From NCBI GenBank assembly GCA_001931905.2, contig MSJI02000881.1, positions 55,321 to 119,320 on the forward strand: 64,000 nucleotides of DNA. The letters are read 5' to 3'. The translations under genes and the position numbers were made by a program. Position 1 is the first letter of the stretch. Every line of letters begins with the position of its first letter. Positions 1-64,000 of this stretch are shown here, piece by piece. Under the pieces are notes generated by a model, which was not told where the DNA came from, searched no databases, and saw only the letters and a program-made list of their open reading frames with translations. The stretch comes from Cladosporium sp. IMV 00045 (lineage: Eukaryota; Ascomycota; Dothideomycetes; Cladosporiales; Cladosporiaceae).

Positions 1-924
1 TCGACCCCGGTCTTGTCAAGATCAACCCGCTCTCCGAGTCGCTGGTGCAGGTCGATGTCAAGATCCAGATTGTTGGTAAGTTCCACAATGCGCTCAACCC
101 TCCTATCATTGCAGACACATTTCGCTAACTCTCACCCTCAGAGGTCCCCAAGCAGGTCTGCATGACCAAAGACAACGTCAACCTGACCCTCACCTCCGTC
201 ATCTACTACCACATCACCTCCCCCCACAAAGCCGCCTTCGGAATCTCCAACATCCGCCAGGCGCTCGTGGAGCGCACGCAAACCACGCTCCGCCACGTGA
301 TCGGCGCGCGCGTGCTGCAAGACGTGATCGAGCGTCGCGAGGAGATCGCCCAGTCGATCCGCGAGATCATCGAGGAGACGGCCGCCGGCTGGGGCGCCAA
401 CGTCGAGTCCATGCTCATCAAGGACATCATCTTCAGCCAGGACCTACAAGACTCCCTGTCCATGGCGGCCCAGAGCAAGCGTACGGGCGAGGCCAAGGTC
501 ATCTCCGCCCGCGCCGAGGTCGAGTCTGCCAAACTCATGCGCCAGGCCGCCGACATCCTCAGCAGCGCTCCTGCCATGCAGATCAGGTACGTGACACGCC
601 CTTATCCCCCCGCTCGCATAGAACGATCTCAAAGCTAACTCTTCCTCCCTCAGATACCTCGAAGCCATGCAGCAAATGGCCAAGCAAGCCAACAGCAAAG
701 TGGTCTTCATGCCCGCGCCACCGATGCAGCAGCCCGGCGGCGCCATCCAGCAGCAGCAACTCGAGTCCGTCGGCGAAGGGCCCAGCTCCTACGGCGCCTT
801 CCCCAGCTCCTCCAGCCCCGGCGCCACGCTGCAGAGCCAGCGCTCCGGCGGCCGCGCGGACGAGTTCAGCGGCAACCCGCAGTTCCAGAACACCATCAAC
901 TCCAGCGTTGTCGAGAACATCTAA
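1..924 (+). CDS. Stomatin-like SPFH/band 7 membrane protein (5' partial)
   Basis: The visible 262 residues belong to the SPFH/band-7 family, which forms oligomeric scaffolds on membranes. Exons are 1-75, 142-586 and 654-924; the 66-bp and 67-bp introns both have GT-AG ends and a CTAAC branch site, and the reading frame is kept across both. The conserved block runs from VDVKIQ through the YYHITSP and ARVLQDVIERREEI stretches, followed by an Ala/Glu-rich helical part (SARAEVESAKLMRQAADIL) typical of stomatins. The tail is rich in Gln, Ser and Gly and looks disordered. The N-terminal membrane hairpin lies upstream of the window, so the start is missing. Fungal relatives include the stomatin StoA of Aspergillus; orthology is inferred only from overall pattern. 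The family is secure, the exact role is not. Confidence 0.9.
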
Positions 925-1869
925 GCGATGGCGATGATATCTTGACACGGTGTGGTTGAGGGGCATTGTGGGGGAGGTTGGCTTCTGTCACGAGTAAGGA
1001 TCGACGCAGGAGGGAGGGAAAGGAGGGAAGAATGGTCTTTCGTTTGTTTCGTTCGTTATTTCCTTTTCCTGATACCCAATATGGTTTTCTTGGTTTTTCC
1101 TTTTGAGTATTTGGCTCGCTTGATGAGTGTAGGAAGATAACGAAATCGTTAATTGAATTAATGCTGTCTTTACAAAAGTCGCCTGTCTCTGGGTTGCAGA
1201 TGATGCCCGCTGGGCTCTGGTGTTGCTAAGCTGTGAAGTGAAGTGAAGTTTGAGGCGCTGTCACATGCTTCTTTTTGGCTGGCTTGACTTGACTGACTTC
1301 ACATGTTCGAAGAACACCTCGTCGTGAAGTCATACCATCTCATACTACTTCCGTCTTCACTGAGTTAAGAACTTCGCAGCGCTTCTTTCTGTTCCTGTTC
1401 CCCCTTTCTTCCAAACTTCACTGTCCTTTCAACTTCGCACATTTGACAGCAACTTCGCTCTCTGGGTCACTGCATCTGCACTTCTCATCGACTCCATCAC
1501 TTCGGCACTCTCTCTTCTCGGGAATTCTACTACAGCAGCATCAACATTCCTCCCGTCTATACACTTGCAACAGAAGCTTTGCTTCTCAAGTTCTCGTACG
1601 CAACTTCATACCCTCTCGCATTCACCGCCGACAACAGAAGTCAGCAGCTTCGCCTTTCAATTTCACTTACAATTGGACGACGTTTGAGCTCGGTCGGCCG
1701 CTATCACATACAATCACGTCTCGGGTCGCTGCAGATCCTTGGTCATTTACTTGCTCCAATCGACAGCGCGAAGATAAAAACACTCAAACCAATTGCTCGA
1801 CTCTGCGATCCAAACTTCCTCCACTCTCATTTTATCAACCTAAAAGCTCGCAACTCGTCAGCAAACAAG
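925..1869. other. Intergenic: stomatin 3' UTR and 2EXR-gene 5' region
   Basis: No gene was found here. The right part (about 1340-1869) is strongly CT-rich, as is common in fungal promoters and 5' leaders, and reads open by chance in two frames. A short GTGAA run (three units) sits at about 1233-1248. Confidence 0.6.
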
Positions 1870-2866
1870 ATGGCCTCTCCGTTCCTCGACAAGCTCGCGC
1901 CCGAGACCCGCTGCCGCATCTACGAGTACGCTCTCACCTTTGAGACTCCATTCTACCACGTCACAGGGCTCAAGCCCTTCGTCAAGAAAGAAACCGGCGT
2001 CGACCAGAACCGACAAGAAAGCCGCCAAATCAAACTCAACCACAACCTCTCCAACGGATCCCCAGCCGCCTTCTACCCCTTCTCGTCAACAAGTCAACAC
2101 CTCCCTCCTCCTGGTCTCCAAGAAAGTCTACCTTGAAGCCATCCCCCTCTTCTACAAACACAACACCATCAACTTCCGCACCCACATCCAAGATCAAAAA
2201 CTCCTCAACCTCAAACCCCCCTCCCCGCTGCGCAGCGACCTCTCCTTCGCCGAAAACATCATAATCGAATTCAGCCCACGCCAACCCGCCTCCTCCAAGC
2301 CCCCCAAAACCCCGCAACCCAAACCAACCCACTCAGTCCTCATGGCCTACCTCGACCTCATGATCCCGCGTCCCTTCCCGCGCTTCAAATCCTGCGTCTT
2401 CCGCGTCAAAACCGACGACTTCGCCTCCCCGGCCGAAACCCTCACCGCGCTGCCCCTGGACCTCCGCCGCTCGCGCCAAGTCACAAACGTCACTTTCCAC
2501 CGCATCGGCTTCCTCACCGCGCAGACCACGCTCAACTGCACGATCGAAGCGCACTGCAAACTCCTCACGGACCGCTTCGACGCAGACCTCACCTCGCAGC
2601 CTCCCACCGGCCCGCGTGTGCGTGTGGGCGCGGGCGGCGTTTTGCAGCAGCTCACGCAGCAGGAGCTGGTGCGCCAGACGGTGTGGGATCTCAAGCGCGG
2701 GCTGGACACGGAGCTCGTGAGGTTCGCGAAGGCGATGCTGAGGATCAACATGAGGGCTTCGCCGGAGGACTTTGGTCGAATGGAGGTGGGGAGCATTGAG
2801 TTTTGGACGTTTTGTTTTGGAGCCTTGGAGGCTGCCGGGAGGGGCGAGGCGACGATCGTCGGGTGA
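1870..2866 (+). CDS. 2EXR/F-box-like domain protein
   Basis: The N-terminus (FLDKLAPETRCRIYEYAL) is the L-P-x-E-x-R-x-x-I-Y signature of the fungal 2EXR/F-box-like family, and the second half begins with LLLVSKKVYLEAIPLFYKHN, the companion block in these proteins. The two blocks lie in different frames. A 67-bp intron at 1999-2065, ending CCCCAG, joins them exactly and gives 309 residues. Its donor GTCGAC is a poor match to the GTRNGT consensus, so the border is less certain than in other genes here. The ATG at 1870 fits directly before the signature. The family is greatly expanded in Dothideomycetes; the molecular role is unknown, perhaps substrate or partner binding. A true frameshift instead of an intron is the main alternative. 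Confidence 0.75.
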
Positions 2867-3387
2867 GGACGGCCAATTGTTGAGCCGAGCCTCCGAGGGA
2901 GAGGAAGAAGATCATGACGGCCGCGACATTGTCAATGAATTCTCTGCTCGAGAGAGAAGTTAGTTGGGAGGTCTAAGATCTGTGTGGTCTAGAGTCACGA
3001 GGTCAAAGGTTGTCATGAAGTGTCGGCTTGGCCAAAATGATTCCTGTTCCACGCTATTGCATAAAAAAAGACACACCTGGAATATTTCGGGCTGAGGGTC
3101 GCGCTTTTGTTTTCCCGCAAAGGGAATTAATCCAAGAAGACCTAATCAATGGCCACGGTCAGCGGCTCGTCAATGACGGTGTGCATTGAGAACATTCAGT
3201 AGCAGTCAGACCATCGAATGGAGCCTATCAATCCAACCCAGATTGAAAATGCATGTAATTGCCGGGCAGCCTGCAAGCCCATCTAGCTAGTATGAAACAC
3301 ATGCCTTTAGAATTACACTCACGAGCGCTTTCCCACGCCCGCGCAGTATTTGTCGTCCCCAAACCACCCGACCAACTCAGCACCATC
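2867..3387. other. Intergenic between convergent genes
   Basis: This stretch separates the convergent 3' ends of the 2EXR gene and the proteasome gene. Nothing beyond presumptive 3' UTRs was seen. Confidence 0.6.
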
Positions 3388-4310
3388 TTAATCCATCGTA
3401 GCAGTGACATTACTGAACTCGCCCTTCTTCAACTTGGTCTCCCAGAAAATCGGGTTGGTGTCCATGAAGCCATGCTTAACCCATCCGTCCTCCTTAACAT
3501 GGTACAAATTGATATAACCACCGGAGAAAGCGTCCCTGTGCGTCGCGGCCAAAATACTCCTCTTGCCCAGCTCCAGCGCCTCCTCGTCTTCCAGGTCGTA
3601 GTGGTACTCGGCGTCCAGCACGCCGTACGCGAACGTCTGCCCCGACCCCACGCAGAACAGGTTGCCGGCTAGGCGCGTGCCATCGGAGTCGATGTAGTAC
3701 AGCGCCGGGCCTTCGGAGGGCGTCACGCCCGCGCACATCGTGCCCATCGACAGGCCCATGCCTTTGTAGCTGTAGACGAGGTTGGCGAGGAGCTTGGAAG
3801 CGGCGGCAACGGTGATGCGGCGTTTGTGGCGGAGTTCGTGCAGGCGGCATTGCATGCCCAGGTAGGCGAGCCAGTATTGGCAGTCCTGTTTGGGGGTTTC
3901 GTCAGTGAGTGGTCTTCATTGCAGCAGCAGGCAGGGAAAGGTGGACGTACAGCAGCACCGCCGGCCATGGTACCCAACAAGCAGCTGTTGATCTCGATGA
4001 CCTTCTTGACCGTCTGACTGGCGATCCAGTCACCGGCCGTCGCTCTCGAATCTGTAGCGACGACGATGCCGCCCTTGTGGCGGAAGGCGAGGGTGGTGGT
4101 GCCGTGGGCGATCTTGATGGGACACTGCGGGTTGGAGTGGTCGTCGGTCATGGCGCGCAGCCATTGTGAGGGAGAGGCAGTGGGTGGGAGCGCAAACTGT
4201 AATGACAGCGGCTGTGCGAGGTCGGCGGACATCTGTTGTTGGAGCTCATCTTGGGAGTAGCCTTCGGCGGCGTGCTGAGGGCGCGAGTGCTGCGCTACGA
4301 GCGCATCCAT
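3388..4310 (-). CDS. PRE2: 20S proteasome subunit beta-5 (chymotrypsin-like)
   Basis: This is the catalytic beta-5 subunit of the 20S proteasome core, responsible for the chymotrypsin-like cleavage. Exons are 4310-3951 and 3885-3388 (minus strand) around a 65-bp GT-AG intron, giving 285 residues, close to the usual length of this subunit. The propeptide ends at HG followed by TTTLAF, so Thr71 is the predicted N-terminal nucleophile after self-cleavage; Asp and Arg of the DSRAT block and Lys of the FRHKGG block are also present. The second exon carries the [12 protein letters not shown] and [11 protein letters not shown] stretches specific to beta-5. The gene is divergent from the kinase gene to its right, with about 290-410 bp between starts. 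Nothing unusual was seen in it. Confidence 0.95.
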
Positions 4311-4721
4311 CTTGCTGGTGGGTTGTGGTGGTTTATTGGGGTGAGGTGCGGTATTGTGGAATCAAGCAGGTCGTGAGAGAAATGGTGATGGCGGTGGTGT
4401 TGCGTTTGGCGGATGATGAGGTGTCGTTGCTTGCTATGAGATAGCTCCAGCCAGCCAGCGGAGGTCGCGTTGCAGGCAGTTGCGTATGACGAGGTCTATG
4501 GAGTGCCTCAGGCTGCAATCTCAGAACCACATCTATTCTAACGTCTCAGTGCCATCTATATCACAAGACAAGAAAGGAAAAAAAGCATAGGTGAATTGCA
4601 GACATGGCGGATCAAACAGATTGGCGAAAAGAATTGTCATTCTCCGATCGATTGTCTGTTACTTCGAAAATGCAAGTGAGTGTCTGAATACATGTCGAGA
4701 AGACATTCACATCAGCTAACA

Positions 4722-6075
4722 ATGACCAGTACGGAAGCGTACAAAGAGGCAAATCCTGATTGCGGACCAACAGAAGCAACCAAGTACGCCAAGTGCGAGG
4801 AAGCAGAAGCTCGGAAGAATGCCTTGACCTTGGTAAGATGTTCACTGTACCGGTCATGCTAGCCTGCTTCTGATCATCTCTCCCAGCCCGAGTATCACCA
4901 GCTATGTGCAAAGTCAATTGGCTTTTTGATAGCCGCAGTCAAAGCAGGGCAGCCTCAAGACCAGCACCCGGCAGAACACATCGCTCCAAACCTACCAGAA
5001 CACGGCGCTCAAATCGGCCGCTACACCAACGCTCACCACTGGAAAGATGGGCTTTTCTCCGACATCTTCCAAGCCAAAGACCCAGAATCCAACCAAGTCG
5101 TGGCCCTGAAAGTAACAACACCATCCATGATGACAGCACCCCACGACTCGGTCAGAGAAGCTCGCATTCTGACCGCCGCGAAAGGCCAAAACATCATCAA
5201 ACTCACCGAAACTTTCACCCAGCAAGGCGATCGCTTCGTGCTTGTGTTTCCCTTCATGCCGTATGATCTCGGCACCATGCTCCAGCGCAGCATTCTCCCG
5301 CCATCCACAAAACGAACAATCCTCCACGATCTCTTCAAAGGCCTTGCACACCTGCACACCCTGGGAATAATCCACCGCGACATAAAACCCTCCAACATCC
5401 TCCTCCCAGCCCTCCACGGTCCAGCATACATAACCGACTTCGGCATCGCATGGTCTGGCTCAGACTCCGCTTCCGAACCAACCGATGCAAAACACCTCGA
5501 AGTCGGCACCACGAGCTACAGACCGCCGGAACTGCTCTTCGGGAAGCAAAATTACGGGACCAAACTCGACATGTGGGCGGCGGGGTGCGTGGCGGCTCAA
5601 GTGCTTTGCTTGGGGAACAAGACGCTGTTTGATTCTGGCGATTTGGGGAGTGAGTTGGCGCTCATCAAGAGTATCTTTGAGACGCTGGGGACGCCGAATT
5701 TGAATGTTTGGCCGGTGAGTCATGGCATACTCCTGCCTCCACTCATGAAGACCAATTCTCTCGAAGTCAAGCCGCGAACGAGCTAATTCCCTGAGCAAAC
5801 GGAACTGATGATTTTTTTCGCACAGGAAGCCGCAACACTACCAGACTGGGGCAAGATGAAATTCACCACGTATCCGAGCAAAGCTTGGTCGGAGATCTTG
5901 CCCGATCTTCAACAAGAAGAATTAGATCTGATCAGCGGTCTGGTCGTGTACGAGAGCGGTAAAAGGCTCATTGCAGATGAGGTACGTTCTGGGCCTTCTC
6001 GCTCTCAAGTCTTAGTTTGCATTACTGATTGAAGCTCATCAGGCATTGCAACACCCTTATTTCGCTAAGGAGTAA
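4722..6075 (+). CDS. CDK-like Ser/Thr kinase resembling CDK-activating kinase Csk1
   Basis: This is a CMGC/CDK-type protein kinase. Exons 4722-4832, 4887-5714, 5826-5981 and 6043-6075 splice in frame to 375 residues. Visible motifs are the VALKV lysine, HRDIKPSNILL catalytic loop, DFGIAW and the activation-segment end GTTSYRPPELLFG. A long hydrophilic N-terminal extension precedes the kinase fold. The weak glycine-rich loop and the TTSYRPPELL segment resemble fungal Csk1-type kinases, which phosphorylate other CDKs, so a role in CDK or Pol II CTD kinase activation is inferred. The start is uncertain: the ATG at 4722 keeps one frame, but an earlier ATG at 4604 opens a 24-codon exon ending in a good GTGAGT donor at 4676 that could join through a 40-bp intron. 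Confidence 0.82.
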
Positions 6076-6413
6076 AGAAGCGAGGGATTCACATACGTGG
6101 ACGTGTAAAACCCAGACAAGGAATCTTTGGGACCACGGAATTTTTCTGCTCGATGAAATGAATGTCGGGTTTTGTCTGAAAGTATGTAAAGAATGCCCGT
6201 ATTTACACTTTTGTCCAGGGATTGCTTGCGCAATATAATCATCTCCAATGCTTCCAAAATAAACGGCTTGCCGTCCCTTCGTTGTGTGATAGAAAGAAAA
6301 ATACGTCCTCATCCAATGCAATGCGGCATGCAGGCAAGAGATAGCCAGCCCAATCTGTGTAGAAGCGAAGGAAAATCATCAATTGAACGAAAGAAATTTT
6401 TTGCCCCACCCTC
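6076..6413. other. Intergenic between convergent genes
   Basis: This is the 3' UTR space between the convergent kinase and P450 genes. No further feature was seen. Confidence 0.6.
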
Positions 6414-8383
6414 TCACTTTCCGGTGACATGAGCGAAGCGCTCGCTGCCTCTCTTGACAAACCTCACGGGCACCTTACCCTTGCGCATCTGAATGGTGAC
6501 AATGGTGCCCAGACCATTCTGGATCAAGTCCCTGGTCCTCTCGTCCGCGAGCTTCCACACCTCCTTCTTCCTCTCGTCGCTTAGCGTGTCCTCGGTCTCG
6601 CCCTCTTTCAGGAACATGCTGACGTCGAGCTCGACGGACCACGTTTTGAACATGACCGCCAAAACGGCCAGAATTTCAATCTGGGCGAAACGCTTGCCGA
6701 TGCAGCTGCGGTAGCCGTCGGAGAAAGGCACGAACGAGCCCTTGGGCGGGCGGTAGAGGGATGAAGACGTGTCGTTGCGCGAGTCGGCGTCAGGGCCGTC
6801 TTCAGGTTTGGCGGCTGCGGCTTCTTGTTGTTGAGCTTTGCTTGCGTTGTCGTCCAGGAGCCAGCGCTCCGGGCGGAACTCGTTGAGATCCTCGATGGAT
6901 GTGTGAGGCCAGTATTTCGGGTTGCGGTGCAGGCCGGCGGTGCTCAAGCTCATGAAACTGTCTTGCGGGATGGTGTGGTGTTGGCCGTTGATGTTGAGAC
7001 CCTGCGGTTGGTTCGCGGGCGTTGACTTCGGAATTCCGACAACGGGAGGCAGGACGCGGAGCTCTTCGTTCATGACGGCGCCGCACATATTGCCGAACAG
7101 CTTGGGCAGGTCTTCGTCATAGTCCCATGTGTCGCTCGGACGGTCGCCGAACTGCGCGTCGAGATCTTGCTGAAGGCGGAACAACGAGGAAGGGTGCATG
7201 GCCAGGAAAAGAGTAGCAAAGTGTATAGTGTTGGCGGCGGTCTCATGTCCCGCAAGGATGAAGACGAATGCATTCCCGTAGACCTCCTCTTCAGTCAAAG
7301 TTGTTTTGCCACGCGAAGGGATACCAGAAGGCTTTTTGGTTTCGCCGGGACTTGTTGGAGGCGAGTCTGATTCTGCAGTCACTCCTGCGCCCTTGACTAA
7401 AGCTCCCATGAGGTCCATACCATCACCGGCTTCGCCATTCTTGACCTCATCGAGCTTGTTATGGTACATTTCGCGCATGTACTGGAACCATTCGGTATAG
7501 GCTTCATGGGTCTCGTTTAGGAGTTTGTTCGGTGCCCACTTCATCATCCACATTGGAAAGATCAAAACCACAAGTAGATTGTCCAAGAGCGTTGTGAGCG
7601 CGTCCTTGAATGATAAAGTGTGACCTTCGGGAATTTCCTGAGTAGTCCCTTCTTCGTGTGGCCATGTCAAGCGAACATCAAATCCAGCGCGGGAGATGAC
7701 ATGCAAGCTCAGACGCATTGTCTGGTCAGAAACGTCGAAAACGGGCTTGCTGTATTCTTCTTCGGCGCCGATCCATCCAGACATCAGCGCTTTTGCTTGG
7801 TGTAGAGATTCCTGCCAGACAACACGGTTGTTGCGCTCCGTAAAGGGCGGACTTGTGATCTTGCGGTGGTGGCGCCATGTCGAGCCCTCTGTGGACACCA
7901 CGTTCTTACCAAAAACATCTAGAGAGCGATAGATATCGATAGGCTTGGGGAAATCAACTCGACGAGTGGTGATCTGACTGCAAGCATCTGCATCTGCGAT
8001 TGCCACGAGGTTCTTCTCTGGAGAGACTACAATCAAAGCATCGACACCGAGTTTCTCGTAGACTCCATGCTTGTGCAACCATCCCCAGTCTGGAACGGCG
8101 AAACTACAATGTTCAGTCAGCCCTCGCCTATGGAGCGGAAAATTGTGGATTGAAAGACTTACTCAGCCCATGTCATCCACGATCTCGGCAACAGTGCATT
8201 GAGGACCGGAAGAATAATCACATGCGTACTCAGCCACACTTTGTTAAATGTATAGACTGGCGCGCAGACGTAAGGAAGGCCCGATTTCTTCGCCGCCTCG
8301 AGATTGATAAGAAACCATCGGTAAAGATATGCGGAATATGCCACGACGAGGGCTACAAAAGCCAAGGCCAGATAGGGCACCAT
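6414..8383 (-). CDS. Cytochrome P450 monooxygenase
   Basis: This is a membrane-anchored heme monooxygenase. Exons 8383-8163 and 8103-6414 are joined across a 59-bp intron to give 636 residues, longer than a typical 500-550. An N-terminal hydrophobic anchor (LALAFVALVVAYSAYLY) is followed by a basic stretch. The I-helix motif AGHETAA, the K-helix Glu-x-x-Arg (ELRV), the PERW motif and the heme-binding loop FSDGYRSCIGKRF with its Cys ligand are all present, so the enzyme appears intact. The extra length comes mainly from an Ala/Asp/Ser-rich insertion between PERW and the heme loop, and from a Pro/Lys-rich loop before the I-helix. The substrate cannot be read from sequence; no other secondary-metabolism gene is adjacent, so a stand-alone role in fatty-acid or xenobiotic oxidation is possible. 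Confidence 0.95.
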
Positions 8384-11300
8384 ACTCTGTCCGCGTCTTG
8401 TCGCCTAAAATGTAGAGGATATAGAGGGCTTCAGCTTAGTGGATATATGCCGGATGACTAATGCTCGAAAAACGAGGATTGCGCGGAGAGCAGCTGATTC
8501 GGGACAGGATCAAAAGACCAGAGGATCAGATGGGGTTCAGAGCCTTCAGGGAGATTGAAGAATTGGTGACACGTTGTTTTTGTCGTCGTCGCAAGTCCGG
8601 ATTAGTCGGTACCTTCCGTTCCCCAGGGTTCCGAGGTCGTGAGTAAGCCCGCCTTTCAATGATTAGCCGCCAGTGCTGACAGCTCTCCAGGGTAAAAGGA
8701 CGGTCGTAGATGGCAAGCGAACTGGGAAATGCTGTCGTGTATCACGGCGCTGAGCGTCGGACTTGCTGGATATTGATCGCTGGACGTAGGTAAGCGAGGT
8801 CGTGAAGACGCTATGTGGGCTTGAAGTTCAGAGCCACGATCTTCGTGATTTTGCGGCAGCCAGACCGCCTCAGAGATGTCGGCACTTGCGACTTTGCACC
8901 CTCGCGCAGCACCGATTGAATGAAAGAAATTTGGTCAGCGAATATGTAAACTGTCTAGTCGTGCGAGTGCGAGAAAAATGGTTGAAAGTGATAGGTCTCA
9001 ATGGATATGATGGCGCATCCATAGCATCGGCTGACGGCGGGCAAAGGCCCACTGTAAAGGCTTTGTTGATCAATCCACGAGACTTTAGGTCTGCCGGAGC
9101 ACCTCACCAAGACGGAACGCTCGCTCGGCGGACAAGCCGTTTGGGTCAGACGGAAAACTGCCATGGCCGAAGGATCCTCCTCTGTAGTACCATATCCGTG
9201 AGAGTGTTACATCGCAAACTCATCACAGGCGACGAGAATTGACCAAAAGCAGCGATCCAATGTTCAGTTGAAAACGGCGATTACTGTTCAAGTTCATACG
9301 TGGCTCGTGTTGGCTTCGGATGCGTTACGTCCGAGAGACGAGAGTCTACCAGCCCTAACAGGCTCTGGGCTTGCAGAAACGAGGCGATGCGAGGGGTGCG
9401 CTAAAGACAGTGGGCCTCGGCACGCAAGCGAACCGTCGGACGATCCAACCCTGAATTCCGATGGCATCTTTATGCTCGTTGTTATTATCGTGCTCGTGGG
9501 TGTTGACGGTGTTATTTGGAGTTGATATATAGGCAGATGGGTAAAAGGTATTTTGCCACCAGTAGGTGTGAAGTCCGTGGCACATTCCAAAGCCAAGCCT
9601 GAAGTCCTGAGGTACATGTATCCAGCCACTTGTACCCCTCGGATCTGATGATGAGACACTTGTCGATATGGGGCTGACCGGTCTTGTCAGAGATGAGACA
9701 CGAAAGATGGCGTTGAACTGCTGGCCCTCACTTGGATTGTAGCAGTTCAATTGTTCTGCATGTTGATGAGGTGAATCTCGACGCTGTACCCTACGAGGTT
9801 GTTAGCCTTCATCTTGCATGCCGTCCCACTTGTCCAGTAACGCGCAGTTTCACCCACTACATCGCCTGCAGTCGGCGTTGGTGGCGTCTGTGAGTGTGGC
9901 AGACCTGATCTCACGATGCATAGGTACGATGTCACTCAATCATTCCTTCAGCACGAATGCCTCGTACAACTGCCTAGCAAGGCGGCTAGGCCACATGGTC
10001 AGACGTAAGCGAAGAGGAATGCCTGGCATGGCTGATCACAGGCGCAGGTGAGGGCTAAGCGATTTGTTTCAACCGCGGCTCGAGCCTCATTTATTGTAGA
10101 CCTCAACTTGCGCCACGCCACTCTATCTCTGTCTGCTTCTTGTTACCTGGTTATGTGGACGGCGAGAGAGCCCACGTCTCGGAATGCGATGGCGTTTCAC
10201 TCTACTTCCTGCTCTTCTGGTCGATCCACTATCTAGAATGCTTCTCGAAAACCGCCGTTGTCATGTGGCCGCCATCTCCCTCCCCAGCCAAAGACCACAG
10301 CCACAACCGTTTGCAGATCAACCGCGTCGTGCAGCGCCAAAAGCCATGCCCTGCCTCGCTACCGAATTCCAGCAAGTAGCACATGTTGTACGTACACCAT
10401 CGGAAGCATAAACGTAGGTAGTAGCTCAGCTTCCTGCCAAACGAGCACTTTTGCGTGCTGCGGCACACGCCGTGGAGTACTAGAGGACTCGGAACAACCA
10501 ATTTTTGGAAATTTTGAGCCATCAGCGGTCCACACTCTATAGCCGACACCGTACACGTATGCATGGCGGTATCCGCTCATATGCAAGCGAAGCCAAAAAA
10601 TTTGCCAGAGTAGGTTGACGGGCTGTATGAGGACCGAGGATTGGCTGGACGGAGCTCCATCACTGCCACCGCGATAGGAATCTTCCTTGCGACAACAATG
10701 CTTGTCTCCCTTGCTCGCGAACGCAATACCAACTGAACCCCGGTTGCATCACGGCAAGAGGCAGCTGTCAGACAGGGTAAGGGTGAGGTAGTTGCTGTTT
10801 GTCTCTCACCCGCGTTAGACGACACAATGGACGCTTTCCCTGACTGTAGTACTGAATCCTACGTCTGACGGGTCACCGCGAGGCTGCATGTGCAGCATGT
10901 CTGCGCTACCGGCATGAATGCCGCTCGCGTGTGCTTCGCGTAGACAATATTCCCACCATCCCAACTGCCATGATGAAACCCAATTCTGCTACAATTGACG
11001 TTTGGCAGCTGGTTGGTTTGCTGCACGGCCCGCTTGTCAGACTAAAGGCCAGCGACAATCTCGTGACGACTGCAAATCGGCTGTCTTCTCGTGCCCAGAC
11101 CCTCATTCCACCAGTCCATGACCCAAATAGAGTATGCGACGGGCCGGCCACTCGCGCGCTGCCATCTACGCACACTGCTGATGCTCACGGTGCTGCTTGA
11201 CCGCTAACCAAGGTTCCTGGGCCCGGGTCTGCTCGCTGTTGGGCCGCGAAGCAGCCTTCGTTTCTGAGGAGGGCTTGGTTCCGCGCTTTGACGAGACGAC

Positions 11301-11546
11301 AATGTGAATACCGTAGACGAGATTGCTCGCGCTCACTCAGCACACGAAGACGTCTCCGGCAGAAGTGCGGGTCTATAAGGTAAGGTTGGATCCCCAGCTC
11401 GAGAATGGAGTTTTTGTTGCAATCAATCTCAAACATCTCGCTACGACGCATTCATCAATCCAGGATTCCAGGATATATAATCTATCACCCTTACATACTT
11501 AAAACATTCTATCCCCAGCAGTTACTGCCATACCTCAAACATCATC
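8384..11546. other. Long intergenic stretch without a supported gene
   Basis: About 3.2 kb without a convincing gene. Reading frames here are short, lack family motifs and have no consistent splice sites. A pair of overlapping minus-strand frames at about 9300-9935 has a slightly protein-like composition but no coherent start, splice pattern or signal peptide. A TATA-like ATATATAA at 11473-11480 precedes the small reading frame that follows. Confidence 0.5.
11473..11480 (+). promoter_or_regulatory. TATA-like box of the small 11547 gene
   Basis: ATATATAA lies 67 bp upstream of the ATG at 11547, followed by a pyrimidine-rich leader. This spacing fits a fungal TATA box with a short 5' leader. 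Confidence 0.4.
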
Positions 11547-11774
11547 ATGGCCATGGACCTCGAACTTTGCCTCTACGTTGTCAACAGCGGCGCGGCCAAA
11601 TCCAAGCCCAAAGCCAACTCTTCCAAGGACTCGCAGAAAGTCGTTTACGACAACTTCTTGCAAGGCATATCCAACGACATCGAACTCTACCAAGCCATCC
11701 AGCAGGTCTCCTGCGGACACAAGGAATGCAAGCAGGCATTGCTCAAAAGCCTGCAGAGCAAGAAGTCTAGCTGA
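11547..11774 (+). CDS. Hypothetical 75-aa protein
   Basis: A 75-residue frame starts with ATG in a good context (ATCATCATGG) downstream of a TATA-like box and a CT-rich leader, which is why it is kept while other short frames nearby are not. The predicted protein is soluble, has no signal peptide or membrane segment, holds two Cys in a VSCGHKECKQAL segment and ends in a Lys/Ser-rich tail. No family was recognised. A second ATG two codons downstream could also serve as the start. It may be a real small protein or the first exon of something longer; a conserved ortholog would settle this. Confidence 0.4.
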   Translation: MAMDLELCLYVVNSGAAKSKPKANSSKDSQKVVYDNFLQGISNDIELYQAIQQVSCGHKECKQALLKSLQSKKSS

Positions 11775-13377
11775 GAGTGCCACCGCCACAAACTCTACAG
11801 CGAATCCCAGCGTAAGTGAAGACGACCCCCCGGGCGTGATTGAAAAACCTGAATCCTAACAACATGCAGATTTGACACCTCCCCAGTGCCGGACACTGCC
11901 GGACGATGGCATGTGCATGGTGTAACGACAAACTGCATCCTATCAAAACTCATTGACAAAACGCCAACACTCGCCTAATCCCATCGACCCAACGAAGAAT
12001 CTCCTCAGCCCCTCCAACCCTGCAACGACGATTCCCATGACTTTCCAAGAGAAGAGAAGAGAAAAAAAAAGTAAAACGAGCAAATCCCCATCCACGACGA
12101 CCCACGAACCTTGCATTATGCCCAACGCCCCCTCCGACGCCCCGCCACCCCACCGAAACCTACCAAATCACGACCACAGGCATCGCAGGCATCGCAGAGC
12201 AAAACCTGCTTCTGAGGCGCTGGCCGCCTCTCGCTTCTCCTCTCAAACGGAAAGCCCTCGATGCCCCCTCACCTTTCCCCCCGATTCCCTATCACGATCC
12301 CCACCCAAGAAACTCGCCACACGACGACACACGGCTGCAATACGAGCTGCAGGACAGCGAAGGATGAGATCGAGAGAGAAAGAGAGTCGAACGGAACTCG
12401 TGCGCTTGGCCTTTGCGGTTCTCCGGCCGGCGCGAAGTGGCTAGCTGCACGCGCCGTAGAGGGTGCATGATGTTGTATGCTGCGAACATGGGTTGGGTGG
12501 GCAGCCACGGAGGATGGAGGATGTAACGTAGGGCAAGGACTGTACTGGCAAAAAGAGACCAGGGGTTTTCGGTTTTTGTCCTCTTTGTTCTCGCATGTGA
12601 TGGTTTTCCTTCCCCTTGTCTTTGCGCTTTTCTATTGGAAGAGGTGGAGGGAGGAAGGGGCTAGGCCTTCGACTGTTCACATGATGCGGTTCCCATCGCG
12701 CGGGTGCTTTCTTTGATGATGAGCGCAAGGGCGGGCACGTGAGCGATGGAGTTGATGAACGACGACGGGGGAAGCTACAAGGCTGCAATAACGATATCAA
12801 CGACTCTTTACTTGGTTTGGGCATCGGAAATTTCCATAAACAGATTTGATTTTCATTCATTCCTATCTTCCCACCCCTCCCTCCGCCCCATCTATCCTCC
12901 CTTCCCTTCCTCCGAGAGGTGAGGGGTGAGGCCCCAACAAAGGAAACCCTTAGGGCAGGTTTGTCGTGGTGAGTTTCATCCATTTCCTGCTTTTGGATGA
13001 GGGAAAAATATGTGTGCAGTCGACCAACGAAAAAATTGCGGCAATAAATCAGAAACAGAAACACGGAAAGAAACGGCATGGAAACGAGCGGGCCTTCGGG
13101 ATATCATCGCAACGCACCAAAAGGGTTAGGAAAATCAAGAAAACCAAGCAAGAATGAACGACAAATCAAAGAAAACCGCCTGGCCAGAAACCCCTCATCT
13201 CCAAATTAGTCATGCGTGCCTTCCCGCTCCCAGAACGATTGTATATGAAACGTCATAAAGAAAAGAAAAAGGCAAGCCGGAGTTCGGCTGAAGGAATGTG
13301 AAGCAAGCAAACACGAAGGCCCCGCCGTGGCGGCCTCGAAGATGCGTTTGTTGGGAGGTATCCATTGAGGGCTTCCA
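11775..13377. other. Intergenic, purine/pyrimidine-biased
   Basis: About 1.6 kb with no gene found. Long reading frames here arise from strand-biased, low-complexity DNA (Pro/Arg/Ser-rich translations). The right part may be the 3' UTR of the MIT-domain gene. Confidence 0.5.
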
Positions 13378-16300
13378 TTAGGCCAGAGCCCACTCCGTAC
13401 CCTTCTTCACGAACCGGTCCATCAGCAGGCCAAGGTCGGCAAGGATGAAACGACAGATGTAAAAGGCGAAGAACTCGGCCGCGTGCCGGATGCTCAGCTC
13501 GAGGCCGACGTGCGTCTGCGACGAGTGCTTGAGGCCTGGATCCTCGACTTGGCGGGCGATTTGGTCTGGAAGAACAGGATAATTAGCACGTGGTTGACCG
13601 GGGTTGTGATGAAGTGCATATATTGAATAGTGGGGTCGGGGCTGAGGGCAGATCGCCGCTGGCTTGCAGAGCATGTGTGGGGACAAAGCACGTCGCGCAC
13701 GTGTGCTTAAGCGAGTTACAGGCTGATCGCCTGAACCGCTCCGCGTTCGACCATCATGTGTAACAATGAGGGCTTGAGCAGCACATGCAGGCGAACGTAA
13801 GCAATGCGCCCAGGGCAGCCCTGCTTGTGAACAGCAGCCGGGGAAGCGCTCCGGCGGCTGGAATAAGCGTGACGGTCTTCACGCGAGTCTAGGCATGTGT
13901 TCCGGCGGCACGGTACATGCACAGCTGAAACACATGACAGACAACCGTCGAAGGAGCCAGTCGGAAATAAAAATGAACTTACCGAGAATGCCAATGCCTT
14001 GCACCAAGCGTGCAATGCTGCCCATGTAATCCTTCTGCGGGCCTTCAAACGTCATGTTCTTCAGGTTTGGCGCGGCCTTCTGGCCTCTGCGCTCGACCGG
14101 AATCCAGCTCGTCATGGGAACCGAAGCCATGGTCTGCGGTTCACCGCTCAGGGCGGCAAGACCCCCGCTAGTTTTGGACGAGTGGCCACCAGAAGACAGC
14201 GGTGTGCCGGAACTCTTGTTGCGAAGCTTGCGCCAGGAAGAAAGGTACGATTTGCCGGAGTTGGATTTCGTAGCCTTGTCCGTAGCACCACTGGCCGCGT
14301 CAGAACTTGCTGTCGGGGTCGCGGCACCGGTGCCGCCCACGGAGGCATCTTTGAACATGGCCATCGCTCCATGGACACCAACATCCGACCCGAGCTTCTT
14401 GACGAGCGTCGATTGAACTCTCTCCATGACCTCTTCGAAGCCTTGCAGCTCTTCCATAACAGCATCGGCATCGTAGGTGTCAACGCCCGCAATGCGTCCA
14501 AGAGCAGCGGTAAGGAGATCGCAATTCGCTATCTTTTCGTCGAGAGACTTGAGCTTCACGCCACGAGTCTGCCAGACATCGTGCGGCACAAACAGCTTGG
14601 TTGTGACGAAGCCGCCGCGCGGATGAGTAATGGATGATCCGATGGCACGCATCAACCAGAAAGGACGTAGGAGGAACGACTCCGGACAAGGCTCCAGGCT
14701 GGCCGGTTGAGAAGTTTCCGCGGGACTACGTGGGGACGAAGGCGCATCTGAGGCCGACAAGGACGTATCAAAGAGGTAAGAACCGTTGATGTACTGCCCA
14801 TCAACGCCTGGTGTATTAGTGAAGGGGAAATGAGATCGCTGCGATGTGAGAGGCTCCAAGCTGCGCTTTGGTCTCAAAGTGGAGAACGTTGCACTCATTG
14901 GTGTCGATGTTGTCTGCTCCATCTCCTCCCGTAAAGGAAGCGCATAATGGTGGTCTCGTAGGCTAGCAAAAGATTTATTGTTCCGGGTAAGCGTAGGCTG
15001 GCGTCGAATCCCACCGGGTTGCTCCTGAAGCTCGCTCAAATCATGCGATGCTGCCTTGGTAATCGTTCCATTGTGATACGTATGTGCCCGATTGTCGATC
15101 GACGGTCGTGAAACCTCAGGCTGGGGATCCGATGTGGAGTTCTCGAGAGGGGCACCAATCAAGACATCGCTGCCAAAGATTCTGTTCCGCTGCTCTTCAT
15201 CCGTCATGGACGCGTTGGGAGAGTGATGGAATGTCGATGCTCGCTTGCGGCTCACTGGGCGTGAAGCAGAAGTCTCAATCCGCAATTGCTTCGGGTTCTG
15301 ACCTGACAAGCGCCTACTCCGCACTGTCGCAGAATTGCGATTCTCACTCGCACTAGGAGGTCGAGGCAAGGCGCTGGTCGGCGGCGGACCCGGCGGCGCA
15401 TCAGCCCTCACAGTATTCACAGAGGACACCACGCTCGCCGGCTTGCCAGAGAAGCGAGCAGAAAGCAGAGTTTCCGGGACTGTTGACAATGAAGAGCCAG
15501 CAGTGTTTCGGTCGGATACTTGCGAGCTCTGCCATGTGCTCCTAGAGTATCCACTTGAATCAGATTGCCTTGGCAAGGCTGATTTGGATTGAAGATCAAA
15601 ATTGAAGCCGTGACCATAATCTTGAGTGAACTGGTTGAGTATGCGTTCTTCTTCCTCGTCATCATCAATTTCGTCCTTCACGTCTCGTAAGTCTGTAGGC
15701 GATATGCCTTCATCAAAACTGGTACTCTTTCCTCGAGCGCGAGCGTGTATGGTATCGCGTTTGGAGCTTCCATCAAGGTCAGGCTCTAGTCCCTCATTGT
15801 ATGCTGCTTCCACGGCTGCGTCGAATGCTGCGTCGAAATCAGGATCGGTTTCGACGCTTTCGTTCCGGATATGCTTCCTGTGCAAGCCGTTGTGAGATGA
15901 CATCGAGTGTACAGATGGAGAAGATGAGCCCGACTCATCAATAGTGTCCAGCCAGGATACAGAGGCGTTGCTCTCTGTGCGAGCCCTAGAGGTCTCATCA
16001 TCTTCGTGCGCGGGTTCCTGACGCTCCAGTTGACCCCATTCAGCGTCTGCGCTCGACTCAAGGTTCGGCGAAGATTGCTTTCGAGGCAACAGCGGCGCAG
16101 GCATATATGTGTTACGTGGGTTATCCGGTGGGGGAAGTCGTACAGCACTCTCGTCGGTTGAGAAGCCTGTTCTTTCGTGGTGATCTTCATGAATGATGTC
16201 TTGGTGTAGGGGACGGCCGTTTGCAGATGCCTCGTTGTTCTGTCCAGCTCGCTCAACGTCTGCCAGAGTTCTGGAGAAAAAGCTGTCTCGATTGCCTAAG

Positions 16301-17670
16301 GGATAAGAGAGCTGTGGCACATCAACAATGCGCGTCATCCTGGCCGTTTCTATGATGGTCGGCTCCTCGATCAGCTCACTGGACTCCTCCACAGGACTCG
16401 GAGGTCCTATCTCTGGGCTCTTCACACTGCAATCATCACTCATCGGTCGTGAAGGTAAGCCCTTCTCCAGGCGTGTTGGTGGGCGGGTTTCCTCCAACTC
16501 TTGCAATTCTTCAATTCGTGTCGTATATGTGACTTTGATGGCCTCCAGCTTTCGTTTATCATCAGCGCCAGAGCTGCGGTCCATAACGTTCTGCAACAAT
16601 CGGCAAGCGTCACTATACGCTTCCAGCGCCGCTTCAAAATTTTGGGCGTTGTCTAATAACACCGCGGTGTTCGCCTTCTGTAGCGCTTTTGATAGCATCG
16701 CTTTCTTGTCCTTCTCGTTCCTTTCTCTTGTTCGCGGTCTACGTTCGCCCGTTCTTTCAGTGTCGGCGACAGCAGTCACGGGACGCGCATTGTCGCTCGC
16801 CGCGCCAAACATCTCTGATCGTCTTCGCATGTGCGCGGATTGCTGAAGCTCTTCCGTACGAGGCATGCGCGAGTAGTTTAATGCGGCGCTTGGCGCTGTG
16901 ATGTTGCGGGTCGTCGCTGGCTTGTTCTCCTTGGATTTGGGGGACGCATCTCCGCCAAAGTAGTCTTGGTTATACGAGGAGTAGGTGGACGGCGTCGCTA
17001 GACCGGAAGTTGAAGGGGTTGCTGTGTGTGAGGTAGAAGGAGATTCGGTGTCATTTCGGGCTTGATTTGATATCGTGGTATGGATCGCGGGAAGAGGTTT
17101 TCCAGCGGCTGAATAATTGATGGGATTGGAAACCTGTCTTCTTATCTTCACTGGGCTTGTTGCTGGTGAGTATTGTCTAAGTATGTGAGAGCCCTTTCTG
17201 TTCGGACTGGCTCTCGGGGAGTGATCAACAAGCTGTCGAGACGATCGTGGAGGCGACATTGGCTGGCCTGTGAGGCTGGGTAAAGCAGCACCGCTGCTGG
17301 CTCGCTTTCTGCGAGCAATTGGTGATGAGGCACTGGCGTCAGTGGATTGTGACCAGCGGTTGAGATTGCCCAAACCCTCATCTGTAGGGCGCTCGGACGA
17401 CTCGAGAGCGCTGCTCCTCCTTCGTTTGCTGTGGTAGGGCGATCCTCCGGCCAGGCGCAAGGCGATCAGCGACGTGTCACCGGAACCCTGCGATCCCATC
17501 GGAAGCACAAAGTTGCGCTCGCTGTCGCCGGGGGAAGTGAGCGAGGCTGTGCGCTTGACAGTGCCGGCCGAGGAGTTGGAGGCGGATTTTGAGCGCGTAG
17601 ATGTGCGCTGGTGTTTAGTCCCAGGAGTGCGGCCTGGACTGCCACCCGCTGAGACGGTGAAGTTGTTCAT
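13378..17670 (-). CDS. MIT-domain protein, large and mostly disordered
   Basis: A protein of about 1291 residues from exons 17670-13983 and 13565-13378. An MIT (microtubule-interacting and transport) domain lies near residues 315-390 (LSKALQKANTAVLLDNAQNF through YTTRIEELQEL); MIT domains bind ESCRT-III-type tails, so endosomal or membrane-traffic work is inferred. Long Ser/Pro/Arg-rich stretches flank it. A conserved C-terminal region (FLLRPFWLMRAIGSSITHPRGG, VDTYDADAVMEELQGFEEVMERVQ) and a helical end (FFAFYICRFILADLGLLMDRFV) follow. The final intron is 417 bp, very long for this window, but donor GTAAGT, acceptor TTCCAG and phase all agree. A middle exon inside it cannot be excluded. The start ATG at 17670 is the first in frame. 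Confidence 0.85.
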
Positions 17671-20600
17671 GGCGTATGCTGTCGAGACCAGATGCAGACG
17701 CGCAGTCGTCTGAGACCACGCGCCTCTTCTGCAGCCCTACGACTACCGCCACAAGTGCGCCCGTACACGATGCGCGCACTCTCTCTTCATGCGCCAGCGG
17801 CGGAGATGCTGGTGCAGGAGGCCTGATTCGAGAAGAACAGATGCTACACGGCTTGCTGTTGGCAACGGTCTGGATCTTGCGGCAACCAGTGAATGATCAG
17901 ATCGGATCGCCTACAGAGTGATACGTTGGAGATGTGCGACTGAGGCTTTCCGATGCTGCTGTGCGACCACTGCTTAAAGCTCGGTGGAGGTGCCACACTG
18001 CGGCGCAACAATGTCCATAGCTACTGTGGGTGTCGTTCCGCTTATGATACTTTGTTCGATATCCTCCTCTTGTCGGCGGTCGATGCAATCGTGGCCTGTG
18101 CGGAGCGTGACGCTGCGATAAGGGCCAGATCCAGGGTACTCAATGGCTGTTTCGTCTCGTCCTCCGTCAGGTGGATAGGTGGAAGGATGGAGGCTGGTCC
18201 AAGAGTAGTCGGTCCTGGACGGCGCAACAGGCGGATGGAGGTGAAATCGGAGTGTTGCGGTGCGTGGGCGCAGGCAGAGTGCTAGGGTTACGTGCTCTAT
18301 CCCTGGCAGGGAAGAGAGAAAGATGGAGATGGAGATGCAGGGCGGCCCGTGGAAGATGCGGGCAGGCTGGCAGTCGGTAGGTGGTGGCGCGTCGCGGTGG
18401 TATGGTATAGGCAGTATAGCATATGGCTGTATAGGTGTTCGCGTGGCGAGGCGGGTTGGTGACAACGAAGGCGCAGTAGTACCAAACAGCTCTGTATGCC
18501 CTTTGGCTCCCTCTCTGAAGGCCTATGGGTGAAGGTGGAGAGGAGTGTCTCACTTTCAAGCCCTCAGGGACCGTGACAGGGGGCGGCTAGCATTAGTGGG
18601 TCGTGCTGTCGGCGCTGGGTTGGGGGATCGACTAGAGGAAGATATTGGCACTGGTGTGAAGCTACGCACTGGCTAACGAGGCTAACAGACAAGAAGGCAG
18701 GAGATCACGACGGGTTTTGGCAGCATGGAGGTGGTGTTGAAGGCGTTGGAGGTCGCGGTAGAGATACTCAACAGGCATCAGACTATGCGTTTTGGCTGGG
18801 AGATGCCTTGAACATTGAAACATGGTTGTCGAGATGAGTCTTCTTCTACAGTATGGACATCGGACGACCGGACCTGATGCTTGTCCGTCGATCAATTGAT
18901 GAATTGACTGACCTCGAGTTTATGATGTGATTGCCTCGAAACGGCAAGAAACGTTGAAATCATCGCCGGCGTTAATCCACCGCGTAGGTATACACATCTG
19001 GATGCATCCTCTCCCTCATGATTCGAGTAGCCTTGCCCCTTTCTGTAGGCCAGTCTGATGACATTACCTAGTTTACCGCGATGACTTGAGGTTGTTCGCG
19101 AAAGTCGCTAGAAGCGAAGGTTTCTTCTCTAGGAACCGGAAGCTTTCAAACTTTGTTACCTCATACATGGATGAAGCATGTAGCGTAGAGCCCAAGTCGT
19201 CCCAAAATACAATGCCGATTTCCCCTGAAATCGCGAGCAGGAATACCGCTTCACATGATATACTTTGACCTCTCCAACCCGCTTGCTCTGTGTGTGATGG
19301 ATGGTGATGACTCTCATCGAACTTGTGCTGTGGCGGGTCGGAGGGGTGGCTGCCAACGTCTGGTGTTTTCGCCGACAGATCTGCGACCATCACAGACCAT
19401 GCGGACCACTGCCATACGTGTATATCCGAAGAACAATTCTTGAAACCCTCTGCCTCGTGCTTTCAGGCGTGCATGCCCCCAGCAAACATCTTTACTTCTT
19501 CTACACCCACCTCTATACGGACGGCACGCGTTACTCGGTAGTTCCACAGACCTCGAACACACGGCAGAACGCCGTAGCGTGGTTCACAGATGATATGCAG
19601 GACTTTGGGCAGCCTTGCAGCCTTCTGTTCGCAGCCACACACGGCCTGAGACGGCAGGCCACCTGCGATTGTGAAGAAACGAATGAAAGGGCTTTGCCAA
19701 CAGTATCCCCAATGATTCGTAGCGCAACGGAGCCCTGGATTTCATTAAGCGTTTGGCCGAGTTCCTGGGTGCACCTTAGTGCTGGGGAACACTATCTTAA
19801 TATAGAGTCGGTATATTGGCAGGTATTCTGGCGGCCACTGCTTTCAGGCCGGTCAGCGGCCCGATCATTATGGGTATACAAAGACCCTGCTCCGAGGAGG
19901 ATTCCGAGTCGTCCGGAGGCTGAACCCGGCGGGGTGTTATGAGGATCATATGATGATAAGGGCTCAACGCCTGTTGTCACTTATTATAGACTTGCTCAGT
20001 ATATGCGAACTACATGCCAGCCATCTTTTGCGACATGATGGGGGCGGGTCGCGTGCGGTACCGCAACTCTTTTTAAAAGATCGCACGGGTATGTTGCATC
20101 ATTGCGTCGGCGACATCAGAATATCTACATCGGCAAGAAGTCAGGCGTATATCAGAATGCTGGCAAATGTAGAGCAATGTCACGCGAAGGTGTTGGAAAG
20201 AATCACGGACTCGAGCCAGGGGAAAGCTTCGCCTCTTGTGACGTCCAGGTAGCCAAGACGTCATCATGAGTACCTTATGCTCTTTTCTCTCTCTTCACTT
20301 CATGTGCCATCCTCCCTGTACATGTACGGATCACTCCTCTTTGTCGATGTTCAATCCTCGAAGCTGTCGCAGGCATACTGTACCCTAATCACATGATGCA
20401 TGAAGGCTGCCTTCAGATGACTGCCAACATTCATATCGTGCCTCTTCAGCCCACAAAGCTCCACGCCCGCGAGCTCCGTATGCAGATACTGCATCGAACA
20501 AGGCAACACTCCAGTCATGTCAGCCTCACCTGCTAGCCCACACACGCCACCACTCACACTGCTGCCCATTTGTACATGCGCAGCCGCGTAGAGGCCTCAC

Positions 20601-20956
20601 CGGCGCTGATGACTGCCAGCATGTGCCGTCGAGTTTGCACCAATCATGCGTTCTATCCTCACTCTCGCCACCGGCCCTTAGTCGTAGCTGATCGTGGTAT
20701 AGTATGCCGGTACCTGGGCAACAGCATATCATACAAGCGGTGCCCCATTGTACACCTCTGCAGCTTGCCGCCACTGCATCCCCGAGTGCAGATAGACGCT
20801 GCGCGCTGATGGTGTGTCACGCAGCGCGGTACACCACCACACCACGAAACGACTAGTCAATCTCCAGGTGCCGCAGATATATAATAAGCTCAGGCTACCG
20901 TGCGTTGCCATACCACTGCCTGTCCTCACCTATACTTTAGTGACAGCATCAATATC
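17671..20956. other. Long divergent intergenic stretch
   Basis: About 3.3 kb between the divergent MIT and calpain genes. Parts of 17.7-18.6 kb may be the 5' leader of the MIT gene. A plus-strand frame at 19301-19942 (213 codons) has no recognisable motif and no promoter-like context, so it is not called. No repeat or RNA gene was seen. Confidence 0.5.
20876..20886 (+). promoter_or_regulatory. TATA-like box of the calpain gene
   Basis: GATATATAATA lies 71 bp before the ATG at 20957 and 104 bp before the ATG at 20990, a normal fungal spacing for either start. Confidence 0.45.
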
Positions 20957-23900
20957 ATGAAGTCAGGCTTCGTTACTGTACGAACCGGCATGGCAGAGCC
21001 AGAGCCGCCGCAACCATTGCCATTCCCGGTCAGAATCATCAGGGATCCACGCCCTCCACCTCCACCCACAGATTTGATCAACTTGCCTCCGGTAGATGCG
21101 AATGCGACAAAGACAGATTATTTTTACCAGGCATGGGACCGTTTTCTCGCCGTGCAGCCCAAACGCGCAAAAAGGGTCTCACGTGCAGCCAGGAAAATCG
21201 AACAAGAGAAGTCTGAAATCGCCCCTGGTCCTGTGACCGAAGGACTGAAAGTCGAAGAAAATGCGGCAACATCATGGGAGCAAGCGACGGCTGATTGTCG
21301 CGCCAAAGTCGCCGCCATCATTGATGAGTGCAGGCGGCTGAACCAAAAGTATCGAGACGCCATGTTCAACCCTGAGGCGAGCCCTTACTGCTTCAAGAGC
21401 TTGACTGGATCGTACCCCGATGCCGTGGATGATGTCGACGCGCCGCCGTGGGTCAAACGCGTCGAAGACATTTTTGACAATCCACAATTCTTCATAGACG
21501 GTGCCACTCCTACTGACGTCCATCAGGGCAGCGGTGGTGACTGCTGGTTCCTGGCAGCATTGATGGCAATCAGCGCGAAGAAGGAGTTGATCGACGACGT
21601 TTGCGTGGCAAGAGACGAGAAGATAGGCGTATATGGGTTTGTGTTCTATCGTGGTCTGTGAAGCTGCATGTGCGACATGCTGAGGTTTTTCTTGCTGACT
21701 TATAATTTCAGACGGTGAATGGATATACGAAGTCATCGACGACAAGCTCTACATGCGCGTTGGGGACGACGACGAAATCAGCATCGTCAGAGGCTGGAAT
21801 CGCGAGAAAAAGGAAGGCACATCTCTGCCACACGATGAGGACAAGCTGATGGAAACCCTCCAACGCGGTGGCAAAGCTCTGTACTTTTCACATTGCAAAT
21901 CCGACGAGACGTGGCTACCACTGATTGAAAAAGCATACGCAAAAGCTCACGGTGATTACTTTGCAATTGAAGGAGGCTCCGCGAGCGAAGGTATCGAGGA
22001 TCTCACTGGTGGCGTTGCAGTGGTCATCAACCCTGAGGACATCATGGACAAGGATCGATTCTGGCGAGAGCAGCTGAGCCAGGTCAACGAGAAATACCTG
22101 TTTGGCGGCGGCACGCAGCCTACTTCATCGAAAGGATTCGTGGGCGGTCACGCATATACGGTCCTCCGCACATACGAAGACGGCGACCTCAAACTCCTCA
22201 AACTGCGGAACCCCTGGGGTGAGGTGGAATGGGAAGGCGACTGGAGCGATGGCAGCAAGAAGTGGACGCCAGAGCTGATGATCAAATTGCAACATACCTT
22301 TGGCGACGATGGCATTTTCTGGATCTCTTACAAAGACTTCCTCAAGCATTTCCACCACATCAACAGAGTGCGACTCTTCACCAAAGAATGGAAGATCGCG
22401 CAGCAATGGACTTGTGTCAACGTGCCCTGGACCGTCGACTACCTCGATACGAGGTTCGAGATCACAGTCACCGAACGCGGACCTCTGGTAGTTGTTCTCT
22501 CTCAGCTAGATCCCAGGTACTTCGAAGGCCTCATTGGCCGCTTCGTATACTCTCTCCACTTCCGTGTCTACAAGGAAGGCTCGGAGAACTACCTGATTCG
22601 CAGCATGCACAACTCCGGTAACGGGGCGACCTTTACACGTTCTGTGTCTGCCGAGCTTGACGATGTGGAGCCCGGAAAGTACAGCGTCATCTTTAAAGTG
22701 ACCGCCATGCGAACGACATCTCCTACCGCAGCAGAAGCTATCAACAAGTATGCGCTCGATCGCAAAGAAAAGCTGCTGGATGTTGGCCGCAGATTTGATT
22801 ACGCGCAAACAAAGGGCAACCTCAGAGCGATGGAGAAGGTGCATGAGAAGGGACTTCGAAACGATGGGAGAGCGCAGACAAAGGAGCAATCGAAAAAGAC
22901 GAGGAAGATCAACATGATGAATCGGGCGAGGGAAAGGTTGAGACGACAGAGGATTGCTGATGCAATGAAAGAAAAGAAAAAGAAGTCTGATAAAGAGAGG
23001 CGTGAGAAGAGAGGAAAGTTGAAGGCGGAGGAGCGGGAGTTGAGGCCAAACATCAAGGGTCAAACGCTGGACATCCCTCCCAGTGGCCAGGCAGATGCCA
23101 TTCCCGAAAAAGACAGTTTCGTGCGGAGCGCTTCGGAGACGCCCAGCGACATTGTTAATGTCATCAAGATAGATGACGAAAGTAGTTCGCGACAAACCGC
23201 TAATGACAAAACCAACGCATCTGTCACTGAGCGAGATGCCGCCCCCTCGCAAACAGACAAGAGTCTCCCTCAACGATCCGCCGACAACAAGACCTCCGGC
23301 GCAGTCACCGTGGAAGAAACCACTCCTGACAAGGCAGGCGACTCGGACATAAGATCAAACGATGAGGACCCATCTGCCAGCCCATCAAAAGCTCCGCCCT
23401 CGCCAAACAACACCCCGAACCTGCCCTCCGACGCCCCAGCGAAGGACTTACCATCCTTGACCCTGGGAGAAAGCGCCACCAAACTCTCCCGACCGAGCAT
23501 CACCTCTCTCAAACCTTTCGCGCCGGTAAACGTGATCATAGAGCGATCTCACAACTGGGACGTCAGCTCGAACGCTTCTCCCACAGCCCCATTGTCTCCG
23601 ATCTCTTCCCTCCACGATGATGACTTTCCGTGGGATTCTGATATGTAAGTGAGGTTGCGAGCCCTTCCAAGATTGCCACATTGCTTGCTTCTACGGGATG
23701 AATGGCGTCTATGCAGAACTGACTCAGACGACTGACTCAATCGCATTAGGGACGGCCCCGCGTATGATCCCTCTTCTTCATCCGACAACGAAGACAGCGA
23801 TGACGAACGCGGGCTCTCATCCTCTCGCAGGCGGAACATGAGTCGCAATTCATCATCTCCCGTCGCTCCTTTGGACGTCTTCAGCGGCGACCCGTGGGTT

Positions 23901-24005
23901 GCGCTCCTCGTGCTGGGTTTGAGAGTCTATTCGAAAGGGGATGTGAGTGTCAAGGTTGTGAAAGACGGATACGAGGATGACGAAACAAGCGGGGACGAGG
24001 TTTGA
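20957..24005 (+). CDS. Calpain-like cysteine protease (family C2)
   Basis: This is an intracellular papain-fold protease of the calpain family. Exons 20957-21653, 21712-23644 and 23750-24005 give about 961 residues. The catalytic triad is visible: Cys196 in QGSGGDCWFLAAL, His in KGFVGGHAYTV and Asn in LRNPWGEVEW. A beta-rich domain follows (VNVPWTVDYLDTRFEITVTERGPLVVVLSQLD), then a Lys/Arg-rich predicted coiled coil (RERLRRQRIADAMKEKKKK) and a long Ser/Pro/Asp-rich tail. Fungal members include PalB/Rim13, which act in pH signalling, but this protein has a shorter N-terminus and a different tail, so it is probably a separate fungal calpain paralog. The ATG at 20990 is an alternative start. It is convergent with the SDR gene to its right. 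Confidence 0.92.
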
Positions 24006-24282
24006 GTGTTTCTTCGATCTGACATGTGCACATTCTTCAAGGAATGGGACCGCTGCCGTTGGAAGAACGTGATGAGTATATAGTGACGAGACCAGAAAGC
24101 TCAACTCCTTCAATTCAGGCAATTGGCTGATTTTCTCAAGGCACGTCTTCAACGTTGACCAGTCGCGCAGAATCTTCCATACATTACTTGCACTCAACGA
24201 AACCTCTACTAAAATCCAAAGAATTAACAGCTCACAGCAAACCAATCCCCCAACGACATCAACCCGACTCAACCACAACATC

Positions 24283-25426
24283 CTACACCCCCTTCTGCTC
24301 CTTCTCCTTCAATTCAACATACTGCCCGATAATATCGACCATCATCTCCTCGAATCCCCTTGCCTTGATCCCCAGCACCTTCTCCGTCTTGCTCGGATCG
24401 CCCTTGATAACAAAGCCCAGCTGCTCGCCGTCGTTGGGAAGCAGCCCGCTCTCCACGGCGGCCGGGAAGTGTTTCTTCGCAAAGACTTTGACGTCTTCGA
24501 ACTGTTTTTGCAAACATTTGGGTCAGCTTCACTCGATCCAGAAACAGTAAAACCCTGCCAAAAAGAAAACTGATGATACTCACACTATACCCCTCCTCCC
24601 CAGTATTACTCAACAAAAAGCTCTGATTCCCCTGCACCCCCTCATCCAACGCCCTCACATGCGCCAACGCCACATCCTCAACATGCGTGACGGAAATCGG
24701 GAACGGCGTCTCAGCCTTCACGCCCAGCACGGGATTCAGCGCGATCGCGTTCGAGCCGCGACTCACGTCCTCCGAGCGCAAATTCAACTCGTCCCGGCCC
24801 AGAACCAGCACGGGGTGGATGTGGATGGCGTCGAAACCGGGCGCCTCGCTGCGCACGAAGTCTTCCGCGTGCTTGAGCGCCAGGATTTTGGAGGCGTTGT
24901 ACGCCACCTGCACGTTGTTCATGAACGGCGCGGGCTCGGCGTTGGCGCGCGAGTCGGGCGTGTACGTTGCGTTCGCTTCGGCGGAGGACGGGTCCAGCAT
25001 CGCTGCCAGAGGGACTATGGCAGCCGCAGAGGAAGTGACGACGACGCGCTTCACAGTGCCAGCGCGCTGCGCTGAGCGGTAGATTCCCAGCGTGCCCTGG
25101 ATGGCGGGCTGGATCAAAATGGCATCGAGATCATCATCGCCGTTGATGCTGGGGCTGGGAATGGGGCTCGCGACGTGCAGAATGTACTTGACGCCCTTCA
25201 CGGCGGCGTCGAAGGCGCCTTCGGCTAGGATGTCGGGCACGACGACGAGGGAGAGTCGCTCCGGGGAGACGTCTTTGAGGCTCGGGTTGGTGCGGATGAG
25301 GGTCGCTTTGGCTTCGCTGCGGACGGCGGCGCGGACGCGGTAGCCGTGCTGCAGGGCGGCGCGCAGGACGGCGAAGCCGACGAACCCGGTCGCGCCGGTG
25401 AGGAGGATGAGGTCGTTGTTGGCCAT
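24283..25426 (-). CDS. Extended SDR: NAD(P)-dependent epimerase/aldehyde reductase
   Basis: This is a Rossmann-fold reductase of the extended SDR group, related to dihydroflavonol reductase and yeast Gre2-type ketoreductases. Exons 25426-24584 and 24501-24283 flank an 82-bp intron and give 353 residues. The cofactor motif GATGFVG sits near residue 11, and the catalytic Tyr and Lys are in VAYNASK. The segment LHVASPIPSP is typical of the family. It probably reduces a carbonyl compound with NADPH; the substrate is unknown. A run of 16 A residues lies about 80 bp upstream of the start in the promoter. Confidence 0.92.
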
Positions 25427-26302
25427 TTTTGGGGGTGGGGGGTTGGGAGTTGGGTTTGGTTAAATCACGAAGATGTAATGCAGTGATTCGAACAGTCGCT
25501 GCGAAACAAAAAAAAAAAAAAAATACAGATTATAACCCAGAATCTGACGTGCCAGACTCTTATATATACATCCCATGCCCAACCCATGCACAAAAACACC
25601 GCACCCTCGGATTGTGTGGCTGACGAAGACGACCATTATCAAGCACGGCGATTGAAGGATGCGATAGCGAGAGAGCCACATGTCCGGCTTTAGGCTGGCT
25701 AACCATGAAGATCCGTCTCATCGACGTCAGCACTTGGCCGCATGCCTCTATTAGTCAAGCGTCCAGCGCGATGGAAGCTTAGGGAGCATCAAAATGAAGG
25801 GCCCTGCGTTGCCTTGCCTTGCGTTGCGTGCGTTGCGTGGTATTTTAGACGAGTGTTCAGGAAGAGGACTGGGACTTGGACGGTGATAGGGAGCCGGATG
25901 GAAAGTTGTCCCGCTTCATCGAGGGGAGTTGATGGAACGCGAGCTGGGGGGAGGTGGATTAGTAAGGCAGAGAAACAAAGCCAGAGCCAGACTGTTCGCC
26001 TTTCCTGGGAAACAGTCCAGATGCATGCGCGAGCATAAGAACGCAATTGGATACGTGTAGGTAGCTGACGAGATTGCACGGTGTGAACGATGAGAATGTG
26101 AAATGCGTGTTTCATAAAAGCCATTAATACATGTAGCGTGTTACATGCCTTTCTGTCGGATTGATGATACTCCGATGTTACTACTCGTAACAGATGCATG
26201 CTCTAAGATGCTTTTTTGCCCCTCTTGAATTCATCGACATCGCCAGTCGATCGTAAAGACCCTTCTTCAAATAGAAATAATGCCCTATAATCAGCCATCC
26301 CC
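25427..26302. other. Intergenic with simple repeats
   Basis: This stretch holds the SDR promoter, with a 16-A run at 25508-25523, and a short GC-rich repeat of GTTGC/CTTGC units at about 25803-25840. The right part is the presumed 3' UTR of the patatin gene. No gene was seen. Confidence 0.55.
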
Positions 26303-27868
26303 CTACCCATTCCCATGCAAATGCCTTCCAATAAACGTCTCCCACCTCTCACCGCCCTGATACTCCCTCGCTCTCCTCTGACGAACAAGTTTCTCCGCCG
26401 CCTGCTTTAGCATCGTACTAGGCGGGGCGTAGCTGTCAATCTTCGGATCAAACTCGCGCGCGAGATACTCCTCCGTGACGCTCTCCATGCGCGTGAGGCT
26501 CGCGCCACCCGCCACGTCTTTCTGCCCCTGCCAGTCGCCTTTCACCCAGTCGTCGAGCGACATGTCCTGCAAGCCGTCGGAGACGTTCAGCCGCTTGTAC
26601 CACGTGTGCTCGCCGCGGGCGTGCTCGCGCATCTGCGCGTGCTGCTTCTCGCCTTCCGTGTACTTGATCAGGAGGTTCTGGAGGACGGCGCGCTTCTCCA
26701 GCGCGGTGCGGATGAAGGGGATGTTGCCGAAGGGGCCCGGCCAGGCGGCGGCGAAGCCGTCGTGCGAGTGGTCTGGGCGGCCGGTGCCGACGCTCAGGAG
26801 GATGGCTGGGTTGTCGGCGCGGCCTTCGTAGAGCGAGTGGAATTCGCTCAGGGCGGCGCCGGAGGGGTTGTTTTCGCGGATGCCGCCGTCTTTGAACGAC
26901 CGGTACTGGCCGTCGACTTCGACTTCGAGCATTTTGAAGTAGAAGGGCGCTGCGGATGTGGCGCGGGTGACTTGCCAGATCTTCAATGGTTCGGCTCCCT
27001 CGTTGTAGCGTGTGATCCAATTGGGGGCGTTTTCTGAGTAGTAATGTGGGTATGTTCGCAAAAGATAGGCTTCTGATAGGTTCTGGTCGTGGGTTGCGGT
27101 GAGGCAGCAGGACTGGCAGACGCGAGGTTTGTCGACGTCGAATGGAGTGACGCCCATCTCCGGACTGACTTCTGATTCGAAAGGATGCATGTCTTCCTTG
27201 CCGTTGCAGTCTTCGTGCTCGTGGCAGCGGCTTCCCACGATATCCTGGACGGCCCGCTCGAGTGGCTCGTGATAGTACTTTGTCACTAGGGGCAAGTTGC
27301 TTTTCTTCCTGCCGAATAGCTCGTTTCCCACGGTCCGGTATACCTCGAGACACTCGGTGGTGGTCATGCGCAACCGACCAAGCATTGTTGCAATCAGCCC
27401 GCCTGTCGAAGTTCCATACATAAAGTCGAAGTAATGGCAAGGCAACAGTTCCTCTTCAACAAAAGCCTTGCGTCTGGTTCCGGATGTTGTCATGATATCT
27501 TCCTCAAGTGGACCTGGAGGGACAGCCTCTCCTTCGCGCCTCCGACCTTCTCTTGTGTTATTCCCCGAATCTCTTCTTGATGCCAGTGCCTCCTCGTGAT
27601 CCTCCTTTTCCAATTTCTCTTCCCATAACCAAATCTCGTGCATCAAAGCCTTCAAGATCATCAAGCTGCTGTATCCTCTGATTCCACCTCCGTCAAGCGT
27701 CAAGATGCAAGCGTCCCACGCATCGTCTACCTCTCTGGCCCAACTCCTGCCTGCCTTGTCGGAATCTGTGGTCTCGGCTCTTCGTATTTGACTAGAACTT
27801 CGGGAGGAGTACAGGTTCGCAGCTGTCAAGGGCGCCGGTGGCGATAGCGAAGCTATGCTGTTGTCCAT
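26303..27868 (-). CDS. Patatin-like phospholipase
   Basis: This is an acyl hydrolase of the patatin family that cleaves fatty acids from lipids with a Ser-Asp dyad. The single exon encodes 521 residues from the ATG at 27868. The oxyanion motif DGGGIRGY, the nucleophile elbow GTSTGG (Ser154) and the Asp of FKDGGIRENNP are all present, so the enzyme should be active. A Cys/His-rich insert (SRCHEHEDCNG, CQSCCLT) between the dyad residues could bind a metal; this is inference. The frame stays open 36 codons upstream of the ATG with protein-like composition (LNWSSQSDILDSLPATPWAF), hinting at an undetected 5' exon. Confidence 0.9.
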   Translation of the reverse strand: MDNSIASLSPPAPLTAANLYSSRSSSQIRRAETTDSDKAGRSWAREVDDAWDACILTLDGGGIRGYSSLMILKALMHEIWLWEEKLEKEDHEEALASRRDSGNNTREGRRREGEAVPPGPLEEDIMTTSGTRRKAFVEEELLPCHYFDFMYGTSTGGLIATMLGRLRMTTTECLEVYRTVGNELFGRKKSNLPLVTKYYHEPLERAVQDIVGSRCHEHEDCNGKEDMHPFESEVSPEMGVTPFDVDKPRVCQSCCLTATHDQNLSEAYLLRTYPHYYSENAPNWITRYNEGAEPLKIWQVTRATSAAPFYFKMLEVEVDGQYRSFKDGGIRENNPSGAALSEFHSLYEGRADNPAILLSVGTGRPDHSHDGFAAAWPGPFGNIPFIRTALEKRAVLQNLLIKYTEGEKQHAQMREHARGEHTWYKRLNVSDGLQDMSLDDWVKGDWQGQKDVAGGASLTRMESVTEEYLAREFDPKIDSYAPPSTMLKQAAEKLVRQRRAREYQGGERWETFIGRHLHGNG

Positions 27869-29378
27869 GTGTTCGCTCGGCCGGGCCTCGTCGGAGCGTA
27901 GGAACGCCCAAGGCGTTGCCGGAAGGGAATCCAGGATGTCAGATTGAGAGGACCAATTGAGTGAGGTTGTGATCAAGGGCGGTTGTGTTCGGCTTCCCCA
28001 GAAGCCCGTCTATGCAGAATGTAGATGTATGTCTAGGTGGTTGTTGATTCGTACTGTCTGTCGGATATCCCACGTCGGCTATCTCTTATATGTGTGATAC
28101 GATGCCGCAGAAACAAAGCAGCAGCAGTGGTGATGAACGACGAAGCACCGCGTGTAAAGCACAAGGCGGACAGGCAGTCAAGGAGGGTATCGTGATCGGA
28201 GGGGTGGAGCCTCACACGTCGGAGCGAAGGGGACTGTCGGGAGCTATTGAATGGCGAAAGTAATTGATTCCTTTGTACAGAGAGTGGCGCTATGGTATAT
28301 GTGATTGTGAGATGTCAGAACAGAGGCACGGGTGAGGATGTAGCGTGAGGACAAGACGACGAGGCGGGAAACGCGTGACTGCGCGAGAAGCTGCTGCTGC
28401 TGCTCAGAGTTTCAGGCAAGAGGCAGAGTGCATCGCTCATGTGGACACAGCCCGCGCGCGATGTTGCTGTGTATAGAGTCATTAGTGCCCCTCGGCTCCA
28501 CAGCGCGCCGAAGCCGCCGTCAGGAACCCGATCCAGAGGTGATCAGGCGCAGGCTTGGTCTCAAGCTGCATGGTCATGGTTATAGACACAGCCTGAGGTT
28601 GATGGTCAGGCCATGAAAGGAATGCAGAACTTGGCTACCGCACAAGAATATTGAAGGCGCCGGGCGATGGATTCGCGTAAGACAGGCATTGCCGGCGATT
28701 CCTTCGCCACCTCGCCACGACATTGAGAGGCAGAGCTGAAGCGTGATATCGGCTCTGATTGGTCGAGGAGTGTTTGCGCCGTCTGTGATTGCTACTTATG
28801 TTCGTTGTGACTCACACGTCCAGACATCTGGATCAGTCGTATCCTTCACATGGATCTGTTCAGGCCCGGCTGTTGTGCTACAGTATGTTGTGCGTCGTTC
28901 GCCGTTCTTTGTTGCAAGCTGATGGCATAAAGAAAGGATGGCGACGGACACAGCCACTCACATGGCCCAAAATTGACTAGCGCAACGCCGCTCATGACGA
29001 AAGCGCAAAGGCGCAGTCACATGCTTCGGCTTTGTCTTTACAGCAGTATCTCCAACACAGCCAGACTGCCAGCATCTTCCAACACGCCCGTCTGACAAAC
29101 GAGGCCATCTCCGATCAATCCCACCACCACCACTGCTCTCTTCCCTAATCCTAGTAAAATCTGTGTGCTCACGCCGCCTGGTTCACACCATTCATTTCTC
29201 CGTCCTCGCCCTCCACACCTGATTCCCTGATCCACCATCACACACGCTTGTCTCACTTGCCGTCCATACGCGCCCAAGCACCTCACAAGCCTTCATCACA
29301 TATCCTCATAATCGCGCCTGCGACTCAATAGCCTTTACAAATCACAACCTCTCGTTCCCCGCTATACCCTCGCCGGCC
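27869..29378. other. Divergent intergenic region
   Basis: About 1.5 kb between divergent starts. A short GCTGCT run lies near 28390. The last 300 bp are a CT-rich leader of the next gene. No gene was seen. Confidence 0.5.
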
Positions 29379-30011
29379 ATGGCCACCACACCTGCCATAG
29401 AGACGGCGTCGCTCGAGCGAAGCGACAAGACCGGCTTGACAGACTCCACCCACACCTCCAGCAGTAGCGCATCGGAAAAGTACAGTCTTGACGAGCTTGA
29501 CGAAACGCCAATCTTACTGTACAAGTACCGAGGAGGCCTGCAAACTTCCTCCCAGAAAGACCTCTGCGCCTGGCTAGACAAAGGTTCGCATCGCTCCACG
29601 TTCACCACTTCACCACCACATCAAGCACATACGACTAACACTCCACCCTCCACAGACGAGAACTTCGAAAAGCACCGCGTCACCCGCAAACCCATACCGC
29701 GATACACCTCGTACGTCGACGTCAAGCGGCACGACCTCTACATGCCCGAGGAGAAAGTCAGCTACGAGAAATTCCCCAACTACGACTCCTCGCTCGCTTC
29801 CATCAAAATCCCCTCCATCCCCTACTGGAGTCGCATGTTCCTCGGTCGCTACCCAGAGCTCTACATCGTCTCGCCCGAGAGCAGCCCCAGTTCTAGCATG
29901 ACCGGCGGCAGCACTCGCAATGTGAGCCCGACGAGCACCTTTGCCCATGAGAGTCCGACGAACGCCCACGGAGGTGCCGAGGCGGATGGGGATGGGTTGG
30001 GACATTCATGA
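29379..30011 (+). CDS. Conserved-looking hypothetical protein, 186 aa
   Basis: The ATG at 29379 (GGCCATGG context) follows a long CT-rich leader. Exons 29379-29583 and 29656-30011 are joined over a 72-bp intron with a CTAAC branch site and CACAG acceptor. The intron is a multiple of three and has no stop codon, so retention would simply add 24 residues. The product has a Ser/Thr-rich start, a central block (ILLYKYRGGLQTSSQKDLCAW, then YTSYVDVKRHDLYMPEEKVS) and a motif PSIPYWSRMFLGRYPELYIV near the end, followed by a Ser-rich tail. The aromatic, charged core suggests a real conserved protein, but no family was recognised. Confidence 0.7.
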   Translation: MATTPAIETASLERSDKTGLTDSTHTSSSSASEKYSLDELDETPILLYKYRGGLQTSSQKDLCAWLDKGSHRSTFTTSPPHQAHTTNTPPSTDENFEKHRVTRKPIPRYTSYVDVKRHDLYMPEEKVSYEKFPNYDSSLASIKIPSIPYWSRMFLGRYPELYIVSPESSPSSSMTGGSTRNVSPTSTFAHESPTNAHGGAEADGDGLGHS

Positions 30012-30367
30012 TCGCTCGATGAGAGGTGGAAAAGTTATTTGTTATTTTGGTCATTCATTGCAGGAATTAGCACTGGTCGTTTTGGGCGCATTTTTCAGGA
30101 GGATACCCAGGTTTCTGTCGTTGAGCATTTGTTTTCGCGATTCGTTGGTTCTTTTGTTCCGAGATTCTACGTATCATGCATATCATCACGACCTTCACGA
30201 TCTTCATCGATTAGCATTATGCTAGACGCAGTATCAACCGTAAGACTTTCATCAACCTCTTTCCTACATCTCCGATGATGTGAGTTGTGATTCCACCAGA
30301 CTATCTTTACATTAACCCCCACCCACCCCATATAATACAAACTTCCCCATGAAAGAAAATGAAAAAA
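30012..30367. other. Intergenic between convergent genes
   Basis: Presumed 3' UTRs of two convergent genes; nothing else seen. Confidence 0.6.
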
Positions 30368-31111
30368 TCAATGACACCCCCTCCCCCACCTCCTCAACCT
30401 CCAATAATTCCACGGCAACGGCGCCATCCACCCAGCCAACATGGACAGCGCCATCACGACCCAGAAGTGCCCTTCACTCGGACCGCTCGTCATCATCCCA
30501 CTTTCACCGCCGAGGAAACCCAGCGTCACGGCGTTTTCGGTGAATTCCATCGCCAGCATCGACACCAAACTCATCCCGCACGCGGTCTGAAGGGCGAATT
30601 TCCAGGGCAGCCTGTCGGCGCCGAAACGAAGGAGGGCGGTTTCGAGGAGGATGGAGGTGGTTATGCCGGCCGTCACTATTTTCCACAGAATAATCGTTAG
30701 CTCTTGCATGATTCACAGGCAAATGGCAGTCGACTCGCTCGGGGAAGTGTGTTTGGCCAACTTACTGCTCAGTCCCATCGACGCCCCCGTGCTCATCTCC
30801 GGGTGATAAGTCATGAGATACCACATCATGCTCAGGTCGCCGAGGGAGCAGCCTACGAGGCATCGGGAGGTGTTGATCATGGCGCGGGTCCAGGTGTGCC
30901 CACATTGCCAGAATGTGAGGGATTGGGGTTGATGGGGTCGTGGATTTGCTGGTGGTTGTGCTGGCGTGGTGCTAGAGTGGCGCGAGAGGAGGGGCGTGGA
31001 GGTCCGGGTGATTGAAGGGTTGGGTTGTCGTGATCGGAGGAAGTGTCGTGCACGGAAGAGGGAGGATGGTCGTCGAGGCATGGTACACGAGCGTAGGGTT
31101 GGTGTGATCAT
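30368..31111 (-). CDS. DUF4396-like integral membrane protein
   Basis: Exons 31111-30766 and 30675-30368 join over a 90-bp intron to give 217 residues. The segments TFWQCGHTWTRAMINTSRCL, VGCSLGDLSMMW, the spliced GLSMTAGITTSILLETALLR and TACGMSLVSMLAMEFTENAV match the DUF4396 pattern of several short membrane helices with conserved Cys, His and Glu. The N-terminal 50 residues are rich in Arg, Ser and Pro without acidic residues, suggesting a mitochondrial presequence. A second in-frame ATG at 31081 is an alternative start. The family is uncharacterised. Its gene is divergent from a copper-transport ATPase 510 bp away, so a role in metal handling is a reasonable guess but not shown. Confidence 0.8.
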
Positions 31112-31621
31112 CTTTATGGAGATGTTATAAGGCAGTTTTCTCCTGATAAGTCGTCGTTCACGGTAGTGGACGGGTCGATGAAGATTGCCTGTATGTTTTT
31201 TTCAAAGATCTAGTGAATGATGGATGACTGATTTTTTCCTTGTTTTGCCTCACGATATTGGTTATGATTTTTTGTGCTGTGTGATTACATGAAACTGGTG
31301 GACTCGTGTACGATGGCAAGAACAAGCTTAAGCACTAAGCGCTGTAGCGCCTGCGTTCTTTATGCGGCTGCTTATTTTGGCTCAGAAGTATGTCTGAACG
31401 TCGCCTTTGTTCTCAGCCACGACATGGAAATTTCTTCCACGATTTTTCAACAAACTTCCTCGTCTCACTGAGCAACTTTGCGCGTTTTGTGCTTGAAAAG
31501 TCCAAAGCGTATTGTGTGGAGCACAGAGCAAAAACGCCGCTACATATACCTTGCCAGTGGCAAACACAAAGGGTCACCTTCGTCTCTCCTGGCGCAACCG
31601 CACCTTCCAGCGAAAAACAAG
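31112..31621. promoter_or_regulatory. Shared promoter of DUF4396 gene and copper ATPase
   Basis: This 510-bp divergent region contains TTTGTGCTGT at 31271-31280, which fits the copper-signalling element consensus of fission yeast Cuf1 and the budding yeast Ace1 site (both centred on GCTG), and TTTGCGCG at 31477-31484, close to the Mac1 core TTTGCTC. Both matches are short and could be chance. Confidence 0.35.
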
Positions 31622-34600
31622 ATGTCCTTGCGACCATCAGAAGTCGCTGCCACAGCAATGGCACCCTTCAAGACCTCGTTCCTCATCCCAAACCTGCATT
31701 GTCCGACATGCATCAGCCATATCACTTCTCTCATTGAAGGACTGGAATCCCACGCGAGCATCTCAGACTTTTCATACATTAACCACGTCATCACTATCGC
31801 ACACGGCAGAGACCTTTCAGTTCATTCAATAAGCGACCTTCTCACCTCCGCCGGCTACGAGATTTTCGACATCATCGGCGACCCAGCCAACAAAGACAGG
31901 ATTTCTTACTCTTCGTCTCGCGACGCTCAGCTGGAAGACGCGGTCCAGAGATGGGAGCCTCGACGACACTCTCAGGTCGATGAGACTACGCGTCTGTTGC
32001 ACGACGCCAATTGCCAGATGTGTGCTGCTTCCGGTGGCCAGGGAGATCTTACGTCTGTCTTCGTGGATGATTCGGAAGACGCTACGCCGTCGTTCGTGGC
32101 GACGCTGTCTGTTGAGGGAATGACTTGCAGTTCCTGCGTGGGGAATGTGACGAAGGCATTGCAAGGGATTGCGGGCGTCGACCGAGCCGACGTTTCTTTG
32201 ATCGGGCACAGTGCGGATGTGCATTTCAGAGCCGACGATGCCGACGAAATTTCTAAAAAATCGGTGGAAGCCGTCGAAGATGCAGGCTACGACGCCCAAC
32301 TCGTCGAAGTGCGCCAATTACGGGCCACTGATCGAAAGGTCGTTGATTCAAGCGACAATTCCGAAGCTGTCGCCCCGAGGACCGTCTCTATCAAGATCGT
32401 GGGCATGCACTGTCCACAGTGTCCCAAACGAGTTGTGGAAAGAGTTCGAAATATGCAGGTCGATATCCAAAGCCTGCCAACGCTGGACGCACCAATACTC
32501 ACCGTCACATACACGCCCCAAGCTCCTAAATTGACGATTCGACGCATCCTAGACGACATCAGCTCCCTCGATCCTTCCTTCAAGGTTGCAATCCACAAGC
32601 CAGCATCCGTCGAGCAACGCTCTCGGGAGATGTTGGCAAAAGAGCAAAAAGCGATTTTTTTGCGCGCACTCCTTTCAGTCCTCACAGCGATACCTACCTT
32701 GATCATCGGCGTTGTCTACATGAACCTGGTTTCGAAGCACGACCCTGGTTACATCTACCTCATGCACCACGTGCACGGAGTCAGTCGCGCAGAGTGGGCG
32801 ACATTCGCCATGGCGACACCGGTATATCTCTTCGCAACGGATCATTTCCACAGACGCATGTGCAAGGAGATCTACTCGCTCTGGCGGCCACGCAGTCCAA
32901 TCCCGATCGCAAAGCGCTTCTATCGCTTTGGCAGTATGAACATGCTCATCAGCTTGGGGACTACGATCGCGTATTTTTCGTCGCTGGCTGAGCTGATCAT
33001 CGCTGCATCCAATCCTTCACAAGACCTGATCGGGAGCTCGAAGCAGTCATACTTCGACTCTGTGGTGTTTCTTACAATGTTCCTTCTCCTAGGACGACTG
33101 GCAGAGGCTCGCATGAAAGCGAAATCCGGCGACGCAATCTCCGCTCTCGGAAATCTCAGGCCGACAGAAGCTAATCTACTCACCTCGAAAGACGGCGAAG
33201 ATGCTTCGAGCATTGAGAAAGTCAACGTGGATCTCATCGACGTCGGTGATCTGGTCAGGATCCCGCACGGCTCGAGCCCGCCGTGCGATGGCACCTTGCT
33301 TGACGAATCTAGCAGTTTCGACGAATCGAGTCTGACGGGAGAGTCTCGGACCATTCACAAGTCGAAGGACGACAATGTCTACTCTGGTACCATCAACAAA
33401 GGCGCTGCTGTTACAATTCGCGTCACTGGTCCGGCGGGAGCTTCCATGCTCGATGCGATCATAGACGTCGTTCGTGAAGGCCAGTCCAAGCGCGCGCCGA
33501 TGGAACGCATCGCGGACGTTTTGACTGCTTACTTCGTGCCGGTGGTAGTCGTCATCGCCATTGCCACCTGGATCGTATGGCTCGCGCTCGGTCTTTCTGG
33601 TACACTTCCCAGAAGCTACCTGGACAATAATGTTGGCGGCTGGCCGTTCTGGTCCTTGCAATTTGCCATCGCAGTCTTCGTCATCGCATGTCCTTGCGGT
33701 CTCGGACTGGCTGCTCCGACGGCTTTGTTTGTTGGCGGAGGCCTGGCTGCCAAGCGTGGCATTCTCGTCAAGGGAGGCGGAGAGGCTTTCCAGGAAGCGA
33801 GTACTTTGGATGCTGTTGTTTTTGACAAAACCGGAACTCTGACGGAAGGTGTTGAGCCTAAGATCGTGCAGAATGCCATGCTGTCCAGCGGATCTGGCCT
33901 CGGCCGGGCGACTGTGCTTGGTTTGCTGAAGGGCGTTGAGGAATTCAGCGAGCATCCGCTCGCCAGGGCTGCTGTGAATTTTGCCGCTTCGGAAGGAGAC
34001 ACCGCTGCTATCGCAGTCTCCGCTGCGGACGAGATTGCAGGCAAAGGCTTAAAAGCAACCTTCGACCTCGTCCGTGATGGCGAGCCAGTTCAGCACGAAG
34101 TCTTAGTCGGCAACGAGCGTCTAATGCAAGACTACGGCGTCGCCATCCCCTCCGAAGCAGACGACCTCCTGACCGACTGGAAATCGATCGGCTACTCCGT
34201 CATGCTCCTATCAACCCGTAATCCCAACTCCCAATGGCACCTCGAAGCCATCTTCGGCGCCTCCGACCCCCTCCGCCCGGAATCCCGCGAAGTCGTCTCA
34301 GCGCTCCAAAAGCGCGGCATCGACGTCTGGATGCTCTCAGGCGACAACGCGAAGACGGCCAACGCCGTCGGGCGCGATGTGGGAATTCCACCCGACAACA
34401 TCATCGCCGGCGTGCTCCCCGCCGAGAAAGCAAGCAAGATCACCTTCCTGCAGCAATCCCTGCTGCCGCGCCGCGGCGTCGGCTTCCAGAACTTACTGAG
34501 CAGCAAGCGCGGCCGCGCGACTGTAGCAATGGTCGGGGACGGGATCAACGACGCGCCCGCCCTGGCCGTCGCGGATGTTGGAATCGCCGTCGCTGCTGGC

Positions 34601-34909
34601 TCGGATATTGCAGTGCAATCGGCGAGTTTCATCCTCATGTCTGACTTGCGCGGCGTGATGACGCTGATTTCGCTGAGTCGCGTGGTTTTCCGACGGGTAC
34701 TTCTGAATTTCTTCTGGGCCGCGCTGTACAATCTGGTCGCGCTGCCTGTCGCGGCCGGGGTGCTGTATCCGGTGCGGACGGGCGGTGTGGGCCACGTCAG
34801 GCTTGATCCCGCTTGGGCGGCGTTGGCGATGGCGTTGAGCAGTGTTACGGTTGTGGCGAGCAGTTTGCTTTTGCGCACAAGGGTGCCGGGGGTGGGGTTT
34901 CGTGGTTAG
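31622..34909 (+). CDS. Copper-exporting P1B-type ATPase
   Basis: This is a heavy-metal pump of the Ccc2/CtaA/CrpA type, which moves Cu(I) across membranes using ATP. One exon encodes 1095 residues from the ATG at 31622. Three HMA modules carry Cys-x-x-Cys: LHCPTC (27/30), MTCSSC (169/172) and MHCPQC (264/267); an extra CQMC lies at 131-134. The core has TGES (572-575), the CPC ion-binding motif (690-692), DKTGT with Asp735, the EHPLA motif and GDGINDAP. The first and third HMA modules depart from the GMTCxxC consensus. Single-exon structure is unusual in this window. The neighbour on the other strand is a DUF4396 membrane protein. A role in copper tolerance or loading of secreted copper enzymes is inferred. 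Confidence 0.95.
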   Translation: MSLRPSEVAATAMAPFKTSFLIPNLHCPTCISHITSLIEGLESHASISDFSYINHVITIAHGRDLSVHSISDLLTSAGYEIFDIIGDPANKDRISYSSSRDAQLEDAVQRWEPRRHSQVDETTRLLHDANCQMCAASGGQGDLTSVFVDDSEDATPSFVATLSVEGMTCSSCVGNVTKALQGIAGVDRADVSLIGHSADVHFRADDADEISKKSVEAVEDAGYDAQLVEVRQLRATDRKVVDSSDNSEAVAPRTVSIKIVGMHCPQCPKRVVERVRNMQVDIQSLPTLDAPILTVTYTPQAPKLTIRRILDDISSLDPSFKVAIHKPASVEQRSREMLAKEQKAIFLRALLSVLTAIPTLIIGVVYMNLVSKHDPGYIYLMHHVHGVSRAEWATFAMATPVYLFATDHFHRRMCKEIYSLWRPRSPIPIAKRFYRFGSMNMLISLGTTIAYFSSLAELIIAASNPSQDLIGSSKQSYFDSVVFLTMFLLLGRLAEARMKAKSGDAISALGNLRPTEANLLTSKDGEDASSIEKVNVDLIDVGDLVRIPHGSSPPCDGTLLDESSSFDESSLTGESRTIHKSKDDNVYSGTINKGAAVTIRVTGPAGASMLDAIIDVVREGQSKRAPMERIADVLTAYFVPVVVVIAIATWIVWLALGLSGTLPRSYLDNNVGGWPFWSLQFAIAVFVIACPCGLGLAAPTALFVGGGLAAKRGILVKGGGEAFQEASTLDAVVFDKTGTLTEGVEPKIVQNAMLSSGSGLGRATVLGLLKGVEEFSEHPLARAAVNFAASEGDTAAIAVSAADEIAGKGLKATFDLVRDGEPVQHEVLVGNERLMQDYGVAIPSEADDLLTDWKSIGYSVMLLSTRNPNSQWHLEAIFGASDPLRPESREVVSALQKRGIDVWMLSGDNAKTANAVGRDVGIPPDNIIAGVLPAEKASKITFLQQSLLPRRGVGFQNLLSSKRGRATVAMVGDGINDAPALAVADVGIAVAAGSDIAVQSASFILMSDLRGVMTLISLSRVVFRRVLLNFFWAALYNLVALPVAAGVLYPVRTGGVGHVRLDPAWAALAMALSSVTVVASSLLLRTRVPGVGFRG

Positions 34910-35622
34910 GTTTCGGTTGATTGATTGATCCCGGTTGTGGTATGAGTACCACTTTTTACCGATGGTTCCTAAGAGATAATGATTTAGATGAGAAACATGT
35001 AATAAAGTATCCATCGACAACGTCTGATCATGATTTTCAGCAGTTTTGGTTCATCAAGATATCATGACCGCTGGGATAGTTAGAGCCAGTGTTGAATTTC
35101 TCCGTGGGCTTGATACTCGTACTATCCGCTTCGGTGCCTCACAAGGATACCTTGACCGCTGGGATAGGTAAATTTAGGTAGCCACGATTTCATGTGAGAT
35201 GGCGGCGTTGAGAAAGCAGTGTCTCCGTGTCACTTGTGCTAGTACCATCGGCTTCGATACCCCCAGTTGATTCGTGACTACTGAAGTAGCTGTGAGTGAA
35301 TAACGTCGAGAAAGCAGTTTCTCCGTCTCATTTGTGCTGGTGCCATCGGCTTCAATACCCTTGATTAAGTCGTGACCACTGAAATAGCTGTGAGATCACT
35401 GTACTAAGAAAGGTGTTTAGCGCCGCTTTGGGTGATCCAGCATCTCAACCTCTTGACTTCATTTGCTTCGTAACTCTTCAGTGTGCTGCTAGATGTACAG
35501 GAATTCGTGAAAGACGCCCACAATAAATGCCCTCGCCACGCACTCGAATGCCAGGGGGTATTTGCACGCTCAAGCCAAAACAGGAATGGGAAAAAACGGA
35601 GGAACACAACCCATCCCCTCCC
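34910..35622. other. Intergenic with degenerate tandem repeat
   Basis: This stretch between convergent genes is filled mainly by the imperfect tandem repeat described separately. No gene was seen. Confidence 0.6.
35051..35400. repeat. Degenerate ~98-bp tandem repeat
   Basis: At least two clear copies start at 35207 and 35305 (period 98), sharing GAGAAAGCAGTNTCTCCGT, TTGTGCT, CCATCGGCTTC and TAGCTGTGAG. A third, more diverged copy starts near 35091, and a partial copy near 35051 repeats the TGACCGCTGGGATAG segment found at 35154. The copies differ by scattered substitutions and small gaps. Confidence 0.7.
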
Positions 35623-38600
35623 CTAAAACTCCTGAATCCCATCCACCAGCGCCGAAAGATCCTTCATGCGCACGGGTTTGGTGATGTACTTATCGATGCC
35701 GGCGCCTTTGGCGTTCCTCTTGGCTTCGGTGTTCGTGACCCCCGTGACGGCGACGATGTTGACTTTGCGAATCCTTTGCCTGCGCTCCAGCTCGCGGAAT
35801 TTCCGCGTCGCTTCGAACCCGTCCATGACCGGCATGTTCATGTCCATGAGAACGAGGAAGTAGTGCATGGGCGCCGCTTCGTATTTTTCGACGGCTTCGA
35901 GGCCGTTGACGGCGCTTTCGCAGGGCAATTTGAGTTTTCTCATGAGGGCGAGGAGAAGCTAGGAGGGTGGGTTAGTCAGCTTGAATTCTACTACATTTGG
36001 ATGATGTCTTGCCATTTTTGGACGGAAAGCCAAGTGGCAAGAGCATTGACAGTTGTCAGAGTCTACAGGAAGTGGTGACTTACTCTCATGTTGATATCGT
36101 TGTCTTCAACCAACAGTACGGATTGCCCAGTCTGCCTCTCGCGTATGCTTGAGGATCTCGCGAGGCTCGTCACCATGGTCGACTCGACGTTTGCTTTCTC
36201 TTCCGGTACTTCGCCTGCATCTTCGCCATCTCGTGCCTTGTCAAGTTGACTGGGAGCAGGATGTTGCTCTTCCGGGTTTTTCACTCTTGCAGGCAGCTGG
36301 AAATATGACTTGGCATCGGACTCCACCATGGGCGTTTTCTGCGAATGGTTCCGTATCATTCGAGTTGGTCTAGGGGCAGGCACCGCGTAGTCCTTTGGCT
36401 GTCTTGTGAGTAAAGAGTTCTGGACGCTATTCAGGACTTGTATGATCTTTTGCGGGCCGATGCTGTGAACGATGTCAGTCAAGTCCTCATTAAAGCTGAA
36501 ATGCATGAGAGCTTTGTGGAGGTAAACTAACGGCTGATACACATAAAGCGGCTTGAGAGCAAAATTCTCAAAATCAAACTCTGGTTCAACGCTTCTCACG
36601 GATTGGGCAAGAACCAAGATACGAGAGCAAGTACCAGCGAGGGTCGACATTAGTTGATCTACTGCATCTGGGTCTTGCCTATGAAGCAAAAGGAGGTCTC
36701 TTTCGGATACCGCGCAAACGGTGTCAAGCGGGCATGTAGAAGCGTCTTGGATGAAGCGTGCGTCGCATCCAAACCAACTTGAGACAGTCCGTAGGACGCT
36801 CTCGGCGACCGACCTGGCGCCAGGCATGTCTGTTTGCGGAACCTCTTTTTGCAAGTCCAGCATGCGAAAGTGTCTTGGGACGTTTTGAAAGGTCGGCTTC
36901 TTAAGGGCACTTCCTGAACCGGCGAGGGGGGCATCTGGGTGTCCGAAATTGGATATGAACTTGACAGTGACGACAGTGCCATGTCCCAGGTCACTTCTGA
37001 CGATGACTGAAGCATTCAAGTCTTTCGCGACCTCCTTGACGATGCTCATACCAAGGCCAGTTCCAGCAGCATGAGAATTGGCTTGTTTGAAGGCGGTGAA
37101 TAGACTGGCATCCACAAATTCACGCGACATGCCAATTCCCGTATCTCGCACTTGAAGGGTTACCAAGGTATCCGGGCTTTCTTCACCAGGTGAAGTAACC
37201 CCTTCGTCGGTATAGAGCTTCACGGATATGGAGCCCTTGTTGGTGAACTTGAGCGCATTGCCTGCGAGGGACATCAAAAGTCAGAACGAACATTTTGACC
37301 GTGGTGTAAGTTCTCACTTACCAAGAATATTCGTTATCAATCTTGTCACCGTGCCGGGCGTCATGGGAGTAATCCAATTTGGACGTTGCTCTATATCAAG
37401 GGTCACGGATACAGAACGTGCATCTTGCTGGTCTTGATCCTCGAACGCTCGTTGAAGGTGTCGATAGCCGGAAATGGTGCTTTCCACTACTCTACGAAAA
37501 GTTAGAGACATATTATCGGTTTCCGCAAGTCAGATTGATATACTCTTCCGTCAGTCGTGCGAGATCAACGTTGGTCAAGCCGCTGTTATCGCCTTGAGCG
37601 GTGGTTTTGTGACGTAGCGCATCTAGCCTTGCGCGGTCTTTCCTCTGTCCGCGTGATAAGTTGCTGACCTTGCTGTAGTCCAGAATGTGATCCACTCTAT
37701 TCATGGTCAGTGGTCAGGTGTACAACAAGCCAATGGCGTACTTACGTGTCAAGTAGAGTCCTGCCGGCAAGTGCCACAGACAAAGCCATCTCCTCTTGGA
37801 AAGCGGATAAGGGAGAGTCTTGAAGCATCTCAATCCCGGCGAGGATGCCATGCAACGGACTGCGCAGCTCATGGCTGACGGAAGTGATAAATCTCCCCTT
37901 TGCCACATCCGATGCGATTGTTTCGATGCGCGCCAACTCGGCTCTCAGGCTGTGAGCGAATGCAGACATGTAGGTCAAATCTTCATCTGGGTGGAAGAAT
38001 CTGGTGAAGCTTTTCGTCCAAACCAGCAAAACGGACCTCCAGCGTTCACGTTCAGCCTTGTATGTGTCAGCATAAAGCGGTACATACATGGGCAGAAGAA
38101 ACTCACATCCCAGATAGGATAAAATGCAATTGAGCCAGGTTGTCCCACTGCTTTCCTCAAGACTCGAGCACTGCGGCCATACTTCGACTGAACATGAGGC
38201 CATGAGCCTTCGGTGACCCCGGCAGATCCACTTGATCCTCCCTGGCCGTCTGAGCTAGAATAGGCACTGCCATCTTTCTTGAAACTGAATATCTTGCCGC
38301 GGGGATATGCCTTGATGAGCTTCGCCATATCTCGCTCGAGAAGCTCTACTCGAGCCGAACCAAGTGAGCCCTCTTCAACGCTCGGGGCTTGCGTGGATAT
38401 CGCCTCGGTTTTGCATTTGGATGATGGAACCGCTGAAGGGTCGGAGTGGTCAGTGTCGCTTGAAGCAATTGCTTCACCATCGTCTGAAGATCCTGAAGAT
38501 GTATTGTGTCCCGATGATCTTGTCGAGAAAACTTTACCGGCGTCGATGAAAGCAACACCAAAGGCACCCATCGATTCACGGAGGAGCTGGCTGGCTCGGC

Positions 38601-39909
38601 TGTAGGCTTCACTCACTTGGGTGTGTAGATCTGGTTTTAGAGCACAATTAGATGTTTTCCATGAGTGTAGGATCGCCTGCTTGCTTACCTGAGCTCTCGC
38701 TGCTTGTGGACTTTCCAGGAGAATCGGGCGAATTTGCGGTATTCGAGCTGGAGTCCTCACTCACTACACCGTTCTCGATGCGATCATCAGCCGCTTTCTG
38801 GTTGCCTTCGCCGGAGGAACGTGGATTTGTTTGATCTTGTCGGGGCTTGCGTGACCTTTCCAGTCGTATTGCTGCACGTGGCGACGAGCGGTCCTCTTCA
38901 GCACCGAATTCCGCATCAAATCTTTTATCTTGCTCGTGGCGGTTTTTTCCCGAATCATCCTCGCGGCCACCTCTTCTCATGCTGCTGTTGTCTTGACCCA
39001 CCCACCATTCTCGCAGAGAGCTGCCTCCATTGTTGAAAACACCCAGGGCTTGAATCAGTCGCTCGCTTCGCTGTCGCTGAGATTTAAAGATTGATGATTG
39101 GAGATGCTGTGCAATTGTATCGCCTAGATCTTCGCAGTAAGACATTTCCATGGCACTGACGCCATAGCGAGGTTTGTCATCCAAGACAGTCAGGCTCCCG
39201 ATAACAGTGCCTTCATGGTCACGTACAGGTATCGAGAAGTAAAAGCGAGGCGATTTTGCCCGCCTGACAAACTCGAGTTGCGCCGCGGTTGTGTTGTGCC
39301 TTAGGTCGCTAATGATATGCCAATGTGGCGAGCACCCTTCAGTGTAATAGTGTTCGTTGTCCGCAGGTACCTCGCGCAGTGAGCGCGCTTTCCGCCAACC
39401 ATCAAAGGAAAGATCATTCACTCCATCCGACCTTGCAAAGCTGCAGGTACCCAACCAACTCTCATCTTTTGGGTTCGCGACAAAATCTGACTGCAACGAC
39501 ATGCTCTTGGTGGACTCGACCAGAACGTGCTCGGTATGGCTGGTCATGATCGTGATGAAGGCCCGTCTGACGCCCAGACGGAGGGTGGCCAGCTGCGCAA
39601 ATGCGGCGAGAGCGGTATCGTTGCATGCTGCCGGTGCTGGGGTGGGTTGCTCGTGAGGAAAGGCATTGCGTTGGATGTATAGCGGTTTGTATAGCTCGGT
39701 CCAGGCGTGGAGATAGCTGCGGCGACAGCGTTAGTATGAATTGAGAGGATGCGCCCATCTATGTACAACCGATGGACATACCGCAGAGCTTCTCGCTCTC
39801 TGCTTGCTTCCGTCTTGTGTCGCAGAGCAAATCGATTACTCGCTAATGGGGTCGACATGCTCTTGGTTGCCCTATGTTGCTCGGGCACCCCACCACATTG
39901 CTTCTCCAT
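35623..39909 (-). CDS. Hybrid sensor histidine kinase (GAF-HisKA-HATPase-REC)
   Basis: This is a two-component sensor that autophosphorylates on His and passes phosphate to its own receiver, feeding the fungal phosphorelay. Eight exons give 1275 residues: 39909-39782, 39716-38689, 38630-38107, 38056-37746, 37696-37544, 37491-37322, 37261-36084 and 35958-35623; all phases agree. A GAF-like sensor lies near residues 60-220. The H-box SHELRSPLHG has His622. The ATPase shows GNALKFTNKG, DTGIGM and GTGLGMSI. The receiver begins LLVEDNDINMR, with phospho-acceptor Asp about 1203 in LMDMNMPVMDG and Lys in ITKPV. Long Ser/Asp-rich linkers separate GAF and HisKA. The signal is unknown. The start could also be the Met at 39858. 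The upstream neighbour is the NRPS-like gene, 326 bp away on the same strand. Confidence 0.93.
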
Positions 39910-40235
39910 GAAGGTCAAGGCTTTGGAGATGCTCTGAGCACAGACACATATGGTGAAATGTCGAGCATGTCATGTCCGCGATGCCCGTTTGCGATCGGCC
40001 ACTAATGCCGACTCCCCGAGGATCAACCTTCCATGATCGAGTTACCCACCGCTTATACGATAGTTTGGTCAAAGCCCAGCCCACGCTAAATTTAGGGGAG
40101 ATATTAACCGTATGCTACAATTAGATATGATAACTTCTATTAGTTATTAAACCTATCATACGATGGTTAAAGAACGCGTGAGTCAGCTCTTTGGGAAGGC
40201 GATTATGTTGAATAATGATGTTGCAATGACGGTAT
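39910..40235. other. Intergenic, histidine-kinase promoter
   Basis: About 330 bp between two minus-strand genes, AT-rich around 40085-40240. It should hold the kinase promoter and the 3' UTR of the NRPS-like gene. Confidence 0.5.
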
Positions 40236-43200
40236 CTATATACTGAGCATGTGCTTGAGGATTCCCTCGCACTCTCCAAGCACATCATCCGCACTCCGAA
40301 CGGCATCCACAGCAATCACATCAATCTCGTCATCCCGGGCGCCCTCAAGAAGATTGACTTGCGCATCAACCATACCAGGCGCCATATAATGGCCTTGTCG
40401 CTCCGACAGTCTAGACTTCAACTCCTCTCTGGCATCCGTCTCAAGCATTACAAAGACAGTCCGCAAACCAGCAATATCTTGCAGGGAGCGAAGCTCGTCC
40501 CGATAACTGCTCTTCAGCGCTGAACATGTTACTAGAACTGCAGGCGCCTTGGTTGAATTCAAACGGTCCATGACTGCGCCGCGAATGTGCGCAAGCCAGC
40601 TCATTCGGTCAGCATCAGTGAGCGGAATCTGACTGCCCATATTCTGGCGAGCTACCCGTGAGTGCATTTCATCGCCTTCGATCATAGGCACACCCAGCTT
40701 TTCGGCCAGGGAACGAGCTACTGTGGACTTGCCTGAGCCACACGGTCCGCCGATGATGATGACAGCCGGCTCGGCTTCTGAGGATGCTGCAGCAGACCAT
40801 CGCTTTCGAAGCTGCGTGACGATCCTGCCAACTATCTCGCCGTGAATGATACCAGCGTTCTGCAGAGAAGGAGAGAAACCCTGAGCACGTGATGTGGAGT
40901 GTGCGAGCGAGCGCCGCGGCTTGTCGTTGTCGTATTTGCTCGCGAAAAAGTCCACAAGCTTGATCGGAGGGTTCTTCGATGGGTCCTGCTCCGATGCTCG
41001 CAGGCGGCGAATCCATTCTTGCTGTGGAACTGCGTCGAATTGCAATCCTGCTTCTCTCAGCAACGGCAGCAGATCTCGTGTCCAATGGAAGGAGTTGTCG
41101 TTGACCACATTCATGACGCCGCTATCGGCTGCTGAACATGCAATTTCCGTGCATGCTCTCGCTACGACATCCACTGGCAGCCAGTACGGATTCTCATCCA
41201 GCGCAGGCAAAGCACCAATAGTCTGCGCTGTCTGGAAAATGAGAGGTATCGCCTCGGTATCGTTCCACACACCATGCTGCGTGTCTCCAATGATCTGTCC
41301 CACTCGCAGAACGCGAGCCTTTACACCAGTCTGTCGAGATGCTCGGTTGCAAAGATGTTCCGTGACCAGCTTCGACTGCGCGTATCCCATGCCTTGCGCG
41401 TAGCTGTACGACTCCGGCAATGCTTCAGGAACAAGATCTCCCGGGGTAGCAGCTGTGGCAGAGACGGATGAGCAAAAATTGAACGATGCTGGCTCAGGGC
41501 GCTTGGCAGCGAGGCAAAGGTTGATGAGATTCCGCGCTCCGGCGATGCAGTCGGTTTCGAAGCTCTCCAGGCCTTTGTTGAAGTTTACTGACCAGGCAAG
41601 ATGAAGCAGATGGGTGATCGAGCCACTGATCGCATCATAATCCCCTTGCTCGAGGCCAAGAGAAGCATCGTCGAAAGCAGAAGGCAGTGCCACGATTTTC
41701 GATCTCGACGAGAGAGATAGCTCGTGGTAAAGAAGTCGCTCTCTGAGTGATTCGTACACCCTAGAGCGGGCGGACTCTTTGCTTCCTGCTCTGACAAGAC
41801 AGTACACCCTCTGCACAGAACACTGAGACGCCAGATTTGCGACCACGTGTGCACCCAGAGATCCAGTGGCTCCGGTGACGACCTACGAAAGTCAGTGAAA
41901 ATGTCGCTTCTGTGGCAATGGACAAGAATTGCAATACTTACAACGTATTTCCCCGTCGCTTTGTTCTCCACGGGCAAATGCTGGGGGAACTTGGCATACT
42001 TCTCAATCATTGCAGAGATGCGATCCTCCACACTCATGACCTCTCGCTCAGGACCGCCCGACTGTAACCGGACGATTTCATTCGCCATTTTTCCCAACGT
42101 AGGGAAGTCGAAAACAAAATTGCGGCCAATGCCCTCCGCATCAACCTTGAGGTGTTGGAGGATGAAACTGCGGACCTGAATTGCTTGCAGAGAATCAACT
42201 CCGAGACTGAATAAGTCGGCATCCTCGTTGAGCACGGTGCCCTCCTTCAGTTGCACCCGGGTTTGCATCTCTTTCCTCAAGAATTGCACAAGCTCTTCTC
42301 TGGGCAGCACCAACGTACCGGACTGCTTGTCGACGTATGCGGCTTCTATCTGCTTCGAGAAGTCACGGTAGAATGCAGCGCGGATGACCGTTCCTTTGTC
42401 TGTCCGTCGGTAGTCGGTGTCTCTCGGCAGCAATTTAATCATATCCCTAGAGAGCTGGGAGTAAGCCGCCACGCTTCCGTTCATCTGCTCGATTTGAGGC
42501 ATGACAGCGTCGATGATATCTGCATCTTGCAGGTCTGAGGTCGTAGCTGGGATTACAAAGGCTCCGAGACGAGCCTTATTGGCGCCGAAGACCACAACTT
42601 CTGCAACATTTGCATTCTGACGAATGACGCCTTCAACGAGCAACGGATTGGCCTTCTCTCCGTTTTCCAGCACAATCGTGTCGTCCAAGCGAGCGTAATA
42701 CTTCCAAGCATCGGGAATCTTCGGATGAGGTTCGAAGAGATCCTTGGTTGCATAGGACCCATCTTCCCTGTTGGTGGCTACCTTCGAACCCCAACCCTCC
42801 ATCACACAGAGCTCGTAGAGATTAGGGCCTCGCAACTCCATGCTGAGGTATGGTTTGAGATGCGGAGGTACTCTAAGCCAATCCCAACCCTTGTCTTCTC
42901 TGTGGTTGCGGAACGATGTCATGCATTGGCCGACTTCGGTAGCACCATAATGTCCGACGAGATTGACGCCATTGTCGACAAGCCTGTCACCGATCGGTTT
43001 GGGGCAAGCGGAGCCTCCGAACATGACAATCTCAAGTCGACTCAGCAGCTTCAAGCCCTCTTCTGTCTCGCTCAGGAGCTTCAGAGCGTAAGGTACACCG
43101 TACAAGATCTGAATGTCGGGATGGTCCGTTAACGTCGCGACAAGGTGCTTGCTCGCAAGCGGCAGACGTGCGTTGTAGATGTAGATCCTTTTCCGGGAGT

Positions 43201-43981
43201 GAATGGCCCGGAAGAAACAGCAAATGCCGTGATTGTGGTACAGTGGCAGAGTGATGTGCCCGACCATGCTGAAGTTCTGGCTGTACGTGTATAGTGCCGC
43301 GCGATGGGTTTGGGAGATTGGTTTTGGCAAACCAGTCGATCCGCTTGAGTGGATGATGAAGCAGATATTGTTCGTCTCGCGCGCTGGGTCAAGCATCGCA
43401 GGCTTCAAAGTCTGTGATGATTCCGATGCTGTTGAGGCTGTGTATATGGTTGTAGTCTTCAACGATGGCAGTTGTCCTGACACAGCCTCGGCGTTCGAGG
43501 AGAAGTTCTCCTGGTGGATCAACGCAGTTGCATGTGTGCTCGACAGAAGAGACTCATATGCTTCGTCGGTTATCCTGGTCGAAAGTAGGAGCGCGGAGTG
43601 TCCCAGCCTGGAAATGGCGAGGAATGCCACCAGGTAATCAAGATCGGAGTTTCCCAAAAGCCCTACGACCTGCACAGCGTCATCCGAGCTGAGCCTTTGC
43701 GGGATCAATTGACTGTAATGCACAGCGGCTCGTTCCACAAGACGATCCAGTTGTTGCGGAGAGTAGTCGACATAGTTGGTGCTTTCGTGTGGGTAAGCAA
43801 CGATAGGCTGATCGAATCCCTTTTGTCGTGCTCGGAGGGCAATGAGCTCATTGATCGTTGAAGGAATCTTGTTCTCAAGAGCCTCATATCCAGACACATC
43901 CTCGGCGATCTCAATGGTCTCAACATCAAGTCTCGACTTAAGCGCGCTGAGAGGCGCACTGGGTGGAAGTACAGCTGCCAT
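40236..43981 (-). CDS. NRPS-like A-T-R enzyme fused to a gluconokinase-type kinase
   Basis: Exons 43981-41942 and 41882-40236, with a 59-bp intron, give 1228 residues. The adenylation domain has HSSGSTGLPKP (211-221) and GHYGATEVGQ. The carrier domain has LGVDSLQ with Ser597 for phosphopantetheine. The thioester-reductase domain starts with VTGATGSLGAH and has the YAQSK pair (about Tyr847/Lys851). No condensation domain exists. From about residue 1055 the same exon continues into a gluconokinase-family domain: P-loop GGPCGSGKST, EGDEMH, GSQIPLTDADRMSWL, CSALKSSYRDELR and a GHYMAPGMVDAQ segment. An A-T-R enzyme activates an acid and reduces it to aldehyde or alcohol; the fused kinase could phosphorylate the product, which is inference. 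The fungal A-T-R-R enzyme ATRR reduces glycine betaine, and the neighbours here fit such a substrate. An in-frame ATG at 44044 is an alternative start. Confidence 0.93.
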
Positions 43982-44495
43982 TCTGATCGAGTGGCTTGTG
44001 ATCGAAAGCGGAGAGTGAGACGACCTTCTTGCTACAAATACCATTGTTGCGGAGATGCAGAGTCGCAGTCTCGAGCCAGATACCCACCACGATCGGCATT
44101 TGCAGACGACGGGACAAGCGGAAATTATCGTTAACCGTACTGGATAACAATTACTGCCTTTTCCGCTTCCAAATCCACACTCTCCGCCATGCGGCTCACC
44201 ATTTCCGCTCGTATCCGCACCCTCGGCACTTCACTCGGAGTCACATCTGCACCTTTCTCACGCATGATCCCTCAGCAAACATGCTTGTATCCGCCAACAT
44301 GTTGCTTCAAAGAGGCTTGACTCCACGGCGGGGCCCCGGATAACGCTCTCTCCGCATTACCGGGGAAGTCGATATATAGTCGCCGAGTCGAGCGCCATGA
44401 CCCAAGATTGCTTCGTTATCTTAGCACACCAGACCTCACTCTCGACCAATCCATTTGAGCCGCGATACTAAGCGTCTTGTCTTTTGACAGCCAAG
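43982..44495. promoter_or_regulatory. Divergent promoter of NRPS-like gene and permease
   Basis: This 514-bp region serves both genes. It contains an inverted repeat CCCCGG (44334-44339) and CCGGGG (44360-44365) with a 20-bp spacer, the style of site bound by Zn2Cys6 regulators, a GATAA element at 44339-44343 (AreA-type nitrogen control) and a TATA-like GATATATAG at 44371-44379 facing the permease. Confidence 0.45.
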
Positions 44496-46304
44496 ATGAC
44501 CTCCCACGCCGCCGATCGAACGTCGCTCCACTCGCTCGACAAAGACCTTGAGAAGGTCGACTATGTCGAAGTCCAACACAACAAGTATGCCAATATTGGC
44601 CTTACAGCGGAGGAGACCGACTTCTATGAGAACTTTCCGGAGGACAAACGCAAGAAGATGGTTCGAAAGGTCGATGTTCGACTCGTCCCTGTGCTAGCAC
44701 TGCTTTACCTTGCTGCCCATATTGATAGGGCCAACATCGGAAACGCGAAAGTATGTTGCTATCCTAGTGCCAGGATCTAGTTTTTGTTTGCATGTTCAAA
44801 AGTGCTAATTGAGGTGTAGATTGAAGGCATGGTCGAAGACCTCAACATGACTGGAATCCAGTACAACATCGCACTTTCCATCTTCTTTATCCCGTACATT
44901 CTACTTGAAGGTCCGTGTAGTGTCCCAGAGATGATGTGACAACGAATCCTTCTCCGTTTACTAAAGTTCAATGTGGACAGTTCCATCGAACATCATCCTC
45001 AAGAAGTTCAAGCGACCATCGACCTACATTGGCATCCTTGTCGTCTCTTGGGGCATTGTGATGACTTTCACAGGAATGGTCAAGAATTTCGCCGGATTGA
45101 TGGTTTGTCGCGTCCTTCTCGGTGTGGCTGAGGCCGGATTTTTTCCAGGTGCAGTCTATTTGATTACTCGATGGTCAGCCCTCTCACACATTATCACAAT
45201 GCAGAAGACGCCAGTTCTAACATTGCATCCAGGTACGGACAACGCCAAGTCCAGACCCGTCTCGCATTGTTTTATTGCGCCTCTGCCCTGTCCGGTGCAT
45301 TCTCTGGCCTTCTCGCATTCGCAATTGCCAAGATGGACGGTGTTGGCGGTCGACCAGGTTGGGCATGGATATTCCTTCTGGAAGGCATCGCGACTGTACT
45401 TATCGGCGCCGCTTGCTTCTTCATCATGCCCGATACGCCTGCGCTCTCCGGCAGGTGGCTTAATGCTGAGGAGACGAAGTACTTTGCCATCCAGACAATG
45501 ATCAAGAATGGCGGAAGAGCTGCATCAGAGAAAGCGGACAAGTTCAAGTGGTCTTACCTGATCGACCTTGTCACCGACTACAAGGTCTACCTGCAGGCTT
45601 GGATCTTGTTTACAGCTTCCGTTTGCGCTTATGGTAAGACGAAACGCACCTCATTCCTATCTGGTCCGTGCTGACACTCTTCAGGCCTCAAATTCACCAT
45701 GCCTTCTATCACCAAATCCATGGGATATACTTCCTCTCAGGCCCAGCTATTGACAATCCCCCCTTACGTGGCCGGTGCTATCTCTGCAGTCACTCTCTCC
45801 AAGCTCGCAGACCGCTTCAACTGGCGTATGCCCTTCATCCTCGGCCCAATGACGTCGGTTCTCGTTGGATTCTGCATCCTCCTACCTCTCGCCAGCAATA
45901 TCGAGAACCAGATCGCTGCTTGCTACATCGGTGTCATGTTAATCTGTATCGGCCAGTACCCCACCAATCCTGCGGGCTCTGCTTGGATTTCAAGTAACCT
46001 CGCTGGCGATTCGAAGCGTGCAATGGGCATAGCTCTGAACATCTGTTTGGGCAACAGCGGAGGCATTTTGGGGTCATACATGTTCCTCGATTCAGAGAAA
46101 GAGATTGGTTACCCGACCGGCTTCAGCATTGGCCTTGCTTTCGCTGCTCTCACACTGATTGGCACGGTTGTGCTTGAATGGTCGTATTCGAGCATCAACA
46201 AGAAGAGAGACGCCATGGACGAGGACGATATCAGGGCCAAGTACACCGATGAGCAGCTTGCAAGACTGGGAGACAAGAGCCCGTTGTTCAGGTACAAACT
46301 GTAA
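44496..46304 (+). CDS. MFS permease, Dal5/allantoate-type anion:cation symporter
   Basis: A 12-helix major facilitator of the ACS family (Dal5, Tna1 relatives), probably importing an organic anion or zwitterion through the plasma membrane. Exons 44496-44750, 44820-44910, 44981-45173, 45233-45633 and 45685-46304 splice in frame to 519 residues. The first helix has LLYLAAHIDRANIGNAK, typical of the family, then LMVCRVLLGVAEAGFFPGAVY and AWIFLLEGIATVLIG. The second half shows SSNLAGDSKRAMGIALNICLGNSGG. The cytosolic tail is charged. The gene is divergent from the NRPS-like enzyme and probably co-regulated with it, which suggests uptake of that enzyme's substrate; this is inference. The ATG at 44496 starts directly after the leader; no upstream ATG is in frame. 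Confidence 0.93.
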
Positions 46305-47190
46305 GAGATATCTGGAAAGATATGGAGAACGGCATGGGAAGTCTTGAGCTTCTGCTGCTGCACCATGCTTGGGAATTTGACTGTTGGCCACGAAGTTATG
46401 AAGAGCGAGCGTCAGGTTCGAGAATAACTGAGACATTGCAAGATTGTACGTGTTGATTTGTAACTCGTTCTTTGCTTGTGCGATCGCTTCACATCTGCGC
46501 TCATTCCAATCCGAGCTTAGACTGAATGCCATTTGTATCGCCATGCACTGAAAGACGATCGAAATCCTTGGAACTATTCGATAGCGACTTTGGCACTGAT
46601 ATCACGGGAGGTCGTGAAAAGCGAAAAGTTCGTTCTACATGGGACACTCATCGATCGCAACCTTAACCTCCCAATGCCCGGATACTTAAAAGAATATACC
46701 TGAACAATCTGTCGGAAGCGAAGGTCGGTAGCTCTCGGCAGATCAACAAGCGACGGATGTCTCAACTTGAACGGAGTTCTCGCCCGCCACGTTTTCCACG
46801 TATCCGCTGGGAAGCCGTCCTCCGACAATGCATGATGGATTGTGTAGCGGGTTTCACGAGATGAATGGCTGCTTCGATACAGCATGGTGGTGAATCTGGG
46901 GCAACAATAAACGAAAGACATCGTGGTGTTGGTCATTTCACCAGACCAACAATGATATCGTATGTATTCGGAGGTGGTTCGTCGATACGTGTCTAATGTG
47001 CCATTCTGTATTGCAGTCTTTAGACATCGTAGTTGTGTATCCACTCTTAAAACCACTGATTTGGGCCGCCGTCAACTCATCATGTCGCACGATTTAGTAT
47101 TCATATCGTTCATACGATTCATTGCCACAATATCCCATCCGAAGTTCGAAGAAGCATTAAACCCACTTCTTGCGTGGTTTGCAGGCCGAC
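46305..47190. other. Intergenic, no supported gene
   Basis: About 0.9 kb. A minus-strand frame at 46574-47056 (160 codons) has no recognisable family motif and is not called. Nothing else was seen. Confidence 0.5.
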
Positions 47191-47192
47191 AA

Positions 47193-47830
47193 TAAGAGTT
47201 CTCGAGCTTACCCCAACCCTAACCCTAAATTTTCTCTCTAAGACCTTTCACTACTCTATAGTATCGGTGCAAGTACCGGCCCTTTTAGTACGCTCAGAAT
47301 ACAGTGAACCATTGAGATTCAAGGTTAAGATACTAAGCTTCTTCTATAACATTATTATAAGTATCTACTACCTTAGTTCTCCTAACCTAATACGTTACTA
47401 CTAAGATAAAGTTTAGGATTAATCCTCTTACCGTAGTATTAATGCAAATATTAGCTGCTCTAGTACACTTAACCGCTACTCTAATCAATTAGGATATATT
47501 TAAGTATATTACTAAATGCTATAAGCGTCTTAATACTTGTTTTAATGAGACTTAAGGTGAATATTTCTATAATATACTAATATAAACTAATTATTAATCT
47601 TAACGCGTTAGTAAGTAAGAGTTCTCGCAATCTATAGAGTTATTCTTCGGGCTTTCAAACGGTGAAATTAATCTCTACTATCTATATACAAACTATTAGT
47701 TAGTAAAACGGAGATCGATTAAAGTTCTGTCTTTCACTAGTAATAGTAGTACTATAAAATACGATCGAAGCCTAACCGACCTATAGAGTATTTGTACTCT
47801 CTTCGAATCTGGTATAACAGTTTCGTCAAA
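47193..47830. repeat. AT-rich island with interstitial telomere repeat
   Basis: The island begins with CCCCAACCCTAACCCTAAA (47211-47229), a short run of the TTAGGG telomere repeat, then becomes strikingly AT-rich, with many TpA steps to about 47830. The 12-bp sequence TAAGAGTTCTCG occurs at 47193-47204 and again at 47626-47637, bracketing the first part. A diverged internal duplication of about 45 bp (near 47260-47305 and 47433-47478) differs mainly by C-to-T and G-to-A changes. This resembles a RIP-mutated subtelomeric or transposon remnant; no coding remnant was recognised. Confidence 0.65.
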
Positions 47831-47912
47831 ATAATAAACGCGACCAATCATTTGACTGATCACGGAAGAGCCGCCAAAGATACATGGATACGATCAACGC
47901 AAAAAGTAAGAC

Positions 47913-47917
47913 AAAAA
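47913..47917 (-). terminator. Pol III terminator of tRNA-His
   Basis: A run of five T on the minus strand begins four bases after the tRNA discriminator; a second T5 run lies at 47901-47905. Both fit RNA polymerase III termination. Confidence 0.6.
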
Positions 47918-47921
47918 GATA

Positions 47922-48019
47922 TGGCTTTGCCGTGAGTCGAACACGGGGAAGCACGGAATCATCAGAAAATTCATTTTTCTTTGCCACAACGTGCTATGTT
48001 ACCACTACATCACAAAACC
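47922..48019 (-). tRNA. tRNA-His(GUG): tRNA-His (anticodon GUG) with 27-nt intron
   Basis: A complete cloverleaf was folded by eye on the minus strand. The acceptor GGTTTTG pairs with CAAAGCC (one G-U), the D stem ATGT with ACAT, the anticodon stem GCACG with CGTGC, and the T stem CCGTG with CACGG around TTCGACT. The anticodon GTG is at 47985-47987. A 27-nt intron (47957-47983) follows the base 3' to the anticodon, the standard position for nuclear tRNA introns. The mature length is 71 nt with discriminator A; the extra 5' G of tRNA-His is added after transcription. The stems are intact, so this appears functional. It lies just right of the AT-rich island. Confidence 0.9.
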
Positions 48020-48315
48020 GATGACGGTGATCGAGCTTTACAGAAAATATACTGACAAAATTGAGAGGCTGGGACTTGATTCCCCCGCTCAACCCTGAAT
48101 CAGAGTTGATTTGCAGGCAGACGAATGAAAATTAGAGATAATTGTGGAATGTGTACACGTCAGACGAACATGTATGCATAATACACAAACATGCTAGATG
48201 ATGTTGTCACCAACAAGTATTTGTTGATTGATTGAAAGCGAGTTTCATCGTACGCGAGAATGGCGCAAATGGTGATGCCAAGAGCCGCTGCCGTCGTCGG
48301 AGCACTCTACACGTC

Positions 48316-48648
48316 ATGATGGCTGGCCACGATGCACTCGCGATTGATCAGATCCGTAACCGCCATGGGTTTGTCGCTGCGACATTCGTCGTGAAACGCA
48401 TACTTGACATTATGGACCAAGAGCGCTCCAACTCTTTGCTATCGGCATACCGCTATCCGCTCCTCTTTGTGGCATGGGCGTCAGTGACGGGGTTGGCGTT
48501 TCTCCGGGTCTCGCGGCAGCCTTACAATGCACGCATCAAGTCAGAGCAGTACGAGACAATCTTCAAAGGCACATCGCTTGCGGCTGCGCTGATAGGCATG
48601 GGCCTGAGCGGTACTCTGAACAAACGACGGAGCGAAGTTGCCGCGTGA
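48316..48648 (+). CDS. Possible HIG1-domain (Rcf2-like) small membrane protein
   Basis: A 110-residue frame from the ATG at 48316. The C-terminal 70 residues hold two hydrophobic helices: YRYPLLFVAWASVTGLAFL, then FKGTSLAAALIGMGLSG, separated by a polar loop with Pro, Lys and Gln (RQPYNARIKSEQYETI). This spacing resembles the HIG1 domain of mitochondrial supercomplex factors such as Rcf2, but the match is by pattern only and the usual longer N-terminal half is absent. It may be a truncated copy, or its first exon may lie upstream. The Met at 48412 is another possible start. Its position next to a tRNA and an AT-rich island makes a gene fragment plausible. Confidence 0.45.
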   Translation: MMAGHDALAIDQIRNRHGFVAATFVVKRILDIMDQERSNSLLSAYRYPLLFVAWASVTGLAFLRVSRQPYNARIKSEQYETIFKGTSLAAALIGMGLSGTLNKRRSEVAA

Positions 48649-51835
<3,187 letters not shown>

Positions 51836-53776
51836 TGATTTTATGATAGTATATAGTCACGTTAATGCATGGAATGTTCTTCTGTTGTTGTTGATCTTGT
51901 CTGCTGTTCATCGGATCATACCGTGTCGTGCGGCGTAGAGTTTCGGCAGTGTTCGCATGTTGACCCTTTCGCCGCTACTATTCTCGTGATGAGTATGTTG
52001 CCATGCGTTCAGTGGGTGGATCAGGGTCAGGATTCACCACACGGTCGTCGTTCTGCTCGGGTATGGCGTTCTGTCGGCCGTGCCGTTGTCGATGAAATGA
52101 GATCTAATTGGTGCTGCGCCATGCACGACATCAAAGTCCCGAGAGAAGGATTCTACACATGGCGAACCCTGAGGCAAGATACTTGAGGCGCGATACCTGT
52201 TCCTGATGTGTCTCCAGTCTTTGAGATGTTTCGGTTGCGAAGGCTCCCAGGTGCACTGTTTCCAGGGAAAAGTTCATAGATTTCGACAGCGGTGCTGTTC
52301 ACCCTCACATACATGGGATCAAGTGCATGAGTGTCGTATATCGCCAGGTGAATGTCACATACGATACCGACAGAAGTTCACGCACAGGTTGATGGCATGT
52401 AGTGTAGTCAAAGGACTCAGGGCGAGTGAGGGCGGAGCAGTGACAAAACACTAGCGGCGGGTATCCCCGAGCGAATCAATTCCATCCCAGAATGGTCTTT
52501 CCTAAAAGGGTTTCAACATCCACATTCACTTCACTGACGCGTCTAGACCATGATTGCCTACCCATCACAGATCTGCTGCTTCAAACGTGGGAATCGGCAC
52601 CTGGCCCTGGCCTGCAGGTGTGCATCAATTTTACTTTTGGCGTCTGAATATTCCAAGTGCGGACCATTGATCCTCGCAGTGGATCACTGCCTTACTGACC
52701 TCACTTCTTACGATGTGCATCCACTTCCTGGTCTGGCCCGGAACTCTCAACCACCGCATTCATGGTCGATCCAAAATTGGTATCAAGAGGCGTGTTATGC
52801 GCATCGAGGGTGAGCGTGGCACATGGGGATGATCTTCGCCCCCTGGACTGGTCCTGGTTCCAGCTGGCTGTAATCTGGCAAGATACGATGACCATGGCCA
52901 GGTGATCTGATCATGATGGCATCAAGCAAGAGCGGTGACATGGGTCACAGAGTCTGATAAGGATCTTGTGATTCTATCAGGCAGAGTGTACGAAACTCTG
53001 TAGCTGTAATGGGAAAGCCTTTGGCTCGTCTGGTCACTTGCCAATCGCCACTGGTGTCGCTATCGCCGAGAAACGTGGGTGAAGCGAGGACGAAGCGAAG
53101 GGATCATCGCAGTACGCGCCCGACAGTGTTGACTCCTTACTGAATCGCGCTGCCCGAACGTATCGGCGTCTCTGTGGGAGACTGCGTCTTCTCGTGATAG
53201 CGCAGATGGTGCTATCGGTTGGTTCGTTACGAACTCTTCAAAGAAGGCGCAAATAATCTCTCATGGGGAATCTTGGATCCTTACAGGGAGCACCAAATGT
53301 TCATTTCAGGCAGTCAAGGATCATTTTCGCCAAATGGCACTCCTAATGGACTGCTAGACGCGCAGTCGACCTTGATGAAACCGTTTCAGTGGGTTCGTGA
53401 TATCAATCACGCTGTCAGGTATGCGATGTCAAGCCACATTGGGAAGCAGGATGATAGCTCAAGCAAAGATAGCTTATTCGGCGCGACCAGGCAGTTCCGG
53501 TGACGTTTCTGTATCGTAAAGATTATGTGGCGGCGTTTCCAGAAACGGATCCCTATCCAGTCCAGGGCTCACCTGCGAATTGCACGGACGCGCTAACCCC
53601 ATGGGGCTTCACGGTCCATATCAATACATCAAGAGCACAAAAATATATATAGGACTGTCAGAATGGCTTTGTCTGTACTGATACATCCTCATCAACAAGC
53701 TTTCAAAAACAAAAGCATCTTCATCCTCACATCACATTCACAGTCGACAAACTCCACCGTCGATCAGGATATCAAG
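51836..53776. other. Intergenic, promoter of the Rieske gene
   Basis: About 1.9 kb with no supported gene. A TATA-like ATATATATAG lies at about 53643-53652, roughly 125 bp before the chosen start at 53777. Short frames here lack motifs and were rejected. Confidence 0.5.
53643..53652 (+). promoter_or_regulatory. TATA-like box of the Rieske monooxygenase gene
   Basis: ATATATATAG sits 11 bp before an ATG at 53663 and about 125 bp before the ATG at 53777. Since transcription starts downstream of the TATA box, this argues for the second ATG as the real start. Confidence 0.5.
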
Positions 53777-55077
53777 ATGACTTCATTCCTCAACTACATG
53801 GGCATGGGCACCAAGCCCCCTGCAGACGAAGGCAAGGAGTCTGCTGTGCGCGCTCTGCCTGGCGAGTGGTACACCTCTCAGGAGATGTACGAGCTGGAGA
53901 GGAGAGCCATCTTCTCTCGCAAGTGGCAACTCATCACCCACAAGGTCCGCCTCACCAACCCTGGCGACTACCTCAAGTTCAACGTCGCCGAGTACGAGTT
54001 CATCCTTGTCAAGGACAAGGACCACAACATCAACGGCTTCCACAACGTCTGCCGTCACCGTGCCTTCCCTGTTGTCACCGAGAACAAGGGCACCTCCAGA
54101 ATCTTCTCCTGCAAATACCACGGCTGGTCTTACGGTCTCAACGGCAAGCTTGCAAAGGCTCCTGGCTACCAGGAGTTGTCTGGATTCGACAAGGAGAAGA
54201 ACGGTCTCCTCCCCATTCACACCCGCATTGACAACAACGGCTTCGTTTGGGTCAACCTCGATGGCAAGGAGAAGCCCGAGATCTCCTGGGAAGAGGACTT
54301 TGAGGGCATCGACACTCAGGAGCGTTACAGCCTCTACAACTTCGCCGACTACGAGTTCGACCACTTCTGGGAGATGGACGGCGCCTACAACTGGAAGATT
54401 CTTGCAGACAACTACAACGAGTGCTACCACTGCGCAACCACTCACCCCGACATTCCCGCTCTTGCGGATCTCAAGTCTTACAACGTCAAGACCAGAGACA
54501 TGAACATTATCCACGACGCTGCGACCACCGACGAGCAGCGCGAAAACGGTCTTACCGTTGCCAGCACATACTACTGGCCCAACGTTTCCACTAACGTTTC
54601 GTAAGTCTTGCCACCAACAATTGACTATCATGTACTCCTACTGACAACCTTTCTAGTCCCCACTTCTTCATGATCCAGCGCTTCGTGCCTAACGGCCCCG
54701 TCAGCTCTTCCATGCAGTACCAAGTTTTCCGCAACAAGAACTCCACCGACGAGCAGTTCGATCTCGTCAACCAGATCTACAAGCGCATCATGTCTGAGGA
54801 CAAGTACCTGTGCGAGTACGCACAGAAGAACATCAACGCCGGTGTCTTCGTCAACGGCGAGATGCACCCGCGCCTTGAGAAGGGCCCGCTCTACTTCCAG
54901 AAGCTTTGCCGCGACACCGTCACCGCTCACCACGAGCGCGAGAAGGCCGCAAAGAAGGAAATCTGGCCCGCCAAGCAGCAGCTGCCTAATCAGCCCAACT
55001 CCGGCGTGAGCAAGAAGGACATCGACTTCTGCCAGGGCTTGACTTGCCCGGCCACCCAGGAGGGCTTGGCTTGGTAG
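53777..55077 (+). CDS. Rieske choline/glycine-betaine monooxygenase-like
   Basis: A ring-hydroxylating-type oxygenase alpha subunit with a Rieske [2Fe-2S] centre and a mononuclear iron site. Exons 53777-54600 and 54657-55077 join over a 56-bp intron to give 414 residues. The Rieske ligands are Cys92/His94 (CRHRAFP) and Cys112/His115 (CKYHGW). The iron site is in DNYNECYHCATTHPD, with His218 and His223, and the upstream Asp/Asn bridge. This pattern fits the choline monooxygenase and glycine-betaine demethylase group. It would convert choline to betaine aldehyde, or betaine to dimethylglycine plus formaldehyde; the second fits the adjacent dimethylglycine oxidase. No dedicated reductase gene is next to it. 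The codon use is strongly biased to C-ending codons, suggesting high expression. Confidence 0.92.
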
Positions 55078-55964
55078 GCGATATTATGAAGAATTGCATT
55101 GCGAAGGAATGGGAATTATAAAGATACTACGGGATTTGCAGCATTTACACAGAATGGCGATAGGGGAGTTTTGGGATTTTCTTAATGATGCCATGAACTG
55201 GCAGAAGCGCTTCGGTACTGGGTTGCTTGCCTTTAATGAGAATACTAGATTGAGAATAGCGAAAGTCGATTATAACGATTTCAAAATATTTGTGTATTCC
55301 GCTATTCATCGTTCAAGATTGAAAATCAACATTTCCCTTTCCCTTCACTTTCTTTATGTGTTTCTGCTTGTTGTTGTCATCAATGGAATGAATCCCGTCT
55401 ATCGAGAAGCGTTGCGATGGAAATCTGCGCAGGTCAAATGAGCAAGCTCGACTGAGACCTTGGACATTTCTCATATGCGTTCGAAACGACCTCGTTCTAT
55501 CCATGCCACTGCCCTTCAATGATGATCATCACATTTCTTTCGCGAGAGCCATGCGATTAGTGAAGGCGAAAGTAGCTTGATTCGTCAACAACTGTGTGAG
55601 CGGCATTCGAAGTTCTCTCAGTGCCGGAAGGTATCACACAAGGTATTACCATCTGCTTTGATGGATTAACGAGAATGTTATCTCCAAATTTCGACCATTC
55701 GTTGAGGCTGCTATCATCACCTCTATTCTACTCAAAAAGCGGTAGCTCTATAGAGTGGCGTTTCAGATCACTGGAGACTCTCGGTGCTGGGAGCTATCAC
55801 ACGTGGTAGTACCATATGCTTTGGTGTAATAGGAGTGATATATCTACCCCAACCCTGACCCTGCAGAGTGAGCCAACCGGACTACAGTGACCAACAAGGC
55901 TATCCGACTTCCAACGAATGTGACATCGAAGGAACCAAATGCATGATAGTTTTGATATCAACCC
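55078..55964. other. Intergenic between convergent genes, with diverged repeats
   Basis: No gene was found. The right half holds a diverged direct repeat ending in a telomere-like sequence, described separately. Confidence 0.55.
55615..55866. repeat. Diverged ~74-bp direct repeat with telomere-like end
   Basis: Two copies at 55615-55688 and 55778-55852, offset by about 163 bp, share TATCACAC, GGTA-TACCAT-TGCTTTG and TAA-GAG segments. The second ends in CCCCAACCCTGACCCTG (55847-55863), close to the CCCTAA telomere repeat. Confidence 0.5.
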
Positions 55965-57827
55965 TCACAAATCCCACCAACTCTCGTGATAATCTCTAAG
56001 ATCCACACTGCCTGCAACCTTTAGATATGGCGTGACGTCAGACTCTGGATCCGTTTCTCTTCCCCTTCTTCCATTACCAAACCACGCAAATCTGTTCTTC
56101 GACCGCACGTATGTGTACTCCCAATCCTCCCACCTGGGCTCGCGTCGAGCCCAGGTCACGTGTGCTGCACTGCCGGGCCACATGCCATGGATCCTCCCTC
56201 CAGGTCGCCCTCCGTTGGCCCAAGAACTGCAATTCTCGCTAAGAACAGTTCGAGGGAAGAATGCATCACAATATTCAACGAAATCATCTGCTGCTTCCTT
56301 GAGGGGCTTGATGGTCCGGATTCCTTGGTTTGATACCTTGCGAAGGATCTTTGCAATGAACGTCACTTGCGTCTCGGCCGCATGAGTAAGAGTCCCTGAC
56401 GCTCCTGATGCGTTGGGGCCTGCCATATTGTCAACAATCTCAGACATTGACTTGGCTCGATCGGCACTTACCATGAAGAAATAACAAATTCGGAAAGCCT
56501 GGTGTGGCGATGCCAAGGTAGGTATAAGGAAATCCGTGAAGACCTTCCGGCTTCCAGGATCGAGACAAGTCGACATCGCCGCTTACGATTGGAAAAGGCG
56601 GTGCAAAGTCTACGTTGGCACCGTAGAGCAAATGATAGCATCGACTGCTCGATGAGTACCATCCGTTGTCTGGATGCCGTTCTCGGTGATCTTTTCGATT
56701 GGCGTACGAATGAAGCTCACATTTTCCTGCGTCAAAGCTTCCAAATAGCCTGGCCCTGGCGTCAATCTCCTGCAGTGGGGCGAGTAATCTGGAACAATTT
56801 CTTGCAGAAGCTCTGGCTTCGCTTCCAATCGCTTCGACATCAACCCTCTGAAATCGGCGGCTGCCTGTGTCGATTCCTTGGTCCCCTTCAACTGGGTCTC
56901 GTACCGTCGCCAAAACGTGCTCTCCAGCTCCTTCCGGAATTCATGATACTTCTCGGGGTCTTGGAAAGCTTCATGCTGTTCTGGGGTGTATGGAGTCGGC
57001 TCTAGCTGTCTCTCAAGTTTGCCAGCGAAGGCCCCTGCAATCCAAGTGCCACTGCGGGCATAATGGTCAAGATGCCTTACAAGTGGCTGGATGTTGGGAA
57101 CGACTTGTACACCCGAAGCACCGTTGCCAATTACAGCTACACTTTTGCCGGTCACATCGAACGAAGGGTCCCAATTGGACGAGTGTCTCAGATGCCCTTT
57201 AAAAGTCTCGATGCCTGGGTAATCCGGGAGTTTCCAGTCATTGAAGTGGCCGATTGCTGGGATCACGAAGTCGAAAATGTCCTCTCTCTGCTCCAACGTC
57301 TTTGTGTGAAGCACCGTTATGCGCCACTGTGCCTTTACTTCTTCCCACTGGGCACTGGTGACCTTTGAGTGGAACTGGGCCTTGGAGTAAACGTCGTGCT
57401 TCCTGGCCAGACCTTGCCAATACTCGCGAATCTCCTTGCCCTGCGCAAATACCTCAGACCACTGCGTATTGGGATCAAACGTAGTTTGGTAGACGTGTGC
57501 AGGGACGTCGCATCGGACACCAGGGTAGATGTTCTCAAGCCAAGTTCCTCCAAGATCGCTGTTCTTCTCCAGAAGCGTCAGTTTAATATTCGGTACCTTT
57601 TTGGGAAGCAGTATGCCTGCGGTTATCCCAGAAAGACCGCCGCCGATAACAGCAACTTTAAGCTCCCGATGGTGATCAATCGGACGTTCTTCGATTTGGA
57701 AGTTCGTTGGGTAGGGATAGGTGGATGACTGGTCATTTTTTGGAGGAACATTCGAAGTTTCTTCAGGTGGGGTGATATGATTCTTGACGCTCTGTAAACG
57801 CTCATTGGGACTGCTTTTGGAAGTCAT
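55965..57827 (-). CDS. Baeyer-Villiger-type flavin monooxygenase with a frameshift
   Basis: An FAD/NADPH monooxygenase of roughly 600 residues. The first FAD motif GGGLSG (62-67), the Baeyer-Villiger fingerprint FKGHLRHSSNWD and the NADPH motif GNGASG are present. The reading frame is interrupted near 56617-56624: the family motif IICxTG is followed by a stop in the first frame, while the next conserved segment (GANVDFAPPFPIV) continues one frame over, as if one G were missing. No splice pair can bridge this without losing conserved residues. Downstream, a 52-bp intron (56420-56471) and the last exon 56419-55965 (ETQVTFIAKIL to the end) are intact. Either a recent pseudogene or a one-base sequence error. 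The gene is divergent from an MFS permease. Its substrate is unknown. Confidence 0.85.
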
Positions 57828-58515
57828 GGTTGACTGACAAATCTTGGTCTAGGATGGAGATGCAATGAGAATGGGAAAACGACCAAACGACCAAAGCAAG
57901 CGAAGGAACGAATACTTCTAAGCATTTGTGCTTCGATTCTGGCTGCTTAAAGTCAACTCAAACCATTGGTATCTTATCTCGCATTATCGGATATCAGATG
58001 CCATGTATGGTTGAGATTGCGTGATGCTTTGCGAAGCTCGTCATCGCGGGGATGTCAAGAGTGATTGCTGACGACACATCACTAGAGGCACCAAGATGGA
58101 GCCTTCACAATGAGCCATCTCTCACGCCATTATGGTCCGAATGGCAAGTTCACCATTTCCCTCAGAAGTATGTACTTTGTCACGACGACAGTGCCGGGAT
58201 TCATACTGCCGACATCGAATTCATCGCTAGCAACACCAGGTTTCAGATACCTAATGCAGCGCAATGCCACCAAGACCTTAATACTCGGAGTCTCATACTG
58301 CATGTTGCATTTGAGTGATTTGACCCAGGGTTTTTGGCCCGACATACTTCCTGACCCAGGGCTGGGTACAACAATATCAGTGGACAACAAATGCCGAGAC
58401 CAACCCGCACAGGTCGAGGACGACAAAATCACGAAAGTGACTGCATACAAGAGCTCGCGCAGTTGAGCCGTTTGAGATTGTTTTGACATAGATCACAGAA
58501 TAAGTTCGTCCTACG
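57828..58515. promoter_or_regulatory. Divergent promoter of the monooxygenase and permease genes
   Basis: This 688-bp region separates divergent starts at 57827 and 58516. No distinct operator was recognised; short GATA elements occur (for example near 57980) but are common by chance. Confidence 0.35.
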
Positions 58516-60062
58516 ATGAAGTCTTACGCACCGGAGCGCCGATGGTATCAGTGGTTTCACCCAGACGACACACCTACTGAACGGAAACTGATATGCAAAC
58601 TCGACCTGCTCATCGTAACGTACGCCTTCGTAGTATACTGGATCAAATACCTCGACCAAGCCAATATTAGTATGTGACGTTATTACTAAAGATCTCACAC
58701 AGAACCACTAACATCAAATCGGACAATGCCTACGTCTCCGGTCTCTCGGACGACCTCGATTTTCATGGGAACGAATTGGTGCATTTCCAGACGATGTACA
58801 CGCTGGGAGCTGTACTCGGACAATTGCCATTTGCCCTGCTATTTACCAAAGTTCGAATGAGCTTACTAGTCCCTGGCCTCGACGTACTTTGGGGCATATT
58901 TACCCTTCTGCAGTACCGTACGCAAAGCTATTCAGAGTTAATGGCCTACCGCTTTCTCGTCGGACTCTTCGAAAGCGCTTACTTCCCGGCCGTTCACTAT
59001 GTTCTCGGGTCATGGTATCGAGGAGACGAGATCAATAGAAGGGGAGGTGTCTTCTACGTCGGCCTCACTCTAGGTACACTGACGGCCGGCCTGCTGCAAT
59101 CAGCGTCGACCACTTACTTGGACGGCGTACATGGGCTTGCTGGATGGAGATGGCTGTTTATCATCAACGCAATCATCACGATACCAGTCGGGCTCGCCGG
59201 CCCATTCATCTGGCCTGGCACCCCCGAAAAGGCTACATCACTCTTTCTTTCAAAAGAGGAAATTGAGTTGGCACGATCACGACTGGAGCGCGCAGGCCAT
59301 AACCACTCTTCAGAGATCACCTGGGCGAAGATAAGAGGCGTCTTTCTAAATTCGAAATTCTACATCCTCGTGATTTGGGATATCTTCTTCTGGAACGCAT
59401 CCACCAACACTTCAACGGGAGGGTATCTCCTCTGGCTGAAAAGCCTAGGTGAATTTAGCACCGCCCACGTGAACCAGCTCGGCGCTATATCGCCAGCCAT
59501 TGGTATCTTCTACGTGCTTTTCATCTGTTTTGGAGCAGATCTCTTTCTTGGGCGCGCGGGTGCTATTACCTTAGCACACACCTGGAACTTGATTGGACTG
59601 ATTATCCTGATCGTCTGGGATGTGCCGAGATCTGCGAAATGGTTCGCGTTCAATACGACATACTCTGCGGTTGCAATGAGCTCTGTCCTCCACGGTTGGA
59701 CGAATGACATTCTGCGTGCCGAACCGGATGTGCGATCGTTTATGTTGATTGCCATGACTGCGATCTCACAGTCCACTACCGCCTGGACGCCTTTGCTCGT
59801 TTACAAGACCGTGGAAGCACCGGAGTTCTTGAAAGGATACTCGTTCACGGCAGCCAATTCTGTCTGCCTGATTGGCATGACGTGGATAGTGAAGTATCTC
59901 CATGACCGTCAAGAGTCAGCATTCTACATTGCTTCCGCGTACTCAGATGCTAACGATTCCAGGGCACAAGAGAAAGCTGTCGAGGACAGTTCTTCACCCA
60001 CAAGCCTGGAGGCCACTGGCAAAGACGGAGCGGACCCTTCTGTTGTCATGGTGTCCATTTAA
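58516..60062 (+). CDS. MFS permease, Liz1/Fen2-type, first intron acceptor abnormal
   Basis: A major facilitator of the ACS family near pantothenate/nicotinate-type carriers. The first exon (ATG 58516) encodes TYAFVVYWIKYLDQANI, and the main exon resumes with NAYVSGLSDDLDFHGNELVHFQ, then TMYTLGAVLGQLPFALLF and LMAYRFLVGLFESAYFPAVHYVLGSWY. Between them a GTATGT donor at 58671 and a CTAAC branch site near 58708 mark an intron of about 52 bp, but the sequence at the expected 3' end is AAATCGGAC, with no AG in the right frame; the only other AG choices give a 22-29-bp intron or the wrong frame. The rest is open to the stop at 60062. The 3' splice site is probably mutated or misread, so expression of full-length protein is doubtful. 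Confidence 0.78.
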
Positions 60063-60425
60063 GGGCGTTTTGGGGTTAGAAAGGAAGTCAACATCAGTTG
60101 CAATGGTCGGATCTTGAAAAAAAAAAAAAAAAAAAAAGAAAAAGAAAAAGAATCCTAGCCTGCACCACAAGACGCTACAGTGAAGCCGGTTTCCTTCGGG
60201 CAGTGGGCCGTAGGGACCAGTCCTTTTGCACGTAGGGTCAGTAAAGCTTCATTCCAAGCAGCTATACTAGGGAAGCACCATGTGTTCTTCCAGAGAACAA
60301 TATGCGAGATGGGAAGCCAGGAAGAGGAGTTCTGGTCTAGAACATAACAAAATAACATCACAGTCGCATCGGATCTTGCTTGAGATATGCCTTTCATGAA
60401 GATTTGCCTGATCTCCTCATCCAAC
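60063..60425. other. Intergenic with long A run
   Basis: A run of 21 A at 60117-60137 followed by AAAAAG units lies 55 bp after the permease stop. The rest is presumed 3' UTR of the convergent gene. Confidence 0.55.
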
Positions 60426-61145
60426 TCAGGCTCCCGGCACACGGACCTGCCTCCCGGATCTTGTCACTCTGGCCTTCTTCACTTGAGGTTCAGGATCATT
60501 AGAGTCCCCGGCCTCTCGTGTGGCAGATGATCTCTTTGACATTGCACCCTTGGGACTCGTCTTCACCACCACGGAAGAGGCTTGCTCTCCTTTCTGTAGC
60601 CTGTCAACGTACTCACGAATACATTTCTCTCGGCCAGCCTGGGTTCTGAGCGCGCAGAGTCGGAAGTATATCTGAGACTTCTGTCCCTGAGGCAAGCTTT
60701 CCCAAGCAGCAAGGGCTTTTGAATCGGCTTTGATAGCATCGAGCAGATCCTGCATCTCGTCCAGGTTCGCCGTACCGCTATAGGCTCTTTCCCAGCGGCC
60801 GTCATTCTTCGCAGCTTCAACAGCCGCTCTACCGGCTTCTTGCATGCGCCCTTCGCTTTCTAGACGCTCGACGATTCCGACATTGCGTTTTGACCAGACA
60901 CTTTTGGCAGCGCGTGGCGTGAACCGTTGCATGTGAGTCTGCTTGTCGAGAGAGTGGCCTTGTCCGTTGATCCAGCCGTGGCATAGCGCTTCTTCGACTG
61001 CTTGATCCTGGCTCAGTGAGGTTGGTTGTTGAGTGCCCTTTCTGGCCAAGGTCAGTGAGACCCCTGGGGAGGTAGAGGCATTGTCCACAAGCCAACGAGC
61101 CCAAGCTGTGGCATTTGGAACGGTAAGGCGATCGAGAGTCTTCAT
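60426..61145 (-). CDS. YdeI/OmpD-associated family protein
   Basis: One exon encodes 239 residues from the ATG at 61145. The block AVEEALCHGWINGQGHSLDKQ, RFTPRAAKSVWSKRNVGIVERL, EGRMQEAGRAAVEAAKNDGRW is the signature of the YdeI/OmpD-associated family, common in bacteria and found sporadically in fungi. The fold has no known enzymatic role; bacterial members are linked to cell-envelope stress and resistance to antimicrobial peptides. The C-terminal 50 residues are a Lys/Arg/Ser-rich tail (VKKARVTRSGRQVRV) that could be a nuclear localisation signal; this tail is absent from typical bacterial members. Bacterial ancestry by transfer is possible but cannot be tested here. Confidence 0.85.
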   Translation of the reverse strand: MKTLDRLTVPNATAWARWLVDNASTSPGVSLTLARKGTQQPTSLSQDQAVEEALCHGWINGQGHSLDKQTHMQRFTPRAAKSVWSKRNVGIVERLESEGRMQEAGRAAVEAAKNDGRWERAYSGTANLDEMQDLLDAIKADSKALAAWESLPQGQKSQIYFRLCALRTQAGREKCIREYVDRLQKGEQASSVVVKTSPKGAMSKRSSATREAGDSNDPEPQVKKARVTRSGRQVRVPGA

Positions 61146-61515
61146 CCCGGCAAATGCTACCGATTCAGGTATCTTGATCTCCAAATTATTTACTCGGTAT
61201 TGCTAGGCATCAGCTGTGGGGCGGTTGTGCGTGAATGTAGTCTTCCGCCGTTAGTATGCCGCCTAGTTTCAAGTCAAGAGAGCGTATCTCATTTAGACCC
61301 AGTAAGACCCTCAAATAACGTCTTCACTGTAAATACAAACGCTATCATGAAAGAAGTGGAGTGTAATAGAGACACCGGTAAGTGAATGTGATCGCTTGCT
61401 GAGAGTGAGGCAAGCGCATGCACGGACCACTGGCTGTTGCCAGCGTCGTCACTTTCGGCGTCGCGAAGCTTCACACTTGGATCTTTGCAATCATCAAACT
61501 CGACATACACACATA
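61146..61515. other. Divergent intergenic region
   Basis: About 370 bp shared by two divergent genes; no specific element recognised. Confidence 0.5.
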
Positions 61516-62760
61516 ATGGCCGAAAAAGTAGTGGCAGACGCTGCACTTGCAGCCGGCGAGCAACCTGTTGCCAACGAAACTGCGCTCGCGACCACCAACA
61601 ACGACGGCACCGTCCAAAAAGTCAGGAAAACCAAGATCATCAAGCGCAAGCGAAGACCTGCGCGCCCGCAACAGGATCCCAGCACATTCAAAACCGAACC
61701 GCCTCCACAGACCGGCACGATCTTCAACATCTGGTACAACAAATGGTCTGGTGGAGACAGGGAGGATGCGCTCGCTTCGAAGCACCAAGCGAAGGGGAGG
61801 TGTAATGTCGCGCTGGATTCTGGATACACGCGCGCGGACAAGGTTCGTGGATCGTATTTCTGCCTTTTCTTTGCCCGTGGTCTTTGCCCACGTGGTAGCG
61901 ACTGCGAATACCTGCACCGTCTGCCGAACAGCAGGATAGGAAAAGAGGGCGAGGGCAGTCTGGGAGACATTTTTCCGAGCAACGTCGACTGCTTCGGGCG
62001 CGACAAGTTCTCGGACTACAGAGATGACATGGGCGGTGTGGGTTCCTTCATGCGCGTCAACCGCACGCTGTATGTGGGCAGGATCAACGTTAGCGACGAC
62101 ATCGAGGAAATTGTTTCACGGCATTTCCAGGAGTGGGGACAGATCGACCGCATTCGCGTGCTTCCCAGCAGAGGCGTTGCGTTTGTGACATACACACATT
62201 TGGCGAACAGCGAGTTCGCGAAAGAGGCGATGGCTCATCAAAGCTTGGATCACAACGAGACTCTCAACGTGCGATGGGCGACAGTCGACCCCAACCCGGT
62301 TGCGCAAAAACGCGAGGCGAGGAGAGTGGAAGAGCAGGCTGCGGAGGCTATCAGGAGGGCATTACCAGCAAGCTACATCGCGGAGCTGGAGGGAAGGAAA
62401 TGGGAGGGCGCAGAGCCAGAAGAGGAGCGCAAGCGAAGAAAGATCGAAGGCAGCTTCGGGCTGCAAGGATACGATGCGCCAGACGATGTATGGTACGCCA
62501 GTGAAAAAGCAAGGCTGGAGGCGCCGGAACAGCAGAAAATGCTTGAAGGTGGCGATGGAGACGCAGACGATGCACCATTACAGATCACGGGCGGCAATGG
62601 TCCTGCTCAACAAGGTCCTTCCGGCGGAATCCTAGGCGCATCGACTCTGGCTGCTCTTCAAGGCGTTCGCGCGGCACCTGGTGCTGGAGATGCATCATCA
62701 GCGAAACCTGCCGGACCACTCGTCGGATATGGCAGCGACAGCGATGACGACGATGATTGA
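61516..62760 (+). CDS. CWC2: Pre-mRNA splicing factor Cwc2
   Basis: Cwc2 is an RNA-binding protein of the Prp19-related complex that contacts U6 snRNA and helps form the spliceosome active site. One exon encodes 414 residues from the ATG at 61516. The Torus domain carries NKWSGGDRED and ASKHQAKGRCN, followed by a CCCH zinc finger (C-x7-C-x5-C-x3-H in YFCLFFARGLCPRGSDCEYL plus the next His), then an RRM with RNP2 (TLYVGRI) and RNP1 (RGVAFVTY). The C-terminus is a Gly/Ala-rich, acidic tail (GSDSDDDDD). All key parts are present. It is longer than yeast Cwc2 because of this tail, as usual in filamentous fungi. Confidence 0.96.
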   Translation: MAEKVVADAALAAGEQPVANETALATTNNDGTVQKVRKTKIIKRKRRPARPQQDPSTFKTEPPPQTGTIFNIWYNKWSGGDREDALASKHQAKGRCNVALDSGYTRADKVRGSYFCLFFARGLCPRGSDCEYLHRLPNSRIGKEGEGSLGDIFPSNVDCFGRDKFSDYRDDMGGVGSFMRVNRTLYVGRINVSDDIEEIVSRHFQEWGQIDRIRVLPSRGVAFVTYTHLANSEFAKEAMAHQSLDHNETLNVRWATVDPNPVAQKREARRVEEQAAEAIRRALPASYIAELEGRKWEGAEPEEERKRRKIEGSFGLQGYDAPDDVWYASEKARLEAPEQQKMLEGGDGDADDAPLQITGGNGPAQQGPSGGILGASTLAALQGVRAAPGAGDASSAKPAGPLVGYGSDSDDDDD

Positions 62761-63221
62761 TCAATTGATCCTTGTCACATCAGAATCCATGATCTTGTCT
62801 TCTCAGAGTCAAATGCCTTGCTTTGAGGCATACAGTGGCAACAGAAACCGTGCCGCCAAAACATGGGCCGCATCTCGAGGGAGCGAATCACCATGTATGT
62901 ACTTTTAACAAATATACTTTCGACCAGGGTCCGGCACCCGGAGCTGCGAATCAATACACATAGCCATGCATAACATTTGCATGTTACGTCGAGAAGCCGA
63001 TTCGCATTGTCAATCATCAACCTCGGCTCACTCGTCCCAGACGTCACCCATGCCCCGCTGGGCTAACACGATCAACATTACCAGTCAAGACATAGATAAG
63101 CAAACACACTGTGGGTAAACATCTCCATTGATGTCGAAATCAAATACATCAATACACACAAGACTACTCTATCGTGTCACTGAATCAATAACATCGTACC
63201 CGGGTCTATCCTAATCTCATC
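62761..63221. other. Intergenic, no feature seen
   Basis: About 460 bp between two plus-strand genes, presumably 3' UTR and promoter; nothing specific was recognised. Confidence 0.55.
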
Positions 63222-63984
63222 ATGCCATTGACATCCGACCTCTCCCTCAACACCTCAGCACTCAATCCCTCCGCCATAGCAAAAGAAACCCAGGCCCAGA
63301 ATGATTCCTTAATAGAAATCGGCCGTCGCAGCCAGAAATGGTACGAAGTACGTCTCCCCCACCCCACCCTTCCCCCTCCCCCAAATCAAAGAAACCCACC
63401 AACCCAACCCAGGTCGGCGCCGAAAAATACCGCCAAATGCGGTGGAACGGCGAAACGCCCTTCCCCAAACCCGTCGTCCTCCCCACCGGCACGAACACCA
63501 CCCTCCCCTCCCGGGACCCCTCCCGCCAAATCCCCTGCCGCGTCTTCCAACCCACGCCCGGCACAGCCCCAAAAGCAGTATTCCTGCACATCCACGGCGG
63601 CGGCTGGGTCCTCCAATCCGAAGCCTACCAGGACCTGATGCTCGACTGGATCGCGACGAACTGCGATCTCACAGTCCTCAGCGTCGGCTACCGCTTGGCG
63701 CCCGAAAACCCTTACCCGGCGGGCAACGACGACTGCCAGGACGCCGCGGAGTGGCTGGTCGAGCACGCGGAGGAGACCTATGGTGCGAAATTGGGGTTCA
63801 TGGGCGGCGATTCGGCGGGGGCGCATTTGAGCATTGTGACATGCTTTCGCCTGCTGAGAACGAGGCCGGAGTTCGCGTTCAAGGCGCTCGTGTTGAATTT
63901 CGGCTGTTTCGATCTCGCGGGCTTTCTGCCGCAGGCGCACCATTTCGACACGCCGTTGATTCTGACGAAGGATATTATGGATCG
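63222..63984 (+). CDS. Alpha/beta hydrolase, hormone-sensitive-lipase family (3' partial)
   Basis: A serine esterase/lipase of the HSL group. Exons 63222-63347 and 63413 onward are split by a 65-bp CT-rich intron with GTACGT donor and CCCAG acceptor. The oxyanion motif HIHGGGW and the nucleophile elbow GGDSAGAHL are present; the catalytic Asp and His should be downstream, outside the window. The second exon probably ends at 63984, where a GTGAAT donor begins; reading through it gives a stop within two bases, at 63986-63988, in the middle of a conserved region (LILTKDIMDR), so an intron is the better explanation. The substrate is unknown. Confidence 0.88.
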
Positions 63985-64000
63985 GTGAATACTGCCTCTC

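Follow-up and report, generated by a model that had tools for sequence, protein, structure and literature searches.

Why should a protein built to activate, tether and reduce a carboxylic acid end in a kinase of the gluconokinase family, and does it do so as one polypeptide? The question is raised by a two-exon gene (43981..40236, minus strand) of Cladosporium sp. IMV 00045, located in a 64,000-nt stretch of contig MSJI02000881.1 that was analysed as a whole (the window, within which all positions are counted). Its 1228-residue product is composed of adenylation (A), thiolation (T), thioester-reductase (R) and gluconokinase-family domains, all encoded on the minus strand. Exon 1 (41942..43981, 680 codons) contributes the A domain (42329..43825, residues 53-551, matching AMP-binding at 53-361 and AMP-binding_C_3 at 433-551) and the T domain (42080..42238, PP-binding at residues 582-634), with the phosphopantetheine serine, Ser597, in a GVDSLQ motif. 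A 59-nt GT-AG intron (41883..41941, GTAAGT...TTTCGTAG) separates it from exon 2 (40236..41882, 548 codons and a stop), which leads from a thioester reductase of the Male sterility family (41154..41879, NAD_binding_4 at residues 682-923, catalytic Ser819, Tyr847 and Lys851) to the kinase (40275..40760, residues 1055-1216 by TIGR01313, with AAA_33 at 1054-1182), whose P-loop GGPCGSGKST spans 40722..40751 (residues 1058-1067).

A sequence-only reading of this DNA had described a single exon running from the R domain into the kinase, and splicing 43981..41942 to 41882..40236 bore this out, the frame of exon 2 showing no interruption between the Rossmann motif of the reductase and the stop codon behind the kinase. 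The length, coordinates and strand it gave, and the motifs GGPCGSGKST, EGD, IPLTDADR and CSALK, were likewise all present, and the domain search it had proposed for the 1228-residue product recovered AMP-binding, PP-binding, reductase and AAA_33/gluconokinase matches. The AMP-binding, PP-binding and Male sterility/thioester reductase families appear in A-T-R order, all above their Pfam cut-offs, while the reductase scores 184.5 against TIGR01746, below the cut-off of 213.35. No second, SDR-type reductase domain follows R in the domain search, its place being taken by the kinase, which passes the curated cut-off of the GntK/IdnK-type gluconokinase model TIGR01313 (139.2 bits versus 113.75) and falls below that of the stricter equivalog PRK11545 (98.4 versus 265). 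The predicted structure of exon 2 has a mean pLDDT of 93.2 and a pTM of 0.91, and Foldseek matched its kinase portion to 3t61, 1ko5 and 1knq; the kinase fold assignment rests on Foldseek, since the 50 rows listed by a second structure alignment of exon 2 were all reductase or SDR-type folds.

The same genome contains a second copy of the gene (G000:C69), also in two exons, collinear in its neighbours and free of gaps relative to the window coding sequence, with a 60-nt intron at the identical position and 93% identity over exon 2. Comparison of the two copies (Nei-Gojobori) indicated purifying selection on the gene, with a dS of 0.36 and a dN/dS of 0.081 overall, and values of 0.074, 0.083, 0.061 and 0.074 for the A, T, R and kinase domains, respectively; the linker between R and kinase evolves fastest of all (dN/dS 0.355, an estimate based on just 14 changes). 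The duplication extends beyond the gene, as the 49.9 Mb genome holds a collinear second copy of window positions 34001-51630 in pieces of 83-94% DNA identity and one of 72%, which is expected of a hybrid or duplicated genome.

A survey of orthologs, suggested by the sequence-only reading, found that the fusion recurs widely. Relatives were gathered by a search with the kinase region among proteins 0.55 to 1.75 times the whole length, returning 82 proteins (78 A-T-R-kinase and four other kinase proteins), and by a search with the A-T-R portion, the best 120 of 888 matches of which comprised 75 with a kinase and 45 without (29 A-T-R and 16 A-T). Among the 151 long relatives so collected, 102 have all four domains (although eight of these match A or kinase incompletely), 29 are A-T-R, 16 A-T and four kinase only, a fused share that is inflated because 78 of the 102 were found with the kinase itself as query. 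Four-domain carriers span four ascomycete classes, two of these (Sordariomycetes and Leotiomycetes) by one named protein apiece, and include Aspergillus, Penicillium, Talaromyces, Hortaea, Elsinoe and Aureobasidium as well as Saxophila (Dothideomycetes), Neophaeococcomyces (Eurotiomycetes), Parathielavia (Sordariomycetes) and Rhexocercosporidium (Leotiomycetes). Recurrence in 102 of 151 relatives, together with the second copy in the same genome, places the fusion far beyond chance. As judged from sequence conservation, the A-T-R-kinase fusion is thus a genuine single-protein architecture, widespread and apparently active. Databases already hold this architecture under the automatically assigned names 'gluconokinase' or 'NRPS-like'. 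No reductase-kinase relative was confirmed among bacteria, archaea or viral contigs, in a search that is weak because its patterns were taken from this family's own reductase motifs. Among the relatives that lack the kinase, ten of the 16 A-T proteins are 684-691 residues long, consistent with gene calls that stop at the intron, and 28 of the 29 A-T-R proteins stop 44-58 residues past the reductase match. Gene models may be at fault in some of these rows: P0269 carries a partial mark, P0225, the remaining A-T-R protein, stops within the reductase match, and P0258 looks merged.

The kinase itself bears the marks of a working enzyme. Of the 103 fused rows, among which the window is counted, 102 retain every one of 15 kinase signature positions, the exception, P0078, being a truncated sequence, and the P-loop residues Gly1059, Gly1062, Gly1064 and Lys1065 are present in all 103. 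Mutated kinase residues were sought in the orthologs and not found, so that the domain looks active; a pseudokinase was rejected on this conservation and on the dN/dS values. Its ancestry was addressed by a tree in which 33 fused kinases were set beside 22 standalone enzymes (those with a named source being bacterial), one standalone enzyme of the fungus itself and two other fusions. In this tree the 33 fused kinases form one group (support 91/48, weak on the second measure), which joins the genome's own standalone gluconokinase with support 100/97; by this phylogeny the fused kinase is gluconokinase-derived and kin to the fungus's own standalone enzyme. The kinase tree and the A-T-R tree are similar in their main clades, suggesting that the two halves were fused once, long ago, and have since been inherited together. 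In the A-T-R tree, a quick one built without bootstrap and with a root resting on one long outgroup row, the kinase is absent from 24 of 58 labelled rows, requiring 11 changes. The earliest branch below the outgroup carries it, making repeated loss the likelier course, and the kinase was therefore likely ancestral and then lost in some relatives.

Catalytic conservation is accompanied by change at the acceptor loop. The standalone comparison set consisted of the best 120 of 758 matches minus P0083-P0092, left out since at 56-76% identity they look like fragments of fused genes; the fungal standalone controls among these 110 rows and beside them are the genome's own two copies only, no named fungal standalone gluconokinase appearing among the 120 matches listed. 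The substrate-loop asparagine (HPxxN) occurs in none of the 103 fused rows, where position 1091 is Ala (63), Ser (39) or Thr (1), as opposed to Asn in 98 of 110 standalone rows and, by eye, in both own standalone copies. At the next position, 1092, Arg is found in 90 of 103 fused rows and Val or Ile in 104 of 110 standalone rows, and position 1088 is Ser in 86 of 103 versus Pro in 85 of 110. A retained catalytic machinery combined with an altered acceptor loop suggests a different acceptor, and the kinase substrate is probably no longer, or no longer only, gluconate. Two gluconokinase-like genes that stand alone and have P-loop exons (C826 and C885) are also retained in the genome, so the fused kinase is not needed merely as a gluconokinase. 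A GP..G.GK form of the P-loop, considered as a signature of the fusion against the 110 standalone rows, was dropped, because GPAGCGKT occurs in the standalone enzyme of the fungus as well; being common to the own standalone and the fused kinases, this departure from the bacterial enzymes is fungal and not derived from the fusion.

The A-T-R half offers its own indications of the acid. Across 132 rows (29 A-T-R and 103 A-T-R-kinase, window included) the reductase tyrosine is universal, the carrier serine and the reductase lysine are each conserved in 131, and a 64-row alignment shows Ser819, Tyr847, Lys851, Gln876, Glu890 and Phe781 to be invariant. By our own mapping, these six R residues correspond to active-site residues of the fungal carboxylate reductase NcCAR named in the available part of its report (PMC10168641). 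Searches for the substrate of the A domain gave little direction: the matches of the solved-structure sequence search were weak and unspecific, lying among aryl- and acyl-CoA ligases and enzymes like them, and the fold comparison gave no substrate pointer, its best rows being a tie between malonyl-CoA synthetase, MenE, feruloyl- and 4-chlorobenzoyl-CoA ligases and a plant oxalate-CoA ligase. The pocket was mapped by motif alignment and PheA numbering, in which an aspartate at the A4 motif holds the amino group of alpha-amino acids. This aspartate is found in none of the 127 rows with a residue at that position, where Ala, Asn or Gly stands instead, while the genome's LYS2-like protein has it; an alpha-amino acid substrate is thereby disfavoured. 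His251 (127 of 127), His344 (129 of 129) and Gln352 (130 of 130) do not vary, whether a kinase is present or not. Taken together, the missing aspartate and these three residues favour a polar, non-alpha-amino acid, probably a small one. The pocket is the same in forms with and without kinase, suggesting that both use the same acid, and the 29 kinase-less A-T-R relatives with this pocket imply that the kinase is either not essential to A-T-R or supplied by another protein.

Among known systems, the protein has A-T-R in common with the fungal carboxylate reductases (NcCAR, type III), but NcCAR, in the part of its description available, ends after R at residue 1052, where here a kinase follows. 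Like the glycine betaine reductase ATRR (A-T-R1-R2) it carries an extra C-terminal domain after R, in this case a kinase and not an SDR. To gluconokinases GntK/IdnK (1knq, 3t61) the kinase is alike in fold (target-normalised TM 0.82-0.87) and in the P-loop, GD..H, M, PL.D.DR..WL, CSAL, R..R and Q..LE elements; it differs in being fused to A-T-R, in the change of HPxxN mostly to H[ST]xx[AS], and in that of the following Val/Ile to Arg. A Fulvia fulva protein that bears the name adenylate-forming reductase Nps10 (P0207) is 68% identical over A-T-R and has the same A-domain pocket, yet it ends 44 residues past the R match, where the kinase would start. The sequence-only reading knew of no described A-T-R-kinase, and this stands as far as the literature matches listed go: none appears in their titles or abstract openings, a set mostly outside subscription papers, and the word 'kinase' is absent from the main text of PMC9605436, PMC8582187 (Synthaser), PMC2823734 and PMC10168641. 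A-T-R enzymes serve in the production of aldehydes and, according to the accessible part of a survey of 84 CARs, some fungal clades have no known member, clades IV and VII having had no known CAR (PMC9605436).

How might the two halves work together? The reading we prefer, that of a bifunctional fungal enzyme reducing a small polar acid and phosphorylating the same metabolite, has about an even chance of being correct. The A domain would use ATP to turn a carboxylic acid, small, polar and without an alpha-amino group, into an acyl-adenylate, the T domain would hold it as a thioester, and the R domain with NADPH would release it as an aldehyde, possibly reduced further to an alcohol. With ATP as donor, the kinase would then phosphorylate a hydroxyl on this metabolite (in the simplest case, on the product once it is released), so that a reactive aldehyde or alcohol ends up trapped as its phosphate ester. 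The reductase domain of NcCAR can go on from aldehyde to alcohol, as stated in the part of its report available (PMC10168641), so the chemistry would allow a sequence from acid through alcohol to phosphate. A metabolite shared by the two halves and handled in this order seems a reasonable supposition, although each half could act on a molecule of its own, and the 29 A-T-R relatives that lack the kinase count against this reading. A narrower version, a self-contained carboxylate-to-phosphate-ester enzyme that reduces and phosphorylates a hydroxy or sugar acid to a sugar-phosphate-like product, is put forward tentatively, with the balance somewhat against it. If true, it would represent a new salvage or biosynthetic step across Pezizomycotina, including Aspergillus and Penicillium, overlooked because databases name the protein gluconokinase or NRPS-like; if the halves act in sequence, a complete cascade leading from acid to phosphate ester would occur naturally within one protein. 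The built-in kinase also narrows the search for the substrate, which should bear both a carboxyl group and a phosphorylatable hydroxyl, and it offers an assay with two readouts, loss of NADPH and gain of ADP, in culturable species such as Aspergillus niger.

Other readings of the same domains deserve consideration. The kinase may be tethered for purposes of localisation, regulation or ATP economy, the A-T-R metabolite not being its substrate, an unlikely reading with which its repeated absence in relatives (the 24 of 58 labelled rows and 11 changes noted above) and the rapid evolution of the linker, estimated from its 14 changes, are in keeping, but which is countered by the retention of both halves on one polypeptide, with intact catalytic residues, in four fungal classes (two of them by one named protein each). 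Alternatively, phosphorylation could come first, the kinase making a phospho-aldonate (e.g. 6-phosphogluconate) whose carboxylate A-T-R reduces to a sugar phosphate in aldonate salvage. The TIGR01313 score and the retained core gluconokinase motifs speak for this order of events, and the invariant His251, His344 and Gln352 are plausible for a polar acid; it is nevertheless quite improbable, given the loss of the HPxxN asparagine in 103 of 103 fused rows and the presence of standalone gluconokinase-like genes in the genome. To our knowledge, moreover, no adenylating enzyme for phospho-aldonates is known.

The gene neighbourhood bears on a further possibility, raised by the sequence-only reading, by which glycine betaine would be converted through choline to phosphocholine on one protein. 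Upstream and divergent lies a likely major facilitator transporter of several exons (44496..46304, plus strand), one exon of which scores 23.2 bits against Sugar_tr (cut-off 22.3) and 33.3 against MFS_1, just below 33.4; it also adjoins the second copy. It is followed by an N,N-dimethylglycine oxidase (FAD and GCV_T; 49334..51835, plus strand) that matches the solved dimethylglycine oxidase 1pj5, from Arthrobacter, with 1194 bits, far above the 308 bits obtained with the dimethylglycine dehydrogenase 4pab. The oxidase possibly reflects horizontal transfer or a little-noticed fungal family. Beyond it is the first large exon of a Rieske oxygenase (53663..54604, plus strand), whose best solved-structure match is carnitine monooxygenase. 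Between transporter and oxidase, window positions 46305-49252 (2.9 kb) have a GC content of 0.44 and a TA/AT ratio of 0.81, as against 0.55 for the window, and for about 1 kb of this interval identity with the second copy falls to 72%.

These betaine-type neighbours, some 5 to 11 kb away and seen in this genome only, are what recommends the betaine route, the more so as the oxidase also lies beside the second copy (G000:C69:3-2297); that contig breaks off within the oxidase, and no Rieske oxygenase was found on it. As catabolic genes of this type do not fit a sugar-like acid, they also count against the preferred reading of an acid reduced and then phosphorylated. The betaine route is highly improbable all the same. 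The genome holds a separate A-T-R-SDR protein at G000:C224 (L027:2191-5388, minus strand; AMP-binding, PP-binding, NAD_binding_4 and adh_short) and a second copy of it at G000:C27 (L026:2630-5824), 99% identical over 1065 residues, and A-T-R-SDR is the architecture given for glycine betaine reductase in the available parts of PMC11050029 and PMC8403587. The present product lacks a second reductase domain and its kinase is of gluconokinase type; betaine as substrate, and with it the route to choline phosphate, is thus not supported. Finally, a fusion arising from merged gene models or an assembly join is scarcely credible in view of one unbroken exon, a second genomic copy at 93% identity over exon 2, and 102 fused relatives from several sources, which also make separate R and kinase transcripts unlikely and which, with the second copy, led us to reject an artefact or chance join.

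Domains of both halves were also encountered in other combinations. The Aspergillus egyptiacus protein P0258 (1354 residues) has a complete-looking aldo-keto reductase (AKR) N-terminal to A-T-R and no kinase; it may be a true AKR-A-T-R fusion or result from a merger with the gene next door, and in either case hints that the aldehyde may be reduced further. Gluconokinase-type domains were seen in four other long proteins, once together with the TRAP-transporter-type Pfam domains PF06808 and PF04290 (P0079), and three times with PF12014 (P0080-P0082).
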